DNA from: Sandaracinus amylolyticus
GTDB taxonomy: Bacteria > Myxococcota_A > Polyangia > Polyangiales > Sandaracinaceae
Assembly (NCBI RefSeq): GCF_000737325.1
Contig: NZ_CP011125.1
Location: 2,356,001 to 2,420,000, forward strand
Direction of reading: 5' to 3'
Length of the DNA: 64,000 bases
A program made the translations under genes and the position numbers. This document shows positions 1 to 64,000 of this stretch, piece after piece (position 1 is the first letter of the stretch; every line of letters starts with the position of its first letter). The notes beneath the pieces are model-generated. The model had not been told where the DNA came from. It saw nothing but the letters and a program-made list of their open reading frames with translations, and searched no databases.

Positions 1-1
1 C

Positions 2-1327
2 ATCGCGAGCGCTGCGTGCGCGACGAACGGGTGGATCGGCGCGCGTCTCGCGGCGCTGACGGTCGCGGGCGTCGCGCTCGCGATCGCGCTGCGCGAGGAG
101 GACGACGACGCGCGGGATCGCGCGCGCGGTTGGGTGATCGCGGCGGCGGGCGCGCTCGCGGCGATCACGCTCGCGGAGACGTACGGCGCGATCGCCGGGA
201 TGTCGTCGTACGGGCGCGCGCCGGGCGCGACGCTCGGGCAGCGCAACACCGTCGCGCACGTGCTCGCGATCGTCGTGCCCTTCGCGTGGCGCGCCTCGAT
301 CGTGTCGTCGCGCGCGCGGTGGCGGGTCGCGGCGATGCTCGTCGTCGCGCTCGCGAGCGCGGCGATCGTCGTGACGCGGAGCCGCGCCGGCTGGCTCGCG
401 CTGGGCATCGGGGCGATCGCGCTGGCGGTGTGGGCGGTGGTCGATCGTGGTCGTCGCGCGCGCCACCTCGGCAGCGCGCTCGCGATGACGAGCGGGATCG
501 TCGCGGTCGCGACGACGCGACCGGCGCTCGCGTGGCGCAGCGCGCACCCGTATCGCGACACGCTCGAGCGGCTCGTCGACGCGAGCGGCGGGAGCGGCCA
601 CGGGCGGCTCGTGCAGATCGACGCGTCGCGCGCGCTGATCCACGAGCATCCGTGGCTCGGCGTGGGCCCGGGGAATTGGGCCGTCGAGTATCCCGCGGTC
701 AGCCCGTCCGGTGATCCCACGTTCTTCGCGGATGCGTGGGAGCACACGGGTCGGCTCCTCACGAGCGACGTGGCGGCGCTGGCGATCGAGCGCGGCGCGC
801 TCGGCGTCGTCAGCGGGCTCGCGTGTGGGATCGCGCTGATCGTGGTGATCGCGCGGCTCGAGGATCGATCGCTTCGCGCGGTGTGCGCCGCGTGCCTCGG
901 CGCGACGGTGCCGCTCGTGCTCTTCGACTCGGTGCTGCAGATCGCGGCGCCGCTCGCGGTGCTCGCGGTGTTGCTCGCGCCGCCCGTCGATCGCGAGGTG
1001 CGCGTGTGGGGCGCGCCGCGCTGGATCGGGATCGTGCTCGCGACGGGCTTGATGCTCGCGGCGACCCATCGTGCGATCGAGATCCAGGCGCTCGCGCTGC
1101 GGGCGCACGGCACTCCTGCCGCGCTCGCATCCGCGGCGCGGCTCGACCCCGGCGACTACACGTCGCGCGCGAGGCTCGCGGAGACGCTGCTCGCGGAGGG
1201 CGACTGCCCGCACGCGCTGCCGCTGCTCGACGAGATGGTCGCGCTGCGCCCGCGACACCGGCGCCCGCGCACGGAGCGCGAAGTGTGCGAGGCGCTCACG
1301 GCACCACGCACGCCACGCGCTCGCTGA
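2..1327 (+). CDS. O-antigen ligase/polymerase-like membrane protein (5' partial)
   Basis: The reading frame is open from the left edge of the window, so the N-terminus is missing. What remains is strongly hydrophobic, with repeated Ala/Val/Leu membrane segments, one periplasmic-type loop and a cytosolic-like C-terminal tail. The motif HPWLGVGPGNW (nt about 648-680) is the signature of the Wzy_C/O-antigen ligase family (RfaL/WaaL/Wzy), enzymes that polymerise or transfer lipid-linked glycans in the inner membrane. The last 80 residues look like a TPR-type helix pair (LDPGDYTSRARLAETLLAEGDC), a common appendage in this family. The 3' end overlaps the convergent lipoprotein gene by 32 nt. The substrate cannot be inferred without the upstream polysaccharide genes. 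Confidence 0.75.
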   Translation: MASAACATNGWIGARLAALTVAGVALAIALREEDDDARDRARGWVIAAAGALAAITLAETYGAIAGMSSYGRAPGATLGQRNTVAHVLAIVVPFAWRASIVSSRARWRVAAMLVVALASAAIVVTRSRAGWLALGIGAIALAVWAVVDRGRRARHLGSALAMTSGIVAVATTRPALAWRSAHPYRDTLERLVDASGGSGHGRLVQIDASRALIHEHPWLGVGPGNWAVEYPAVSPSGDPTFFADAWEHTGRLLTSDVAALAIERGALGVVSGLACGIALIVVIARLEDRSLRAVCAACLGATVPLVLFDSVLQIAAPLAVLAVLLAPPVDREVRVWGAPRWIGIVLATGLMLAATHRAIEIQALALRAHGTPAALASAARLDPGDYTSRARLAETLLAEGDCPHALPLLDEMVALRPRHRRPRTEREVCEALTAPRTPRAR

Positions 1328-2267
1328 CGTCCACGCCGCCGCGGCCATCGCGCACCACCGCGGTGAACCGCACGAGCAGCCCGCTCTCGGGCACTTCGTC
1401 GATCTCGGGCAGCGCCCAGTCGATCTCGATCGCGGGGTCCTGCGTCGTCGTGTCGTCGACCGCGCTGAACGTGCGCTCGAAGCGGCCGGCCGTCGCGAAG
1501 TGCGAGATCTGCAGCACCTCGCGCTTGTCCACGTTCGCCGGAGGATCGCCCTCGACCGCGACGTACGTCTCGCGATCGGCGTCGCTCGCCGTGATCGTGA
1601 TCGTGCGGTCCGCGCGCTCGCTCGAATCGATCTGCGGGATCTCCAGCTCGGCGCATCCGTCGAGCGGCGGCTCGGCGCTCGGCGGATCCCAGGCGTCTCC
1701 CGCGAGCGTCCATGCCTCGTCGGCGATCGACGGATGTCGGTTCGCGGCTTCGCCCGTCGCGAGCGGGACGTTCAGCACGACGAGCTCCGCGCGCTCGCCC
1801 TCGGGCCCGCCCTCGCACTCGGGCACGTCGCCCGTGTCGACGAGCGCAGGCGTGCCGCCGCCGACGCACACCGCGCCGGTGATCAGCAGCTCGCGCCCCG
1901 CGCCCTCCGGCACCACCAGCTCGGTGCGCAGCGGCTCGATGCTCGGCGCGCGCGGCGGGAGCACGACGATCGTTCCCGGCGTGCACGCCGGCGCACCGGT
2001 CGAGCCCGGGAGCGGCGCGCAGGCGACCAGCGTCGCCGCGATCTCCTCGGGGCCCGCGGGTCGGATCGTGATCCACTCGATCACGATCGCGTCGCCCGGC
2101 GCGGGCTGGGCGATCTCCGGCGCATCGACGACCGACACCCGCGCGGCGACGATGCGCGTGCGATCCACGACCGAAGGCGGGTCGAGCGAAGGCCCGCACG
2201 CGAGCGACATCGACGCTCCGAACAGGCCGACTCCCGCGAGGACGACTCCGATGCTGCGCGCCGACAT
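1296..2267 (-). CDS. Predicted lipoprotein of unknown function
   Basis: Protein of 323 aa. The start is ATG at 2267, giving MSARSIGVVLAGVGLFGASM followed by the lipobox-like SLACGP with the acylated Cys near residue 25; a longer frame upstream has no signal sequence. The rest is acidic and contains no domain I recognise; a Ser-Glu-Arg-Ala-Asp block followed by short beta-rich stretches suggests an Ig-like secreted fold. The start overlaps the stop of the TonB_C/receptor gene by one base (TGATG), so the two are probably translationally coupled, and the lipoprotein may be a surface partner of that receptor. Four Cys remain after the lipobox. Confidence 0.7.
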   Translation of the reverse strand: MSARSIGVVLAGVGLFGASMSLACGPSLDPPSVVDRTRIVAARVSVVDAPEIAQPAPGDAIVIEWITIRPAGPEEIAATLVACAPLPGSTGAPACTPGTIVVLPPRAPSIEPLRTELVVPEGAGRELLITGAVCVGGGTPALVDTGDVPECEGGPEGERAELVVLNVPLATGEAANRHPSIADEAWTLAGDAWDPPSAEPPLDGCAELEIPQIDSSERADRTITITASDADRETYVAVEGDPPANVDKREVLQISHFATAGRFERTFSAVDDTTTQDPAIEIDWALPEIDEVPESGLLVRFTAVVRDGRGGVDVSERVACVVP

Positions 2268-4741
2268 CAGAGCTCTCCTCGGATTCCGATCGACGGGAGG
2301 ATCGGCAATCCCGGCAGATCCCGCGACTCGGAATAGTCGTAGTTGTAGATGCGCCCTTCGGGGTTCGTGCTGTTGTAGACGTTCTGCACGTCGATGTAGA
2401 ACGTCAGCGACACGTCCCCGATCCTCCAGAGCTTCTGGAGCCGCACGTCGAGGCGATGGAAGAACGGATTCCGATCCGAATTCACCGCGCCGTAGATCGG
2501 GCGATAGGTGCTCGTTCGCACGTCCTGGATCGCGCCGCCGATCGGCGTGTACGGATTGCCGCTCACGAGCCGGAACGTGCCGCCGAGCTCCCAGCCCTGT
2601 CCGATGCGCCACACGAGCGCGAGCGTGAGGATGTGCGTCTGATCGAAGTCGAACAGGCGCCATTCCTGGCCCGGCCCGTCCTGTCGCTCGCTGCGCGAGA
2701 GCGTGTACGAGAGGAACCCGAAGAGCGGATAGGGCCCATCGGGCTCCATGCGCGCCGCGACCTCGAGGCCGTAGATGCGCCCCAGTCCGTCGTTCGTGAA
2801 GAACGGCGCGACGCCGCGCGGCGTCGCGACCACACGATCCCAGAGGTGCTTGTAGAAGCCGTCGAGGGAGAACGACATCCCGTGCTCCGGGAGCCGCAGA
2901 TCACCGCCGAGCCCGACGTGCAGCGCGTGGATCGGCTCGAGGTCCGGATTGCCGAGATCCTCCACGCTCTCCTGGAATTCGGGCGGCTGCGAGAAGAGGC
3001 CGACGCCGGTGCGCAGCGCGATCTGATCGGTGAGGCGCACGCGCGCGGTCATGCGCGGATCGACCGTGAGCTCCTCGATCTCGCGGTAGTAGTCGGCGCG
3101 CACGCCGAGCACGAGATCGAGCCGCTCGAACAGCGTCACGTCGGTCTCGACGTACGCCGCCGGGCGATAGGCGACCACGTCGTCGATCGCGAAGTCGATG
3201 CGCTCGTCGGTCGGCATCGCGGGCATGCCCTCCGACTGGGCGGTCGGCGGGCCGCGGAACAGCAGGCTCAGCGGCGTGATCTGCATGTCCATGCCGACGA
3301 TCGTCCGCACGCTCGGCGAGAGCTGCATGCGCCACTCGCTGCGGATGTTCAGCGGCAAGAACTCGCCGTCGAGCTGGAACGCGTCGCCCACGCCGAGCTC
3401 CAGCAGGTTGACCCCGAAGCCGACCTGCACGTCCTGCTCGAGCCAGCCCTCGACGTGCCGCCATCCGATCTGGATGCGATGGAATTGCGTCGAGATGCCG
3501 AGATTGCCGCGCACCGCGAAGTCGCCGTCCGACGGATTCGCGAGCAAGAGGCGGAGCTCGTCGCTGCTGCCGTAGATCGCGAGTCGGATTCGATCGGCGT
3601 CGGTGGGAGTCCAGGTCGCGAGCGCTTGATAGTCGTAATAGACGGGCGCAGTGAGGAAGTCCGGCGCGTCGTCTCCGAGGCTGTCCTGAGCGAGCGCGAG
3701 GACCGCGTCGATGTAGCTGCGCCGGAACGCCAGCGCGAACGCGAAGTCCTCGTCGATCGGGCCCTCGAGCATGATCGACGCGTCGATGCCGCCGCTGAGA
3801 TCGATGAACCCGTGGAATCCGTCGAAGCGCGGATCGCGCGGATCGACCTCGAGGATGCCGCCGATCTTGCGCCCGTATCGCACCGAGAAATTGCCGGGGA
3901 CGAACTCGATGCGCTGAAGGAGCTGCGAATTGAAGAACGAGGTCAGTCCGCCGAAGTGATAGAGGAGCGGGACCGGATTGCCGTCGAGGAACACCTGGCT
4001 GTCACCGGGCGCCGATCCGCGCACCAGCAGGACGCCGCCGCCGAACGCAGGGCGCCCGACGCCCGGGAGCAGCTCGACGACCCGCAGCGCGTCGCCGCGC
4101 GTGCCCGGCATGCGCGTGAGCACTTCGCGGCGCAGCACACGCCGCACGGCGTCGCGTGGCGAGGGCTCGACCTCGGCGCGCGCGCGGAACACGGGCTCCG
4201 GGTCCTCCGGCGCGTCGGCCTCGGTCTCGCTCTCGGCCTCGGCCGCGCTCTCGCCTTCGGCCTCGGTCTCGGTCTCGGTCTCGGTCTCGGCCTCGGCGTC
4301 GCCCTCCGCGGCGGGCTCGATCTGCTCCTCGACGACGCGCGCCTCGAACACGTAGCGATATCGGATGCGCGCCCCGATCGCGCGCTCACCCACTCGCGCC
4401 GGCTCGAATACGAACACGCGCGCCGCGGTCATGGCGCGCTCGTCGAACGCCTCGAGGCCTTCGCCCGCGCCCTCGACGACGCGCACGTCGGACACCGTGC
4501 CTTCCGCCGTGACGGTGATCTCCAAGAGGACCGCGGCGTCGCGATCCTCGAGCCCCTCGGGCGGATCGCTCGGAACGAATTGCGTGAGCCGCGGTGGGCT
4601 CGGTCGGGCTGGCGCGTCGTCCGCCGGCGCGTCCTGCGCTTTCACGTGCGCTGCGTTCGCGACGACCACGGCCAGCGCGAACAGCAGCGACGCGAGCCAC
4701 CCGCGAGGTCTCCCACACACGGCTCGGCACTTTGGGCCCAT
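2267..4741 (-). CDS. TonB C-terminal domain fused to TonB-dependent outer-membrane receptor
   Basis: 824 aa with start ATG at 4741, chosen because it begins a signal peptide (hydrophobic residues 15-33, cleavage near KAQD). Residues about 50-135 match a TonB C-terminal fold (the VLLEITVTAEGTVSDV strand and the FEPARVGERAIGARIRYRY end). Then comes an acidic linker (about 140-182) dominated by Glu-Thr and Glu-Ala repeats, a plug domain with VLLVRGSAPGDSQVFLDGNP (about 190-310), and a beta-barrel to the C-terminus with alternating aromatic strands. Receptors of this family take up scarce ligands across the outer membrane using energy passed by TonB. An N-terminal TonB_C copy in the periplasm could contact or replace a transducer. 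It is followed by a coupled lipoprotein gene. Ligand unknown. Confidence 0.85.
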   Translation of the reverse strand: MGPKCRAVCGRPRGWLASLLFALAVVVANAAHVKAQDAPADDAPARPSPPRLTQFVPSDPPEGLEDRDAAVLLEITVTAEGTVSDVRVVEGAGEGLEAFDERAMTAARVFVFEPARVGERAIGARIRYRYVFEARVVEEQIEPAAEGDAEAETETETETEAEGESAAEAESETEADAPEDPEPVFRARAEVEPSPRDAVRRVLRREVLTRMPGTRGDALRVVELLPGVGRPAFGGGVLLVRGSAPGDSQVFLDGNPVPLLYHFGGLTSFFNSQLLQRIEFVPGNFSVRYGRKIGGILEVDPRDPRFDGFHGFIDLSGGIDASIMLEGPIDEDFAFALAFRRSYIDAVLALAQDSLGDDAPDFLTAPVYYDYQALATWTPTDADRIRLAIYGSSDELRLLLANPSDGDFAVRGNLGISTQFHRIQIGWRHVEGWLEQDVQVGFGVNLLELGVGDAFQLDGEFLPLNIRSEWRMQLSPSVRTIVGMDMQITPLSLLFRGPPTAQSEGMPAMPTDERIDFAIDDVVAYRPAAYVETDVTLFERLDLVLGVRADYYREIEELTVDPRMTARVRLTDQIALRTGVGLFSQPPEFQESVEDLGNPDLEPIHALHVGLGGDLRLPEHGMSFSLDGFYKHLWDRVVATPRGVAPFFTNDGLGRIYGLEVAARMEPDGPYPLFGFLSYTLSRSERQDGPGQEWRLFDFDQTHILTLALVWRIGQGWELGGTFRLVSGNPYTPIGGAIQDVRTSTYRPIYGAVNSDRNPFFHRLDVRLQKLWRIGDVSLTFYIDVQNVYNSTNPEGRIYNYDYSESRDLPGLPILPSIGIRGEL
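4219..4302. repeat. Hexanucleotide repeat coding for a Glu/Thr/Ala linker
   Basis: Imperfect six-base tandem repeats of the form TCGGTC or TCGGCC on the plus strand encode the acidic Glu-Thr/Glu-Ala linker between the TonB_C and plug domains of the receptor fusion. The unit is a multiple of three, so unit gain or loss would change linker length without a frameshift. Confidence 0.7.
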
Positions 4742-4804
4742 CGCGCGATTTCGTAAAGAGCGTAGGGCTTGCGCCCGGGGCCCCGCGCCCGAGACTCTCG
4801 AGCC

Positions 4805-6163
4805 ATGCAGCAGCGCGAGCGACAGGGGTCGGTCGACACGACGGTCGGATACGAAGTGCCGCGCGCGAGCGATCGCCCACCGCTCGCGCTCGGCGAGACC
4901 GCCGCCGACGCGAGCCTCCCCGGCGCGCTGCACGCGACGGTCGCGCTCGGCGAGACGCTCGCCGCGCCGCTCCCGGAGGTCGCCGAGGGGGCGAGCGCGC
5001 CGCGCGTCACGTCGACGTCCACGTCGGTGCTGCCGCGCGTCGAGGCGGAAGGGAAGGGCGTGCGCCTCGTGCCCACGAGCGGTCCGCGATATCGCACCGT
5101 GCGCTCGCTCGGCGAGGGCGGGATGGGCGAGGTCGCGCTCGTCGAGGATCGCGACATCGGTCGCAACGTCGCGATGAAGCGCCTGCGCGCGACGTTCGGT
5201 CAGGGGCCCGCGGTGGTCGCGCGCTTCGTCGACGAGGTGCGCACGATCGGCAACCTCGAGCACCCGAACATCGTGCCGATCCACGACGTCGGGGTCGACG
5301 AGAGCGGTCGCTACTTCTTCGTGATGAAGTACGTCGACGGCGAGACGCTCGAGTCGATCGTCACGCGCTTGCAGGCCGGCGATCCGCGCGCGATCGCCGA
5401 TCACGGCATCACGCGCCGCGTCGAGATCTTCGTCGGCTTGCTGCGCGCGCTGCAGTACGCGCACGCGCGCGGCGTCGTGCACCGCGACGTGAAGCCCGCG
5501 AACGTCATGATCGGCCGCTACGGCGAGGTCGTGCTGATGGACTGGGGTGTGGCGCGGCCCATCGCGAAGGTCGGCGCGCACGACGACGCGCAGCGCATGA
5601 GCCCCGACGAGATGCGCGCGACGCCCTCGCGCGCGAGCGAGACCCACGCGGGCGCGCTGATCGGGACGCCGCTCTACATGTCGCCGGAGCAGGCCGCGGG
5701 GAAGAACGACGAGCTCGACGCGCGCAGCGATCTGTACTCGGCGTGCCTCGTGTTCCACGAGCTGCTCGGCCTGCGTCACTACCGCAGCAGCACGAGCGGC
5801 TCGCTGGGCGAGCTGCTCGAGGCCATCCGCGCGCAGGAGCCGGAGAACGTCCACACGATGTTCCCCGCCCATCCCGCGAACCCGCAGGGCATCCCTGCGG
5901 AGCTCGCGCACTTCTGCCGCCGCGGGCTCGCGCGTGATCCCGCCGCGCGATGGCAGAGCGCGGAGGAGATGATCGCGGAGCTCGAGGCGATCCTCGAGGG
6001 ACGCTGTCGCGTGCAGTGCCCGGTGACGTTCATGAAGCGGTCGACGCGCGAGATGGGCCTCTTCGTCGATCGACGCCCGCGCTTCGCGATGGGCGCTGCG
6101 ATCGTCACCGCCCTCGTCGTGCTCGGGCTAATCGCGAACGCGCTGCGTGATCTGATCCTCTGA
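4805..6163 (+). CDS. Hanks-type serine/threonine protein kinase with C-terminal membrane anchor
   Basis: 452 aa. Start ATG at 4805 is preferred over a TTG 36 nt upstream. Residues 1-94 are a low-complexity region. The kinase domain spans about 95-385: glycine loop LGEGGMGEV, catalytic Lys in VAMKRL (K125), HRDVKPAN loop (H226-D228), and the activation segment opens with DWG (246-248) instead of DFG, as in one bacterial PknB-like subgroup. MSPEQ stands for the usual APE motif. A single transmembrane helix (about 428-446) lies at the very C-terminus with only a few residues outside, so unlike PASTA kinases it has no extracellular sensor. The gene is divergent from the TonB_C/receptor gene with 63 bp between them. 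Substrates unknown. Confidence 0.9.
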   Translation: MQQRERQGSVDTTVGYEVPRASDRPPLALGETAADASLPGALHATVALGETLAAPLPEVAEGASAPRVTSTSTSVLPRVEAEGKGVRLVPTSGPRYRTVRSLGEGGMGEVALVEDRDIGRNVAMKRLRATFGQGPAVVARFVDEVRTIGNLEHPNIVPIHDVGVDESGRYFFVMKYVDGETLESIVTRLQAGDPRAIADHGITRRVEIFVGLLRALQYAHARGVVHRDVKPANVMIGRYGEVVLMDWGVARPIAKVGAHDDAQRMSPDEMRATPSRASETHAGALIGTPLYMSPEQAAGKNDELDARSDLYSACLVFHELLGLRHYRSSTSGSLGELLEAIRAQEPENVHTMFPAHPANPQGIPAELAHFCRRGLARDPAARWQSAEEMIAELEAILEGRCRVQCPVTFMKRSTREMGLFVDRRPRFAMGAAIVTALVVLGLIANALRDLIL

Positions 6164-6432
6164 TCGCTGTCGCGCGCGCCGCGCTCGTGAGGCGCGCTCG
6201 TCACCGAAACGATCCATCGCCGTCGACCCCGGGGACGATCTCGGTTCGGTGCGAGGCCACGCCGAACGGGCGGGTCTCGCGCGGCCGCGCTCGCTCGGAT
6301 CGGGCCGCTCCGACACACGCTGCGCCTCTTGCGACGCAGGGGACACGCGATGCCACTCGCGCGTCACACGTCCGCCACGGACGCCTGCGACAACGCGCCG
6401 CGTCCGGAGGGGTTCGCCACCGGAGGAGACGA

Positions 6433-7233
6433 ATGCTCGACGACTTCGGCAAGAGCGGTTCCGGAGGGCGCGGTCGGTTCGGCCTCTCGCTGGGCGCGTC
6501 CGTGCTCGTGTTCGGAGCGATCAGCGGCGCGGTCGTCGCGGCCAGCGCGATGGTGCGTCAGGTCGTGGTCGAAGAGGAGCTCGTGCAGGTGGAGTTCGCA
6601 CCACCGCCCGAGCCCGCTCCCGAGCCGCCGCCGCCACCGCCGCCTCCCCCGGTCGAGGTCGCGACGCCTCCGCCGCCCGACGCAGCGCCGGCGCGCCTGG
6701 GTCGTCCGCGACCCGAGCTCCAGCAGCCCGACGAGATCCCCGACGAGCGCCCCGAGGAATCGGATGCGCCCCTCGCGCCGCCCGACGATCCGTTCGGACC
6801 GGAGCAAGAAGGCGACCCCAACGGCACGCCGGATGGTGTGATCGGCGGTGTTCCCGGCGGCACCGGCACGGCGGTCGTCGCGGAGCCCACGCCCGCTCCG
6901 GCGCCCCAGCCCGCGCGCCCGCGCGGCCCGCAGCGCGTGATCGAGGGCTCGACGCCGCCGCAGGTCGATCGCGAGGAGATCGCGCGCAACTTCGACATCC
7001 CCAGCGAGGTCCGCACCGCGGGCATCGCGCGGATCACGGTGGTCGTGCGCGTGACGGTCGCGGAGGACGGACGCGTGATGCGCGTCGACGTGCTGCGCGG
7101 ACACCCGCTGATCCCGAACGAGAACATCGTGCGCGCGGTCGAGCGCAGCAGCTTCCAGCCTGCTCGCCTCGCGGACGGATCTGCTTACTCCGCGATTCAC
7201 ACGCTCCCGATCACCATCGCAGTCACGCTCTGA
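6433..7233 (+). CDS. tonB: TonB-type energy transducer
   Basis: 266 aa. ATG at 6433 sits behind a strong GGAGGAG ribosome-binding site (6422-6428), and the product then has the expected layout: short cytoplasmic tail, one membrane anchor (about 14-36), a Pro-rich periplasmic spacer (about 55-160, with runs of Pro and Glu-Pro) and a TonB C-terminal domain (about 175-266, ending FQPARLADGSAY then two beta strands). TonB spans the periplasm and transmits proton-motive force from ExbB/ExbD to outer-membrane receptors. It is the first gene of a tonB-exbB-exbD-exbD-receptor cluster, 48 bp before exbB. The 269 bp between the upstream kinase and this gene hold no gene I can support. Confidence 0.9.
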   Translation: MLDDFGKSGSGGRGRFGLSLGASVLVFGAISGAVVAASAMVRQVVVEEELVQVEFAPPPEPAPEPPPPPPPPPVEVATPPPPDAAPARLGRPRPELQQPDEIPDERPEESDAPLAPPDDPFGPEQEGDPNGTPDGVIGGVPGGTGTAVVAEPTPAPAPQPARPRGPQRVIEGSTPPQVDREEIARNFDIPSEVRTAGIARITVVVRVTVAEDGRVMRVDVLRGHPLIPNENIVRAVERSSFQPARLADGSAYSAIHTLPITIAVTL

Positions 7234-7281
7234 CGCGACTGGCACGCTGACTCCGACTCTCCGCTCACCCGAGGTATCAGG

Positions 7282-8022
7282 ATGAACATCAATCTTCTCG
7301 AGCTCTGGCACGAGATGGGGCTCCCGGTCCGGATCGTCGTCATCGTGCTGACGCTGCAGGCCGTGGCGAGCATCGCGGTGGCGATCGATCGCCTCGTGCT
7401 GCTCTTCCGCTCGCAGGCCGTCTCGCGCGCGTTCGCGACGAAGGCCGCGCCGCTGATGGATCAGGGCGAGTGGAGCCGCCTCTTCGACGAGGCCAGCAAG
7501 GCGAAGGGGTCGCACCTCGCGCTGGTGCTCTACACCGGGCTCAAGGTCTTCCTCGACCGCAGCAAGGCCGGCGACGCGCCGGAGCGCGCGGCCGAGCTCG
7601 CGCGGCGCGCGATCGAGCGCAAGGGCGAGTCGACGTCCGACGAGCTCAACCGCGGCCTCAACGTCCTCGCATCGACCGGCTCGACCGCGCCCTTCGTCGG
7701 TCTGCTCGGCACCGTGCTCGGCATCATCAACGCGTTCCAGATGATCGCGGCGAGCGGCTCGGGCGGCATCGGCACGATCGGCGCGGCGATCGGCGAGGCG
7801 CTGATCGTGACGGGCTACGGTCTCTGTGTCGCGATTCCGACCGTGCTCGTCTTCAACTGGATCTCGGGTCGTATCTCGCGGTTCGAGATGGGCCTCACGA
7901 ACGCAGGCAGCGAGCTCGCGGATCGCCTCGAGGTCAGCGAGCCGGTGAGCACCTATCGCGAGAGCGGCACGCGCCGCGCGCCGACTCCGTCGGAAGAGCT
8001 CGCGACCGCCGAAGCCGTCTGA
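7282..8022 (+). CDS. exbB: ExbB/TolQ/MotA-family proton channel subunit
   Basis: 246 aa, typical length for ExbB. One N-terminal membrane helix (about 15-37) is followed by a long cytoplasmic loop and two helices, the first containing STGSTAPFVGLLGTVLGII (about 135-155), the hallmark of the MotA/TolQ/ExbB family; the second (about 170-195) contains ALIVTGYGLCVAIPTVLVF. ExbB forms the inner-membrane pentamer that channels protons to drive TonB. It lies between tonB and two exbD genes, which supports ExbB rather than TolQ or MotA. The C-terminal tail after residue 205 is polar and of unknown role. Confidence 0.92.
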   Translation: MNINLLELWHEMGLPVRIVVIVLTLQAVASIAVAIDRLVLLFRSQAVSRAFATKAAPLMDQGEWSRLFDEASKAKGSHLALVLYTGLKVFLDRSKAGDAPERAAELARRAIERKGESTSDELNRGLNVLASTGSTAPFVGLLGTVLGIINAFQMIAASGSGGIGTIGAAIGEALIVTGYGLCVAIPTVLVFNWISGRISRFEMGLTNAGSELADRLEVSEPVSTYRESGTRRAPTPSEELATAEAV

Positions 8023-8052
8023 GCGACGACTCGCACGCACGGAGCACGCAGC

Positions 8053-8487
8053 ATGAAGCGCTTCGGTGGAAAGCGATCGCGACCGAGCCCGGCGATGAAC
8101 GTCACGCCGCTCGTCGACATCGTCCTCGTGCTCCTGATCATCTTCATGGTCGTCCTCCCGAGCATGGAGAACGACGCGCCCGTCGACCTGCCGAGCATCT
8201 TCCACGTCGACGAAGATCCGCGCGGCCGAACGGATCCGATCACGGTCTCGATCACGGCGGATCGTCGCTTGTTCCTCGAGCAGGACGAGATGCCGCGAGA
8301 CGCGCTCGAGTCGCGACTGCGCGAGATCCACGCATCGGAGCCGACGCGCCGCGTGATCCTGCGCGGCGACTCGACGCTCCGCTACGAAGAGGTCCGCAGC
8401 CTCTTCCGCATGTGCCAGCAGATCGGTCTGCCGGGCGTCTCGCTCCGCGTGGGTGAGCGCGGCGGCGAAGGCGAGAGCGAGGGCTGA
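8053..8487 (+). CDS. exbD: ExbD/TolR-family protein, first copy
   Basis: 144 aa with a GGAG ribosome-binding site before ATG at 8053. A short basic N-terminus is followed by the single membrane helix MNVTPLVDIVLVLLIIFMVV, in which D22 is the proton-carrying Asp conserved in ExbD/TolR. The periplasmic domain has the family's strand pattern, ending in VILRGDSTLRYEEVRSLFRMC and a final GLPGVSLRV strand. Only 3 nt separate its stop from the second exbD. The two copies share the N-terminal helix but differ in the periplasmic part, so they probably form a heteromeric ExbD pair in the ExbB pore. Confidence 0.92.
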   Translation: MKRFGGKRSRPSPAMNVTPLVDIVLVLLIIFMVVLPSMENDAPVDLPSIFHVDEDPRGRTDPITVSITADRRLFLEQDEMPRDALESRLREIHASEPTRRVILRGDSTLRYEEVRSLFRMCQQIGLPGVSLRVGERGGEGESEG

Positions 8488-8490
8488 GCG

Positions 8491-8937
8491 ATGGCGTTCG
8501 AGGTCTCCAGCGGCAAGGGCGGGAAGAAGGGGCGCAGCAAGCCCGACATGAACGTCACGCCGCTCGTCGACGTGGTGCTCGTGCTCCTGATCATCTTCAT
8601 GGTGATCACGCCGATGCTCGCGAAGCAGTTCTGGATCCACCTGCCGAGCGAGCCCGAGGAAGCGGAGGCGACGCCGCCGCCGCCCAGCGACGACGGACCG
8701 CCGGTCGTCACGGTCGACGCGGCGGGTCGCGTGCTGATCAATCGCGACGAAGTGCCCCTCGCGCAGCTCGAGACGCGCCTGCGTCGAGTCCTCGCGGCGC
8801 GCGGAGACCGAACGGTGTTCTTCGACGCGCAGAGCGACGCTCCGTACGGCCGCGCGGTCGAAGTGCTCGACACGTGCCGCGGCGCCGGCGCGACGACGAT
8901 CGCGGTCGCGACCGAAGCGCTCGCCGACGCGCGCTGA
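8491..8937 (+). CDS. exbD: ExbD/TolR-family protein, second copy
   Basis: 148 aa, starting 3 nt after the first exbD stop. A Lys/Gly-rich N-terminus precedes the membrane helix NVTPLVDVVLVLLIIFMVIT with the essential Asp at D26. The periplasmic part carries an acidic, Pro-rich insertion (EPEEAEATPPPPSDDGPP) missing from the first copy, and ends in a TVFFDAQSDAPYGRAVEVLD helix typical of ExbD. Having two ExbDs per ExbB is common in Myxococcota and Bacteroidota TonB clusters. The next gene, 74 bp downstream, is the receptor this machinery presumably powers. Confidence 0.92.
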   Translation: MAFEVSSGKGGKKGRSKPDMNVTPLVDVVLVLLIIFMVITPMLAKQFWIHLPSEPEEAEATPPPPSDDGPPVVTVDAAGRVLINRDEVPLAQLETRLRRVLAARGDRTVFFDAQSDAPYGRAVEVLDTCRGAGATTIAVATEALADAR

Positions 8938-9011
8938 ACGCAGAGCTCCCGCTGTCTATCCGGTTCGCGGACTGATCGCCGCGACGTCTATCGATCCACC
9001 TCCGAGGTTCC

Positions 9012-11927
9012 ATGCGTGCCGTCGTGAATCCGACGCTCTGGGCGAGGTGTGTCCTCGCAATTGTGACGACGCTCTGTGTCACGACTCCCGCGCTCGCTCA
9101 GAGCGACGAAGTCGGTGACACGCCGGTGACGCCCGAGGACGAAGCGCCGCAGGACGAAGCGCCGCCCGCCGAGGTCGCTGCACCGGACGACGCAGCGATC
9201 AGCGAGGCCGAGCAGGCGGAGATCGACGCCGCGCTCGCCGAAGACGCGCCGCACTGCAGCGGCACCGGCGTCGAAGGCGTGGTGCGCGACGCGCAGACGC
9301 GCGAGACGATGATCGAAGCGCCGGTGATCGTCGTCGGTCGCGGGGCTCGCGTCCTGACCGACTACGACGGTCGATTCGCGATCGATCTGCCGCCCGGCAC
9401 GTACTCGCTTCGCTCGTATTACGACCTGTACCAGCCGACGCGCGTCGACGACGTCGTCGTCACGCGCGGTGAGTGCACGACGATCGAGCTCGAGCTGAGC
9501 TCGGAGACGACCACGGGCGAGGAGATCGTGATCGAGGTCCGCGCGGAGCGCGGCACCGCCGCGTCGCAGCTGCGCATGCGGCGTGAAGCAGTGGGCTCGC
9601 AGGACGCGATCTCCAGCGAAGAGATCCGCCGCGCGCCGGACAGCACGGCGAGCGAGGTCGTGCGCCGCATGGTCGGTGTCACGACCCGCGACGACTTCGT
9701 CTACATCCGCGGCCTCGGGAGCCGGTACGTGAGCACGATGCTCAACGGCGTCGTCGTGCCCAGCACGGATCCCGACGTTGCGGGTGTGCAGCTCGACATC
9801 TTCCCCGCCTCGCTGCTCGAGAGCGTGACGGTGCGGAAGACGTTCACGCCGGACGTGCCCGGCGCGTGGGCCGGTGGGCTCATGAACATCCAGACGCAGA
9901 GCTACCCGACGGATTTCCAGCTGCGCCTGAACCTGAGCTTCGGCATCAACTCGGAGAACTCGTTCCAGGAGACGCTCGGATATCAGTCCGGTGGTCTCGA
10001 CTTCCTCGCGTTCGACGACGGAACTCGCGCACTGCCCGATCTGGTGCGCGACACCGATCTGCAGTCGCGCGACATCACGGGCGACCAGCTTCGCGATGCC
10101 TCGATGTCGTTCCCGAACACGTGGGGCGTGGGCGAGCGCACGTCTTGGCCGAACCTGAGCGGCGGATTCAGCATGGGCGACACGGTCGACATCGACGGTC
10201 ATCTGCTGGGCTATCTGGTCGTCGCGGGATATCGATATTCCGAGCGCCCGCTCCCCGACATCATCGCGTCGGTCCAGCTCCGCGATCCCGAAGATCCGGA
10301 TTCGGTCACGCTGCGTGAATCGCTCCAGCAAGACGGCGTGCGCCGCGTCGCCCAGCTCAGCGCGCTGGGCACGGTCACCTATGAGCTCGCCGAGCACCAC
10401 AACGTGACGCTCGTCGGCCTGTTCAGTCAGAACTCCGACGACTTCGCTGCGATCATCTCGGGCCGTAGCGAGACGACGAACTCGGACATTCGCGATTTCC
10501 GCATCTCGTGGGTGCAGCGGACGCTCGGATTCGGCCAGCTCCTCGGCGAGCACACGCACCTCTTCGGGACCTCGCGGCTGAACTGGCAGCTCAACCTGAG
10601 CAGCGTCCAGCGCGACCAGCCCGACCTGCGTGATCTCCGCTACGTGATCAGCGAGGAAGGGGTCGCGCGATGGGCTCCGAGCGCGTCGAGCGGCCAGCGC
10701 TTCTACTCGACTCTCGACGACGTCACGTACGGCGGCGGGCTCGACATAACCGTGCCGTTCGAGCACTTCGAGGCGCGGTTCGGAGGCCTCGCGAGCCGCA
10801 CCGAGCGTGACTTCCAGACGCGCCGTTTCAACTGGCGCCTCTCGTTGAGCGCTCCGCCCGAGACTGCGCTCCTCCCGCCGGAGGAGCTGTTCGGCCCGCA
10901 GAGCCTCGAGAGCGCACTTCGCATCGCCGAGACGTCCCGCGACGACGACAGCTACTACGCGTCCCAGACGCTGCTCGGGGCGTATGCGTCGCTCGAGTGG
11001 CGCCCGATCTCGGCGCTGCGGATTGCCGGCGGCGTCCGTGCTGAGTCGTTCCGCCAGATCGTCGAGTCGCGTCCCGTCTTCGCCGGGCCCGACGACGAGA
11101 TCACCGGAACGCGGCGTACCGACGTCGACCCGCTCCCGTCGGCGTCGGTGGTAGTCGAGCCGATCAGCAACATGTTCGTCCGCGCCTCGTACGGAGGCAC
11201 GGTCGCGCGCCCGCTCGTGCGTGAGCTCGCGCCGTTTCTCTTCGTCGACTTCGTCCGGCGCCGCACGATCACTGGCAATCCCGATCTCGAGCGCACCTAC
11301 ATCCACAACTTCGACCTTCGATGGGAGTGGTTCCCGTCGGAGAACGAAGTGCTCGCGGTCTCCGGGTTCGCGAAAGTGTTCGAGAGCCCGATCGAGCAGA
11401 CGATCGTGACGAGCGCGGGCGATCTCAGCTACTCGAACATCGCGGGCGCGGAGAACTACGGGGCGGAGATCGAGGCGCGGGTGCACCTCGGCCACATCGT
11501 ACCCCAGCTCGACTGGATCAGCGTCGGCACGAACGTGACGCTCGTCTACAGCCGCGCTCGCCTCACGGACGAGCAGCGGAATCAGGCGACGAACAGCGAG
11601 CGTCCCCTCGCTGGACAGCCGCCCTACGTCATCAACGTGTCACTCGGCTTTACGCCTCCCGATACGGGCCTTTCGTTCTACGCCTACTACAACGTCTTCG
11701 GCCCGAGGCTGGAGGATGTCGGGCTCCAGGGCATTCCCGACGTGTATCAGCAGCCCTGGCACACGGTGGACGCGACGATTCGTTGGGACGTCGACGACAC
11801 CTTCGGACTCTCTCTGTCGGGTCGGAATCTGCTCTTCCAGCGGATCGACCTCACCCAGGGCGGGTTCGTCGTCACGGGTTATCAGCCCGGGACGACCGTG
11901 GTCCTCAGTGCGTCGTACTCCCCGTGA
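9012..11927 (+). CDS. TonB-dependent receptor with N-terminal carboxypeptidase-regulatory-like domain
   Basis: 971 aa with a signal peptide (hydrophobic residues about 9-28, cleavage near LAQS). An acidic Glu/Ala/Pro stretch (about 32-75) comes first. Next is a carboxypeptidase regulatory-like beta-sandwich (about 78-160; GVEGVVRDAQTRETMIEAPV and LTDYDGRFAIDLPPGTYSL), then a plug (about 170-310; DDFVYIRGLGSRYVSTMLNG) and a beta-barrel of over 600 residues. The plug carries VRKTFTPDVPGAWAGGLMNI, typical of large receptors for polymers or siderophore-like ligands. It follows tonB/exbB/exbD/exbD, and its partner is probably the beta-helix lipoprotein 53 bp downstream. The ligand cannot be told from sequence. 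Confidence 0.9.
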   Translation: MRAVVNPTLWARCVLAIVTTLCVTTPALAQSDEVGDTPVTPEDEAPQDEAPPAEVAAPDDAAISEAEQAEIDAALAEDAPHCSGTGVEGVVRDAQTRETMIEAPVIVVGRGARVLTDYDGRFAIDLPPGTYSLRSYYDLYQPTRVDDVVVTRGECTTIELELSSETTTGEEIVIEVRAERGTAASQLRMRREAVGSQDAISSEEIRRAPDSTASEVVRRMVGVTTRDDFVYIRGLGSRYVSTMLNGVVVPSTDPDVAGVQLDIFPASLLESVTVRKTFTPDVPGAWAGGLMNIQTQSYPTDFQLRLNLSFGINSENSFQETLGYQSGGLDFLAFDDGTRALPDLVRDTDLQSRDITGDQLRDASMSFPNTWGVGERTSWPNLSGGFSMGDTVDIDGHLLGYLVVAGYRYSERPLPDIIASVQLRDPEDPDSVTLRESLQQDGVRRVAQLSALGTVTYELAEHHNVTLVGLFSQNSDDFAAIISGRSETTNSDIRDFRISWVQRTLGFGQLLGEHTHLFGTSRLNWQLNLSSVQRDQPDLRDLRYVISEEGVARWAPSASSGQRFYSTLDDVTYGGGLDITVPFEHFEARFGGLASRTERDFQTRRFNWRLSLSAPPETALLPPEELFGPQSLESALRIAETSRDDDSYYASQTLLGAYASLEWRPISALRIAGGVRAESFRQIVESRPVFAGPDDEITGTRRTDVDPLPSASVVVEPISNMFVRASYGGTVARPLVRELAPFLFVDFVRRRTITGNPDLERTYIHNFDLRWEWFPSENEVLAVSGFAKVFESPIEQTIVTSAGDLSYSNIAGAENYGAEIEARVHLGHIVPQLDWISVGTNVTLVYSRARLTDEQRNQATNSERPLAGQPPYVINVSLGFTPPDTGLSFYAYYNVFGPRLEDVGLQGIPDVYQQPWHTVDATIRWDVDDTFGLSLSGRNLLFQRIDLTQGGFVVTGYQPGTTVVLSASYSP

Positions 11928-11980
11928 TCTCGCGCGGGAGTCGATTGTGACGGTCTCCAAAGAAGGCGAGAGATAAAGAC

Positions 11981-13402
11981 ATGAGGAAGCGACAGTATCT
12001 TGCGACGGTGCTCGCGCTTGGCTTGATGGGGGCCGGCGGGCTGATGGGCTGCGGCGACGACGACGGTGGCGACGGCACGCCGGACTCCGGCCGCGTCGAC
12101 GGTGGGAACGACCCGGTCGACGGTGGCGGCGACGAGAACGACGGCGGCAACACCCCGGAATGCGGTGAGCAGGGCGAGACCACGGTCTCGGGCGACATCA
12201 GCACCAACACGACCTGGACCTGCGCGAACGAGTACCGCCTCACCGCGCCGGTGTTCGTCACGAACAACGCCGTGCTCACGATCGAGCCCGGCACCCGCAT
12301 CCTCGGGGACGACGGCTCGCACCTCGTGATCACGCGCGGCGCGCGTCTCGTCGCCGACGGCACCGCCGAGGCGCCGATCGTGTTCACCTCGTCGCGCGCG
12401 GAAGGCTCGCGTGGTCGCGGCGACTGGGGCGGCGTGGTCCTCCTCGGCCGCGCGCCGATCAACGTCGAAGGCGGCGAGGACAACATCGAGGGGCTGCCCG
12501 CGACGGAGGAGCGCGGTGTGTACGGCGGCACCGACGCGGCGCACAACTGCGGCACGCTCCGCTACGTCCGCGTGGAGTACGCGGGCGACGTCATCGGCGA
12601 GGACAACGAGCTGAACGGGCTGACGCTCGGTGCGTGCGGCACCGGCACGGTCGTGGACTACGTCCAGGTCCACAACGGTCTCGATGATGCGTTCGAGATG
12701 TTCGGCGGGACGGTGAACCTCCGCCACGTCGTCGCGTCGAGCATGGACGATGACGGTCTCGACTGGGACCAGGGCTACACCGGTAGCGTGCAGTTCGCGA
12801 TCATCCAGCGCGGCAACTCGTCGTCGGCGGATCCCAACGGCATCGAGGCGGACAATCTCCGCGCGTCGCCGGCCGCCGCGCCGATCTCCGAGCCGACCGT
12901 CTACAACCTCACGGTCGTCGGCGCGAACAACGCCGCAGTGACGAACAGCGTGGGTATGGTCCTCCGCCGCGGCACCCACGGTCACATCTTCAACGCTATC
13001 GTGGTCGGCTTCGGCGAGGCCGGCGTCGAGATTCCGGCGACCGTCGACCCCGACGGGGACGGCCCGCTGCCGGCGATTCCGGATCCCAGCGCGGCGGCGG
13101 CGGCGAGTGGTGATCTCGAGGTCGAAAATTCGATCTTCTTCAACAACGGAGTCGCGTTCTCGAGCGGCGCAGCGCAGACCGCGTTCAGCATGGCGGGCGC
13201 GATGAACCAGACCGAGACGAACCCGATGCTCTCGATGCCGTACAACCTCACGGCGCCGAACTTCGCTCCGGCGGCGGCGCTCACGAGCGGTGCGGCGACG
13301 CCGGCGGGCACGGGCATCGACGCGACGGCCACGTTCATCGGCGCGATCCGCGACGCGGCGAGCGACTGGACGCAGGGCTGGACGGCGTACCCCGCGGAGT
13401 GA
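11981..13402 (+). CDS. Secreted beta-helix-like lipoprotein, partner of the TonB receptor
   Basis: 473 aa. Signal peptide with lipobox LMGCGD (Cys near residue 26), then an Asp/Gly-rich flexible stretch (about 28-60) typical of myxobacterial surface lipoproteins. The rest resembles the right-handed parallel beta-helix proteins often found beside TonB receptors: [58 protein letters not shown] and [21 protein letters not shown] recall this family next to receptors in Bacteroidota and Proteobacteria, but no biochemical role is established for it here. Placement 53 bp after the receptor and before a strong hairpin suggests it is the last gene of that transcript. It probably binds substrate at the cell surface. 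Confidence 0.75.
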
Positions 13403-13410
13403 GCGAGTGA

Positions 13411-13434
13411 GCTGCACTCGCGCGCGAGTGCAGC
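13411..13434. other. Perfect 24-bp palindrome
   Basis: GCTGCACTCGCG is followed directly by its exact reverse complement CGCGAGTGCAGC, beginning 8 bp after the stop of the beta-helix lipoprotein gene. It could fold as a hairpin in RNA in front of the terminator, or act as a DNA site. Confidence 0.7.
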
Positions 13435-13440
13435 GTGCGA

Positions 13441-13473
13441 GAAGCCCCCGTGAGCTGTGCTCACGGGGGCTTC
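13441..13473 (+). terminator. Strong rho-independent-like terminator hairpin
   Basis: A perfect 15-bp inverted repeat (GAAGCCCCCGTGAGC and its complement) with a 3-nt TGT loop, followed by TTCGTTC. It sits 39 nt after the beta-helix lipoprotein stop and closes the tonB-receptor gene cluster. The T tract is short, as usual in GC-rich genomes. The stretch to the next gene (13474-13696) shows no gene. Confidence 0.85.
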
Positions 13474-13696
13474 TTCGTTCCTCGCGAGATTCGTACCCGG
13501 ATGTCATCGAGGCCAGGGCCTCCGGTTCGCCGACGCAGGCGCTATTCCGATGCGCCAGATCTCGTCGAGCCGGAGATTGATTCGCGAAGCGCGCGAGCAT
13601 CTGCGCGCCGGCCCGTCGTGACCGGACAGCTACGCCGGAGACATCGCGACGCCATGCGCGGAACCTTCAATTGGGGCCCAACCTGGAGGAGCCACA

Positions 13697-14254
13697 GTGA
13701 CTGAAGCGATCTGTCGAAGCTCTCTCGTGCGCGCGATCGCGGTGCTGTCCATGTTCACACCGGGCTCTGCGGAAGCGCAGTGCGATGTCCTCGACCTGTC
13801 CGCGAGGACGAATGACACGCTGGTTTTGCTCGGGCGCTATCAGCAATGCACGCCTGCATCGGGTGGCGGCGTGACGTGCGGGTCCACGTCGAGCCTGGGC
13901 GCATGCGTGCTGGACGAGGTGACGGGTACGGTGGAGTTCTTTCGGATTGTCTCGACAGACGACCCCGTCGTGGCCGATTCCGGGTTCGACGTGATGTGCG
14001 GCTTCGCCGGAGACGATTCGCTACGCGGAGACCTCGACGATTCGTCCGATGCGTTCGAATGCATGTACGGAGGCGCCGGCAGCGACGCGCGCTGGGCCGA
14101 CTGGCGGATCTCGTACACACCGAATGACTGGGATCAGTCGAGTGACTGTGAGACCAATCGAGGCGGCCTGCCCGTGTTCACCGCCGGCTGCGAAGCCTTC
14201 GCGGCGCTCTGCCAGGCGGAGCGCGCACCCGACTTGACGAGTCGATTCTACTGA
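13697..14254 (+). CDS. Small secreted protein with RTX-like calcium-binding repeats
   Basis: 185 aa. GTG start at 13697 follows a GGAGGA site (13685-13690). A signal peptide ends near GSAEAQC. The middle contains GFAGDDSLRGDLDD and MYGGAGSDARW, which resemble the GGxGxDxxx nonapeptides of RTX (haemolysin-type) calcium-binding proteins, although only two to three units are present and one is imperfect. It has eight or more Cys, so a disulphide-bonded periplasmic or extracellular fold is likely. No neighbour suggests a secretion system, and the function is unknown. Base use is slightly less GC-rich than in neighbouring genes. Confidence 0.6.
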   Translation: MTEAICRSSLVRAIAVLSMFTPGSAEAQCDVLDLSARTNDTLVLLGRYQQCTPASGGGVTCGSTSSLGACVLDEVTGTVEFFRIVSTDDPVVADSGFDVMCGFAGDDSLRGDLDDSSDAFECMYGGAGSDARWADWRISYTPNDWDQSSDCETNRGGLPVFTAGCEAFAALCQAERAPDLTSRFY

Positions 14255-14348
14255 TTGTCTGGCCGACTCGGTCGCCGCCGGTGAGCATCGGGCGGCGATC
14301 GAGCCGGCCAGTCGGCGCGAGCGCAGAGGGTGTCGCAGCGGCGATTCG

Positions 14349-15080
14349 TCAGCCACGCTCTCGCGCCACCTGGGCGCGAATCAGGAATCCCACCAAGAAC
14401 GCACCGGCGACGATCGACCAGAACGTGACCGGCTCCGGCAGGTGCTCGAGCCCGTTTTCGAGGTTCATCCCGAGGATCGCGCCGAGCGCCGTGATCGGTA
14501 GGAACAGCGCGGCGATCATGTTCAGTCGGTGGGTCTGCACCGAGATGCGCTCCGACAAGCGCGCTTGTTCCTCCGCGCGCTTCGCCACCATGAACTGCAT
14601 CTCTCCCTCGGCCTCTTCGACGAGCAGCTCGACCGCGCGCTCGACCTCGTACGCGAGATCGCGGATCGGCAAGACGCGATCGTCCTCGGGGAGAGTCTCG
14701 CGGAGCTGCGCGAGCGCCTGGTACATGTGCCGCGCCGCGCGCTGGACCGGGCGCGCCGCGCGCACGACGGCGAGATAGTCTTCGGCGCGACACGCCTTCG
14801 CGAGCTGCTCCTCGAGCTCGTCGACGTACTTCGCGTAGCTCTCGACGTGCGTCTGCAGCGTCACGATGTCGTCGCGACCGGGCGCGCAGCGCCACTCGCC
14901 CTCGACGTCGCGCCAGAAGACGACTGCGTGGCGATCGGGGTCGGCGTCGCGCGGCACCTGGTGGAGCAGCAGGAGCACGTGCCCCTCGTGCGTCATCAAT
15001 CGCTGTCGCCCTGCGCGCGGGCCGACCTTCTCGCGGAGTCGAGCGGGGATGTTCCAGACTTCGGGGACGATACGGGCCAT
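14349..15080 (-). CDS. CorA-like divalent cation transporter, short form
   Basis: 243 aa from ATG at 15080; a GTG at 15104 overlapping the hydrolase stop would give 251 aa. The N-terminal cytoplasmic part is alpha-helical, with a coiled-coil-like stretch (EEQLAKACRAEDYLAVVRAA and ERAVELLVEEAEGEMQFMV). Two C-terminal helices carry ITALGAILGMNLENG, containing the GMN signature required for Mg2+ selectivity in CorA. Canonical CorA is about 316 aa, so most of the N-terminal beta domain appears missing or diverged. It lies just downstream of the alpha/beta hydrolase gene and is probably cotranscribed. The ion carried may be Mg, Co, Ni or Zn. Confidence 0.75.
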   Translation of the reverse strand: MARIVPEVWNIPARLREKVGPRAGRQRLMTHEGHVLLLLHQVPRDADPDRHAVVFWRDVEGEWRCAPGRDDIVTLQTHVESYAKYVDELEEQLAKACRAEDYLAVVRAARPVQRAARHMYQALAQLRETLPEDDRVLPIRDLAYEVERAVELLVEEAEGEMQFMVAKRAEEQARLSERISVQTHRLNMIAALFLPITALGAILGMNLENGLEHLPEPVTFWSIVAGAFLVGFLIRAQVARERG

Positions 15081-15100
15081 TCGGCGCGCATCGTAGCTCG

Positions 15101-15940
15101 TCACCGCAGGACGTCGTGGCGCTCGAGGAACGCGCGGATCTCGCCCCAGTAGTCGAGATCGACGGGCGGGAGATCGTTGTGCCCGGCATCACACGCCACG
15201 AGCACGCTCCCCGGCAGCGCGCGCTGCAGGCGCTGCCCGTGCGCGAACGGGATCACCGTGTCGTGGCGACCGTGGAAGAGCAGCACCGGCGCGCGCGTGC
15301 CGCGCAGAGAGCGGATCGTGTCGAAGGGGTCCGAGATCAAGAACGCCGGCGCGCGATAGAGCTCCCACGCGACCTCGGACACGCTCGTGAACGTCGACTG
15401 CAGGATGATCGCGGCGGGTGACCGCTCGCGCGCGAGCTGCGCGACGGCGCCCCCCCCGAGCGACACGCCGTGGAGCACGACGCGCGACCGATCGACGTCG
15501 GGACGCGCGATCGCGCGGTCGTGGAACGCGACGAGATCCTCGCGGATCGCGCGCTCGCTCGGCGTGCCCGCGCTGCGCCCGTAGCCACGATACTCGGGCA
15601 GCAGCACCGACACGCCCATCCTTCGGTAGTGCGTGAGCCAGAGCGGGAGTGGATCGATCACCTCCGCGTTGCCGTGCGCGTAGATGACGAGAGGGCCGGG
15701 CGACTCCGCGGAGACGCCATCGCCCGGGATGAACCACGCCTCGACGGGACCTTCGTCGCTGTCGTGCCACCAGCGCTCGAGGCCGGGCACGCGCGCTGCG
15801 ATCGCCTCGTTCGTCGGTGCCGCGTCGGGGTGGAAGAGCAGCGCGCGCTGCAGTCGGGTCGCGAAGCCGAAGATCATGAGCGCCACCACGATCGCGCCGA
15901 TCGCGAGCCCGCGCACGAGCCTGAGGAGGAACGATCGCAT
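15101..15940 (-). CDS. Membrane-anchored alpha/beta hydrolase
   Basis: 279 aa. Start ATG at 15940 is preferred over an upstream frame extension because a GGAGG site lies 10 nt before it and it opens a hydrophobic segment (about residues 6-28), which probably anchors the protein or serves as an uncleaved signal. The fold is a serine hydrolase: oxyanion strand IYAHGNAEV, nucleophile elbow GVSLGG, acid GRHDTVIP, and catalytic His in AGHNDLP. The nearest group by feel is the BEM46/YfhR-like esterases. The downstream CorA-like gene probably shares its transcript. Substrate unknown. It is divergent from the kinase gene at 16115. Confidence 0.8.
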   Translation of the reverse strand: MRSFLLRLVRGLAIGAIVVALMIFGFATRLQRALLFHPDAAPTNEAIAARVPGLERWWHDSDEGPVEAWFIPGDGVSAESPGPLVIYAHGNAEVIDPLPLWLTHYRRMGVSVLLPEYRGYGRSAGTPSERAIREDLVAFHDRAIARPDVDRSRVVLHGVSLGGGAVAQLARERSPAAIILQSTFTSVSEVAWELYRAPAFLISDPFDTIRSLRGTRAPVLLFHGRHDTVIPFAHGQRLQRALPGSVLVACDAGHNDLPPVDLDYWGEIRAFLERHDVLR

Positions 15941-16114
15941 CTCGCAGAGCCTCCGTTGCTCGTGTACGCGCGACCCCGCTCGCGCCATGTCGAGCTCGAC
16001 TCGTTTCGCAGCGGTGTCGTCACCTTTTCACCAGGGCCAATTCGTCGCGATGTCGCGGGCGATGACCGTCCCGTGGCTTGTGGAGCGCGCGAGGATGCCG
16101 CTTATTGATCGAGC

Positions 16115-17941
16115 ATGAGCGCCGCAGTTCCACGTGGAGTCGCGGAGTCGGATCACGCGCCCGCCACGGCTCATCGTTCCTCTCCGATCGCGCAGAAATA
16201 CGAGCTGCTACGCGAGATCGGGCGAGGCGGGATGGGCGTCGTGCACGAGGCGATCAACACGTGGACGCACCGTCGCGTCGCGCTGAAGCTCATGCACCCC
16301 GGACTGCCACGCACGGTCCAGCGGAGGCTCTTCGAAGAGGCACGCACCGCGTCGCGCCTCTCGCATCCGAACGTGGTCGACGTCCTCGACATGGGCGCGG
16401 CGGAGGACGGCTCGCTGTTCCTCGTGCAGGAGCTGCTCGAGGGCGAAGACCTGCACGAGCGGCTCGATCGCGTCGGACGGCTCGCCGCGTCCGAGGTGCT
16501 GAGGGTGTTCCTGCCGGTGATCGACGCGCTCGCGTCCGCCCACGAGCTCGGGATCGTGCACAGGGACGTGAAGCCCTCGAACATCGTGCTCGCGCGCGAC
16601 CCGCGCGGCGTGCTCGTGCCCAAGCTCGTCGACTTCGGCATCGCGAAGCGGGTCGACGACCACGCGTACACGCGCATCACGCTCGACGGAACGCTGCTCG
16701 GCACGCCTCACTACATGGCCCCCGAGCAGATCCTCGACGACGAGGTCGGACCTCCCGCGGACGTGTGGTCGATCGGCGTGTGTCTCTACGAGGCGCTCAC
16801 CGGACGCGTGCCCTACGAGTCCACGCAGCTGCACCTCTTGCTGCGCGAGATCTCGGGGCTGGACGCGACGAGCCCGCGCCTGCTCGTGGGTGTGCACGAC
16901 GCGTTCGCGAGCCCGATCCGCGCTGCGCTCTCGATCGAGCCCGCGCTGCGGCCCACCATGCGCGAGCTCGCGACGATGCTCGCGTCGATCGGCGACGCCG
17001 ACGACGTGCGCACGGTTCCGCCGCCCGCGGGCTACCACTCGCTCGACGAGCTCGACGACGACGACGATTCCGACCCCACGGTCGTCGAGCTCCAGCGCGT
17101 CAGCGTCCCGAGCGTGCAGCGCGTCACGATCGACGAGAGCGGGCCCATGCGCGCGGCGCTGCGCATCGGGATCGTGAACGACGCGCGCGACCTCGACTCG
17201 GTGCAGCTGCGCGACGCGTTCCGATCCGCGCTCGATCGGGCATGCGAGATCACGCGCTTCCGCAGCTACGCAGAGCTCGTCGACTCGGTGGGCGAGGGCG
17301 ACGTCGATCTCGCGTGGCTGCCGCCGGTCGCCTACGTGCGCGCGGCGCGGCTCGGCGCGGTGCGCATGGTGGTCGCGGTCGAGCGCGACGGCCGCGCGCA
17401 GTACGCGTCCGCGCTGCTCGGTCGGCGCGGCGCCGTGTCGTCGTACGCCGACGTCGCGGGCCGCCGCGCGGTGTGGGTCGACAACTGGTCGGCCGCTGGA
17501 TACCTCGTGCCGCGCGCGCTGCTGTGCGAGCACGGGATCGATCCCGATCTGGCGCTGCGATCGCAGGGATTCGTGGGCTCCTACGAGGCGGTGCTCGATG
17601 CGCTCGCGGCGGGCACTGCCGACGTCGGTGCCGCGTTCTGCACGGTCGGCGCGGACGGCGAGATCGTCCGTCGACCCTGGTCCGAGGCGCACGGTGTGAG
17701 CGTCATCGACGTCAGCGCACCGATCCCCGGCGACACGTTCTGCGCGTCGGCGCTGCTGCCCGAGGACGTCGCGCGCGAGGTGCTCGCGTCGCTCTGCGAC
17801 GAGGTCGCGACGGCGCCGCTCGTGAAGCTCGTGGGCGCCGCGCGTCTCGCGCCCGGGATTCCCGAGCGCTATCGCGGGCTCGAGCGTGCGCTTCTCGTCG
17901 GTCGATCGGAGCCTGGTGTCGCGGCCGTGGAGCACGAGTGA
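16115..17941 (+). CDS. Ser/Thr kinase fused to a PhnD-like periplasmic-binding domain
   Basis: 608 aa. Kinase domain at about 29-295: IGRGGMGVV, K58 in VALKLM, HRDVKPSN (149-156), DFG (173-175), MAPEQ, all intact. A linker with an Asp run (about 309-325) leads to a second domain (about 346-590) resembling phosphonate/phosphate-type ABC solute-binding proteins (PhnD-like, PF12974): RIGIVNDARDL, GDVDLAWLPPVAYV, WVDNWSAAGYLVPRALL, GSYEAVLDALAAGTADVGAA. There is no signal peptide and no hydrophobic segment, so both domains should be cytoplasmic; the binding-protein fold may act as a ligand sensor for the kinase. Neighbours do not include a phosphonate transporter. It begins 174 bp from the divergent hydrolase. 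Confidence 0.82.
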   Translation: MSAAVPRGVAESDHAPATAHRSSPIAQKYELLREIGRGGMGVVHEAINTWTHRRVALKLMHPGLPRTVQRRLFEEARTASRLSHPNVVDVLDMGAAEDGSLFLVQELLEGEDLHERLDRVGRLAASEVLRVFLPVIDALASAHELGIVHRDVKPSNIVLARDPRGVLVPKLVDFGIAKRVDDHAYTRITLDGTLLGTPHYMAPEQILDDEVGPPADVWSIGVCLYEALTGRVPYESTQLHLLLREISGLDATSPRLLVGVHDAFASPIRAALSIEPALRPTMRELATMLASIGDADDVRTVPPPAGYHSLDELDDDDDSDPTVVELQRVSVPSVQRVTIDESGPMRAALRIGIVNDARDLDSVQLRDAFRSALDRACEITRFRSYAELVDSVGEGDVDLAWLPPVAYVRAARLGAVRMVVAVERDGRAQYASALLGRRGAVSSYADVAGRRAVWVDNWSAAGYLVPRALLCEHGIDPDLALRSQGFVGSYEAVLDALAAGTADVGAAFCTVGADGEIVRRPWSEAHGVSVIDVSAPIPGDTFCASALLPEDVAREVLASLCDEVATAPLVKLVGAARLAPGIPERYRGLERALLVGRSEPGVAAVEHE

Positions 17942-18127
17942 CAGCGCGGTGTCGCTCGCCACGCCAGCGTCGATGTCGCACTCCCACGCTCGTCGCGCTC
18001 GCATCGTGAAGAATCGGCGAACGACTCCGATCCTTCATCGCGCCCCTCCGAGTCGACTACGACGGATCCCCGCTCCAGTCGTCCATCGCGACCGCGTGTC
18101 CGGAGACTCGAGCGGCGCGACGCACGT

Positions 18128-18154
18128 GGACGAGTGACACGCAGTCACTCGTCC
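18128..18154. terminator. Inverted repeat at the convergent gene end
   Basis: Arms GGACGAGTGAC and GTCACTCGTCC (11 bp, extendable by one T-A pair) with a 5-nt loop, overlapping the stop of the minus-strand lipoprotein gene. It lies between two converging genes and could end transcription from either side. There is no T tract, so this is a moderate call. The rest of 17942-18127 holds no gene. Confidence 0.5.
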
Positions 18155-18852
18155 ATGCCACAATAGACGTCCTCGAGCGTCCGCGGGACGCACTGTCCGG
18201 TGCGGCACACGAGCGACGCGCACGCCTCGTCGTTCACGCAGAACGCGCCGTCCGCCTGGCGCGGCTCGCAGCTGCCGGTGCCGAACACGCCCGCGCAATA
18301 GAGCCCGTCCTGACAGTCCCAGGTGAGCAGACAGCGCTCACCCTGCGCGCGGCGCGCGGAGCACTCCCACGCCGTTCCGTCGTACACGCAGCTCTGATCG
18401 TCGCGCTCGCACGAGAAGATCGGCGCGACGTCCTCCGCGCTCGGTGCGTCGCAGCGCTCGCCGCCAGGCACGGTGCCCGCGAGCACCGACTGGAACCCGG
18501 TGCGCTGCAGCAGCCAATCGCTCAGCGCGAGCGAGCACGTGTCGATCAGCGCGTTGCCCTCGGCCGCGACGCGTGCAGCAGCGTCCGCGTCGTAGCCCGT
18601 GCGCGGATCGGCTGCGAGCGTGCCGAAGTCCTGCGCGCAGCGCGCAGCCGCGGGCCCGAGACACGCCTCGATGTCCGCGCCTGCCGCGCTCGGACAGCAC
18701 TCGACGAGCCCGCGGCACGCGACCTCGGCGAACACCGAGCAGAACTCGCTCGCGGGGATCGGATCACGGTGCTCGCTCGTCGCGTTCACCACCGAGCACC
18801 CGCCGAGCACGAGCGACACGAGCGCGAGCGACACGAGCGCGATCAGGCGCAT
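18145..18852 (-). CDS. Cysteine-rich lipoprotein of unknown function
   Basis: 235 aa from ATG at 18852, which gives a clean signal peptide and lipobox (LVLGGCS, Cys near residue 19). The mature protein has about 18 Cys, with pairs such as ECC and CRTGQC, and repeats of the myxobacterial C-x(6-10)-C dickkopf-like type (RCLLTWDCQDGLYCAGVF, FCVNDEACASLVCRTGQC). This pattern is frequent in secreted Polyangia proteins of unknown function. The start overlaps the stop of the upstream TPR-like protein by one base (TGATG), so translation is coupled. Confidence 0.7.
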   Translation of the reverse strand: MRLIALVSLALVSLVLGGCSVVNATSEHRDPIPASEFCSVFAEVACRGLVECCPSAAGADIEACLGPAAARCAQDFGTLAADPRTGYDADAAARVAAEGNALIDTCSLALSDWLLQRTGFQSVLAGTVPGGERCDAPSAEDVAPIFSCERDDQSCVYDGTAWECSARRAQGERCLLTWDCQDGLYCAGVFGTGSCEPRQADGAFCVNDEACASLVCRTGQCVPRTLEDVYCGMDE

Positions 18853-19685
18853 CAGAACCGCGCTCCTGCTGCGATCCCCGCGCCCTCGGGCGACATCCAC
18901 GGCGCGACCGCGACCTGCGGCGCGCTGCGCTCGGGCGGAAACGCGAAGAGGAACGTGATCCCGAGCGCGCCCGCGACCGCCGCGGCGATCCAGCTCGCGT
19001 CGGCCGCGACGTTGAGCGCCTCGAGCGTCGACACGCGCTCGGCGCTGCAGAAGCGGCCCGCGTCGCGCCCACAGCTCGACGCCAGCGACTGATCCTCGAG
19101 CTCCGACGCGATCGCGAGCCCGCCGAACGCGAGGAGCAGCACGCCGCCCGTGACCAGCATCGCGATCGCCGCGGCCGGCGGCCGCGTCTCGATCGGCTCG
19201 GGCGGTGGCGTCCGCGGTGTCGCCGGCTGCGCGTCGAGCGCGAGCGGCACGTCGCCCGCGCTCTCTCGCGCGTCGTCGATCTGCGGCTGCGTGCCCGCGT
19301 CCATGCGCGCGACGCGCTCGCGCAGGCGCACGATCCGCTGCTCCATCAGCGCTCGCTGCTCCGCCGTCATCGTCGCGCGCGCGACGTGCTGCTCGAGCGC
19401 CTCGAGCGCCTCGCGCGGTCGCCCCGCGCGCTCCTCCGCGAGGTACACGTTGAAGAGCAGATCGGGGTCTCCGAGCAGCGCATACGCCGCGCGGAACTCC
19501 GACGCCGCGGTCTCGTAGTCGCCCTGATCGAACGCGGTCGACGCGACCTCGAAGCTGTGACGCGCCTCGGCGATCTCCGCGTCGGTGGGCTCGCGCGCTG
19601 GAGCCGCTTCCTCCTGCGCGGATGCGCTCGCGGACACCATCGAGAGCGCGACCGCGAGGCCCAGCGCGGCGTGCGTGCGCATCAT
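18852..19685 (-). CDS. Secreted TPR-containing protein with C-terminal membrane segments
   Basis: 277 aa starting MMRTHAALGLAVALSMVSAS, with signal cleavage near SAQEE. Residues about 38-115 form TPR-like helix pairs (FDQGDYETAASEFRAAYALL then AERAGRPREALEALEQHV). A Pro-rich spacer leads to two hydrophobic segments (about 168-190 and 225-248). Layouts with TPR plus a membrane anchor are common in myxobacterial envelope proteins and probably scaffold complexes. Cotranscribed with the Cys-rich lipoprotein, with which it overlaps by one base. It lies downstream of the phoR-like kinase on the same strand, with a 54-bp gap. No enzymatic motif. Confidence 0.65.
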   Translation of the reverse strand: MMRTHAALGLAVALSMVSASASAQEEAAPAREPTDAEIAEARHSFEVASTAFDQGDYETAASEFRAAYALLGDPDLLFNVYLAEERAGRPREALEALEQHVARATMTAEQRALMEQRIVRLRERVARMDAGTQPQIDDARESAGDVPLALDAQPATPRTPPPEPIETRPPAAAIAMLVTGGVLLLAFGGLAIASELEDQSLASSCGRDAGRFCSAERVSTLEALNVAADASWIAAAVAGALGITFLFAFPPERSAPQVAVAPWMSPEGAGIAAGARF

Positions 19686-19739
19686 CGCGCGATCCTATTC
19701 GGACGCGCGATCGTGGGTCAACGAAGCGCGCTCCGGATC

Positions 19740-21152
19740 TCAGGCGTCGAGCGCCGCCGAGTCGTCGTCGTGCGCGCTCGCGTCGCGCCCGAGCTCGGCG
19801 CGCGCGAGCCGCACCGAGAACGTCGTGCCGTGCCCGAGGCGGCTCTCGACCGAGACCTCGCCGCCCATGCGCTGCGTCAGGTGCTTCACGATCGCGAGCC
19901 CGAGGCCCGTGCCGCCCTGCTCGCGCGAGCGCCCCTGATCGACGCGATAGAAGCGCTCGAAGATGCGCGAGAGGTGCGACGCCGCGATGCCCGGGCCGCT
20001 GTCGACGACCTCGACGCGCGCGGTGTCCGCGTCCTTGCGGAAGCGCACCACCACGCGCCCGCCCGAGGGCGTGTACTTGATCCCGTTGTCGACGAGGTTG
20101 AGCAGCACCTGATCGAGCGCGCGCTCGTCACCGCTCACCGGCACCGCGTCGTGCGTCGCCTCGATCCCGAGCTGCACGCCCTTGTCGCTCGCCTTCTGCT
20201 CGAGCGACGAGAGCACCTTGCTCGCGATCGCGAGCGGATCGATCGGCTCGAGCTCGAAGCGCGCGTCGGGCGACTCGGAGCGCGAGAGCTCGAGGAGGTC
20301 GTCGACGATGCGCTGCAGGCGGATCGCGTTCTCGACGATGTTGCTCACGAAGCGCTTCGCGATGCGCGGCTCGTCGAGCGCTCCGTCGCGCAGCGTTTCC
20401 GCGAACCCACGGATCGCGGTGAGCGGCGTGCGCAGCTCGTGGCTGGCGTTCGCGACGAAATCCCGCCGCACCTCGTCGAGACGCCGCACCTCGGTCACGT
20501 CGCGCATCACGACGATCGCGCCGGCGCCGTCGGGGAGCGGCGCGACGTGCGCCGAGATGATCTTCACGTCGAGCCGGAAGACGGCCTTGCTGCGCTCGCC
20601 GCGCAGCGCCTTCGACACGGCTTCGTGCAGCTCCGCGCTCCGGATCGCCTCGATGCACGCGCGCCCGAGCCCCGCGCTGCCGGACAGGCCGACGAACGCG
20701 GCGTTGCTGAGCACGACGAGGCCGTCGGCATCGGTGACGAGCACCGCCTCGTCCATCGCGTCGAGCATCACGCGCAGGCGCGACTCCTCGGCGCGCACGG
20801 CCTCGAGGCGCTCCGCGAGCTGATCGGCCATGCGATCGATCGCGCGCCCGATGCCGCCGATCTCGTCGTCGCGGCGCGAGCGCACGCGCACCGCGAAGTC
20901 GCCGCGCGCGAGCGCGTCGGACGCGTGACGCAGCTCGGCGATCGGCGTCACGAAGCGTCGCGCGATCAGCTCCGCGAGCACGACCGCCACGATCGCGGCG
21001 AGCACGCTCGCGAACACGAGCACGTCGCGCATCGCGCTTCGTGTCGCCGCGTCGGCTGCGACGTTCTCCGCATAGATCCAGCTCGCGCCGACGACGAGCA
21101 CCGCGCCTGCGAGCGTCGCGATCAGCAGGCGTGCGCGGATGCTGTGGAGCAC
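19740..21152 (-). CDS. phoR: PhoR-like sensor histidine kinase
   Basis: 470 aa. Two transmembrane helices (about 7-26 and 43-63) with a very short periplasmic loop, HAMP (about 62-115), PAS (about 125-222), HisKA with phospho-accepting H238 (ASHELRTPL), and HATPase with DNGIKYTP, DSGPGIA and GTGLGLAI. Order and size match PhoR, which autophosphorylates and passes phosphate to PhoB; a near-absent periplasmic sensor also fits PhoR, which reads the Pst/PhoU state. Here pstSCAB and phoU are not in the window, so the phosphate role is inferred only from the architecture and the partner. Follows the regulator by 42 bp. Confidence 0.88.
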   Translation of the reverse strand: MLHSIRARLLIATLAGAVLVVGASWIYAENVAADAATRSAMRDVLVFASVLAAIVAVVLAELIARRFVTPIAELRHASDALARGDFAVRVRSRRDDEIGGIGRAIDRMADQLAERLEAVRAEESRLRVMLDAMDEAVLVTDADGLVVLSNAAFVGLSGSAGLGRACIEAIRSAELHEAVSKALRGERSKAVFRLDVKIISAHVAPLPDGAGAIVVMRDVTEVRRLDEVRRDFVANASHELRTPLTAIRGFAETLRDGALDEPRIAKRFVSNIVENAIRLQRIVDDLLELSRSESPDARFELEPIDPLAIASKVLSSLEQKASDKGVQLGIEATHDAVPVSGDERALDQVLLNLVDNGIKYTPSGGRVVVRFRKDADTARVEVVDSGPGIAASHLSRIFERFYRVDQGRSREQGGTGLGLAIVKHLTQRMGGEVSVESRLGHGTTFSVRLARAELGRDASAHDDDSAALDA

Positions 21153-21194
21153 GTCGTTCGCTCGTCGACCGTGCGCGTCACTCGCGCATCACGA

Positions 21195-21884
21195 TCAGTC
21201 TGCCCGGAGACGATAGCCGACGCCGCGCACGGTCTCGATGTAGTCGCGCGCCGCACCGAGCTTCTCGCGGAGCCGCTTGACGTGCGTGTCGACGGTGCGC
21301 GTCTCGATCCCCGGCGCGTAGCCCCAGACGCGCTCGAGCAGCGCGTCGCGCGTCTGTACGCGACCGGGACGGCTCGCGAGATCGTAGAGGAGCTTGAACT
21401 CCAGCGCGGTGAGCGGGATGTCCTCGTTCTCCACGACCACGCGATGCTGCGGGACGTCGATCTCGAGCAGGCCGATCAGGATGCGCTCCGTCGGCGTCGC
21501 CGCGGTCGGCGTCACCGCGCGTCGGAGCACCGCGCCGATGCGCAGCACCAGCTCGCGCGGGCTGAACGGCTTGACGATGTAGTCGTCGGCCCCGAGCTCG
21601 AAGCCGACCACCCGATCGATCTCCTCGCCGCGCGCGGTGATCATCATGATCGGGATCGACGAGGTACCCGCGTCACGGCGCAGCCTGCGACAGACCTCGG
21701 TCCCCGCCACGTCGGGCAGGTTGAGGTCGAGCAGGATGAGATCGGGCCGTTGTCGCCGGATCTCGGCCAGCGCCGTGTTGCCGTCACGCGCGGTGACGAC
21801 CGTGTACCCACTCTGGCGGAGGTTGTACTCGAGCAGCTCGACGATGTCCGCTTCGTCGTCGACCAGCAGGATCCGCTCGCGCAT
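21195..21884 (-). CDS. phoB: OmpR/PhoB-family response regulator
   Basis: 229 aa from ATG at 21884; an upstream frame extension has no receiver sequence. The receiver domain (1-120) has acidic pocket D9-D10, phospho-acceptor D53, T-A of MMITARG and K of YIVKPFSP. The C-terminal winged helix (about 130-225) ends VDTHVKRLREKLGAARDYIETVRGVGYR (written here in part), typical of PhoB. It precedes the histidine kinase gene on the same strand, so the two form an operon. The intergenic space to ychF (21885-22050) holds the promoters of both; I see no clear Pho box. Confidence 0.9.
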   Translation of the reverse strand: MRERILLVDDEADIVELLEYNLRQSGYTVVTARDGNTALAEIRRQRPDLILLDLNLPDVAGTEVCRRLRRDAGTSSIPIMMITARGEEIDRVVGFELGADDYIVKPFSPRELVLRIGAVLRRAVTPTAATPTERILIGLLEIDVPQHRVVVENEDIPLTALEFKLLYDLASRPGRVQTRDALLERVWGYAPGIETRTVDTHVKRLREKLGAARDYIETVRGVGYRLRAD

Positions 21885-22050
21885 TCCGGGTGCCGACACT
21901 GACGGAGGAGCGTAGCAGCCATGTGACGAGCACGTGGCCGGAGCGAAAGGGATTCGCCCGCCGGTGACAACGGCACCCACCTAGCCGAAAAAGCAGGGTC
22001 TTTGCGAAGGTCCGAGGGGCGCGCTACGTGTCGGCCCCCTCGGAGGTCCC

Positions 22051-23157
22051 ATGGCGCTGTCGGTCGGGATCGTCGGTCTGCCCAACGTCGGCAAGTCGAC
22101 GCTCTTCAACGCGCTCTCGTCGAAGCAGGCGGAGGCCGCGAACTACGCGTTCTGTACGATCGAGCCGAACGTCGGCATCGTGCCCGTGCCCGATCCGCGC
22201 TTCGACGCGCTGGTGAAGATCGTGCAGCCGGAGAAGACGGTGCCGGCGACGGTCGAGTTCGTCGACATCGCGGGCCTCGTGCGCGGCGCGAGCAAGGGCG
22301 AGGGCAAGGGCAACGCCTTCCTCGCGAACATCCGCGAGTGCGACGCGATCGCGCACGTGGTGCGCGCGTTCGAGGACGAGAACGTCCTGCACGTCGACAA
22401 CCGCGTCGATCCCCTCGCGGACATCGAGACGATCGAGACCGAGCTCGCGCTCAAGGATCTCGACACCGTGCAGAAGCGGCTCGACCGCGCGCGCCGTCAG
22501 AGCAAGGGCGGCAGCGCGATCGAGAAGAAGGCGATCGAGGTCACGGAGGCGCTCGAGAAGCTGCTCGATCAGGGCAAGCCCTCGCGCCTCTACGACCCCG
22601 GCGACGACGAGGACAAGCAGAACATCGTCCGCGACCTCGCGCTGATCACGCGCAAGCCGATCTTCTACGTGTGCAACGTGAAGGAGGATCAGCTCGCGGT
22701 GGGCGAGAAGGACCCGCTGGTCGCGCGCGTGAAGGCGCACGCGGACTCGGTGGGCGCGCCGCTCGTGGTGATCTGCGCGAAGATCGAGGCCGAGATCATG
22801 CAGCTCGCGCCCGAGGATCGCGCGGACTTCCTCGCGTCGGCGGGGCTCGAGGAGCCCGGGCTCAACGCGGTGATCCGCACCGGGTACCGCATGCTCGACC
22901 TCATCACGTACTTCACGGCGGGCAAGCAGGAAGTGCGCGCCTGGACGATCAAGCGCGGCACGAAGGCGCCGGGCGCGGCGGGCAAGATCCACAGCGACTT
23001 CGAGCGCGGCTTCATCCGCGCGGAAGTGATGTTCTGGGAGGATCGCGTGAGCCTCGGCACCGAGGCCGCGGTGAAGGCCGCCGGCAAGATGGGGATCGAA
23101 GGGAAGGAGTACGTCGTCCGGGATGGCGACGTGATGCACTTCCGCTTCAACGTCTGA
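22051..23157 (+). CDS. ychF: Redox-responsive P-loop ATPase YchF (OLA1)
   Basis: 368 aa, the family's length (E. coli YchF 363). A GGAGG site lies 5 nt before ATG at 22051. P-loop GLPNVGKST (about 7-15), switch region DIAGLVRGAS, and the base-recognition site that is NKxD in most GTPases is here NVKE, the change that gives YchF/OLA1 ATP preference. A coiled-coil helical insertion (about 130-200) and a C-terminal TGS domain (about 285-366) follow. YchF is a conserved ribosome-associated ATPase linked to stress and redox response. Unrelated neighbours; usually transcribed alone or with pth. Confidence 0.95.
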   Translation: MALSVGIVGLPNVGKSTLFNALSSKQAEAANYAFCTIEPNVGIVPVPDPRFDALVKIVQPEKTVPATVEFVDIAGLVRGASKGEGKGNAFLANIRECDAIAHVVRAFEDENVLHVDNRVDPLADIETIETELALKDLDTVQKRLDRARRQSKGGSAIEKKAIEVTEALEKLLDQGKPSRLYDPGDDEDKQNIVRDLALITRKPIFYVCNVKEDQLAVGEKDPLVARVKAHADSVGAPLVVICAKIEAEIMQLAPEDRADFLASAGLEEPGLNAVIRTGYRMLDLITYFTAGKQEVRAWTIKRGTKAPGAAGKIHSDFERGFIRAEVMFWEDRVSLGTEAAVKAAGKMGIEGKEYVVRDGDVMHFRFNV

Positions 23158-23267
23158 TGCGGTGAGCGTGCGCTCCGTGCGCGCGCTCCGCCGCGGCTCG
23201 TTCGGGAAACGCGCCCCCTGGGCTCTCCGCCTTCCGTGCCTATTTCTCGGCGCACGGGGGTCGTCGC

Positions 23268-24446
23268 ATGGCGCGGGGCGGTGGCGCGCTCGGGGCTGCG
23301 GGGATGGTGCTCGTCGCGGTGCTCGCGACGATGATCGAGCCGCGATCGGGGCATGCGCAGACGGCGCCTGCCTCGCGCGGTGTCACCGAGCGCGTGCCGG
23401 CGCGTCCCGCGGCCACGATCACGCCCGCGGCGCCCACTCCGCGCGCTGCGCCGCGTCCCGTCGAGAGCGAGCCGCCGCCGGTCGAGCCTCCCGACGCGGG
23501 CGCGATCCACGAGCTCTGCGCGGAGGGCTCCGACGCGCTGTGGCGTGGCCGTGTCACCGAGGCCGAGACGCTCGCGCGCCAAGCGCTGCGCGCGATCGCG
23601 TCGACGCCGAGCGCGAGCGCGCCCGGGCGTCACGCGCGCGCTCGGTGCGAGGCCCTGCTCGGTCGCGCGATCCTCGCGCGGGGCTCGCGCGAGCCGCGAG
23701 TGCACGCCGAGGCCGCGGGCGCGCTGCGTCGCGCGTGGTCGCTCGAGCCGAGCCCGGATCTCGTGGACGATCTCGTCGCGTCGCACTGGCTCGGCGCGGA
23801 GCCCGCGTTGCCCACGCTCGATCGAGCGTCGCGCACCGATGCGCCCGCGGAGCGCGCGGCGGCGCGCGTGGTGCGCGGCGAGGCGCGACGCATGACGACG
23901 CTGCGCTCGGTGCGCGTCGCGGGCGGCACGACGTGGAGCCTCGTGCTCGCGCAGGGCGCGCGCTCGGCGCAGATCGTCGCGGTCGGATGTCGCTCGCTCG
24001 GCGCGTGCAGCGCGGAGGTGCTTGCGGACACGTCGCGCGAGTCGGTGCGCGTCGCGACGTTCGGGTTCGTGCCGTCGCGCGGCGGCGTGGCGCTGGTCGT
24101 CGAGCTCGATCGTGCGTGGGCGCGCGGAGGCGCCGCGTGGGAGGGCACCACGCTGCACCTGCGCTGGTGGCGGTCCTCGGGACTCGACGGCTGGAGCCTG
24201 CTCACGCGATCGCGCACGCGCGCGTGGTGTCGCGAGGCGGGGCGGCGGCCCGAGCCGATCGACGTGCGCGCGCGGTTCTCTCGCGCACGCGTCGCGTTCC
24301 GTCCGATCGGTGAAGCGTCGATCGAGGCGATGGAGCGCTGGACGGGGTTCCGCGATCCGGCATCGATCGCGTGCGAGCGCTGCTGGGTCGCGGGGCTCGT
24401 CGCGCCCGAGCCGCCGATCGACGCTTGCGGAGGCGAGGGCGGGTAG
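23268..24446 (+). CDS. Secreted protein of unknown function
   Basis: 392 aa with a signal peptide (about 1-30, cleaved near GHAQ). An Ala/Pro-rich region (about 30-80) precedes a helical part resembling a degenerate TPR (LWRGRVTEAETLARQALRAI, about 95-140). The rest contains beta-like strands (LRSVRVAGGTTWSLVLAQG and VRVATFGFVPSRGGVALVVE), two Trp-rich segments and a C-terminal CERC pair. I do not recognise the family. The following YceI-like gene begins 3 nt after its stop, so the two are likely cotranscribed. Confidence 0.6.
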   Translation: MARGGGALGAAGMVLVAVLATMIEPRSGHAQTAPASRGVTERVPARPAATITPAAPTPRAAPRPVESEPPPVEPPDAGAIHELCAEGSDALWRGRVTEAETLARQALRAIASTPSASAPGRHARARCEALLGRAILARGSREPRVHAEAAGALRRAWSLEPSPDLVDDLVASHWLGAEPALPTLDRASRTDAPAERAAARVVRGEARRMTTLRSVRVAGGTTWSLVLAQGARSAQIVAVGCRSLGACSAEVLADTSRESVRVATFGFVPSRGGVALVVELDRAWARGGAAWEGTTLHLRWWRSSGLDGWSLLTRSRTRAWCREAGRRPEPIDVRARFSRARVAFRPIGEASIEAMERWTGFRDPASIACERCWVAGLVAPEPPIDACGGEGG

Positions 24447-24449
24447 AAC

Positions 24450-24983
24450 ATGGTGCGGCCGATGCCGCGCTTCACGCAGAACGACGCCGAGTGCCGGGTC
24501 TACACGTTCAAAGAAGGCCTGCTCTCGCCCATCGCGCACGACCTCGAGATCGCCGTCGATCGCTTCCACGTCGAGTGGGACGACGCGCGCACGCGCGTCG
24601 AGGCGCGCTTCGAGGCGACGAGCCTGCGCGTGATCCACGCGATGAAGGACGGCAAGCCCAGCCCGGGCGCGCTCTCCGATCGCGACAAGAAGAAGATCGA
24701 GTCGAACATCCAGGACGACGTGCTCGAGACCAAGCGGCATCGCGACGTCGTGTTCACGTCGAGCGCGATCGAGCCGGAGGGCGACGGCTACGTGATCCGC
24801 GGCGCGCTCGAGCTGCACGGACGCAAGCGTGACGTGCAGGTGCGCGTGGCCAAGGAAGGCGCGAAGTGGGTCGCGACGACGACGCTGCACCAGCCGGACT
24901 TCGGCGTCACGCCGTACAGCGCGATGATGGGCACGCTGCGCATCCAGCCGGACGTGCGCGTGCGCGTCTCCGCGCCGGCGTGA
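24450..24983 (+). CDS. YceI-like domain protein
   Basis: 177 aa. The fold is that of the YceI family, lipocalin-like barrels that bind isoprenoid-type lipids: an N-terminal IAHDLEIAVDRFHVEWDD and a second half with HGRKRDVQVRVAKEGAKW and PDFGVTPYSAMMGTLRI. YceI proteins are normally periplasmic, yet this one has no signal peptide, so it is probably cytoplasmic or leaves by another route. The start may be ATG at 24450 or the in-frame ATG 12 nt later. It follows the previous gene by 3 nt and converges on the Asp/Ala-repeat lipoprotein gene, whose stop lies just past its own. Confidence 0.75.
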   Translation: MVRPMPRFTQNDAECRVYTFKEGLLSPIAHDLEIAVDRFHVEWDDARTRVEARFEATSLRVIHAMKDGKPSPGALSDRDKKKIESNIQDDVLETKRHRDVVFTSSAIEPEGDGYVIRGALELHGRKRDVQVRVAKEGAKWVATTTLHQPDFGVTPYSAMMGTLRIQPDVRVRVSAPA

Positions 24984-24984
24984 C

Positions 24985-25647
24985 TCAGCCGCAGGTGCGG
25001 TTCGACTGACACGTGCCGGGCGTGCCGTTGTTGCGCCGGCAGGGCGAGCCCCACGGGCAGTCCTCCGCGTCGGCGCAGTCGACGCGCGTGTCACCGTCGT
25101 TGTCGATGCGATCCGTGCAGATCGTCTCGCGGCGTGCGCCGCCGGCGCAGATCGCGCCGGGACCGGCGGAGCGTGCGTCGCAGTCCGGGTCGGCGCAGTC
25201 GGTGCGCGTGTCGCCGTCGTCGTCGATGCCGTCGGTGCACGACAGCTCGCTCGTCGGACCGGCATCGGGCGGACCCGCATCGGGCGGACCCGCATCGGGC
25301 GGACCCGCGTCGGGCTCGCCGGCATCGACGCCGGCGTCGATCTCGGTTCCCGCATCGGGCTCGCCCGCGTCGACGCCTGCATCGATCTCGATCGCGGCGT
25401 CGATCTCGATCGCGGCGTCGATCTCGATCGCGGCGTCGATCTCGATCGCGGCATCGATCTCGAGCGCGGCATCGGTCTCCACCGCGGCATCGATCTCGTC
25501 GGTCGCGGCGTCCGAGCCGACCTGCGCGTCCATCCGCGCGCCACCGTCCGTGCTGCCGGCGTCGCTCTCGTCGCCCGACGAATCGCCGCACCCCGCGAGC
25601 CACGAGAGACCGATCACGATCACGAGCGTCCGAACCGCCTTGGACAT
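24985..25647 (-). CDS. Lipoprotein with Asp/Ala tandem repeats
   Basis: 220 aa from ATG at 25647, with a lipobox SWLAGCGD (Cys near 20). A larger open frame upstream lacks coding character. The mature N-terminal half is a low-complexity linker of EIDAAI-type repeats followed by PDAGP repeats (about 45-140). The C-terminal part holds two DGIDDDGDTRTDCADPDCD-type modules that resemble calcium-binding DxDxDG loops, with seven Cys. Such linker-plus-DxDxDG lipoproteins are widespread and repeated in Sandaracinus-type genomes. Function unknown. The gene converges on the YceI-like gene with one base between the stops. Confidence 0.75.
   Translation of the reverse strand: MSKAVRTLVIVIGLSWLAGCGDSSGDESDAGSTDGGARMDAQVGSDAATDEIDAAVETDAALEIDAAIEIDAAIEIDAAIEIDAAIEIDAGVDAGEPDAGTEIDAGVDAGEPDAGPPDAGPPDAGPPDAGPTSELSCTDGIDDDGDTRTDCADPDCDARSAGPGAICAGGARRETICTDRIDNDGDTRVDCADAEDCPWGSPCRRNNGTPGTCQSNRTCG
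25262..25306. repeat. Three perfect 15-bp tandem repeats in a lipoprotein gene
   Basis: GCATCGGGCGGACCC occurs three times in a row without mismatch, followed by a degenerate unit at 25307. On the coding strand it encodes the Pro-Asp-Ala-Gly linker. Length can vary in steps of five residues. Confidence 0.85.
25379..25504. repeat. Seven 18-bp tandem repeats in a lipoprotein gene
   Basis: Units of GCGTCGATCTCGATCGCG (the middle three identical, the outer ones with one to several changes) encode a six-residue Ile-Asp-Ala-Ala-Ile-Glu block on the minus strand. It is a coding minisatellite likely to vary between strains. Confidence 0.85.
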
Positions 25648-25743
25648 CGCGCGCGACTCTACCGGAACCGTCGTGCGTCGCGTCGGCGTACGTGCGCTCG
25701 TCCGATCGACACACCGCGTCATTGCCACTAGATCTCGCGCCGC

Positions 25744-27015
25744 ATGCTGACGATCCACGCGCGCGGGACGAAGGAGTACGACGCGGCGCTCGCGTCGCTG
25801 TCGAGGCGCGGCGACGCCGATCTCGAGCGGGTCGAGCCGGAGGTGCGACCGATCCTGCGCGCGGTGCGCGAGCGCGGCGACGCGGCGATCCACGAGTACA
25901 CCGAGCGCTTCGACAAGCGGACGATCGAGCGCATCGTGCTCGATCGCGACGCGATCGTCGCCGGCGCGCGAGCGCTCGATCCCGCGATCCGCGCGCGTCT
26001 CGAGGAGGCCGGCGAGCGCATCCGCAAGTACCACGAGCACCAGCGCGAGCCGGGCTTCCGCTACGAAGAGGGCGGCATCTCGCTCGGCCTGCGCGTGCGC
26101 CCGGTGAAGGCCGCGGGCGTGTACGCGCCCGGCGGCAAGGCGCGGTATCCGTCGAGCGTGCTGATGGCGGCGGTCCCCGCGGCCGTCGCGGGCGTGCCGC
26201 GCATCGTGCTCGCGACGCCGCGGCCGACGGCGGAGATCCTCGCCGCGGCGGAGATCGCCGGCGTCACCGAGGTCGTCGACTGTGGTGGCGCGCAGGCGAT
26301 CGCGGCGCTCGCGTACGGCACGGAGAGCGTGGGGCGCGTCGACAAGATCGTCGGGCCCGGGAACATCTACGTCGCGTGCGCGAAGCGCCTGGTGTTCGGC
26401 GTCGTCGACATCGACTCGATCGCGGGCCCGAGCGAGATCCTCGTCGTCGCCGACGATCAGGCGGACCCGAGGGTCGTCGCCGCGGATCTGCTCTCGCAGG
26501 CGGAGCACGACGAGGACGCGTACGCGCTGCTGGTGACGCTCTCGGAGGCGCAGGCGCGCGCGGTGTCGCGCGAAGTCGAGCGACAGCTCGCGCTGCTGCC
26601 GCGGCGCGAGGTCGCGGAGGTGTCGATCCGCGAGCACGGCTGGGCGTTCATCGCCGGCGATCTCGCGGAGGCCGCGCGCGTCGCGGACTCGCTCGCGGCG
26701 GAGCACCTGAGCCTCCAGGTGCGCGCGCCGGAGGCGCTGCTCGAGTCGATCGGCGCGGCGGGCGCGGCGTTCCTCGGAGATCACACGCCGGAGGCGGCGG
26801 GCGACTACGCCGCGGGGCCGAGCCACGTGCTGCCGACGGGCGGCGCCGCGCGCTTCGCCTCGCCGCTCGGCGTGTGGGACTTCGTGGTGCGCACTTCGCT
26901 GATCGCGTACTCGCGCGACGCGATCCGCAAGCAGGCGGATCTCCTCGAGGAGCTCGCGCGCCTCGAAGGGCTCGAGGCGCACGCGCGCGCCGTCGCCGTA
27001 CGGCGGATCGACTAA
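25744..27015 (+). CDS. hisD: Histidinol dehydrogenase
   Basis: 423 aa against about 430 for the family. It oxidises L-histidinol to histidine via histidinaldehyde, the last two steps of histidine synthesis, using two NAD+ and one Zn2+. Recognisable blocks include YAPGGKARYPSSVLM, GGAQAIAALAYGTESV, the zinc and catalytic region GPSEILVVAD, DLLSQAEHDEDAYA, and SHVLPTGGAARF near the C-terminus. The rest of the his operon is not here, so hisD is isolated between an Asp/Ala-repeat lipoprotein gene and an ABC efflux operon. The stop overlaps the convergent permease gene by 4 nt. Confidence 0.96.
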   Translation: MLTIHARGTKEYDAALASLSRRGDADLERVEPEVRPILRAVRERGDAAIHEYTERFDKRTIERIVLDRDAIVAGARALDPAIRARLEEAGERIRKYHEHQREPGFRYEEGGISLGLRVRPVKAAGVYAPGGKARYPSSVLMAAVPAAVAGVPRIVLATPRPTAEILAAAEIAGVTEVVDCGGAQAIAALAYGTESVGRVDKIVGPGNIYVACAKRLVFGVVDIDSIAGPSEILVVADDQADPRVVAADLLSQAEHDEDAYALLVTLSEAQARAVSREVERQLALLPRREVAEVSIREHGWAFIAGDLAEAARVADSLAAEHLSLQVRAPEALLESIGAAGAAFLGDHTPEAAGDYAAGPSHVLPTGGAARFASPLGVWDFVVRTSLIAYSRDAIRKQADLLEELARLEGLEAHARAVAVRRID

Positions 27016-28213
27016 TCGGTGCGGAGCGCCTCGACCGGATCGAGGCGCGCCGCGCTGCGGGCGGGGCCCACGCCGAACACCACGCCCACCGCGAGCGACA
27101 CGCCGAGCGCGAGCACCACGCCGTAGGCGGGCACCACCGTGGACCATCCGCCGAAGCGCGCGATCGCCGCCGCGCCTGCGCATCCGAGCGCAAGCCCGAC
27201 CAGGCCTCCCGCGGCCGACACCACGACCGCCTCCGCGAGGAACTGCAGCAGGATGTCGCGGCGCCGCGCGCCGACCGCCATGCGCACGCCGATCTCGCGC
27301 GTCCGCTCGCGCACCGACGCGAGCATGATGTTCATGATCCCGATGCCGCCGACGATCAGCGACACGAGCGCGACCGCGCCCAGCAGCGCCGTCAGCGTGC
27401 CCGTCACGGCGCCCATCGTCTGCAGCATCTCGGTCTGCGAGCGCACCGAGAAGTCGTCCTCCTGATCGGGTCGCAGCCGGTGGCGCAGCCGCATCAGCTC
27501 TTCGATGCTCGCCTGCACCGCGTCGCTCTCGCCCTCGTCCTCGATCTGCACGCTGATCGTGGAGAGGTGGTCCTGGCCGAAGAGCACGCCCTGGTGCGTC
27601 GCGAGCGGCACGAGGACCATGTCGTCGGGCGAGAGGAACCCCGCGTCGCCCTTACGCTCGAGCACGCCGATCACACGGAACGCGATCCCTCGGATCTGCA
27701 CGCGCTCGCCGAGCGCGCTCGCGCTGCCGAAGAGCTCCTCCGCGACGTTCGCGCCCAGGATCACGACGCGCCGGCGCTCACGATCGTCGAGCGCGTCGAA
27801 GGAGAGCCCCGTCGCGACCTCGAGCGAGCGGATCGCGAGGTACGTGTCGGTCACGCCGATCACCTGCGCGCTCGTGTTCTCGCTGCGGTGACGCAGCTGC
27901 GCGGAGCCGCTCACCTCGGGCGCGACCGCGGCCACGCCGGGCACGCGCGCGATCGCGGCGGCGTCGCCGAGGGTGAGCGTCTCGACCGAGCCGCTGCGCA
28001 CCGGACCGAACCCGCCTGCGCCGGGACGGATCGTCAGCAGGTTGGTGCCCAGCGCGCGGATGCGGCTGGAGACGTCCGCGCTCGCGCCTTCACCGACGGC
28101 GAGCACGACGATCACCGATGCGACGCCGATGATCGTGCCGAGCGCGGTCAGCGCGGTGCGCATGCCGTTGGCGCGCAGCGAGCGCATCGCGCTGCGCGCG
28201 ACCTCGCGGAGCC

Positions 28214-28217
<4 letters not shown>
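27012..28217 (-). CDS. MacB-like ABC transporter permease
   Basis: 401 aa. GTG start at 28217 overlaps the stop of the ATPase gene (GTGA), whereas a longer frame would run into the ATPase gene. Layout is that of type VII ABC permeases: one helix near the N-terminus (TALTALGTIIGVASVIVVLAVG), a large periplasmic MacB_PCD domain (about 40-260) and three C-terminal helices (about 280-395; ALLGAVALVSLIVGGIGIMNI, then TREIGVRMAVGARRRDIL). MacB homologues push substrates from the periplasm through a TolC channel. Here the ATPase is a separate gene (in E. coli MacB it is fused). Confidence 0.9.
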
Positions 28218-28944
<727 letters not shown>

Positions 28945-28948
<4 letters not shown>

Positions 28949-30168
28949 CGGCGGCCTCCTCGCGAAGGCGGTCCCGGGAGCAGGCCCGAGCGTCGCGCGG
29001 GCGCTTCGCTCGTCGCGCGCGCCGCGCGCGAGTCGGCGACGATCTCGTCGCCCTCGTCGAGCCCCTCGACGATCACGATGTGCTCACCGTCGGTCGCGCC
29101 GGTGCGCACCGCGCGTCGCGCACCATCGGCGAGCTCGACCTCGCGCACCGCGCCGCGGCTGCGGATCGCGGTGAGCGGCACCAGCAGCGCGCCCTCCTGC
29201 CGCGCCGTCACGATCTCCACGTCGGCGCTCATCCCCGAGCGCAGCAGCGCGACGTCGGGATCCGTCACGACGATCTCGACGTCGAACACGACGACGTTGG
29301 TGTCGACCACGCCGAGCGGGCTCACCCGGTGCACACGCCCCGCGAACGTACGATCGGCGTACGCGTCGACGCGGAACGTGACCTCCTGACCGACCTGCAC
29401 GCGCCCGACCTGCGCCTCGTCGAGCTGCCCGATCACCCGCAGGTCGCGGAGGTCCGCGATGGTCACCAGCGTCGTGCCGCCGCTCACGTTGCCCATCGGC
29501 GAGCTCACGATCGAGCCGCGCTCGACACCGACCGAGAGCACCGTGCCCGCGAACGGCGCGCGGATGTCGGTGCGCTCGAGGTTGCGGCGCGCCTCCTCCA
29601 CCGCGAGCTCCGCGGCCGCGAGCTGCGCGCGCGCGCTCGAGACCTGCGCCCGCCGCAACGCGACCTGCGTGCCGGCGACGTCGCGATCGTGCGCGCTCTG
29701 CCGCGCCGTCTCGGGCGCGGTGAGGCCGAGCTCGACGCCGCGCTCGCCGACGCGCGCATCCTCTTGCGCGTCGCGCGCGCTCGCCTGCGCGCTCGCGACC
29801 TGTGCGCTCGCCTCGGCCAGCGCCGCGCGCGCCCGCACGACCTCGCTCTCCGCCGTACGGAGCGCGCGCTGCGCGTCGCTGGGGTCGAGCCGGAAGAGCA
29901 GGGCGCCTTGCTCCACCGACTGCCCTTCTTCGACCGCGACCTCGACGACCTCGCCCGCGAGCCGCGAGTGCACGTCCACCTGCGCGTGCGGCTCGATCGT
30001 GCCCGACACCGACGCGACCTCGACGAGATCGCCGCGCTCGACGCGCACCATCGGCCTCGGCGCGTCGGCGCCCGCGCGCTGCATCGACATCGCGAGCCCC
30101 GCCGCGACGATCAGCGCGGCCGCCACGAGCGCGCCCCACGCGAGCGCGCGCGTCCTCTTCTTCGTCAC
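28945..30168 (-). CDS. MacA/HlyD-like periplasmic adaptor (membrane fusion protein)
   Basis: 407 aa. One N-terminal anchor (about 8-28), then a beta-barrel/lipoyl region (GTIEPHAQVDVHSRLAGEVV, about 55-100), a long alpha-hairpin (about 100-195, rich in Ala/Glu/Arg heptads) and a second lipoyl half (FAGTVLSVGVERGSIVSSPM) with membrane-proximal strands. The protein links the MacB-like permease with the TolC-like channel. A long coiled hairpin with Arg/Ala-rich heptads is usual for TolC partners. It overlaps both neighbours by 4 nt. Confidence 0.9.
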
Positions 30169-31649
30169 GACATGCCTCCTGCGAAGCGACCGGCGAGCGC
30201 GCCCGTGAGGTGCGCGAGCTCCGCCTCCGCCTCTGCGTAGTCCGCCTGCGCGCGCAGCCGCTCGAGCGTCGCGTCGCGCTCGCTCTGCTGCGCTTGGAGC
30301 ACCTCGAGCGCGGTGCCGGTGCCGAGGCGCAATCGCTCGCGCTCCGCGTCGGCGAGCTCGCGCGCCGCGCGCTCCGCCTCGACCGAGAGCGCGATGCGCT
30401 CGGCCGCCGCGACCAACGTCGCGCGCAGCGACGCCGCGCGCCCGACGATCTCCTGCGCGCGATCCTCGTAGCGCGCGAGCGCGGCCTCGTGCTGCGCCGA
30501 CGCGACCTCGCGCTCCGCGCCCGCCTGGCTCGAGCCCAGCGGCAGCTCGACCTCGAGGCCGATCGTGCCGCTGAACGCCGGGCGATCACCCGGGAGCTGC
30601 AGCGTGCCGAGCGCCTCGTCGTCGAAGAGCACACCCGCCGCGAGCTGCGTCACGAGATCGACGCGCGGCTGATCGGCGTCGCGCGCCGTGCGCTCGCGCT
30701 CACGCGCCGCGGCGACGTCCGCCTCGAGCGCGAGGAGCTCGCTCGAGCTCGCGCGTGCTGCGTCGGCGAGGATCTCGAGCGCCGAGGGCTCGACGGGATC
30801 GAGCGCCTCTGCGTCCGCGCGCAGCACGCGCGCTTCGGCCGGGCTCATGCCGAGCAGGCGACCGAGCTCGATCGCGCGCGTCTCGGCGCTCGTCAGCGCG
30901 ACGGCGCGCGCCCGCTCCGCGCTCGCGACTTGTGATCCGTAGCGCAGCACCTCGGTGCGCGAGACCGTGCCGAGCTCGCGCAGCCGGAGCTCCGCCTCCT
31001 CGTGCTGTCGGCGCGCGAGCGCGAGCGCGTCGTCGCTCACCGCGAGCGCCTGCTCGGCGTACCAGAGCTCGCGATGCGCCGTGATCACGTCGAGCGCGAG
31101 CTGGCTCACGGCCTGATCGAGCGAGCGCTCCGCCGCGGTCCGCGCCGCCTCCGCCTGACGCTGCGTGCCCAACGTCGCGTCGTCGCCCGCGCCGCGCAGC
31201 AGCGGCTGGCGCACCCCGACGGTCACCTGGCCCGAGTACGTCGGCCCGATGCGGAAGATCGTCGTGCGGCTCGGGTCGAGGTTCGTCGAGCGCCATGCGA
31301 CCCCGGTCGCGACGCCGAGCTCGATCGTCGTGCCGAGATCGGTCGTCATCGCGACCGTCGCCTCGCTCGAGATGCCGTCCTGCTGCTGGCGCGTGAGCCC
31401 GTTCGCAGCGGCTGCGAGCCCCTCGGTGTGGTGCCCCTGCGCCGTGAGCGCGAGCGTGGGCGTCCGCGCGCCCTCTGCCGCGCGCACCGACGCGCGCGAG
31501 CCTGCGAGATCGGCCTGCGCGGCGCGCAGCCGAGGGCTCGCTCCGAGCGCGCGCGCGACCGCGTCGCGCTCCGTGATCGCCTGCGCCGAGGCCGCCGAGG
31601 GCGCGACGACGAGCGCGCCGAGGAGAGCGAGGATCGAAGCGATGCGCAC
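30165..31649 (-). CDS. TolC-like outer-membrane efflux channel
   Basis: 494 aa from a GTG at 31649 that begins a signal peptide (RIASILALLGALVVAPSAAS, cleaved near AQA); an upstream frame extension is polar and Arg-rich, so I do not use it. Two OEP repeats follow: one about 30-230, the other about 250-480, with long coiled-coil helices and short beta strands (RQPLLRGAG is the typical strand start). It is the first gene of the efflux operon (channel, adaptor, ATPase, permease), reading away from the response regulator gene at 31771. Exported substrate unknown; drugs, lipids or peptides are possible. Confidence 0.9.
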   Translation of the reverse strand: MRIASILALLGALVVAPSAASAQAITERDAVARALGASPRLRAAQADLAGSRASVRAAEGARTPTLALTAQGHHTEGLAAAANGLTRQQQDGISSEATVAMTTDLGTTIELGVATGVAWRSTNLDPSRTTIFRIGPTYSGQVTVGVRQPLLRGAGDDATLGTQRQAEAARTAAERSLDQAVSQLALDVITAHRELWYAEQALAVSDDALALARRQHEEAELRLRELGTVSRTEVLRYGSQVASAERARAVALTSAETRAIELGRLLGMSPAEARVLRADAEALDPVEPSALEILADAARASSSELLALEADVAAARERERTARDADQPRVDLVTQLAAGVLFDDEALGTLQLPGDRPAFSGTIGLEVELPLGSSQAGAEREVASAQHEAALARYEDRAQEIVGRAASLRATLVAAAERIALSVEAERAARELADAERERLRLGTGTALEVLQAQQSERDATLERLRAQADYAEAEAELAHLTGALAGRFAGGMS

Positions 31650-31770
31650 GATCGCCAAGCTAGCGAGTGCGATCTTTCCGAGTGCCCGGCTCGTCTCAAG
31701 AAGTGCAAAGACGCGGCGCGACGATTCTTGACGTGCGCGACGGCCACCCCGGGCCCTACGTTCTTCCTCC
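31650..31770. promoter_or_regulatory. Divergent promoter region between efflux operon and two-component system
   Basis: 121 bp between the start of the TolC-like gene (minus) and the response regulator gene (plus). It should carry both promoters. The adjacent regulator is the obvious candidate to bind here, but I could not pick out a convincing direct-repeat operator by eye. Confidence 0.5.
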
Positions 31771-32469
31771 GTGGCCTCGCGCATCCTCCTCGTGGACGAC
31801 GACGTCGAGCTCGCGGGCCTGCTCCGCGACTACCTCTCGCGCGAAGGCTTCGAGGTGGACGCGGTGCACGAGGGCCCCGCCGGCCTCGAGCGCGCGCGCG
31901 CCGGAGAGCACGCGATCGTGATCCTCGACGTGATGCTCCCCGGGATGAACGGGCTCGACGTGCTGCGCGCGCTGCGCGCGACGTCGGCGGTCCCGGTGCT
32001 GATGCTCACCGCGCGCGGCGACGACGTCGATCGCATCGTCGGGCTCGAGATGGGCGCCGACGACTATCTTCCGAAGCCCTTCAACCCGCGCGAGCTCGCC
32101 GCCCGGGTGCGCGCGATCCAGCGGCGCGCCGAGGCCGCGACGCGCACGCCGCGCAGCCGCGAGGTGCTCTCCGCGGGCGACCTCTCGCTCGACGTCGGCG
32201 CGCGCGTGGTGCGGCGCGGCGGCGACGAGGTGACGCTCACCAGCGTCGAGTTCTCGCTGCTCGAGCTGCTCCTCCGCACGCCCGGCAAGATCGTCACCCG
32301 CGAGTCGATCGCCGAGCAGGTGCTGGGGCGACGCTTCTCGCCCTTCGATCGCAGCGTCGACGTCCACGTCAGCAACCTGCGCAAGAAGCTCGGCCCCGGC
32401 GCCGGTGGGCGCGAGCGCATCAAGACGGTGCGCGGCGCCGGCTACCTCCTCGCGGAGGACGAGCGGTGA
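31771..32469 (+). CDS. OmpR-family response regulator beside the efflux operon
   Basis: 232 aa, GTG start. The receiver domain has pocket D9-D11, phospho-acceptor D53 (VILDVMLPGMNG), the T of MLTARGDD and K of YLPKPFNP. The winged-helix domain (about 130-228) contains SVDVHVSNLRKKLGP and ends RGAGYLL. It looks most like CpxR/PfeR-type regulators. The stop overlaps the start of its histidine kinase (GTGA), and divergent placement from the efflux genes suggests it controls them, perhaps in response to envelope stress or drugs. Confidence 0.9.
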   Translation: MASRILLVDDDVELAGLLRDYLSREGFEVDAVHEGPAGLERARAGEHAIVILDVMLPGMNGLDVLRALRATSAVPVLMLTARGDDVDRIVGLEMGADDYLPKPFNPRELAARVRAIQRRAEAATRTPRSREVLSAGDLSLDVGARVVRRGGDEVTLTSVEFSLLELLLRTPGKIVTRESIAEQVLGRRFSPFDRSVDVHVSNLRKKLGPGAGGRERIKTVRGAGYLLAEDER

Positions 32470-33812
32470 GGAGTCTCTCGGCGCGCGTCTTCGTCGCGAT
32501 GGTGCTCGCGAACGCGCTCGCGATGTTCGGTGTCGGTCTGGTGTACGGCGCGCGCTTCGAGCGGCGCCGCGAGCACCAGTCGTTCCTCGTCGCCGAGCTG
32601 CTCGCGCGCCGCGGCGCCGACGCGGCGATCGCGATCTCCGCGGGTGACTCCGAGCGCGCCGAGGCGCTCCTCGCCGACGCAGCGTCGCGCAGCGGCATCG
32701 GCGCCGCGATCCTCGACCCCGAGGGCCGCATCGTCGCCGGACGCCGCGACGCGCCCCAGGGCCCCGAGCTCGTGCGCACCGCGCGCGCATCGCGCGAGCC
32801 CACCATCGCGACGCGCGGCGACGTCGCCTGGCACGTCGCCGCGCTCCCGGGCGGCTTCGTCGTGGTCGGTGCGCCGAGCGAGCCGCGCACGATCGCGGGC
32901 CTCTCGCCGCCGACGCTCCAGCTGCTGCTCGTCGGTGTGCTCTCCGCGATCCTCACCCTCGCGCTCGCGCGCTGGATCGCGAGCCCGATCCGCGCGCTGC
33001 GCGCCGCCACCGACCGCCTCGCCGCGGGCCACTCCGGCGTGCGCGTCGGGCCGACGATCACCCGCACGGCCGATGCCGAGGTCGCGGCGCTCGCGAAGGA
33101 CTTCGATCGCATGGCGGAGCGCATCGAGGCGCTGCTCGAGTCTCGCGAGCGCCTGCTCCGCGACGTCTCGCACGAGCTGCGCTCCCCGCTCGCGCGCCTG
33201 TCCGTCGCGCTCGAGCTGGCGCGACAGAGCGCGGGCGCCGGCGCGCACGAGGCGCTCGATCGCATCGAGAAAGAGGCGGAGCGCCTGGGCGAGCTCGTCG
33301 GGCTCGTGCTGACGATGGCCAAGCTCGAGCCCTCGGCCGCGCCGCACCGCAGCGAGCCGGTGCGCATCGACGAGCTCCTCCATGAGATCCACCGCGACGC
33401 GGCGTTCGAGGCGCGCGGCGCGGGGCGCGACGTGGCGCTGGTGCGCAGCGCGCCCGCCGAGGTGCGCGGCGACGAGGAGATCCTCCGCCAGGCGATCGAG
33501 AACGTCGTGCGCAACGCGATCCGCTTCACCGCGGACGGCACGACTGTCGATCTCGCGCTCGACGTGGCGTCCGGCCGCGCGCGCCTCGAGGTGCGCGATC
33601 ACGGCCCCGGCGTGCCCGAGGACGCGCTCGACGAGATCTTCCGACCGTTCACGCGCGTCGAGAGCGCGCGCGAGCGTGCTTCGGGCGGCGCCGGCGTCGG
33701 CCTCGCGATCACCGATCGCGCGGTGCGGCTGCACGGTGGCGCGGTGCACGCGAAGAACGCAGACGGCGGCGGTCTCGTGGTGACGATCGAGCTGCCCACT
33801 GCGACCGCGTGA
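32466..33812 (+). CDS. Sensor histidine kinase paired with the efflux regulator
   Basis: 448 aa with GTG at 32466 overlapping the regulator stop. N-terminal helix (about 8-28), periplasmic sensor (about 30-150), second helix (about 150-170), HAMP (170-225), HisKA with H236 (VSHELRSPL), HATPase with NVVRNAIRFT, DHGPGVP and GAGVGLAI. The layout matches CpxA-like kinases. The periplasmic domain carries ILDPEGRIVAGRR, suggesting a PAS-like sensor. There is a 42-bp gap to the next lipoprotein gene, which has its own ribosome-binding site. Confidence 0.88.
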   Translation: MRSLSARVFVAMVLANALAMFGVGLVYGARFERRREHQSFLVAELLARRGADAAIAISAGDSERAEALLADAASRSGIGAAILDPEGRIVAGRRDAPQGPELVRTARASREPTIATRGDVAWHVAALPGGFVVVGAPSEPRTIAGLSPPTLQLLLVGVLSAILTLALARWIASPIRALRAATDRLAAGHSGVRVGPTITRTADAEVAALAKDFDRMAERIEALLESRERLLRDVSHELRSPLARLSVALELARQSAGAGAHEALDRIEKEAERLGELVGLVLTMAKLEPSAAPHRSEPVRIDELLHEIHRDAAFEARGAGRDVALVRSAPAEVRGDEEILRQAIENVVRNAIRFTADGTTVDLALDVASGRARLEVRDHGPGVPEDALDEIFRPFTRVESARERASGGAGVGLAITDRAVRLHGGAVHAKNADGGGLVVTIELPTATA

Positions 33813-33854
33813 CGGAACGCTCGGCGCGCGGCCAAGAGCGCTCGGAGGTTCTGC

Positions 33855-36515
33855 ATGCGCAGCAGGGGCTGGCTCGGGATCGCGGCGCTCGCGCTGCTCG
33901 CCGGGTGCGACGGGTCGTCGCTCGAGTGCGGTGAGGGCACGATCGAGCAGGACGGCCGCTGCGTCTCGAGCACCACGTACGGGCCGGGCACCGAGCGCGA
34001 TCCCGAGACCGGCGCGTGCGTGCCCAGCGAGACCGTCGAGTGCGCGACCGGCACGCGCCTCGTCGAGGGCGAGTGCGTGCCCGACGGCAGCGTCGTCTGC
34101 TCCGGCAACACCGTGTTCGATCCCGCGCGTGGCGCGTGCGTGCTCGATCCCGACGCGTGCGCCGAGGGCACCGTGCTCGTCGAGGGCCGCTGCGTCCCGT
34201 TCGACGACACGCTCGTGGGCGACGTGCACGCGGCCGCCGAGCCCGACGACCCGCGCTTCGACGGCGACCCCGCGCCGATGAGCCCGCCGTCGATCGGCGA
34301 CACGGTCACGATCGACGGCTGCATCGCGCCCGCGAACTTCGACGAGGACGATCGCGGGATCATCGACGTCGACGTCGATCACTTCGCGTTCACCGTCGCG
34401 CAGCCCGGCCTCTACCGCGTGCGCGCCGACGGCAAGGGTGGGCTCAGCGCCGCGTTCGCGATCGCGTCGACGGACCCCGCGCTCGACACGTGGTTCCGGC
34501 TCGGCATCGACCTCGCGAGCGACGGCTCGGAGCGCCAAGTCTGGCTCCCGCGTGCCGGCACCTACGTGCTGATGATCTTCGACAGCCGCAGCGCGACGCT
34601 CGATCTGCTCCCCTCGCGCTTCACCTTCGCGCGCCCGGTCGGCGGCGAGGGCACGTGTTACTTCGCGAGCGTCGAAGGGCTCGAGACGCCTTCGCCCACC
34701 GCGCTCACCGCGAGCACGCGCACCGGCGCGCTCGGCGATCCGCAGTTCTTCGCGATCGCCAGCCCCGCGCGCACCGTGCTCCAGGCGCGCCTCACCGCGT
34801 CGAGCGCGGCCGCGATGGGCGGCCTCGTGATGAGCGTCGGCACCACGTTCCACGGCGAGCGCGCCGCGTCGCCGCGCACCGACCTCTTCTCCGAGATCCT
34901 CGAGGCCGGAGACTCGCTGCTGCTCGTCGTCGACGCGGTCTACGACTACGCGGCGACCCCGGTCGCCTACGACCTCGAGGTCCGCCGTCCGCCGCGCTTG
35001 CCCGACGAGGGAACGCTCACCATCGAGCACGACGAGGACGAGGCGCCCTACTTCTGGTTCGAGGGCCAGGCCGGCGACGTGATGCGCATGGCGATCGAGA
35101 GCGATGGCGCGCGGCTCTACTACTACTTCTACGATCGCGAAGTCTCCGAGATCGTCGCACCGATCTGCGTCGACGAGCCCTGCACCGCGGCCGAGCGCTA
35201 CGCGCAGCTCACCGGCACCGGGCGCTACGTCGCGCGCATCTACAACGTCGATGGCGAGCACGGCGTCGACTACGACGTCGCGCTGCAGGTCGAGGCGATC
35301 ACGCCAATCGCGGCGGCGGTCGGCACGCCGAGCACGATCGACCTCTCGGGCGGGCGCTACGGCTTCGTCGCGATCGACGCGAGCTCGGTCGACTGGGGAC
35401 GCTACGTGCTCTCGTCGCTCGCCGGCACCGACTTCGTCGAGGCGCAGACCCTGCTCTTCATGCGCGACGAAGAGGGGGTGCTCGCGATGGATCGCGGCCC
35501 CGGCAACGTGAGCGCGATCGACGCGCTGATCAGCGCGGAGGGCTTCTCGCGCATCTACGGAGACGGCCCGGGCGAGCTGCTGATCGCGGTGAACGATCCC
35601 AACGGCTCCGAGCTCGACGAGTCGCTCGATCTCGCGCTCGTGAACGAGACGTTCGTGAACGTGCCGGTCACGCCGGGCACGCCGGTGACGCGCGCGGCCG
35701 ACACGATCGCCGCGGACACGTCGCGCCTCTATCTCGTGCGTGCTCCCACGGGCACCGAGCTCACGTTCCGCGCGACCGGCGCGGGGAGCGCGGACGTCGC
35801 GATCGACGAGCTCGAGGCCGACGTGACGGTGGTCGACACCGTGGACGCGACGGGCGGCGGCCAGCCCGAGTCGATGGCGCGCACCGTCGGTCCGCGCGGC
35901 TGGATCGCGCTCGCGGTGCGCACCGTCGACGGCAGCGCGGGCGAGGTCGGCATCGCGATCGACTCGGAGCCTCCCGCGTACTCGTTCGCCCCGGGCGCGC
36001 GCCGCTTCGCCGACGTGTGCGCCGCGGGCGTCGAGCTCGTCGACGACGACGACGCGATGAGCGGGATCGTGCCCCTCGACACGTTCGCCGGCTTCGAGCT
36101 GTTCGGCACGTCGGTCGACCAGATCCTCGTGTCGACCAACGGCTGGCTCACGATCGACGGCAGCTATCTCGGCGACTCGATCGGCAGCGGCGGCGTCGGG
36201 GTCGGCGGCCAGCTGCCCGACGGTGTCATCGCCGCGCAGTGGACCGATCTCGTCGCGCGCGTCTGCGCGCGCCAGACCGCCGGCGAGCTCGTCGTGCAGT
36301 GGACCGGCCAGCACTACAACACCGGCGAGGAGATCGAGATGCAGGTCGTGCTCTCGGGCACGTCGCGCATCGAGCTCGTCTATGGCCCGCACCACGGGCC
36401 GCGCTTCACCGAGCAGCAGGTCGGCCTCGAGTCGCCCGACGGCGGAGTCGCGCTGATGCCCCCGCTCGCGCTGCTCGGCGCGGATCGCTCGGTCGTCGCG
36501 ACCGCGCGTCCCTGA
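33855..36515 (+). CDS. Large Cys-rich lipoprotein with Ig/PPC-like repeats
   Basis: 886 aa. AGG-type ribosome-binding site before ATG at 33855; signal peptide with lipobox LLAGCDG (Cys18). The N-terminal part has three to four Cys-rich units of type CAEGTVLVEGRCVP (about 20-120), followed by several beta-rich modules (DVDVDHFAFTVAQPGLYRVR and later) resembling bacterial PPC domains, and a C-terminal part like a nidogen-type extracellular module (LFGTSVDQILVSTNGWLTI and GVIAAQWTDL). It probably sits on the cell surface and takes part in adhesion or binding. It follows the two-component genes but is not clearly part of them. Confidence 0.65.
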   Translation: MRSRGWLGIAALALLAGCDGSSLECGEGTIEQDGRCVSSTTYGPGTERDPETGACVPSETVECATGTRLVEGECVPDGSVVCSGNTVFDPARGACVLDPDACAEGTVLVEGRCVPFDDTLVGDVHAAAEPDDPRFDGDPAPMSPPSIGDTVTIDGCIAPANFDEDDRGIIDVDVDHFAFTVAQPGLYRVRADGKGGLSAAFAIASTDPALDTWFRLGIDLASDGSERQVWLPRAGTYVLMIFDSRSATLDLLPSRFTFARPVGGEGTCYFASVEGLETPSPTALTASTRTGALGDPQFFAIASPARTVLQARLTASSAAAMGGLVMSVGTTFHGERAASPRTDLFSEILEAGDSLLLVVDAVYDYAATPVAYDLEVRRPPRLPDEGTLTIEHDEDEAPYFWFEGQAGDVMRMAIESDGARLYYYFYDREVSEIVAPICVDEPCTAAERYAQLTGTGRYVARIYNVDGEHGVDYDVALQVEAITPIAAAVGTPSTIDLSGGRYGFVAIDASSVDWGRYVLSSLAGTDFVEAQTLLFMRDEEGVLAMDRGPGNVSAIDALISAEGFSRIYGDGPGELLIAVNDPNGSELDESLDLALVNETFVNVPVTPGTPVTRAADTIAADTSRLYLVRAPTGTELTFRATGAGSADVAIDELEADVTVVDTVDATGGGQPESMARTVGPRGWIALAVRTVDGSAGEVGIAIDSEPPAYSFAPGARRFADVCAAGVELVDDDDAMSGIVPLDTFAGFELFGTSVDQILVSTNGWLTIDGSYLGDSIGSGGVGVGGQLPDGVIAAQWTDLVARVCARQTAGELVVQWTGQHYNTGEEIEMQVVLSGTSRIELVYGPHHGPRFTEQQVGLESPDGGVALMPPLALLGADRSVVATARP

Positions 36516-36519
36516 GCGC

Positions 36520-38289
36520 CTACTCCTCCGCGGCGGTTCCGCTCAGCGCCCGTCGCGCATCGCGCAGGTCGCGCCGCAAACAGCGGTGGCAGTCCTGCGT
36601 GTTCAGGAACCCGCAGCCGCGCCGATCCCGGTGCAGTCGCTCCAGCGCCGGCAGCGCGCGTGCGTCGCCGATGCGCCCGAGATCGCGCACTGCGGTGCGC
36701 CGGTCTGGGCATCGCTCGCCGAGCTCGAGCGCCACCACCGCCGCCACGAACGGCGGCGCGTCGGTGCGCGCGGCGTCGCGGATGCGGCGCGCCGCGTCTT
36801 CGCGCTCCTCGCCCGAGCCGCTGTCGAGCAGCGTCGAGACGTCGCGCGCGATCTCGATCGGGATCGGCACGCCGCTCGTGTCGGAGACCGGGGCCGCGGC
36901 CGCTTGGTCGTCCGGCGGATCGGGCGCGCGCGGCAGCTCGCGCTCGGGCGCGCCGCGGCGTCCCGTCTCGCGCGCCGGCGGGGTCGGCGGGGCTTCCTGC
37001 GCCTCCGGGGTCGTCGTCGCGACGGTCGCGCCCGCGGGCGTCTCCTCGCCTCCGCCGAACGCGAGCACGCCGACGAACATCAACATCGCGAGCACGAGCG
37101 GCGTCGCGCACCCCGCGACCACCAGCGACGTCGGCACGTTGCGCACCGGGCCGACGTTCATCGTGCCCTGCAGCGTCTCCGCCGCCTTCCCCAGCCCCGC
37201 GGGCAACACCACGCTCGGCTGCGCCGTCGCGATCGATCCCGTCGTGTCGACCACCGGGTGCTGACCGCTCGTGTCGCTCGAGCGGATCGGCACCGCGATC
37301 TCGCCCGAGAGCACCTTGTGCTCGAGCGCCGCGCCCAGCGCGAGCCTGCGCAGCACGTCGCGCACCTCGCCCGCGCGCTGCGGTCGGTCGTCGCGCGCCC
37401 GCGCGAGCAGCCGCGCCACCAGCTCGTCGAGCTCCACCGGCACGTCGGGCACCAGGCTCGCGAGCCGCGGGATGTCGGTCGTCAGCTGTCGCGTGACGAT
37501 CGCGGTGAGATCGTCGTCGGGGAAGAGCGGCTGCTTCGCCACCAGCTCCCAGAGCACCACGCCGAGCGCGTACAGATCCGCGCGCGTGTCGACGTTCTCG
37601 CCGAGCGCCTGCTCGGGCGCCATGTAGCCCGGCGTCCCGATGATCGTGCCGACGCGCGTCAGCGCCTTGCCGGTGCTCGCGGTCGCGCCTTCTTCGCTCG
37701 CGACGCGCGCGACGCCGAAGTCGAGCACCTTCACCATCTCGCTGCCGTCGTCGCGCGGCTCGAGGATGACGTTCTCGGGCTTCAGATCACGATGCACGAT
37801 CCGATGCGCGTGCGCCGCGGCGAGCGCGTCCGCGATCTGCGCGCCGATGTCGCACGCGAACTGCCACGTCGCGTCGCCCGCGTCCATCGCGCGGCGCAGG
37901 CTGCGCCCGCGCACGTACGGCATCACGAGGTACGCGCCGCCCTCGGGCAGCGCGCCGTAGTCGAGCGCGCTCGCGACGTGCGGATGATCGAGCTTCGCGC
38001 TCGCCATCGCCTCGCGCGCGAAGCGCTCCGCGAGCTCACCGTCGCCCGCGAACTGCGGGAGGATCACCTTGAGCGCGACCTTCTTCGAGAGCTTCACGTG
38101 CTCCGCGAGGAACACCGCGCCCATCCCGCCCTCGCCGAGCAGCTCGGCGACGCGATAGCGCCCTTCGACGAGCCGACCGAGCCAGGCCTCGCTCCGGAAC
38201 CCGACGTGCGAGCTCTCTTCGGGCGCGCCCATCGGCGGCGGTCGCTCGGTCTGCGCGACGCCGCTCACCCGCGGACGACGCTGGCTCAT
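36520..38289 (-). CDS. Membrane-anchored Ser/Thr kinase with HEAT-like C-terminal domain
   Basis: 589 aa from ATG at 38289, whose ATGA overlaps the stop of the PilZ gene. Kinase domain about 40-310: LGEGGMGAVFLAEH, Lys in VALKVIL, HRDLKPEN, DFGVAR, GYMAPEQ. Then a Ser/Thr/Pro linker, a transmembrane helix (about 405-425, LVLAMLMFVGVLAFG), a Pro-rich periplasmic linker and a C-terminal segment with HEAT/PBS-lyase-like units (AVRDLGRIGDARALPALERL) plus a Cys cluster (CGFLNTQDCHRC). The kinase may sense through this periplasmic part. The overlap with a PilZ protein, a class that often binds c-di-GMP, suggests a shared signalling unit. Confidence 0.85.
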   Translation of the reverse strand: MSQRRPRVSGVAQTERPPPMGAPEESSHVGFRSEAWLGRLVEGRYRVAELLGEGGMGAVFLAEHVKLSKKVALKVILPQFAGDGELAERFAREAMASAKLDHPHVASALDYGALPEGGAYLVMPYVRGRSLRRAMDAGDATWQFACDIGAQIADALAAAHAHRIVHRDLKPENVILEPRDDGSEMVKVLDFGVARVASEEGATASTGKALTRVGTIIGTPGYMAPEQALGENVDTRADLYALGVVLWELVAKQPLFPDDDLTAIVTRQLTTDIPRLASLVPDVPVELDELVARLLARARDDRPQRAGEVRDVLRRLALGAALEHKVLSGEIAVPIRSSDTSGQHPVVDTTGSIATAQPSVVLPAGLGKAAETLQGTMNVGPVRNVPTSLVVAGCATPLVLAMLMFVGVLAFGGGEETPAGATVATTTPEAQEAPPTPPARETGRRGAPERELPRAPDPPDDQAAAAPVSDTSGVPIPIEIARDVSTLLDSGSGEEREDAARRIRDAARTDAPPFVAAVVALELGERCPDRRTAVRDLGRIGDARALPALERLHRDRRGCGFLNTQDCHRCLRRDLRDARRALSGTAAEE

Positions 38290-38666
38290 CCCTCGCGCTC
38301 CGCCTTCTCCGGCGCCTCGTCGAACCCTGCCGACGAGAGCAGCTCGTAGAGCGCCGCCGCCTGCGTGGGCGCGAGATCGCCGAACTTCACGCCGAAGCCG
38401 CGGCCGAGCCCCGCGAGCCCGTCGTCGCTCACCCAGCGCACCTGTGCGGGCAGCTCCAGCGGATCCCACGCGGTCGGGCTCTGCAGCGTCACGACGATCG
38501 ACGCGCCGATCGGCGGAGGCCGATCCGCCTGCACGAACGCGCCGCCCATCCCGAGGTCCGCGATGCGTCCCGCCTTCTCGAGCGCCGCGCCGGGCTCGTC
38601 TCGCCGGAAGCACACGCGCAGCTCGATCGCCGTGCGCGCGCTGCGTCGGAAATGGGCGTCGGTCAT
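38286..38666 (-). CDS. PilZ-domain protein
   Basis: 126 aa from ATG at 38666. RRSARTAIELRVCFRR at the N-terminus, DLGMGGAFVQADRPPPIGA in the middle and VRWVSDDGLAGLGRGFGVKF toward the end match the PilZ beta-barrel, but the c-di-GMP-binding RxxxR motif is only partly seen (RRSAR). Proteins of this type act as c-di-GMP effectors in motility and are abundant in myxobacteria. It is translationally coupled to the downstream kinase by a 4-nt overlap and diverges from ttcA, whose start lies 84 bp away. Confidence 0.75.
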   Translation of the reverse strand: MTDAHFRRSARTAIELRVCFRRDEPGAALEKAGRIADLGMGGAFVQADRPPPIGASIVVTLQSPTAWDPLELPAQVRWVSDDGLAGLGRGFGVKFGDLAPTQAAALYELLSSAGFDEAPEKAEREG

Positions 38667-38750
38667 GGACCTCGCGAAGATACCATCCCGAGACCGCGCA
38701 GCGATGCCTGCTTGCGGTTTCGAGAGGCGAACGTCACACCTTCGCGCCTC

Positions 38751-39602
38751 ATGGACGAGCGCGAGCGGCTCACGCGCGATCTCTCCCGGAACGTCGGGCG
38801 CTGCATCGGGGACTTCGACCTGATCGGCGAGGGCGACCGTGTGATGGTCTGCCTCAGCGGAGGCAAGGACAGCTACGCGATGATGCACCTGCTCGACGTG
38901 CTCCGGCGTCGCTCGCCGGTGCGCTTCGAGCTCCTCGCGGTACACCTCGACCAGGGCCACCCCGGCTACGACGGCACGCCGCTCGAGGGATGGCTGCGCG
39001 AGCGCGGCTTCGACTACCGCATCGTGCGCGAGGACACCTACTCGATCGTGAAGGAGAAGGTGCCCGAGGAGAGCACGTACTGCTCGCTCTGCTCGCGCCT
39101 GCGTCGCGGCATCCTCTACAACGTCGCGCAGGAGCTCGGGTGCACGAAGATCGCGCTCGGGCATCATCGCGACGACGCGCTCGAGACGTTGATGCTGAAC
39201 CTGATGTTCACGGGCTCGCTGAAGGCGATGCCGCCGAAGCTCGTGAGCGACGACCAGCGCAACACCGTCATCCGCCCGCTGCTGTACTGCGCGGAGCCGA
39301 GCCTCGCGCGGTTCGCGGAGCTCGAGCGCTTCCCGATCCTGCCGTGCGACCTCTGCGGCTCGCAGGACAACCTGATGCGCAAGCAGGTGAAGCGGATGCT
39401 CGCCGAGATGGAAGCGCACGCGCCGAAGGCGAAGGAGAGCATGCTCGCGGCGATCGGGAACGTGCGCGCGACGCACCTGCTCGATCGCGATCTCTACGCG
39501 AAGCTCGGTCTCGCGGTGGCGACCGACGGCGACGAGAAGACGCCGCGCACCGCGATCGGCATGGACGGCGCGCGCAGGCTCCCGATCGTCGACGCGGAGT
39601 GA
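38751..39602 (+). CDS. ttcA: tRNA 2-thiocytidine biosynthesis protein TtcA
   Basis: 283 aa (E. coli TtcA 311). Start ATG at 38751 gives MDERERLTRDLSRNVGRCI; the longer frame is not coding-like. It adenylates and thiolates C32 of several tRNAs using a [4Fe-4S] cluster. Evidence: PP-loop CLSGGKDSYAM, DQGHPGYDGTPLEGWL, two CxxC pairs CSLC and CDLC plus the residues around them that hold the cluster, and LGHHRDDALETLMLN. The gene is alone; downstream lies a gap with 41-bp repeats. Confidence 0.92.
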   Translation: MDERERLTRDLSRNVGRCIGDFDLIGEGDRVMVCLSGGKDSYAMMHLLDVLRRRSPVRFELLAVHLDQGHPGYDGTPLEGWLRERGFDYRIVREDTYSIVKEKVPEESTYCSLCSRLRRGILYNVAQELGCTKIALGHHRDDALETLMLNLMFTGSLKAMPPKLVSDDQRNTVIRPLLYCAEPSLARFAELERFPILPCDLCGSQDNLMRKQVKRMLAEMEAHAPKAKESMLAAIGNVRATHLLDRDLYAKLGLAVATDGDEKTPRTAIGMDGARRLPIVDAE

Positions 39603-40132
39603 GCGCGCGGTCGTACTGATCGGCTTCGGTGTGTGCTCGCTCCAGGTGCGCGCTTCGCGCGCACGCCCGTCGCGCTGCTGGTTTCGGCGAGCGGGCCGCT
39701 CGTGGTGGGGTTGCTTCGCGGTGAAGGGCTCGCCGAGTCCCCGCGGATCGCTTGCGGGAGGGTGATCTCGAGTCCCCGCGGATTCGGGACCGGTACGTGA
39801 GCGCGCGCGCCTCCGGGAGAGTTGGTGGATCGCTTGCGTCAGCGGTCGCGTTTCCGGGAGAGCTGGTGGATCGCTTGCGTCAGCGGTCGCGGTTCCGCGA
39901 TGTGGTGTGGGACGCTAGCGGCAGCGGCTGTCCTTCCGAGATGTCTCTCGAAACGGTTGCGCAAGCGGCTGTGCTTCCGAGATCTCTCCTGGAACGCTAG
40001 CGTTAGCCATCGCCCTTCCTAGATCTGTTGCCCAGCGGCGGCTCCGCGCACCATGACCTCCGTCGACGGCGCCAGATCGCACTCAACGGAGCATTGTCTT
40101 CCGTCGGAGGTGCTCCTACGCTGGGGCTCGAC
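39603..40132. other. Non-coding interval with degenerate repeats
   Basis: About 530 bp between ttcA and the MerR-like gene. The first part repeats a short GAGTCCCCGCGGAT motif near 39735 and 39769; then comes the 41-bp array (39813 onward). Frames open here are interrupted or made of repeat translation, and a 41-bp unit cannot keep a frame, so I call no gene. No clear promoter seen. Confidence 0.6.
39813..40017. repeat. Array of five 41-bp tandem repeats
   Basis: Five successive units, each exactly 41 bp, start at 39813, 39854, 39895, 39936 and 39977, with a partial sixth at 40018. All begin CCG or CC and end in T(T). The first two are nearly identical (39 of 41), while later ones keep the frame but are only about 60% alike, e.g. 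a GCGGTCGCG/GCGGCTGTG region. There are no spacers, so this is a minisatellite, not CRISPR. Confidence 0.85.
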
Positions 40133-40711
40133 ATGGACGACGTTCCCGAGGCCCTCGAAGCTGCCGTGCTCGCCAAGCGGCTCGGCGTCAGCACCCGGAC
40201 GCTCCGCGCGTGGATGCAGGCCGGCGCGCTGCCGCGACCGCGGGCGCGCGGTCACCTCACGCGCTTCGATCGGAAGCAGATCGTGATCGCCTACGCGGTC
40301 GCCGCGCTCCGACGCGACGGAGTTCCGCTGCCGCACATCGCGCGCTTCCTCACGAACAAGACCGACGCGGAGCTGCGCGAGATCGGCGGGCTTCCCGCGC
40401 CGCGCGAGCCCGCCGCGCTGCCTCCGCCGCCGCCGACCCGCGCGCTTCCGTCCGACGGAACGCCCAGCGCGCCGGCGCGCGATGGCGCGGGCCGCGGCTC
40501 GGGCATCGAGAACGTCGTCTCCACCGAGTCGCTCGCCGTGCAGAGCGCGCTCGCCCCGCGCGACGAGCCGAGCAGCACCGGCGTGCCCATCGGCGCGGTG
40601 TGGCGGCGCATCGAGCTCCTTCCCGGCCTCGAGCTGCACGTCCGCGCCGACGCGCCGCCCTTCGTGCACGGGATCGCCGCGGCGATCGCGGCGGGACGGT
40701 TCTCGAAGTAG
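40133..40711 (+). CDS. MerR-like transcriptional regulator
   Basis: 192 aa from ATG at 40133. Residues about 8-75 form a MerR-type winged helix: VLAKRLGVSTRTLRAWMQAG then PRPRARGHLTRFDRKQIVIA. The middle contains a Pro-rich spacer (about 95-115), and the C-terminal part (about 150-192) is a small domain of unknown fold, IELLPGLELHVRADAPPF, that might sense an effector. There is no Cys suited to metal sensing. It reads toward the sulfatase gene with 127 bp between the stops, so regulation of that locus is possible but not shown. Confidence 0.7.
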   Translation: MDDVPEALEAAVLAKRLGVSTRTLRAWMQAGALPRPRARGHLTRFDRKQIVIAYAVAALRRDGVPLPHIARFLTNKTDAELREIGGLPAPREPAALPPPPPTRALPSDGTPSAPARDGAGRGSGIENVVSTESLAVQSALAPRDEPSSTGVPIGAVWRRIELLPGLELHVRADAPPFVHGIAAAIAAGRFSK

Positions 40712-40747
40712 GCCTCGCGATCGCGCACGGCGCGATTTCCGAAATCC

Positions 40748-40823
40748 ACCACGGAGCGCCGCAGAGGACCGCAGAGAAGAGAAATCCTTCTCCCATCTCA
40801 GCGGCCCTCCGTGCCCTCTGCGG
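40748..40823. repeat. Dispersed ACCGCAGAGG-type repeat forming an inverted pair
   Basis: CCGCAGAGG (40759-40767) and CCTCTGCGG (40815-40823) form a 9-bp inverted pair across a 47-nt loop, with similar bases around (ACCACGGAG, and CCTCCGTG on the other side). The sequence resembles the widely scattered accgcagagg/cacggagg repeat of environmental bacteria. It lies between two convergent genes and could act as a terminator. Confidence 0.5.
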
Positions 40824-40838
40824 TGAGTCGAATACGCC

Positions 40839-42440
40839 TCAGTCGCCCGCCATCGCCGCGGTGTCGTGCATCTTCTGCAGTGCCTGATCGATGGTGAACG
40901 ACGCGGACTTCTGGCGCGGCGGGAACTCGACGAACGTGTCCGCGAACTCCTTCGCGATCACCTGCGATGCGAACACCAGATACGCGTGATCGAGATACCA
41001 GTCGTAATAGGTGTTCGACGTCACGTCGGCGCGCTCGAAGGGATCGGTGCGCAGGTTGTAGAGCTTCGGCACCCGCAGCGGGATGAACGGCTCCGCCCAC
41101 ACGCGGAGCGTGCCCGGCGCGCGCTGCTCCATGAACACGACCTTCCAGTTGTCGAACCGGAGCGCGACCAGGTCGCCGTCGTCGCTGAAGTAGATGAGTC
41201 CCGGACGCGGGCTCTTCTTCTCCTTGCCGGTCAGGTAGGGCAGCAGATCGTAGCCGTCGATGTGCACTCGGAACTTCTTTCCGAGCGCGGTGTGGCCCTT
41301 CTTGAGCTTCGCCTGGATGTTCGGCTCGCCCGCCATCGAGAGGAACGTCGGGAGCCAGTCGTGGTGGTGGACGATCTCGTTCGAGACCACGCCCGCTTCG
41401 ATCTTCCCGGGCCAGCGCACGATCTTCGGGACGCGGAACGCGCCCTCCCAGTTCGTGTTCTTCTCGCTCCGGAACGGCGTCATCGCGCCGTCGGGCCACG
41501 AGTTCATGTGCGGCCCGTTGTCGGTGCTGTACATGACGAACGTGTTCTCGGCGATGCCGAGCTCGTCGAGCAGGTCGAGCAGCTGACCGACGTGCTCGTC
41601 GTGGTCGATCATCGTGTCGTGGTACGGCGACTGCCATCGTCCCGACTGACCGACGCTCTCGGGCTTCGGGTGAGTCCGGAAGTGCATGTGCGTCGTGTTC
41701 ACCCAGCAGAAGAACGGCTGTCCATCGGCGCTCTTGCGGGTGATGAAGTCCTTCGCGGCGGCGATGAACTCGTCGTCGCAGGTCTCCATGCGCTTCTTCG
41801 TCAGAGGACCGGTGTCCTCGATCTTCTGCTTGCCGACTCGACCCCAGCGCTCGTCGACGGTGGGATCGTCGATGTCCGTCGCCCAACAGCGCAGCACGCC
41901 GCGAGGGCCGTAGTTGGTGCGGAAGTTCGGGAAGTCCTTCGCAGGCGGGTAGTCCGGGAGCTCGGGCTCCTCCTCCGCGTTGAGGTGGTAGAGGTTGCCG
42001 AAGAACTCGTCGAACCCGTGCACGGTCGGCAGGAACTCGTTGCGATCGCCGAGGTGATTCTTTCCGAATTGCCCCGTCGCGTAGCCGCGCGCCTTCAGGA
42101 GCTCGGCGATGGTCGGATCTTCCGCGCTGAGGCCGAGCGTCGCGCCCGGGACTCCCACCTTCGTCAATCCGGTGCGGAATCCGCTCTGACCGGTGATGAA
42201 CGACGCGCGCCCGGCAGTGCAGCTCTGCTCACCGTAGGAGTCGGTGAAGCGCATCCCCTCCTTTGCCAAGCGATCGATGTTGGGAGTGCGATATCCCATC
42301 AGGCCGTCGCTGTAACAGCTCAGGTTCGTGATGCCGATGTCGTCGCCCCAGATCACGAGGATGTTCGGCTTGTCGGACTTCTTCTCTCCGTGTCCGTTGC
42401 CGTGCCCGTTGCCCGTCTTGCGCTTTCCCATCGTCGCCAT
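40839..42440 (-). CDS. Arylsulfatase
   Basis: 533 aa from ATG at 42440 behind a GGGAGA site. The N-terminus is a Gly/His/Lys-rich stretch without a signal peptide, so it may be cytoplasmic. Metal-binding Asp residues DD (33-34), the active-site motif SCTAGRAS (Cys74, which becomes formylglycine in sulfatases), RTPNIDRLAKEG, GKNHLGDR, NTTHMHFRTHPKP and STDNGPHMN are visible. Cys rather than Ser with Ala in the third position (C-T-A-x-R) fits modification by a radical SAM maturase. It hydrolyses sulfate esters; the substrate is unknown. It starts a minus-strand group with a lipoprotein, HAD and barrel gene, opposite a maturase gene. Confidence 0.92.
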   Translation of the reverse strand: MATMGKRKTGNGHGNGHGEKKSDKPNILVIWGDDIGITNLSCYSDGLMGYRTPNIDRLAKEGMRFTDSYGEQSCTAGRASFITGQSGFRTGLTKVGVPGATLGLSAEDPTIAELLKARGYATGQFGKNHLGDRNEFLPTVHGFDEFFGNLYHLNAEEEPELPDYPPAKDFPNFRTNYGPRGVLRCWATDIDDPTVDERWGRVGKQKIEDTGPLTKKRMETCDDEFIAAAKDFITRKSADGQPFFCWVNTTHMHFRTHPKPESVGQSGRWQSPYHDTMIDHDEHVGQLLDLLDELGIAENTFVMYSTDNGPHMNSWPDGAMTPFRSEKNTNWEGAFRVPKIVRWPGKIEAGVVSNEIVHHHDWLPTFLSMAGEPNIQAKLKKGHTALGKKFRVHIDGYDLLPYLTGKEKKSPRPGLIYFSDDGDLVALRFDNWKVVFMEQRAPGTLRVWAEPFIPLRVPKLYNLRTDPFERADVTSNTYYDWYLDHAYLVFASQVIAKEFADTFVEFPPRQKSASFTIDQALQKMHDTAAMAGD

Positions 42441-42454
42441 GACGTCTCCCTCTC

Positions 42455-42934
42455 TCAGCGCTGTCCGCGCAGCATCGCGTCCTGGATGCGCTCGCCGGTG
42501 GAGAGCTCGCAGTCGCCCATGCCGCCCGACTGCGGACCGGCCTCGGGATCGGCGAGCTGGAAGTGACAGCGCATGCGCTCGCCCTCCGGGCCCGTGAGCT
42601 GCGCGATCACGCGGCCGGTGTACTGGCGGATGAACGCCGTGTCGTCGGCCATGCCGTACCAGGGACCGCCCCACACGTCCCAGTAGGGATCGAGATCGGT
42701 CGCGCGTGTCTCCGTCGTGACCTGGAGGAACTCGCCGGAGAAGTCGCGCCCGTCCATCAGCTCCGCGCGGATCGTCCCGCGCGTCGCGTCCGGTGCCGCG
42801 TTCCACTGGAACGCGACGGGCTCGCTCGCTTCGCCCGGCTTGCCGGTCTCGAGCGTTCCACTCCCGCCACCGCTGGTCGCGCAGCCCGCCACGAGGGCGA
42901 GCGCGCTTGCTCCGAGGATCATGCCGATTCGCAT
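42455..42934 (-). CDS. Lipoprotein of the sulfatase locus
   Basis: 159 aa, ATG at 42934 behind an AGGGG site. Signal peptide with lipobox LVAGCAT (Cys18), then a Gly/Ser linker and a compact beta-rich domain (FSGEFLQVTTETRATD, WGGPWYGM, YTGRVIAQLTGPEGERMRCHFQ). The stop lies 14 nt before the sulfatase start, so the two are cotranscribed. I cannot name the family; a recurrent small lipoprotein of sulfatase loci is the likeliest guess. Confidence 0.65.
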   Translation of the reverse strand: MRIGMILGASALALVAGCATSGGGSGTLETGKPGEASEPVAFQWNAAPDATRGTIRAELMDGRDFSGEFLQVTTETRATDLDPYWDVWGGPWYGMADDTAFIRQYTGRVIAQLTGPEGERMRCHFQLADPEAGPQSGGMGDCELSTGERIQDAMLRGQR

Positions 42935-43074
42935 GCTCGGCCCCTTTGCGCTGGACGTGCCACGAAGAGGAGAGGCGGAATCGCGGACGTCGCGCCGGAG
43001 CGCGATCCGCTCGCGCGGCGCCGTGCGCGACGTGTGCTCCGCGGCGGCGAGGAGCAACGCCACGCGCAGCGCGA

Positions 43075-44109
43075 TCACTCGGGCGGATAGACGACGCGCC
43101 AGTCGTCGCGCATGTCGATCACCGTCCATCCCGACCGCTGCGCGTCGTCGAGCGCGGCGGCGAGGCGACCCGATCGCGCGTCGCGGTCGTACGCGAACTC
43201 GCGCTCCGCGTCGGTGTGATGGACGAGCGCGACGAAGCGCGGGCCCGGCCCGCTCGCGACCCACGAGAGCATCTCGTGATCGCCGTCGGAATTGCCGAAC
43301 GCGGCAATCGGTCGCGCGCCGATCGTGCGCTCGATGGCGATCGGCTTTCCCGGACCGTCGTCGACGAATTCGATCTCGCCCCCGCGCACGAGCGTCGGCA
43401 CGCCGCCGCGCCGCTCGAGCCGGAGCTGCGCCTGGCTGCCGATCACGTGCGCGGGCGGGACCCCATAAAGGTCCTCGGCCCACGCGCGCATGAAGTCGGT
43501 GTCGCCGCCGGAGACGATGTACACGCGGAACTCGTGCGCTCGCAGGTAGTCGAGCAGCTCGAGCATCGGCTGATAGACGAGCTCGGAATAGCGCCGGTCG
43601 TAGCGCGGATGTCGTGCGGTCGACATCCACTCGCGCACCACTCGCTCGAACTCCTCGGGCGTCATCTCGCCGTGGGTGGCCGCGATCAGCTCGGCGATCC
43701 CGCGACGTCCGCCGCGCTCCATCGCGCCCGCGACGTCGCCGCGGAGGATGCCCGCGAAGGGCTCGCGCGCGCGCCACTCGGGGTGCGAGGGCGCGAGCTC
43801 GCGCACGCGATCGACCGCGAACGCGAGCTCGAACGGCATCGGCTGCTCCGCCCACAACGTGCCATCGTTGTCGAACACCGCGATGCGCGCGTCCGGAGCG
43901 ACGTAGTCGCGACTGCCTTCGGTCGTGACGCGCTCCACGAAGTCGACGATCGCCCGGCGCGACGGGACGTCGTTCCACGAGGCGAGCGCGCTCGACGCCG
44001 ATCGCGGAGCCGCCGCCGGCTTCGTGTCGCGCATCGTCTCTCTCGCGCCTGCACCGCCGCATCCGATCAGCACCGCGAGCGACAACGTGGCGAATCGTCC
44101 GAGCTGCAT
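43075..44109 (-). CDS. HAD-superfamily phosphatase lipoprotein
   Basis: 344 aa. GAGGAG site before ATG at 44109; lipobox LIGCGG (Cys17). HAD signature VFDNDGTLW (nucleophile Asp80, acid Asp82), motif II YIVSGGDTDF and the motif IV area AAFGNSDGDHEML. It is a secreted phosphatase-type HAD of the SerB-like/TIGR01488 kind. The substrate could be a phosphorylated sugar or serine from the neighbouring sulfatase pathway. The gap to the sulfatase-group lipoprotein is 140 bp, with no gene in it. Confidence 0.82.
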   Translation of the reverse strand: MQLGRFATLSLAVLIGCGGAGARETMRDTKPAAAPRSASSALASWNDVPSRRAIVDFVERVTTEGSRDYVAPDARIAVFDNDGTLWAEQPMPFELAFAVDRVRELAPSHPEWRAREPFAGILRGDVAGAMERGGRRGIAELIAATHGEMTPEEFERVVREWMSTARHPRYDRRYSELVYQPMLELLDYLRAHEFRVYIVSGGDTDFMRAWAEDLYGVPPAHVIGSQAQLRLERRGGVPTLVRGGEIEFVDDGPGKPIAIERTIGARPIAAFGNSDGDHEMLSWVASGPGPRFVALVHHTDAEREFAYDRDARSGRLAAALDDAQRSGWTVIDMRDDWRVVYPPE

Positions 44110-44134
44110 GAGTGTGTCTCCTCGCGGCGAGAGA

Positions 44135-44980
44135 TCAGTGCGCGCCCGTGGGCAGCAGCGCGGTGACGATCGCGCGCAATCCCCAGTCCGGCGCCGACTC
44201 GGGGTGCTCCACGTACCACTTGCCCTGGACCCCGAAGCTCATCGGCAGTGGTCCGATGCGCACGAGCTGGCTCACTCCTGCGATCAGGGGTGCGGTCCAC
44301 GTGTCCGAGTGCCACTCGTAGCTCGTCTCGCTCTGGACCGTCAGCGTGGTGCTCGTCGGGAGCACGTAGCTGAGGAAGGGCTGGACGAACGTCTGGCTGT
44401 AGTCGTCGTCCTCCTCGGTGAACGTCCAGACGTGGTTCATCAGCACGCCTGCCGTGACACCGTGCGACTGCCAGAGCGCGATCGCCGTGGGACCGAGCCC
44501 GAAATGCCCCGGTGCCAAGCGATCGTCGGTCGACGTCGGCAACACCGTCACCGGTCCGAGCCCCAGCACGAGCCCACCGATCGGCGGTGTCGCGAGCCAC
44601 ACGCTCGCAGTCGTGTCGGCGGTCCCTCCAATCGAGTCGCCGCTCGAGTCCTGCGACGTGACGACGTCGTCCTGATAGACGACCGGGAGGATGACGCGTG
44701 TGATCACGAGCCAGTCACCGCCGAGCGCGATCGGGATCACCGGCTGGATGTTGAGCAGATATCGGAAGCCGTCGTCGTCGCGTCCGAGCCCGAACTCGAA
44801 ATTGCTCTGCAGCGGCACGCTGATCAGATTGGCGAGCGGATTGGCCACCTGATTCGCGAGCGCCTCGTCGGAGTGGCCGCTCGCCGGCGCGACCGGATCG
44901 CCGTCGTCTCGTGCCGCGCTGGTCACGCTCGTCGCGACGATCGTCGCGAGCACGATCACCGACGCGGATCGCTCGTGCAT
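44135..44980 (-). CDS. Outer-membrane beta-barrel protein (neuromedin-U-like/transporter annotation)
   Basis: 281 aa with a signal peptide (about 1-23). The mature region has alternating strands and ends in a polar residue: FEFGLGRDDDGFRYLLNIQP, DWLVITRVILPVVYQDDV, HFGLGPTAIALWQSHGV, FGVQGKWYVEHPESAPDWGL. The family is commonly misannotated as neuromedin U and is often found near sulfatases. It probably forms a small barrel for transport or sensing at the outer membrane. The stop lies 25 nt before the HAD start. Its start is 98 bp from the divergent maturase gene. Confidence 0.7.
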   Translation of the reverse strand: MHERSASVIVLATIVATSVTSAARDDGDPVAPASGHSDEALANQVANPLANLISVPLQSNFEFGLGRDDDGFRYLLNIQPVIPIALGGDWLVITRVILPVVYQDDVVTSQDSSGDSIGGTADTTASVWLATPPIGGLVLGLGPVTVLPTSTDDRLAPGHFGLGPTAIALWQSHGVTAGVLMNHVWTFTEEDDDYSQTFVQPFLSYVLPTSTTLTVQSETSYEWHSDTWTAPLIAGVSQLVRIGPLPMSFGVQGKWYVEHPESAPDWGLRAIVTALLPTGAH

Positions 44981-45078
44981 GGGATCCCGCTCTGCACGAA
45001 CGACGCCCGCTCGCGCCGCGCGTGGCGCATCGCGACGCGCGATCCGCGCACGGTGCGTGCACCGCGTTCGCTGCGCTC

Positions 45079-46350
45079 ATGACCACCGCGACCTCGACGA
45101 TCCCCACGCCGCCCGCGCGCATCCACGTGCTCGCGAAGCCGACCGGCGCGATCTGCAACCTCGACTGCGCGTACTGCTTCTATCTCGACAAGGAGAAGCT
45201 CTATCCGGACAGCGACTTCCGGATGAGCGACGAGCTGCTCGAGCGGCACATCCAGCAGCTCGTCGAGGCCCATCGCGGCGATCGCGTCACCGTCGCCTGG
45301 CAGGGCGGCGAGCCGACGCTGATGGGGCTCGACTTCTATCGCAAGGTCGTCGAGTACGAGCGCAAGCACGCGCGCCCGGGGCTCGTGTTCGAGAACACGC
45401 TGCAGACCAACGGGACACTGCTCGATCACGCGTGGTGCGAGTTCTTTCGCGAGCACGGGTTCTTGATCGGGATCAGCATCGACGGCCCGAGAGCGCTCCA
45501 CGACCACTACCGCGTCGACAAGGGCGGGAAGCCGACGTTCGACAAGGTGATGCGCGGAGTCCGGCTGCTGCAGGAGCACGGTGTCGACCACAACGTGCTG
45601 TGCACCGTCCATCGCGCGAACGCGGATCATCCGCTCGACGTCTATCGTTTCTTCCGCGACGAGGTGGGCACCGACTGGATCCAATTCATCCCCGTGGTCG
45701 AGCGCGTGCTGGGATCGACGGTGTCGGAGCGGTCGGTGGGCCCCGAGCAATTCGGATCGTTCCTGATCGCAATCTTCGACGAGTGGGTGCGCCACGACGT
45801 GGGGCGCGTGTTCGTGCAGACGTTCGAGGCGGCGCTGCGCAACTGGCTCGGCCTGAAGTCGTCGGGGATGTGCGTGTTCGACGAGGCGTGCGGGCACGGC
45901 CTCGCGCTCGAGCACAACGGCGATCTCTATTCGTGCGATCACTTCGTCGAGCCCCGCCATCGGGTGGGGAACCTGCGCGACAAGCGACTGCTCGACGTCG
46001 TGATGTCGGACGAGCAGCGCGCCTTCGGCAGGCACAAGCTCGAGTCCCTCCCGCGCGAGTGCCGCGAGTGCGACGTCCGATTCGCCTGTCACGGCGAGTG
46101 CCCGAAGAGCCGGTTCCTGAAGACGCGAGACGGCGAGCCCGGGCTCAACTACCTCTGCGCGGGATACAAAGCGTTCTTCCATCACGTCGATGGCCCGATG
46201 AAGCGCATGGCGCAGCTCGTGGAGCGCGGGCGTCCCGCGTCCGACGTGATGGCGATCCTCGCGCGCGAGTCCGCGGCGCACGCCGGGCGCAACGAGCCGT
46301 GCCCGTGCGGCAGCGGGACGAAGACCAAGCGCTGCCACGGCGCGCGATGA
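45079..46350 (+). CDS. Radical SAM sulfatase-maturating enzyme (AnSME-like) with SEC-C motif
   Basis: 423 aa from ATG at 45079. Radical SAM cluster CNLDCAYC (C26, C30, C33), AWQGGEPTLMG, a TNGTLLD strand and ISIDGPRALHDHYR; the C-terminal SPASM-like Cys set (CVFDEACGHG, LYSCDHF, CRECDVRFACHGECPKS) that holds two further Fe-S clusters. These match anaerobic sulfatase maturases, which convert the active-site Cys/Ser of sulfatases to formylglycine. The last residues PCPCGSGTKTKRCHG form a SEC-C zinc motif not usual in characterised AnSMEs. It lies divergent from the sulfatase group whose CTAGR enzyme is the probable substrate. Confidence 0.88.
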   Translation: MTTATSTIPTPPARIHVLAKPTGAICNLDCAYCFYLDKEKLYPDSDFRMSDELLERHIQQLVEAHRGDRVTVAWQGGEPTLMGLDFYRKVVEYERKHARPGLVFENTLQTNGTLLDHAWCEFFREHGFLIGISIDGPRALHDHYRVDKGGKPTFDKVMRGVRLLQEHGVDHNVLCTVHRANADHPLDVYRFFRDEVGTDWIQFIPVVERVLGSTVSERSVGPEQFGSFLIAIFDEWVRHDVGRVFVQTFEAALRNWLGLKSSGMCVFDEACGHGLALEHNGDLYSCDHFVEPRHRVGNLRDKRLLDVVMSDEQRAFGRHKLESLPRECRECDVRFACHGECPKSRFLKTRDGEPGLNYLCAGYKAFFHHVDGPMKRMAQLVERGRPASDVMAILARESAAHAGRNEPCPCGSGTKTKRCHGAR

Positions 46351-46799
46351 GCGCGACCGACGAGCGCGGGGACGACACGGCGTCCCTCGAGGTGACGCCC
46401 GACGCGCCGTCGCACTTCTCGTGGCTGCGGACGCGCATGTCGATGGAGCGCACGCTCCTGTCGTGGGTGCGGACCGCAGCCGCGCTCGTCGGCTTCGGCT
46501 TCACGGTCGTGCAGTTCTTCGAGCGCGTGTCGAGCTTCGCCGGCGCGCGCCCCGCGCTCGAGCCGCACGCGCCGCGCATCTTCGGGCTCGCGCTGATGGT
46601 CGCCGGCACCGCGGGGCTCACGCTCGCGCTGGCGCAGTACTTCGCGCTGCGGAAGCACCTGTGGAGCGCGTCGTTCCGAACGATCGCGGGCGTCGCGGGC
46701 TTCGACCGGAGGCCCAGCCCGACGTTCTTCGTCGGCATCACGCTGCTGCTCGTCAGCGTCTGGGCGATCGCCGCGGTGGTGTTCCGCCTGGGCCTCTGA
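46347..46799 (+). CDS. DUF202/YidH-like membrane protein
   Basis: 150 aa, ATG overlapping the maturase stop (ATGA). Polar N-terminus with the signature RTRMSMERTLLSWVRTAAAL (about 28-48), then three transmembrane helices (about 45-65, 80-100, 128-148). This fits DUF202, a small inner-membrane family of unknown function. Cotranscription with the maturase is secure, but the biological link is not. Confidence 0.85.
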   Translation: MSATDERGDDTASLEVTPDAPSHFSWLRTRMSMERTLLSWVRTAAALVGFGFTVVQFFERVSSFAGARPALEPHAPRIFGLALMVAGTAGLTLALAQYFALRKHLWSASFRTIAGVAGFDRRPSPTFFVGITLLLVSVWAIAAVVFRLGL

Positions 46800-46830
46800 C
46801 GCCGACATCTCGGCACTCGCGCCCACCCTC

Positions 46831-46856
46831 TGAATCGTTGGAGCTCCAACGATTCA
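46831..46856. promoter_or_regulatory. Perfect 26-bp palindrome of GAGCTC type
   Basis: A perfectly symmetric 26-bp site centred on GAGCTC; its inner 20 bp read ATCGTTGGAGCTCCAACGAT. It lies 31 bp after the DUF202 gene stop and 164 bp before the first DUF1592 gene. It could be a terminator hairpin or an operator. A second small hairpin (GCCACAG/CTGTGGC) follows at about 46861. The rest of 46800-47020 has no gene. Confidence 0.65.
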
Positions 46857-47020
46857 GAACGCCACAGCCTGTGGCGTGAGTGTCTCACTCGCACAGGGAG
46901 GAACTCTCGTCGGGTGTGCCGGCGCCGAGCACCCGTCTCCAGAGGTGCGTACCGATTTTCGCAGCCACTGAGCCATCCCACGACAGCGACGGTACCGACG
47001 CCCCGAACAAAGGAGCTCGG

Positions 47021-48754
47021 ATGCGACGAAGCAGTGGGAACGTCGTGCTGATGATCGCGGGCGCGATGCTGATGGGAGCCTGTCAGGGCAACGTCGGCGG
47101 CGGTCCCGCGGGCCCCGCCGGCTCGGGCGGCGCGGGCGGTGGCGGCGGCGGAGGAGGAGGCGGTGGCGGCGGTGGATCCACGCCAACCAGCTGCACGGAC
47201 GACGCGCTCGTCGTCGGCAGCGCGCCGATCCGTCGACTCAGTAACTCGGAGTACGTGCACACGCTCCGAGACCTCTTCCCCGGCGTCGAGGTGGAGCTTC
47301 CGGAGCTTCCGCCCGACACGCTCACGGGTGGGTTCGAGAACGACGCGCGCGCGCTCGGTGCGTCCGATGTCCGCGTCGCGCGCTGGGAGGAGATCGCGTT
47401 CCGCTACGGCGGCGCAGTGACGGCCACGCCCGCGACGCTCGCGGCGTTCCTTCCCTGCGCGGCCGCCGCGAGCGATCTCGAGAGCCAGCGCGCGTGCGGC
47501 GAGACGCTGGTGCGCGAGTTCGGTCTGCGCGCGATGCGCCGCCCGCCGACGAGCGAAGAGGTCTCGCGCTACGTCGACCTCTTCCAGACGCAGCTCACCG
47601 AGATCGACTTCCCGGCCGCGGTGCAGCTCACGGTGATGGCGCTGCTGCAGTCGCCGGCGTTCCTCTACCGCATCGAAGAGGTCGCGCCCGAGGGCCAGCA
47701 TGTGGCGCTCGACGGCTACGAGCTCGCGTCGCGCCTGTCGTACCTGCTCTGGGAGAGCATGCCCGACGCGACGCTGCTCGAGGCCGCGGACCGCGGTGAG
47801 CTCGCGTCGACGGAGCAGATCGAGGCGCAGGCGCGCCGCATGCTCGACGACCCGCGCGCCCGCGAGGCGGTCGTGGACTTCCACCGCCAGTGGCTCGACT
47901 TCGATCGCATCGAGATCGACGAGCACAAGCGCCGCGTGCCCGAGCTCTACCCGACGTGGAGCGAGACGCTCCGCGAGTCGATCGCGGAGGAGCAGCGCCG
48001 CTTCGTCGAGGGCGTGCTGTTCGAAGGCGAGGGGACGCTCTCGGCGCTCTTCAACAGCCGCCGCAGCTACGTGAACCGCTCGCTCGCCGAGCTCTACGGC
48101 GTCGACGGTCCCGCCGACGACGCGACGTGGATCGAGACGGAGCTGCCCGAGGGCGAGCGCGCCGGTCTGCTGACGCGCGCGGGCTTCCTCGCGGCGCACG
48201 CGCACACCGGTCAGGGCTCGCCGATCCTGCGCGGCATCTTCGTGACCGAGCGCCTGCTCTGCGAGCTGCGCCCCTCGCCGCCGCCCGACGCGAACGTGTC
48301 GCCGCCGACGGCGGAGCCGGGTGACGGACCGCGCACGAACCGCGACCTCTTCGAGGAGCGCACGGCTGCGCCGACCTGCCAGGGCTGCCACATGCGCATC
48401 GACGGCTTCGGCTTCGGCTTCGAGCACTACGACGCGATCGGCGCGTTCCGCGCGCTCGACAACGGCCTCGAGGTGAACGCCTCGGGCAACGTGATCGGCA
48501 CCGACGTCGACGGTCCGTACGACGGCGCGATCGAGCTCAGCGAGATCCTCTCGCAGAGCGGGCGCGTGCAGGAGTGCGCGACGCAGCAGTGGGTCCGCTA
48601 CGCGATGGGCCGCGCGCCCGAGCGCGCCGAGTCGTGCTTCGTCGACCGCCTCGCCGAGGGCTTCACCGAGAGCGGCGGCAACGTCCGCGAGCTGCTCGTG
48701 AGCCTCGTGACGAGCCCCGAGTTCCGTACCCGCGGCCTCGCCGCGACGGAATGA
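47021..48754 (+). CDS. DUF1592/DUF1588-type cytochrome-like lipoprotein, copy 1
   Basis: 577 aa from ATG at 47021 with an AAAGGAG site. Signal peptide and lipobox LMGACQG (Cys21), a long Gly run (about 28-55), then the multi-domain DUF1587/1592/1588/1585 order: APIRRLSNSEYVHTLRDLFPG, FHRQWLDFDRIEIDEHKRR, YVNRSLAELYGVDGPADDA, AGLLTRAGFLAAHAHTGQGS. The CQGCH motif (C453-C456-H457) can bind haem c in the final domains. These proteins are common in Planctomycetes, Verrucomicrobia and myxobacteria and almost always precede a DUF1552 gene. Activity unknown; electron transfer at the surface or periplasm is likely. 43 bp before its DUF1552 partner. Confidence 0.88.
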   Translation: MRRSSGNVVLMIAGAMLMGACQGNVGGGPAGPAGSGGAGGGGGGGGGGGGGGSTPTSCTDDALVVGSAPIRRLSNSEYVHTLRDLFPGVEVELPELPPDTLTGGFENDARALGASDVRVARWEEIAFRYGGAVTATPATLAAFLPCAAAASDLESQRACGETLVREFGLRAMRRPPTSEEVSRYVDLFQTQLTEIDFPAAVQLTVMALLQSPAFLYRIEEVAPEGQHVALDGYELASRLSYLLWESMPDATLLEAADRGELASTEQIEAQARRMLDDPRAREAVVDFHRQWLDFDRIEIDEHKRRVPELYPTWSETLRESIAEEQRRFVEGVLFEGEGTLSALFNSRRSYVNRSLAELYGVDGPADDATWIETELPEGERAGLLTRAGFLAAHAHTGQGSPILRGIFVTERLLCELRPSPPPDANVSPPTAEPGDGPRTNRDLFEERTAAPTCQGCHMRIDGFGFGFEHYDAIGAFRALDNGLEVNASGNVIGTDVDGPYDGAIELSEILSQSGRVQECATQQWVRYAMGRAPERAESCFVDRLAEGFTESGGNVRELLVSLVTSPEFRTRGLAATE

Positions 48755-48797
48755 GCACCACCTCCAACTTCCCCACGAACAGCAGGAGCTGTCTCGC

Positions 48798-50255
48798 ATG
48801 AAGATCGATCGTCGTAAGTTCCTCGCCGCGATGGGCGTCGGTGGTGCCGCGCTCACGATCCCCGGCGCGATCCTCGGACGCGCGAGCAAGGGCCTCGCGC
48901 AGGTGTCCGGCAGCGGCGCGCCCAAGCGCGTGCTCTTCTGGATCACGCCCCACGGCACCGTGTGGAACGCGTGGAACATGAACGTGCCGGGCCTCGCGCC
49001 GAGCGGGACCTCCGCGGCGCCGCTCTCGGGCCTCGCCGCGTCGTCGTGGCCGCGCATCGCCGCGCCGCTGCAGCCGCACGCGTCGAAGCTCTCGTTCGTC
49101 GAGGGCATCGCGCGCACCGCGGCCATCGAGTACGAGCGCGCGCACGACTCGCAGGGCGGCTCGTTCGATCTGAACCGCCACCACTTCGGCGAGGCGCACC
49201 TGATGACGTGCGTCGATCCGATGCAGCGCTCGGGCACGACGTGCATCGGCGGCGGCATCTCGATCGACCAGGTGATCGGGCGTGCGACGACCGCCGCGGG
49301 CCGCTGGTCGAGCCGCGTGTACGGGTCGCGCCACGGGCACCCGTACTCGTTCGTCGCCGCGGGCCAGGAGAGCGCGCGCGTCGAGGGCGCGCGCCAGGCC
49401 TACGACGACATCGTGGGCGCCTACAACCCGCCGAGCGACGGGGGCGGCGACACGCGCGCCGACCTCATCGCGCGGGCGCGCGGGAGCGTGCTCGACTTCG
49501 CGGCGCGCGAGCACACGTCGTTCGCGTCGCGTCTTCCCGCGGCCGATCGCCTGAAGCTCCAGCGGCACCAGGAGCTCATCCGCGAGCTCGAGATCTCGTT
49601 CGCCGACTCGCCCGAGGACTCGCCGGCGATGTGCTCGCCGACGTGGAGCGATCTCGGTCACGACATGGACCGCTTCGCGCGCGTGATGGCGCTCGGCCTC
49701 AGCTGCGATCTCACGCGCGTGATGACGTACGTGACGCCGGATCTCGCGCCGGTGGAGATCGGTCTGCCCGCGGCGACCGACATCCATCAGGACTACGCGC
49801 ACACGTCGATCCAGGGCTCGAGCACGTACCGCGCGGAAGGCGAGCGCGGGATGATCGAGTACAACCGGTTCTACGCGCAGCGCTTCGCGTACCTGCTGGA
49901 GCAGCTCGACTCGATCCCCGAGGCGGGCGGCACGATGCTCGATCACACCGCCGTCGTGTGGATGAGCGAGCTCGGCACCGGCAACCACGACCTGCACGAC
50001 CTGCCGATCGTCATCGCGGGCGGCGCGGGCGGCTCGTTCCGCATGGGCCAGTACATCCGCCTCGCGCGTGACACGCGCGTCGGCGCGGGGTGGGGTCACT
50101 TCGTCCAGGTCGGCCCGGCGCAGAACCGTCTCTACGTCTCGCTGATGCGCGCGATGGGCATGGAGAACGAGTCGTTCGGCATCGAGTCCTCGCCGACGGC
50201 GAGCGGCGGCACGGTGTCGCTGCGCGGTGTGATCCCCGAGATCATGAACGGCTGA
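48798..50255 (+). CDS. DUF1552 protein with twin-arginine-like signal, copy 1
   Basis: 485 aa. The signal MKIDRRKFLAAMGVGGAALT has the RR-x-F-L motif of Tat substrates. DUF1552 resembles the DUF1501/alkaline phosphatase-sulfatase-like fold: VLFWITPHGTVWNAW, FDLNRHHFGEAH, THTAVVWMSELG-type segment near 49960, and a C-terminal LPIVIAGGAGGSFRMGQYI. Tat export suggests the protein folds with a metal or cofactor. It is invariably the neighbour of DUF1592 genes, so the two probably act in one complex. Function not known. Confidence 0.88.
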   Translation: MKIDRRKFLAAMGVGGAALTIPGAILGRASKGLAQVSGSGAPKRVLFWITPHGTVWNAWNMNVPGLAPSGTSAAPLSGLAASSWPRIAAPLQPHASKLSFVEGIARTAAIEYERAHDSQGGSFDLNRHHFGEAHLMTCVDPMQRSGTTCIGGGISIDQVIGRATTAAGRWSSRVYGSRHGHPYSFVAAGQESARVEGARQAYDDIVGAYNPPSDGGGDTRADLIARARGSVLDFAAREHTSFASRLPAADRLKLQRHQELIRELEISFADSPEDSPAMCSPTWSDLGHDMDRFARVMALGLSCDLTRVMTYVTPDLAPVEIGLPAATDIHQDYAHTSIQGSSTYRAEGERGMIEYNRFYAQRFAYLLEQLDSIPEAGGTMLDHTAVVWMSELGTGNHDLHDLPIVIAGGAGGSFRMGQYIRLARDTRVGAGWGHFVQVGPAQNRLYVSLMRAMGMENESFGIESSPTASGGTVSLRGVIPEIMNG

Positions 50256-50273
50256 GCGGGGGGACGAGTGAAG

Positions 50274-50307
50274 CGAGCGCGTGCGGCCTACAGGTCGCAC
50301 GCGCTCG
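50274..50307 (+). terminator. Terminator-like hairpin after the first DUF1552 gene
   Basis: Arms CGAGCGCGTGCG (50274-50285) and CGCACGCGCTCG (50296-50307), 12 bp, 10-nt loop, 19 nt after the stop and followed by a GATTTTGC stretch. It separates the two DUF1592/DUF1552 modules. Confidence 0.7.
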
Positions 50308-50365
50308 TACGATTTTGCGCGACCGCCTGAGCCATTCCGCCACGGGTCTGGTACTCACGTAGCTG

Positions 50366-52066
50366 ATGAGCCGACCGAACGACTGGGGGCGGATCGCTCC
50401 AGTGCTCGCGTCGCTCGCGCTGTTTGCGTGCGACGGAGTCCTGCTCGACGGCGCAGCTGGTCCAGCCGGCGCCGGTCGACGTGGTGGCGGTCCAGTCAGC
50501 TGCGGCGACGGATCGATCGTGCTCGGCACCGCGCCCATGCGGCGCCTGAGCAACGCCGAGTACCTGCACACGCTCCGGGATCTCTTCCCGGGCGTGACGC
50601 CGGCGGTGCCCGAGCTGCCCGAGGACACCGAGGTCGGTGGCTTCGAGAACGACGCGCGCTCGCTCGGCCCGTCCGACGTGCGCGTCTCGCGCTGGGAGGA
50701 CATCGCGTTCCGCTATGCGGGCGAGGTCACGTCGTCGCCCGATCGGCTCGCGGCGTTCCTGCCGTGCGCGCCGGGCGCGGGCGACGCGGGCGCGCAGCGC
50801 GCGTGCGGCGAGACGCTCGTGCGCGACTTCGGTCGCCGCGCGTATCGACGTCCGCTGAGCGACCAGGAGGTCGAGCGCTACGTCGCGTTCTTCGAGTCGC
50901 AGCGCGAGGCGATCGACTTCGCGGCCGCCGTGCAGCTCACGACGATGGCGCTGCTGCAGTCGCCGTGGTTCCTCTATCGCATCGAGCTGCCGGGGGAGGG
51001 CGGTGGCGACGGCGTGGTGCCGCTCGACGGGTACCAGCTCGCGTCGCGCCTCTCGTACTTCCTCTGGGAGAGCACGCCCGACGACGCGCTGCTCGAGGCC
51101 GCGGCGCGCGGTGAGCTCGCGACCGACGCACAGCTCGAGGCACAGGCGCGACGCATGCTCGACGACGGTCGTGCGCGCGAGGCGGTGGTCGACTTCCATC
51201 GCCAGTGGCTCGACTTCGATCGCATCGAGATGGACGAGCACCAGGGCCGCGTGCCCGAGCTCTATCCGACGTGGAACGAGACGCTGCGCCAGGCGGTGCG
51301 CGACGAGCAGGATCGCTTCGTCGAGGGCGTGCTGTTCGACGGCGAGGGCACGCTGCGCGCGCTGCTCACGAGCCGCACCGCGTACGTGAACGGACCGCTC
51401 GCGTCGCTCTACGGCGTGAACGGCCCGGGCGACGCGACGACGTGGGAAGAGGTGACGCTCCCGCACGATCAGCGCGCAGGGCTCCTGACGCGCGCGGGGT
51501 TCCTCGCGTCGCACGCGCACTCGGGCAACGGCTCGCCGCCGCTGCGCGGGGTGTTCGTGATGGAGAGATTGCTCTGCGAGCCTCGCCCGTCGCCGCCGCC
51601 CGACGCGGATCTCACGCCGCCGGTGGTGCGCCCCGGCGAGGAGCCGCGCACGAATAGACAGCTCTTCGAGGAGCGCACGTCGCCCGCGGGCTGCATCGCG
51701 TGCCACACGCGCATCGACGGCTTCGGGTTCGGCTTCGAGCACTACGACGCGGTCGGTGGATATCGCGAGCTCGATCACGGCCTGCCGGTCGACGCGTCGG
51801 GCAACCTCACGGGCACCGACGTCGACGGTCCGTACGTCGGCGCGATCGAGCTGAGCGAGGCGCTCGCGGAGAGCGCGCGCGTCGAGGTGTGCGCGACGCG
51901 GATGTGGATGCGCTACGCGCTCGGTCGCGCGCCGGAGCGCGAGGACGAGTGCCTGACGAGCCGTCTCGCACGCTCGTTCCACGAGAGCGGCGGCGACGTG
52001 CGCGCGCTGATGGTCGACATCGTGACGAGCCCCGAGTTCCGCAACCGCCCGCTGGCTTCGGAGTGA
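50366..52066 (+). CDS. DUF1592/DUF1588-type cytochrome-like lipoprotein, copy 2
   Basis: 566 aa, paralogue of the gene at 47021. Lipobox LALFACDG (Cys23); the Gly-rich linker is much shorter (AGRRGGG). The same sequence of domains is present: APMRRLSNAEYLHTLRDLFPG, FHRQWLDFDRIEMDEHQGR, TAYVNGPLASLYGVNGPGDA, and CIACH (C443-C446-H447) before RIDGFGFGFEHYD. The two copies are alike over nearly their whole length, so they come from a duplication of the pair. Its own DUF1552 gene follows after 5 bp. Confidence 0.88.
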   Translation: MSRPNDWGRIAPVLASLALFACDGVLLDGAAGPAGAGRRGGGPVSCGDGSIVLGTAPMRRLSNAEYLHTLRDLFPGVTPAVPELPEDTEVGGFENDARSLGPSDVRVSRWEDIAFRYAGEVTSSPDRLAAFLPCAPGAGDAGAQRACGETLVRDFGRRAYRRPLSDQEVERYVAFFESQREAIDFAAAVQLTTMALLQSPWFLYRIELPGEGGGDGVVPLDGYQLASRLSYFLWESTPDDALLEAAARGELATDAQLEAQARRMLDDGRAREAVVDFHRQWLDFDRIEMDEHQGRVPELYPTWNETLRQAVRDEQDRFVEGVLFDGEGTLRALLTSRTAYVNGPLASLYGVNGPGDATTWEEVTLPHDQRAGLLTRAGFLASHAHSGNGSPPLRGVFVMERLLCEPRPSPPPDADLTPPVVRPGEEPRTNRQLFEERTSPAGCIACHTRIDGFGFGFEHYDAVGGYRELDHGLPVDASGNLTGTDVDGPYVGAIELSEALAESARVEVCATRMWMRYALGRAPEREDECLTSRLARSFHESGGDVRALMVDIVTSPEFRNRPLASE

Positions 52067-52071
52067 CCGTG

Positions 52072-53517
52072 ATGACGATGCAGAGGCGTCAGTTCCTCAC
52101 CGCGCTCGGTCTCGGCGCGGCGAGCGTCGGCGGTGGGTTGATGTTGCCCGGCGCGATGGGCTGGGGCGGTCGCGCGCAGGCGGGCGGCGAGGACGTGCCG
52201 GCGCGCTTGCTGCTGTGGATCACACCGCACGGCACCGTGCCGAACGCGTGGGCGATGAGCCCTCCGGGCCTGCCCGCGAGCGGCACCGGCGTGGCGTCGA
52301 TCGCGACGCTCGAGGACGCGGCGTGGAGCCGCATCCTCGCGCCGCTCGCGCCGTTCAAGCAGAAGCTCTCGATCGTCGAGGGCATCGCGCGCACCTCGGC
52401 GATCGACTACGAGCGTCGCGGCGCGGCGACGAGCGGCTGGGACCTCAACCGCCATCACTTCGGTCAGGCGTCGCTGCTGACGTGCGTGGACCCGCTGCAG
52501 CGCGCGGGCTCGACGTGCATCGGCGGCGGCGAGTCGGTCGATCAGGTGATCGGTCGTGCGCTCGCGCAGCCGGGACGCTGGGCGTCGCGCGTGTACGGCG
52601 CGAACCATCAGCACCCGTACAATTTCGTCGCGGCGGGCGAGGCCGCGCCGCGCGTCACCACCGCGCGCCAGGCGTACGACGACCTGATGGGCGTCTACAT
52701 GCCGCCCGACGACGGAGGCGACCCGCGCGTCGCGGCGATCCAGCGCGGTCGCGCGAGCGCGCTCGATCTCGCCGCGCGCGAGTACGACGCAGTCGCGCCG
52801 CGCCTCGGCACCGCGGATCGCCAGAAGCTCGAGCGCCACGCGCAGCTGCTGCGCGACCTCGAGATCTCGTTCCGCGGCACCACGCCCGGCGCGTCGTGCT
52901 CGCCGACGTACGAAGCGCTCGGTCACGAGATGGATCGCTTCGCGCGCGTGATGTCGCTGGTGCTCGGCTGCGACATGACGCGCATGGTGAGCTTCGTGAC
53001 GATGCCGCTGCGGCCCGAGGAATTCGGCCTGCCCGTGGGCACGAACGTGCACCAGGACTACGCGCACAACTCGGTCGCGGGGCCCGACGCGGCGTTCACC
53101 GCCGAGGCAGAGCGCGGGATGATCGAGTACAACCTCTTCTACGCGCGGCGCTTCGCGTACTTGCTCGAGCAGCTCGACTCGGTGCCCGAGGGCGACGGCA
53201 CGCTGCTCGATCACACCGCGGTCGTGTGGATCAGCGAGCTCGGCACGGGCACGCACTGGCTGCACGACATGCCGGTGGTGATCGCGGGCGGCGCGAACGG
53301 CGTGCTGCGCACCGGACAGTACGTGCGCTACGCGCGCTCGAACCGAGTGCGGCAGGGCTACAGCGAGCTCTCGATCGGGCCCGCGCAGAACCAGCTCTAC
53401 GTCACGCTGATGCGCGCGCTGGGCATGGACGTGGACGCGTTCGGCGCGGAGAGCACGCCGCTCGTCGGCGGCGGGTCGCTCTCGCTGCGCGGGACGCTGC
53501 CCGAGCTCCTCGTGTGA
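52072..53517 (+). CDS. DUF1552 protein with twin-arginine-like signal, copy 2
   Basis: 481 aa from ATG at 52072, 5 bp after the DUF1592 gene. Signal MTMQRRQFLTALGLGAASVG with RR-x-F-L. The body is clearly paralogous to the first copy (LLLWITPHGTVPNAWAM, WDLNRHHFGQASLLTCVD, HTAVVWISELGTGTHWLHD, AEFGL-type strands near 53020). The stop overlaps the following DUF1566 gene by 4 nt, which adds a third member to this second module only. Confidence 0.88.
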   Translation: MTMQRRQFLTALGLGAASVGGGLMLPGAMGWGGRAQAGGEDVPARLLLWITPHGTVPNAWAMSPPGLPASGTGVASIATLEDAAWSRILAPLAPFKQKLSIVEGIARTSAIDYERRGAATSGWDLNRHHFGQASLLTCVDPLQRAGSTCIGGGESVDQVIGRALAQPGRWASRVYGANHQHPYNFVAAGEAAPRVTTARQAYDDLMGVYMPPDDGGDPRVAAIQRGRASALDLAAREYDAVAPRLGTADRQKLERHAQLLRDLEISFRGTTPGASCSPTYEALGHEMDRFARVMSLVLGCDMTRMVSFVTMPLRPEEFGLPVGTNVHQDYAHNSVAGPDAAFTAEAERGMIEYNLFYARRFAYLLEQLDSVPEGDGTLLDHTAVVWISELGTGTHWLHDMPVVIAGGANGVLRTGQYVRYARSNRVRQGYSELSIGPAQNQLYVTLMRALGMDVDAFGAESTPLVGGGSLSLRGTLPELLV

Positions 53518-54395
53518 TCCGAGCGCTCGCGCTCGCGCTCGCGCTGCTGCTCGTCGGGTGTGGATCGGACGTCGTCCTGTCGATCGACGCGTCGACGATC
53601 GATGCGGCGACGACGTCACGCCCGGGGCGCGGCTACGCGGCGTTCGCGATGCCCGAGCTCGGCGGGGAGCGCTACGAAATCCGTAGCGCCGTCGTCGAGG
53701 ATCTCGTCACCGGTCTGATCTGGCAACGCGGCGACACCGGCGCGCTGCGCACGCTCGAGGACGCGCGCGCCGAGTGCGATGCGCTCGAGCTCGATGGGCG
53801 CGACGACTTTCGCCTTCCGACACGCGTCGAGTGGGTCTCGATCGTCGCGCCCGCGCGCAGCCCGACGGTCGACGGCGACGCGTTCCCCGATGCGCTCGCC
53901 GAGTACCACTGGAGCACGAGCGAGCCCGACGAGGCGCCGGGCTCGGCGTTCAGCGTCTATCTCGGCGCGGGCGAGACCACGCTCGGGCTCGCATCGCGTC
54001 CCTCGGCGCGCGTGCGCTGCGTCGCCGCCGGGCCCGCGCCGATCGACGGCGCCCAGCACGAAGTGCGCGACGAAGGCGTGCACGATCGCGGCACCGGGCT
54101 CACTTGGTCGCGCGCGGTGATCGACGCGACGACGTGGACCGAGGCGCGCGATGCGTGCACCGCGATCGACGCGCGTCTGCCGACGATCCGCGAGCTCCAG
54201 ACGCTCGTCGACGAGTCGCGCCGCGCGCCGGCGATCGATCCCGCGCTGTTCCCCGACACACCCTCGGAGCGACACTGGACGTCGACGATCCGCGACGCCG
54301 GCGAGCCGCAGCCGTGGACCGTCGACTTCCTCGACGGGCAGACGTACGCCGACGAGCTCGGCGACGTGCCGCACGTCGCGCGCTGCGTGATCTGA
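53514..54395 (+). CDS. DUF1566 lipoprotein with two repeats
   Basis: 293 aa. GTG start at 53514 overlaps the DUF1552 stop (GTGA). Signal peptide and lipobox LLVGCGS (Cys near 15). Two DUF1566 (Lcl C-terminal-like) units: DLVTGLIWQRGDTGALRTLE with FRLPTRVEWVSI, and DRGTGLTWSRAVIDATTWTE with RLPTIRELQTLVD. Such domains sit on the cell surface and share the FGE-like C-type lectin-type fold, though enzymatic residues are not established here. Its role is probably as an extra part of the DUF1592/DUF1552 unit. Confidence 0.75.
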   Translation: MIRALALALALLLVGCGSDVVLSIDASTIDAATTSRPGRGYAAFAMPELGGERYEIRSAVVEDLVTGLIWQRGDTGALRTLEDARAECDALELDGRDDFRLPTRVEWVSIVAPARSPTVDGDAFPDALAEYHWSTSEPDEAPGSAFSVYLGAGETTLGLASRPSARVRCVAAGPAPIDGAQHEVRDEGVHDRGTGLTWSRAVIDATTWTEARDACTAIDARLPTIRELQTLVDESRRAPAIDPALFPDTPSERHWTSTIRDAGEPQPWTVDFLDGQTYADELGDVPHVARCVI

Positions 54396-54417
54396 CGCGG
54401 TGCCCTCGCAGCGCCGC

Positions 54418-56100
54418 TCACTCCTCGCAGGTGCTGCGATCACCCGCCTGGCGCCGCTCGACCTCGAGCACGAGCTGCCTTCGCCCCGGGCCCTCGGGCG
54501 TCCACTCGAGCCGATGGAGCCGGCTCTCGTCCTCGGTGAGCAGCGAGCGCCGCATCGCGCCGTGCAGCGAGACCGTCAGCAGGTTCGTCGCGCCGCCGAG
54601 CAGGCGCGCATCGCGCCCGCGTTGCACGACCTCGACGTCGATCACGTGGCGGCCCGGCTGGAGCGCGCACTGGATGTCGTCGAGCGTCGCGTGCCCGCCG
54701 CGGCTCTCGAACGCCCACACCTCGTTGCCGTCGACGCGCACGCGCCCGGTCATTCCGGGCATCGCGGTCACGTCGAGCTGGTAGTGGCGGAGCCGCGCGT
54801 CGGGCATCGTGATCGTCTCCGGCGTCGGCTCCGGCAGGCTCTCGTACGTCGCCGGCGGCGCGACCACGACCGGCGCGATCGCCGCGACCAAGAGGCGCGC
54901 CGGGATGTTCGGCTCGCGATCGAGCGTGCCGGCCCAGACGAGGTAGTCGCCCTGCACGGGATCGCCGATCGCGATCGACGGGTCGTAGTCGCCCGCGACG
55001 CCGTCGTCGGCGCAGAGCCAGCGCCCTGCGGGATCGCGGATCGCGAGGATCGCGTCCGCCGCGGCGCGCACGCCGACGTGGAGCTCGCTCGATCCCTCGG
55101 GCACCGAGAGCACCGCGTCGGGCTCCGCGTCGACGAAGCCGACGCACGAAGGACGCAGGCCGAGCGCGCTCAGATCGACGACGCCGCCGATGGTCGCCTC
55201 GATCTCCGCGCTCCCGTTCTCCACCGGACGCGCCGAAGGCACGCGCGCAGCGAGGGCGCGCAGCGCGGGCTCGCCGCCACGACGCGCCGCGTCCGGATCG
55301 AGCGCGTCGCACGCGACGGGATCGCCGCCGTCGCACCCGCGGCGGAGGAGCGCGGAGCGCTGTTCGTCCTCGACGTCGAGGTGCTGCGCCCACGCGGTGC
55401 ACGCGTGCGCGACGTCCGCCTCCTCGCACGCCCACGTGAGCAGCTCGGCCGCGCGCTTGGGATCGCGCGGCGTGCCCACGCCCTCGGCGAACGCCTCACC
55501 GAGCACGACGCACGCGTGCTGCACGCCCTCGCGACACGCGCGCTCGTAGAACTGCAGCGCGTCGAGCGCCGAGCGATCGCCGTCGACGCCGGTCATGCGG
55601 AAGCGCCCGATCTCGAGGCACGCCTCGGGCACTCCGTCCTCGCACGCGTCCTCGAAGAGATCGCGCGCGTGCTCGATGCGATCGGGGATGAACCGGAAGA
55701 TTGCCGAGCCGAGCGCGTAGCAGCCCCAGATGTCACCGCCCGCGCAGCCGCGCTCGAGCAGGAGCGCGCCGCGCTGGACGTCGCGCGCGCCGTCGGCCGG
55801 ATCGACGAACGACTCGCCGATCTCGGTGCACGCGCACGGGTTGCCGCTGTCGCACGCAACCGCGAGAAGGCGCCGCGAATTCTCGACGTCGCCGCTCGCC
55901 GCGGCGCGCATGCCTTCCTCGAATTCGATCGGCGCGGGCGCGTGCGGCACGTCACAGCGCGTGACCACCGCGCGGTTGGGCTGCGACGCCGCCGTCGTGC
56001 CCTCCGCACCGCCCGAGCTGGTCGCCGTCGCGCCGCACCCCAGCGCGCACGTGACCGTGATCCACCACGCGCCGAACGCCCCCGCGCTCCGCATTCGCAT
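54418..56100 (-). CDS. Sel1-repeat lipoprotein with C-terminal beta domain
   Basis: 560 aa. Signal and lipobox TCALGCGA (Cys22). Residues about 60-270 hold six to seven Sel1-type helix pairs of about 36 aa, each with Cys pairs (ACTEIGESFVDPADGARDVQ, LLERGCAGGDIWGCYALGSA, FYERACREGVQHACVVLGEA). After a Pro/Glu linker, residues about 300-555 form a beta-rich domain (VGFVDAEPDAVLSVPEGSSE, RVRVDGNEVWAFESRGGHA) that ends in a Cys pair. Sel1 proteins mediate protein contacts in the envelope. The stop is 22 bp from the convergent DUF1566 gene. Confidence 0.75.
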   Translation of the reverse strand: MRMRSAGAFGAWWITVTCALGCGATATSSGGAEGTTAASQPNRAVVTRCDVPHAPAPIEFEEGMRAAASGDVENSRRLLAVACDSGNPCACTEIGESFVDPADGARDVQRGALLLERGCAGGDIWGCYALGSAIFRFIPDRIEHARDLFEDACEDGVPEACLEIGRFRMTGVDGDRSALDALQFYERACREGVQHACVVLGEAFAEGVGTPRDPKRAAELLTWACEEADVAHACTAWAQHLDVEDEQRSALLRRGCDGGDPVACDALDPDAARRGGEPALRALAARVPSARPVENGSAEIEATIGGVVDLSALGLRPSCVGFVDAEPDAVLSVPEGSSELHVGVRAAADAILAIRDPAGRWLCADDGVAGDYDPSIAIGDPVQGDYLVWAGTLDREPNIPARLLVAAIAPVVVAPPATYESLPEPTPETITMPDARLRHYQLDVTAMPGMTGRVRVDGNEVWAFESRGGHATLDDIQCALQPGRHVIDVEVVQRGRDARLLGGATNLLTVSLHGAMRRSLLTEDESRLHRLEWTPEGPGRRQLVLEVERRQAGDRSTCEE

Positions 56101-56179
56101 GTTTCCCCACCCGGAGCGCGCTTCCCTGACGCCCCGCGATCAGCGTGCCCGAACGCGCGACTTCACGGCAATAGCCGCG

Positions 56180-56701
56180 TCACTGCAGCGTCGCCTGCGT
56201 CTCGATCAGATCGGCGAAGAGATCCGCGATCTCGTCGGCGCCCTCGCGATCCATCAGACGCCGCAGATCGCCGCGCAGCGCCGCGCGCGAGAACCGCGCG
56301 AACTGCTCGAGGAACTCCGCGTCGGTCGGCATGTCCGTCGTGCAGAACGACGGCGCGGGACGGAGGTCGTCGCAGTAGTCCTCGCGGCACGCCGCGGCGA
56401 CGCCTTCGCGCGAGAAGGGCTCCGCGGCGAGCGCGTCGCGGCAGCGTCGGCGCGCGAACATCCCGCTGCACTCGCGCATCAGGCGCGCGAACGTCGGCGC
56501 GGCCTCGGGCCCCTCGATGCGCATCAGCACCTCGCCGCAGCGCGCGAGACCCTCTTCCTGCTCGCGACGCGGCACGCGCGCGGGCTCGCTCTTCGTCGCG
56601 CTCGCGCCGCCCTGCGCCCCGGAGCTCGAGGCGGGACGATCGTCTCCGCACGCGGCGAGCGTGAGCAGCAGGGCGAGCGGAGCGAGACGGAGGGCGCGCA
56701 T
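56180..56701 (-). CDS. Small Cys-containing lipoprotein of unknown function
   Basis: 173 aa. Signal peptide and lipobox LTLAACGD (Cys19). The rest is helical, with six Cys in pairs such as RCGEVLMRIEG, RECSGMFARRRC, REDYCDDL and FCTTD. I find no family. It lies between the Sel1 lipoprotein gene (79 bp downstream) and the promoter area of the aminomutase gene, on the same strand as the former, so it may be cotranscribed with it. Confidence 0.6.
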   Translation of the reverse strand: MRALRLAPLALLLTLAACGDDRPASSSGAQGGASATKSEPARVPRREQEEGLARCGEVLMRIEGPEAAPTFARLMRECSGMFARRRCRDALAAEPFSREGVAAACREDYCDDLRPAPSFCTTDMPTDAEFLEQFARFSRAALRGDLRRLMDREGADEIADLFADLIETQATLQ

Positions 56702-56783
56702 GGCGCGCCGATTCTGATCGCGACTCGCGCGCTCGTCGACGAGCCGCGGATTTTCGCGCGCGCGCTCACGCTCGTGCTTGACG

Positions 56784-56803
56784 ATAGTTTGAGCTCAAAC
56801 TAT
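56784..56803 (+). promoter_or_regulatory. 20-bp palindrome just before the aminomutase start
   Basis: ATAGTTTGAGCTCAAACTAT, perfectly symmetric and AT-rich in a very GC-rich region, ending 10 nt before the GTG start at 56814. Such position fits a repressor site overlapping the promoter or ribosome-binding site. The third gene of the operon is a MarR regulator, a class that binds palindromes of this size. The site shares 16 of 20 bases with the palindrome at 46834-46853. Confidence 0.65.
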
Positions 56804-56813
56804 TTCTGGATGA

Positions 56814-58247
56814 GTGAACGACGTGCTGTTCGGTGATCGAACGCTCGTCCCGCGTCGGTTCAAGGCTCTCGAGCGCAAGGATCTCTCCTCGATTCCGCAG
56901 CTCGCACGCCTCGGCGAGGGCGAGATCCGTGCGATGGAGATCGTGGCGTCCGTGCTCCCGTTCCGCGTGAACGAGTACGTGACGAGCGAGCTGATCGACT
57001 GGGCGCGCGTGCCCGACGATCCGATGTTCCAGCTCACGTTCCCGCAGCGCGGCATGCTGCGAGACGACGACTTCGCGATGATGGAGCGTGTCTTCGCGAG
57101 CGGCGCGCCGAGCGAGGCGATCCGCGCCGCCGCACGCGCGATCCAGCACCGCCTCAATCCGCACCCCGCGGGCCAGATGGAGCTCAACACGCCGATGCTC
57201 GGAGACGCGCGGACGCGTGGCATCCAGCACAAGTATCGCGAGACGGTTCTGTTCTTCCCCGCGCAGGGCCAGACCTGCCACGCGTACTGCACCTACTGCT
57301 TCCGCTGGCCGCAGTTCGTCGGGCTCGACGACATGAAGTTCGCGAGCCGCGAGGCCGACGAGCTCGTCCGCTATCTGGCCGATCACGAAGAGGTCACCGA
57401 CGTGTTGATCACCGGCGGCGACCCGCTGCTGATGAAGACGTCGATCCTGCGCCGCTACGTCGAGCCGCTCCTCGCCGCCGATCTGCCGCACCTCGCGTCG
57501 ATCCGGATCGGCACCAAGGCCCCCGCGTACTGGCCGTATCGCTTCGTGACCGATCCCGACGCCGACGATCTCCTGCGTCTGTTCGAAGAGGTCACGCGCT
57601 CGGGCCGCACGCTCGCGCTGATGGCGCACTACTCCCATCCGCGCGAGCTCGAGACCGCGATCGCGCAGCGCGCGGTGCAGCGCGTCCGGAGCACCGGCGC
57701 GGTGGTGCGCTGTCAGGCGCCGATCCTGCGTCACGTGAACGACGACGCGATCGCGTGGGCGGAGATGTGGCGCCTCCAGGCGCAGCTCGGCGCCGTGCCC
57801 TACTACGCGTTCGTCGAGCGCGACACCGGCGCGAGCCACTGGTTCGAGGTGCCGCTCGTCGACGCGTGGCGGATCGTGCGCGACGCGCTCGCGCGCGTGT
57901 CGGGGCTCGCGCGCACCGCGCGTGGACCCTCGATGAGCGCGACGCCGGGCAAGGTCACGGTCGACGGGCCCACGCACGTCCGTGGTGAGCGCGTGCTCGC
58001 GCTGCGCTTCCTCCAAGCACGCGAGCCGGACTGGGTCGGCCGCCCGTTCTTCGCGCGCTACGACGAGCGCGCGACGTGGCTCGATCAGCTCGAGCCCGCG
58101 TTCGGCGAGGCCGAGTTCTTCTTCGAGCCCGAGATGCGTCGCATCCGCCAGGACCCCGACGCGACGCGGAGCGCGTTCCGCACGCTGCGCCGTCGCCGGC
58201 TCCCCGTCATCGCCGCCGCACGCGCGGAGAGCACCGAGGGCTCGTGA
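56814..58247 (+). CDS. Lysine 2,3-aminomutase-like radical SAM enzyme
   Basis: 477 aa, GTG start at 56814 (an ATG 4 nt earlier is out of frame and closes quickly). Radical SAM cluster CHAYCTYC (C155, C159, C162), GGDPLLM (about 201-207), IRIGTKAPAYWPYR and PGK with the PLP Lys probably K380 (the family's PGGGGK is reduced to TPGK). The enzyme class moves an amino group from alpha to beta carbon with PLP and SAM, giving beta-lysine or a similar amino acid. It differs from AblA in its partner: here an aminotransferase follows at 58244 by a 4-nt overlap instead of an acetyltransferase. Tight palindrome upstream. Substrate is not certain. Confidence 0.83.
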   Translation: MNDVLFGDRTLVPRRFKALERKDLSSIPQLARLGEGEIRAMEIVASVLPFRVNEYVTSELIDWARVPDDPMFQLTFPQRGMLRDDDFAMMERVFASGAPSEAIRAAARAIQHRLNPHPAGQMELNTPMLGDARTRGIQHKYRETVLFFPAQGQTCHAYCTYCFRWPQFVGLDDMKFASREADELVRYLADHEEVTDVLITGGDPLLMKTSILRRYVEPLLAADLPHLASIRIGTKAPAYWPYRFVTDPDADDLLRLFEEVTRSGRTLALMAHYSHPRELETAIAQRAVQRVRSTGAVVRCQAPILRHVNDDAIAWAEMWRLQAQLGAVPYYAFVERDTGASHWFEVPLVDAWRIVRDALARVSGLARTARGPSMSATPGKVTVDGPTHVRGERVLALRFLQAREPDWVGRPFFARYDERATWLDQLEPAFGEAEFFFEPEMRRIRQDPDATRSAFRTLRRRRLPVIAAARAESTEGS

Positions 58248-59587
58248 CCGATCCTTCGCTTCGTCTGCCTTCCCGTCTCTCGCTCTCTCTCACCTCCACC
58301 GGCGCCGAGGAGGCGGGGCTCGATCCTCGCCTCGTCGGGCTCCGGCCCTCGGCGACGCTCGCGATCCAGGAGCGCAGCGCGCAGCTCGCGCAGTCGGGCG
58401 TGCCCGTCGTGCGCTTCGGGCTCGGGCAGTCGCCGTTCCCGGTGCCGCTGCCGGTCACCGACGCGCTGCGCGCGAACGCGGCGCAGAAGGAGTACCTGCC
58501 GGTGCGCGGGCTTCCCGCGCTGCGCGTCGCGATCGCGCGACACCTCTGGAACCGCCACGGCGTCGGCCGCTCCTCGGAGGACGTGCTGATCGCGCCCGGG
58601 ACCAAGGAGCTGATGTTCTTGCTCCAGGTCGTGTTCCGCGGCCGAGTCGTGGTGCCGACGCCTGCGTGGGTCTCGTACGTACCGCAGGCGCGCATCCTCG
58701 GACGCGACGTGTCGCTGCTCGCGACGCGCGAGGAAGATCGCTTTCAGATCGATCCCGACGCGCTCGATCGTCTCTGTCGCGAGGGCGGCCGCGCGCCGCG
58801 CGTGCTGATCCTGAATTCGCCGTCGAACCCGACCGGCGTCGCGCACGATCGAGCGCGCCTCGCCGCGATCGCCGACGTCGCGCGCGCGCACGGCATGATC
58901 GTGCTCTCCGACGAGATCTACGGGGAGCTCCACTTCTCCACGTCGCAGGCGCGCCACACGTCGATCGCGACGATGTACGACGAGGGCACGATCGTCTCGA
59001 CCGGGCTCTCGAAGTGGTGCGGCGCGGGCGGATGGCGGCTCGGCTGCTTCGTGTTCCCGCCGCGCCTGCGATGGCTGCTCGACGCGATGGCGGTCGTCGC
59101 GAGCGAGACGTACTCCGCGACGAGCGCGCCGATCCAGCACGCGGCGGTGCGCGCGTTCCAGCCGGACCCGCGCATCGAGGCCGACCTCGTCGCGTCGCGT
59201 CGCGTGCTCGGCGCGCTCGTGCGCTGGGCGTGCGCTCGGCTGCGGGACGCCGGCGCGCGCGTGGTCGAGCCCGACGCGGCGTTCTACGTGTTCCCGTCGT
59301 TCGAGCCGCTGCGAGCGCAGCTCGAAGCGCGCGGGATCCACGACGACGTGCAGCTCGCCGAGCGCTTGTTGATCGACGAGGGGGTCGCCGCGCTTCCCGG
59401 CAGCGAGTTCGGCGCCGATCCGCGCGCGCTCCATCTGCGTCTCGCGCTCGTCGACTTCGACGGCGCCCGCGCGCTCACGGCCGCGGCGGCGAGCGCGGGG
59501 GCGATCGACGAAACGTTCCTGCGCGCATGGTGCGCGCCGACCGTGCACGGGATCGAGCGCATCGCGCGCTTCGCGACCGCGAGCTGA
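58244..59587 (+). CDS. Class I/II pyridoxal-phosphate aminotransferase
   Basis: 447 aa with GTG at 58244 overlapping the aminomutase stop (GTGA). Hallmarks: NSPSNPTG (about 191-198), SDEIYGELHF, and the PLP lysine K257 in STGLSKWCGAGGWRLG; the C-terminal small domain ends ALHLRLALVDFDG. The N-terminal 25 residues are a short extension not seen in aspartate-type enzymes. Coupling to the aminomutase suggests it acts on the rearranged (beta) amino acid or on its keto product, but its specificity is unknown. Confidence 0.85.
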   Translation: MTDPSLRLPSRLSLSLTSTGAEEAGLDPRLVGLRPSATLAIQERSAQLAQSGVPVVRFGLGQSPFPVPLPVTDALRANAAQKEYLPVRGLPALRVAIARHLWNRHGVGRSSEDVLIAPGTKELMFLLQVVFRGRVVVPTPAWVSYVPQARILGRDVSLLATREEDRFQIDPDALDRLCREGGRAPRVLILNSPSNPTGVAHDRARLAAIADVARAHGMIVLSDEIYGELHFSTSQARHTSIATMYDEGTIVSTGLSKWCGAGGWRLGCFVFPPRLRWLLDAMAVVASETYSATSAPIQHAAVRAFQPDPRIEADLVASRRVLGALVRWACARLRDAGARVVEPDAAFYVFPSFEPLRAQLEARGIHDDVQLAERLLIDEGVAALPGSEFGADPRALHLRLALVDFDGARALTAAAASAGAIDETFLRAWCAPTVHGIERIARFATAS

Positions 59588-59630
59588 CCACTGGCGCGCT
59601 CGCGCGCCCGCTGCCAGACCTCGCCACGAG

Positions 59631-60104
59631 ATGCCGACGTCCGACGCGCCGCTCGAGCCGAAGCTCGGCAAGACGCTCCAGTTCATGCAGCTCCTCTGGG
59701 AGCTCACGCACGCGCTCCAGTCGCTCAGCAAGCGCATGGAAGGCGCGATCGGCATCACGGGCCCGCAGCGGCTCGCGCTGCGCATCATCGGACGGCGCCC
59801 CGGGATCGCGGCGGGCGAGCTCTCGAGCGCGATGCGCATCCACCCGAGCACGCTGACGGGCATCCTGCGCCGGCTCGAGGAGCGTCGCGCGGTGCGCCGC
59901 GAGCCCGATCCCGACGACGCCCGCCGCATGCACCTCTACCTCGCGAGCGCCGGCAAGGATCTCGATCGCGAGCGCAGCGGGACGGTCGAGGCCGCGGTCG
60001 CGCGTGCGATGCGTCAGGTCGACGCGCGCGACATCGAGGGCGCCCGTCGCGTCCTGCGCGCGGTGATCGACGAGCTCGCGCGCGAGGCCGGCGACGAGAG
60101 CTGA
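59631..60104 (+). CDS. MarR-family regulator
   Basis: 157 aa. Winged helix-turn-helix with ITGPQRLALRIIGRRPGIAA (about 47-66), the recognition helix region ELSSAMRIHPSTLTGILRRL and wing RRAVRREPDPDDARRMHLYL, typical of MarR. It is the third gene of the aminomutase-aminotransferase transcript, 43 bp after the aminotransferase stop, so it is probably an autoregulator that binds the palindrome in front of the first gene; this is inference. Ligand is likely a small aromatic or amino acid-like molecule. Confidence 0.82.
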   Translation: MPTSDAPLEPKLGKTLQFMQLLWELTHALQSLSKRMEGAIGITGPQRLALRIIGRRPGIAAGELSSAMRIHPSTLTGILRRLEERRAVRREPDPDDARRMHLYLASAGKDLDRERSGTVEAAVARAMRQVDARDIEGARRVLRAVIDELAREAGDES

Positions 60105-60120
60105 CCTGGGTCCCGACGTC

Positions 60121-60288
60121 GCTCGCCGGCGCAGGGTCCTCCCGTCCGCGTGCGCCGCACGCTCCCGTGCGGACCCTTCGCCAGCGAGCACTCCCGCTGT
60201 GCCTAAAATCGGCTCGCCGGCGCAGGGTCCTCCCGTCCGCGTGCGCCGCACGCTCCCGTGCGGACCCTTCGCCAGCGAGCACTCCCGC
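60121..60288. repeat. Tandem perfect duplication of a 77-nt imperfect hairpin
   Basis: The 77 nt at 60121-60197 recur without a mismatch at 60212-60288, with a 14-nt spacer and 91-nt period. Each copy is nearly palindromic: GCTCGCCGGCGCAGGGTCC pairs with GGACCCTTCGCCAGCGAGC (17 of 19 positions), and the centre holds GCGTGCG/CGCACGC, making a stem-loop with two internal bulges. It lies 16 nt after the MarR stop and 58 nt before the next gene. Confidence 0.9.
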
Positions 60289-60346
60289 GGACCCTGACCT
60301 CCGAGGTCATGGCCGAGCGTCGCGCGACGGCGCAGAGCAAGGACGC

Positions 60347-61351
60347 ATGATCGAGCTCGAGCGCGATGCCCTCGACACCCCTCGCTTCGTCGCGTCGGAC
60401 CGCGGCGGGCACTACGAGAGCTGGTTCCAGCGCGCGAACCACCCGACGCGACCGCTCGCGTTCTGGATCCGATCGACGATCCTCGCGCGCCGCGGTGCGC
60501 CGCCGGAGCAAGCGCTCGGCGAGGTCTGGGCGATCGTCTTCGACGGCGAGCGCGGGCGGGTCGTCGCGGTGCGCGAGGAGTTCACGATCGCGTCGTGTCG
60601 CTTCGCCCCGCGCGGCCTCGACGTGGACCTCGCGGGATCGCACCTCGACGCGCGGGCGATCGAGGGCGGCGCGAAGAGCGCGTCGCGCTCGCTGCGATGG
60701 TCGCTGCGCTACGCGAGCGCGTCGTCGCCGCTGCTGCTCTTCCCGCGCGCGCTCTACGACGCACCGCTGCCGCGGGCGAAGGTGCTCACCAGCGCGCCCT
60801 TCGCGCGCTTCGACGGCACGATCGAGGTCGACGGAGAGCCGCTCGCGATCGACGGATGGATCGGCAGCCACAACCACAATTGGGGCAGCCGCCACACCGA
60901 CCGTTATGCGTGGGGCCAGGTCGCGGGCTTCGACGCCGCGCCCGAGGTGTTCCTCGAGGTCGCGACCGCGCGCGTCGCGGTGGGCCCGGTGCTCGCGCCG
61001 CCGCTCACCGTCGCGGTGCTGCGCCTCGGCGACGAGGAGGTGCGCTTCGACTCGGTGCCGCGCGGGCTCGCGGCGCGCGCGTCGTTCCATCCGTTCGAGT
61101 GGCGCTTCGACGTGCGCGCGAAGGGCGCGCGGCTGCACGGCCGGATGGAGGCGCCGGCGTCCACGTTCGTCGCGCTGCCCTACGGCAACCCTCCCGGCGG
61201 CACCAAGACGTGCCTCAACTCGAAGCTCGCGCGCTGCGAGATCGTGCTCGAGCGCGACGGTCGCGCGCCGCTCACGCTTCGCACGGCGCACCGTGCCGCG
61301 TTCGAGATGCTCGGCGACGATCCCGCGCCGCGCGGCATCGCCGCGCTCTGA
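60347..61351 (+). CDS. AttH/CrtC-like lipocalin-fold protein
   Basis: 334 aa from ATG at 60347, no signal peptide. Two beta-barrel halves with the family block SHNHNWGSRHTDRYAWGQ (about 170-187), plus AWGQVAGFDAAPEVFLEVAT and YGNPPGGTKTCLNSKLARC near the C-terminus. The family includes hydroxyneurosporene synthase and related tocopherol cyclase-like proteins that act on hydrophobic substrates. The gene converges on the tetR gene, whose stop codon begins immediately after its own, so they do not share a promoter. Confidence 0.72.
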   Translation: MIELERDALDTPRFVASDRGGHYESWFQRANHPTRPLAFWIRSTILARRGAPPEQALGEVWAIVFDGERGRVVAVREEFTIASCRFAPRGLDVDLAGSHLDARAIEGGAKSASRSLRWSLRYASASSPLLLFPRALYDAPLPRAKVLTSAPFARFDGTIEVDGEPLAIDGWIGSHNHNWGSRHTDRYAWGQVAGFDAAPEVFLEVATARVAVGPVLAPPLTVAVLRLGDEEVRFDSVPRGLAARASFHPFEWRFDVRAKGARLHGRMEAPASTFVALPYGNPPGGTKTCLNSKLARCEIVLERDGRAPLTLRTAHRAAFEMLGDDPAPRGIAAL

Positions 61352-62068
61352 TCAGCGGCGCCGCGGGCGCGCCTTGCGCTCGGTCTCGCCGGTCTCGATC
61401 ACCGCGCTCGCGTCGCTGACCGCCTGCGGCGGCGCGCCGACCGAGATGGGCGCGTCGGGATCGAGCCGCGACGCGATCACGAGCGTCGAGTAGAGCGACT
61501 CGAGCAGCATCTGCAGCACGGCCTCGCGCGCGACCTCGCGACGATCGAGCCAGTCGAGGCTCGCGGCCTCCACGAGGCCGATCCAGCTGCGCAGCGCGAA
61601 GCGCACCACCGGGCGCGGCTCGCTCAGCCCGAGCTCGTCCATCATGCGCTTCACGATCGCGTCGCGCGTCTCGTCGACGATCGCGGCGACCTCGGGATCG
61701 TTGCCGATCCCGCTGCGCATGAGCGACGCGTAGGGCGCCGCGTGCTCCTCGACGAAGCTCAGGTATCCGTCGAGCCCGGCGCGCGCGCGCGACGGCTGGG
61801 GCAGCGAGGCGTCGGGCTCGGTGCGGAGCTGCAGCTGCTGCGCGGCTTGTCGCACCGTCGCGACGTAGAACGCGCGCTTGCTGCCGAAGTAGTGATAGAG
61901 GAGCCCCTTCGAGATCCCCGCCGCCTCGGCGATGTCGTCGATCGACACGTCGTCGTACGCGCGCTCCGAGAACAGGCGCGCTCCGAGCTCGAGGAGCTGG
62001 GCGCGGCGCTCGTCGAGCGCGAGGCGATGGCGGGCGACCGGAGCGCTCATGCGGGGATCGCCGAGCAT
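61352..62068 (-). CDS. TetR-family repressor
   Basis: 238 aa from ATG at 62068 (an ATG at 62050 is possible). N-terminal helix-turn-helix VSIDDIAEAAGISKGLLYHYFGSKRAFY (given in part; about 40-70). The C-terminal ligand domain is helical with ARALDGYLSFV-type segments and a basic tail (ERKARPRRR) at the end. It is divergent from the metal-dependent hydrolase gene with 75 bp between the starts, which implies local regulation. Effector unknown, but the neighbours suggest a lipid-like molecule. Confidence 0.88.
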   Translation of the reverse strand: MLGDPRMSAPVARHRLALDERRAQLLELGARLFSERAYDDVSIDDIAEAAGISKGLLYHYFGSKRAFYVATVRQAAQQLQLRTEPDASLPQPSRARAGLDGYLSFVEEHAAPYASLMRSGIGNDPEVAAIVDETRDAIVKRMMDELGLSEPRPVVRFALRSWIGLVEAASLDWLDRREVAREAVLQMLLESLYSTLVIASRLDPDAPISVGAPPQAVSDASAVIETGETERKARPRRR

Positions 62069-62092
62069 GACCCAGCCCCGCGTCCAGCGCTA

Positions 62093-62120
62093 TTGACCGA
62101 AGTTCAACAGGTGCTAGATG
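62093..62120 (+). promoter_or_regulatory. Promoter and operator-like site of the hydrolase gene
   Basis: TTGACC (62093-62098), 16 nt, TAGATG (62115-62120): a plausible sigma-70 promoter for the gene starting at 62144. TTGACCGAAGTTCAA (62093-62107) is a partial inverted repeat that covers the -35 and could be the TetR operator. Confidence 0.5.
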
Positions 62121-62143
62121 CTCGCAACATCGCGGAGGAAGCC

Positions 62144-63004
62144 ATGAGCGCGACGGCGGGCGCGGAGAGCAGCACGAAGAGGCCGATCCCGGTGCGCGCG
62201 ATGGGCTTCGCGTTTCGCGAGGCCGCCGTGCCGCGGTGGTGGTTCTTCGAGAACCCGATCCCGACCCACGTCTCGAACGCGCTGAACCTGCTCTTCCCCG
62301 ACGGCGAGCGCTTCTTCATCCGCTCGGTGAAGCACTACATGCACGTCATCGAGGACGACCCCGAGCTCCTCGCGCGCGTGCGCGGCTTCTTCGGTCAGGA
62401 GGGCCGGCACGGTCACGAGCACGAGCGCTACAACAAGCTGCTGCAGGAGCAGGGCTACGACCTCGAGCCGTTCCTCGCGCTCTACCGGCGGCTCGCGTTC
62501 GACGTGCTCGAGAAGCACGTGCCTCCGGTGCTGCGCCTGTCGGCCACCGCCGCGCTCGAGCACTACACCGCGACGATGGCGGAGAACGCGCTGAAGAGCG
62601 ACATGCTCGAGCACGCGCACCCGCTGATGCGCGACCTGCTGCGCTGGCACGCCGCGGAGGAGATCGAGCACAAGTCGGTCGCGTACGACGTGCTGCAGCG
62701 CGTCGATCCGCGCTGGAGCGTGCGCGCCGCGGGGCTCGCGATCGGGACGGCGAGCATCCTCGCGTTCTGGATCCTCGGGGCGCGCGAGCTGCTGCGCCAG
62801 GAGGCCGCGATGGGCACCGAGCTCGACGTGCATCGTCGCGCTGCGGCGGCGGATCCGGTGCTCGAGCGCGAGCGCAGGCATCGCGCAGTCATGTTCCGCG
62901 CGGCGATCGCCGACTACCTGCGCGCCGACTTCCATCCGGATCAGAAGAACGACTACGAGCTCGCCCGGGCATACCTCGACGGCATCGGCCGGCTCGCTGG
63001 CTGA
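62144..63004 (+). CDS. Predicted metal-dependent hydrolase (PF10118-like)
   Basis: 286 aa, GGAGGAA site 3 nt before ATG at 62144. Helical protein with metal-binding blocks HGHEHERYN (about 85-93), EHYTATMAENAL (about 140-152) and WHAAEEIEHKSVAYDV (about 168-183), a His/Glu set like that of di-iron or zinc helical hydrolases (COG3687). One hydrophobic segment (about 195-215) may touch the membrane. Divergent from tetR, so probably repressed by it. Substrate unknown, possibly lipid-like given family distribution near fatty-acid genes. Confidence 0.8.
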   Translation: MSATAGAESSTKRPIPVRAMGFAFREAAVPRWWFFENPIPTHVSNALNLLFPDGERFFIRSVKHYMHVIEDDPELLARVRGFFGQEGRHGHEHERYNKLLQEQGYDLEPFLALYRRLAFDVLEKHVPPVLRLSATAALEHYTATMAENALKSDMLEHAHPLMRDLLRWHAAEEIEHKSVAYDVLQRVDPRWSVRAAGLAIGTASILAFWILGARELLRQEAAMGTELDVHRRAAAADPVLERERRHRAVMFRAAIADYLRADFHPDQKNDYELARAYLDGIGRLAG

Positions 63005-63085
63005 TTCGAGCAAGTCTTCGGCAGATCATCGACGGTCCGCCACACGCTCTCGCGCCAGGATCGCACCGTGTCGGGAGGCGGTGTG

Positions 63086-63985
63086 ATGGCTGTTCGGATG
63101 ATCTCGGTCGCGTGTCTGCTCGTGGCGTGTGGCAGTGCGCCCGTCGCGCCGCGCGCTGTGGACCTCGATCGCGCGGATGGAGTCGGCACGTTCGTGTCGG
63201 TGCCCCGCGGGTTCCACACGCGCTCGTACTGGATCGAAGGGCCGGAGGGCGTCGTGGTGATCGACACCCAGTTCATGCCCTCCGAAGCGGAGCGCATGCT
63301 CGACACCGTCGAGCGCGAGACCGGCAAGCGCGTCGTGCTCGCGATCGTGCTGCACGCGAACCCCGACAAATTCAACGGCGCCGAGGTGATGCGCCGGCGC
63401 GGCGTGCGCGTCGTGACCTCGGAGCAGGTGCGCGCGCGAGTCCCCGAGGTCGACGCGCTGCGACGGCGATGGTTCTACGAGCGCTACGCGCCGGACTATC
63501 CGAGCGCGATGCCCGAGCTCGACGCCTTCGGCGACGCGACCACCGAGATCCACGCGGCGGGGCTCACGCTGCGCGCCCACGTGCTCGGCGCGGGATGCAG
63601 CGACGCGCACGTCGTGATCGACTGGAACGGGCACGTGTTCACCGGCGACCTCATCGCGCATCGCGCGCACGCGTGGCTGGAGCTCGGGCACGTCGATGCG
63701 TGGCTGGCGCGGCTCGACGAGATCGAGGCGCTGCGCCCGCGGCGCGTGCATCCGGGGCGCGGCGAGAGCGGTGGGGTGGAGCGCATCGACGCGCAGCGCG
63801 CGTACCTCGAGCACGTGCGCGCGCTGACGCGCGAGGCATCGCCCGTCGTGCCGGCGCCGGAAGGCGCGATCGACGCGCTGCGCGCGCGCATCGAGGCGTC
63901 GTATCCCGGCTACGCGTATCCGGTCTTCCTGCGCGTCGGGCTCCCCGCGGTGTGGACGGCGGTCGCGCTCGAGCGCGCGGAGTAG
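63086..63985 (+). CDS. Metallo-beta-lactamase-fold lipoprotein with altered metal motif
   Basis: 299 aa, ATG at 63086 behind a GGGAGG site; lipobox CLLVACGS (Cys16) places it in the envelope. MBL-fold landmarks: YWIEGPEGVVVIDTQFMPSE at the start, AHVVIDWNGHVFTGDLIAHR in the middle, RRVHPGRGE near the end. However the usual HxHxDH zinc motif is HANPDK (in LHANPDKFNG), so one or both zinc sites must differ. It may bind a single metal or a different one. It begins 81 bp after the hydrolase gene, on the same strand. Confidence 0.78.
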   Translation: MAVRMISVACLLVACGSAPVAPRAVDLDRADGVGTFVSVPRGFHTRSYWIEGPEGVVVIDTQFMPSEAERMLDTVERETGKRVVLAIVLHANPDKFNGAEVMRRRGVRVVTSEQVRARVPEVDALRRRWFYERYAPDYPSAMPELDAFGDATTEIHAAGLTLRAHVLGAGCSDAHVVIDWNGHVFTGDLIAHRAHAWLELGHVDAWLARLDEIEALRPRRVHPGRGESGGVERIDAQRAYLEHVRALTREASPVVPAPEGAIDALRARIEASYPGYAYPVFLRVGLPAVWTAVALERAE

Positions 63986-64000
63986 TCGCGCGGGGTCTCG

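What the first reader, a model, noticed from the sequence alone, without database searches (positions are those of the whole stretch)
16115..17941. Cytoplasmic Ser/Thr kinase fused to a PhnD-like solute-binding domain
A complete Hanks kinase (K58, HRD 149-151, DFG 173-175) is followed in one frame by a domain that looks like a phosphonate/phosphate ABC binding protein, yet there is no signal peptide or membrane helix. A binding-protein fold used as an intracellular ligand sensor for a kinase would be an unusual signalling design.
Basis: partly seen in the sequence, partly recalled or inferred. Interest (0 to 1): 0.72.

Follow-up and report, generated by a model that had tools for sequence, protein, structure and literature searches.

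The report
Cytosolic kinase with PhnD-like sensor domain
A soil-bacterium (myxobacterial-type) protein really does join a complete Ser/Thr kinase to a small-molecule-binding domain that normally sits outside the cell membrane, and it belongs to a conserved family in which that binding domain has moved inside the cell, probably to let the kinase sense a still unknown metabolite.

Summary
Confirmed and extended. Window 16115-17941 is one intact 608-aa gene: a Hanks kinase with all catalytic residues, a ~60-aa linker, and a PF12974 (PhnD/PtxB-type) domain, with no signal peptide and no TM helix. It is not a frameshift or misassembly: a same-genus genome has a 90%-identical ortholog of the same layout, both domains are under purifying selection, and the own genome has a second such gene (42% identical). 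In 184 genomes of the order, one-frame cytosolic fusions occur in 12; none appeared in the rest of a ~360-380-genome phylum sample at E<=1e-65. The binding domains lie in a 65-member, well-supported (100/98) clade of signal-less PhnD-like proteins, mostly standalone; signal- or TM-bearing PhnD domains, including a separate kinase-TM-PhnD family, fall outside it. The pocket is conserved but altered (STSG to SAAG, His157 to Tyr). The genome has no PhnE, PhnC or PhnJ above cut-off, and all five of its strong PF12974 proteins lack signals, so transport is unlikely. Best explanation: a soluble kinase gated by an intracellular ligand; ligand and gating are unproven. Some family members are pseudokinases. 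The classical phosphonate reading is weakened.

The parts
16115..17941 (+). whole gene, 608 aa, kinase-linker-PhnD-like domain, no signal peptide, no TM helix
16199..16969 (+). Hanks-type Ser/Thr kinase domain, residues 29-285
   Evidence: PF00069 E 3.5e-46; catalytic residues all present
16286..16288 (+). K58, ATP-anchoring lysine
16559..16582 (+). catalytic loop HRDVKPSN, residues 149-156
16631..16639 (+). DFG, residues 173-175
16970..17149 (+). acidic, fast-evolving linker, about residues 286-345 (dN/dS 0.46)
17150..17914 (+). PhnD/PtxB-type (PF12974) domain, about residues 346-600
   Evidence: PF12974 E 6.4e-34; PtxB 5o2j E 2.5e-15; family profile to PtxB 5lv1 E 7.2e-31
17486..17503 (+). 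WSAAGY, residues 458-463: pocket turn that replaces the canonical xSTSGY anion-binding turn

Best explanation
The gene encodes a soluble, probably catalytically competent Ser/Thr kinase whose C-terminal PhnD-derived domain acts as an intracellular ligand sensor. Likely course: the two lobes of the PhnD-like domain close on a small cytosolic metabolite in the cleft lined by Tyr385, Tyr430, Ser459, Ala460, Ala461, Tyr490 and Asp540, and the closure is passed through the flexible acidic linker to raise or lower kinase activity. Shown: architecture, cytosolic make-up (no signal or TM), conservation and selection on both domains, a conserved but altered pocket, shared ancestry with a clade of signal-less PhnD-like proteins, and no PhnE, PhnC or PhnJ above cut-off in the genome. 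Inferred: that the pocket binds a ligand, that binding gates the kinase, and the direction of the effect. The ligand is unknown; the pocket no longer looks like a classical phosphonate site.
For: Intact one-frame fusion with an ortholog and a paralog of the same layout under purifying selection. Pocket columns are at the 90th-96th percentile of conservation in the main fusion clade (the Ala128/Ala129 columns at 79 and 68); permutation P = 0.0001 for the seven pocket columns other than 177. Catalytic residues complete. Fifteen main-clade cytosolic fusion kinases form one clade (100/97) against 20 other kinases of the own genome, and their PhnD-like domains cluster together, so the two domains have travelled together. 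Domain families point to PtxB, AioX and ArrX, some of which are sensors (PMC5908839). The own genome has five strong PF12974 proteins, all without a signal, and no PhnE, PhnC or PhnJ above cut-off.
Against: No ligand, no activity and no structure is shown; both AlphaFold jobs gave unusable models. Loss of the Thr128 and Ser129 hydroxyls and His157 could mean a weakened or lost site rather than a new specificity. No gene neighbourhood beyond the genus hints at a ligand. Several relatives have lost kinase catalytic residues, so phosphotransfer is not what holds the whole family together.
Confidence: 0.6

Rival explanations
1. The PhnD-like domain is a protein-protein docking or scaffold module that no longer binds a small ligand; it recruits the kinase substrate or a partner, and the kinase part is secondary and in some lineages dead.
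For: Clear loss of catalytic aspartates in L052 (HRD to HGS, K to E) and in L117/L118 (DFG to GFG), and changes in L050, L051, L054, L055 and L056, while the PhnD-like domain stays conserved; none of the 20 other kinases of the own genome nor the 6 TM-type kinases shows such changes, though those 20 were the best hits to the window protein. Two of three anion-holding Ser/Thr residues are gone.
Against: Pocket columns remain among the most conserved of the domain; Ser127 is invariant and Asp205 is Asp or Glu throughout the main fusion clade.
Confidence: 0.2
2. It is a sensor of phosphonate, phosphate or a similar oxyanion brought into the cytosol.
For: Family membership and nearest solved structures are phosphite, phosphonate and arsenic-oxyanion binders. 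Y47, Y93, S127 and D205 of PhnD are retained. A PhoR/PhoB-like pair lies about 1.8 kb downstream in this window.
Against: T128A, S129A and H157Y; no C-P lyase PhnJ, and no PhnE or PhnC over cut-off; the PhoR/PhoB-like pair is not beside the ortholog in the same-genus genome.
Confidence: 0.12
3. The PhnD-like domain is an enzyme, as other cytosolic members of the type-2 PBP fold are (for example MqnA/MqnD or HemC, from own knowledge), and the kinase regulates it.
For: Standalone cytosolic relatives are common. The paralog lies 12 bp upstream of hemE in both genomes of the genus.
Against: No conserved new catalytic-looking residue set was seen in alignment A1; the hemE link is not kept in the relative L053.
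Confidence: 0.08

Closest known systems
PhnD/PtxB periplasmic binding proteins of phosphonate and phosphite ABC transporters (PF12974, TIGR01098, TIGR03431)
   Same: Fold family and several pocket residues (Y47, Y93, S127, D205 of E. coli PhnD)
   Different: No signal peptide, no PhnE or PhnC over cut-off in the genome, STS turn changed to SAA, H157 to Y, below the TIGR01098 and PhnD cut-offs, fused to a kinase
AioX / ArrX / ArxX arsenic-oxyanion sensors (PMC5908839)
   Same: PF12974-type protein used for signalling rather than transport, feeding a kinase
   Different: They are separate periplasmic proteins acting on a membrane histidine kinase; here the domain is cytosolic and covalently joined to a Ser/Thr kinase
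Kinase-TM-PhnD fusions in the same order (L018, L022, L023, L025, L027, L044)
   Same: N-terminal Hanks kinase and C-terminal PF12974 domain
   Different: One TM helix between the domains, canonical S(T/S)SGY pocket, separate clades in both the kinase tree and the PhnD tree
LysR- and LacI-type regulators (own knowledge)
   Same: A periplasmic-binding-protein fold reused inside the cell as a ligand sensor
   Different: They drive DNA binding, and their sensor domains are not PF12974; here the output is a protein kinase
BstB sterol-binding PhnD-like protein (PMC10942540)
   Same: Shows that a PF12974-type protein can take a quite different, hydrophobic ligand
   Different: Belongs to a bacterial sterol-trafficking set (BstABC) in a methanotroph; no kinase is described

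Membership tests
Hanks-type (eukaryote-like) Ser/Thr kinase | Pkinase profile over its cut-off | tested here: met
   158 bits against 31.7
Hanks-type (eukaryote-like) Ser/Thr kinase | Gly loop, Lys, Glu, HRDxKxxN, DFG, APE | tested here: met
   all present
Hanks-type (eukaryote-like) Ser/Thr kinase | kinase activity | not testable with these tools
   needs purified protein
PF12974 Phosphonate-bd superfamily | profile over its cut-off | tested here: met
   117.8 bits against 27
TIGR01098 phosphate/phosphite/phosphonate SBP subfamily | over curated cut-off | tested here: not met
   81 bits (83.7 for the domain alone) against 112
PhnD equivalog TIGR03431 | over curated cut-off | tested here: not met
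   51 bits against 261
ABC-transporter substrate-binding protein | signal peptide, lipobox or TM anchor | tested here: not met
   no hydrophobic segment; ORF opens 2 codons before the ATG
ABC-transporter substrate-binding protein | PhnE/PhnC partner genes | tested here: not met
   one PhnE hit of 30 bits against 216.7; best PhnC-profile hit 182 against 266
PhnD-type phosphonate pocket | Tyr47, Tyr93, Ser127, Thr128, Ser129, His157, Glu177, Asp205 | tested here: not met
   window has Y, Y, S, A, A, Y, T, D; four of eight kept
Transmembrane receptor Ser/Thr kinase | TM helix between kinase and sensor | tested here: not met
   maximum 19-residue mean hydropathy 1.45
AioX/ArrX sensors | periplasmic protein with histidine-kinase and regulator genes (XSR cluster) | tested here: not met
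   cytosolic fusion; the window's nearby two-component pair is not beside the ortholog in the same genus

The most novel reading that the evidence does not exclude
In this order of bacteria a PhnD-type binding protein moved into the cytosol, changed its anion-binding turn (STSG to SAAG/SCAG), spread into a large family of intracellular metabolite receptors, and was fused to Ser/Thr kinases, some of which later became pseudokinases; a new class of intracellular ligand-gated kinase for an unidentified metabolite.
Probability: 0.45. Interest if true: 0.66.

Novelty: new variant of a known kind. Interest (0 to 1): 0.52.

Why it matters
Very few bacterial Ser/Thr kinases have a known activating ligand (own knowledge). 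A soluble, single-chain kinase with a pocket-bearing binding domain can be purified and screened directly, and the many standalone cytosolic relatives offer the same pocket in a small crystallisable form. It would also show how a transport protein can be turned into an intracellular receptor by losing its signal peptide and changing a few pocket residues.

Tried and rejected
Frameshift, gene-fusion artefact or misassembly: rejected by the ortholog, the paralog and dN/dS. Signal peptide missed by a wrong start: rejected, the frame opens two codons upstream. Function from neighbours: the PhoR/PhoB-like pair next door is not beside the ortholog in the same genus; the paralog's hemE neighbour is kept only within the genus; standalone relatives sit beside unrelated genes. 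Two viral-contig scans gave no relatives. PADLOC matched only through the kinase domain. Literature searches for kinase-PhnD fusions found nothing; the library holds only open-licence papers. I first read L117/L118 as an independent second cytosolic fusion because their kinases fall outside the main clade, but their PhnD-like domains fall inside it, so I do not claim it.

Full report
What is there. Window 16115-17941 (+) is one uninterrupted ORF of 608 aa. Pfam finds a protein kinase at residues 29-285 (E 3.5e-46) and a PF12974 Phosphonate-bd domain at residues 365-562 (E 6.4e-34, 117.8 bits, cut-off 27). By sequence the domain matches solved PtxB, PhnD, AioX and ArrX chains (PtxB 5o2j E 2.5e-15; with a profile of the family, PtxB 5lv1 E 7.2e-31). 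K58, E75, HRDVKPSN (149-156), DFG (173-175) and APE are all present. No stretch reaches TM hydrophobicity (maximum 1.45), and the frame opens two codons before the ATG, so the protein is predicted to be cytosolic.

It is not an artefact. In the one-contig 10.33-Mb genome that holds the window, a second gene has the same layout and 42% identity over residues 20-595 (no TM helix). A same-genus genome carries orthologs of both (L041, L042). For the window gene dN/dS is 0.14 in the kinase, 0.20 in the binding domain and 0.46 in the linker; for the paralog 0.14, 0.19 and 0.11. Both domains are therefore under purifying selection.

How widespread it is. Scans of 57 relatives, 184 genomes of the order and samples of 379 and 360 genomes of the phylum gave 16 one-frame cytosolic fusions in 12 genomes (L003, L005, L036, L041, L042, L050, L051, L052, L053, L054, L055, L056, L075, L098, L117, L118; L056 is cut by its contig end), plus one genome (L011/L045) where kinase and binding domain lie in two frames of a MAG contig and a domain cut by a contig end (L107). 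In the phylum sample no genome outside the order had a match at E <= 1e-65. A different kind, kinase-TM-PhnD, occurs in six genomes of the order (L018, L022, L023, L025, L027, L044).

Where the binding domain comes from. In a maximum-likelihood tree of 82 domains, all 17 signal- or TM-bearing domains are on one side of a branch (100/98, 100% of bootstrap trees) and all 65 signal-less ones on the other (signal status by upstream hydropathy). The 18 kinase-fused cytosolic domains cluster within the signal-less side, most of which is standalone proteins of about 250-290 aa whose domain starts at or near the initiator Met. The TM-kinase domains sit apart with the canonical ones. In the kinase tree 15 cytosolic fusions form one clade (100/97) against 20 other kinases of the genome, and the TM kinases another (99/91). 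So the cytosolic and TM fusions arose separately, and the cytosolic one most simply from a PhnD-like protein that was already cytosolic. L117/L118 are unsettled: inside by their binding domain, outside by their degenerate kinase.

The pocket. Using the ligand contacts given for E. coli PhnD and AioX (PMC5908839; the Y47, Y93, S127, S129 and H157 counterparts were set by alignment and by fit to the mature numbering), PhnD Y47, Y93, S127, T128, S129, H157, E177 and D205 correspond to Y385, Y430, S459, A460, A461, Y490, T510 and D540. In the main fusion clade Ser127 is Ser in 16/16, position 128 is Ala in 16/16, 129 is Ala in 15/16, 157 is Tyr in 11/16 and 205 is Asp or Glu in 16/16. Pocket columns other than 177 are more conserved than random columns (P = 0.0001). 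This argues for a maintained binding site with a changed ligand rather than a dead remnant, but it is inference.

Transport is unlikely. The five strong PF12974 loci of this genome are the two fusions and three standalone proteins without a signal peptide; the sixth, weak hit lies in a protein with its own membrane part. No PhnE or PhnC match reaches its cut-off, and PhnJ is absent.

The kinase is not always kept active. Among 17 cytosolic fusion kinases, L052 has lost K, HRD and the catalytic loop, L117/L118 have GFG for DFG (L118 also HRG), L054 has DFA, L050/L051/L055 have Thr for the catalytic-loop Lys, and L056 has Arg there; none of 20 other kinases of the own genome or 6 TM-type kinases shows such changes (the 20 were taken from the best hits, which favours intact ones). 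The window copy and its paralog keep all residues.

Best reading and limits. A soluble Ser/Thr kinase with an intracellular PBP-type sensor is the best-supported explanation (0.6). Ligand binding, gating and its direction are not shown. Rivals are a docking or scaffold domain (0.2), an oxyanion sensor as first proposed (0.12) and an enzyme domain (0.08). Structure prediction failed for want of an admissible alignment.

Noticed in passing
L043:3971-5743 and 5755-6777 (own genome C1 about 3390570-3393376); same in L042: The second kinase-PhnD gene ends 12 bp before hemE, followed by a hemG/hemY-like oxidase gene, in both genomes of the genus; the related L053 is not next to hemE.
   Followed up: partly
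L001, L002, L004, L057, L079, L083, L085, L099, L100 and others: A large, apparently undescribed family of standalone signal-less PhnD-like proteins in this order, with S-A-A-G, S-C-A-G or S-A-S-G in place of S-T-S-G.
   Followed up: partly
L112:5145-5861 with 5933-6979; L113:5125-5814 with 5920-7002: A standalone signal-less PhnD-like gene sits directly upstream of a dnaJ-like gene in two families of the order.
   Followed up: no
L099:3827-5623 (-) and 5797-6573 (+): A standalone cytosolic PhnD-like gene lies divergent to an unfused Ser/Thr kinase gene.
   Followed up: partly
L052:4052-5743; L117:850-2865 and L118:1079-2770 (reverse-complement coordinates): Pseudokinase versions of the fusion: catalytic residues lost while the PhnD-like domain is kept.
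   Followed up: yes
L018, L022, L023, L025, L027, L044: A separate family of kinase-TM-PhnD receptors with a canonical pocket, probably sensing outside the cytoplasm.
   Followed up: partly
L011:3703-5292 and 3813-5705 (same contig as L045): In one MAG the kinase and PhnD-like parts are in different frames; sequencing error or a real split not resolved.
   Followed up: no
window 19740-21152 (-) and 21195-21980 (-): PhoR/PhoB-like histidine kinase and response regulator about 1.8 kb downstream; not beside the kinase ortholog in the same-genus genome.
   Followed up: yes
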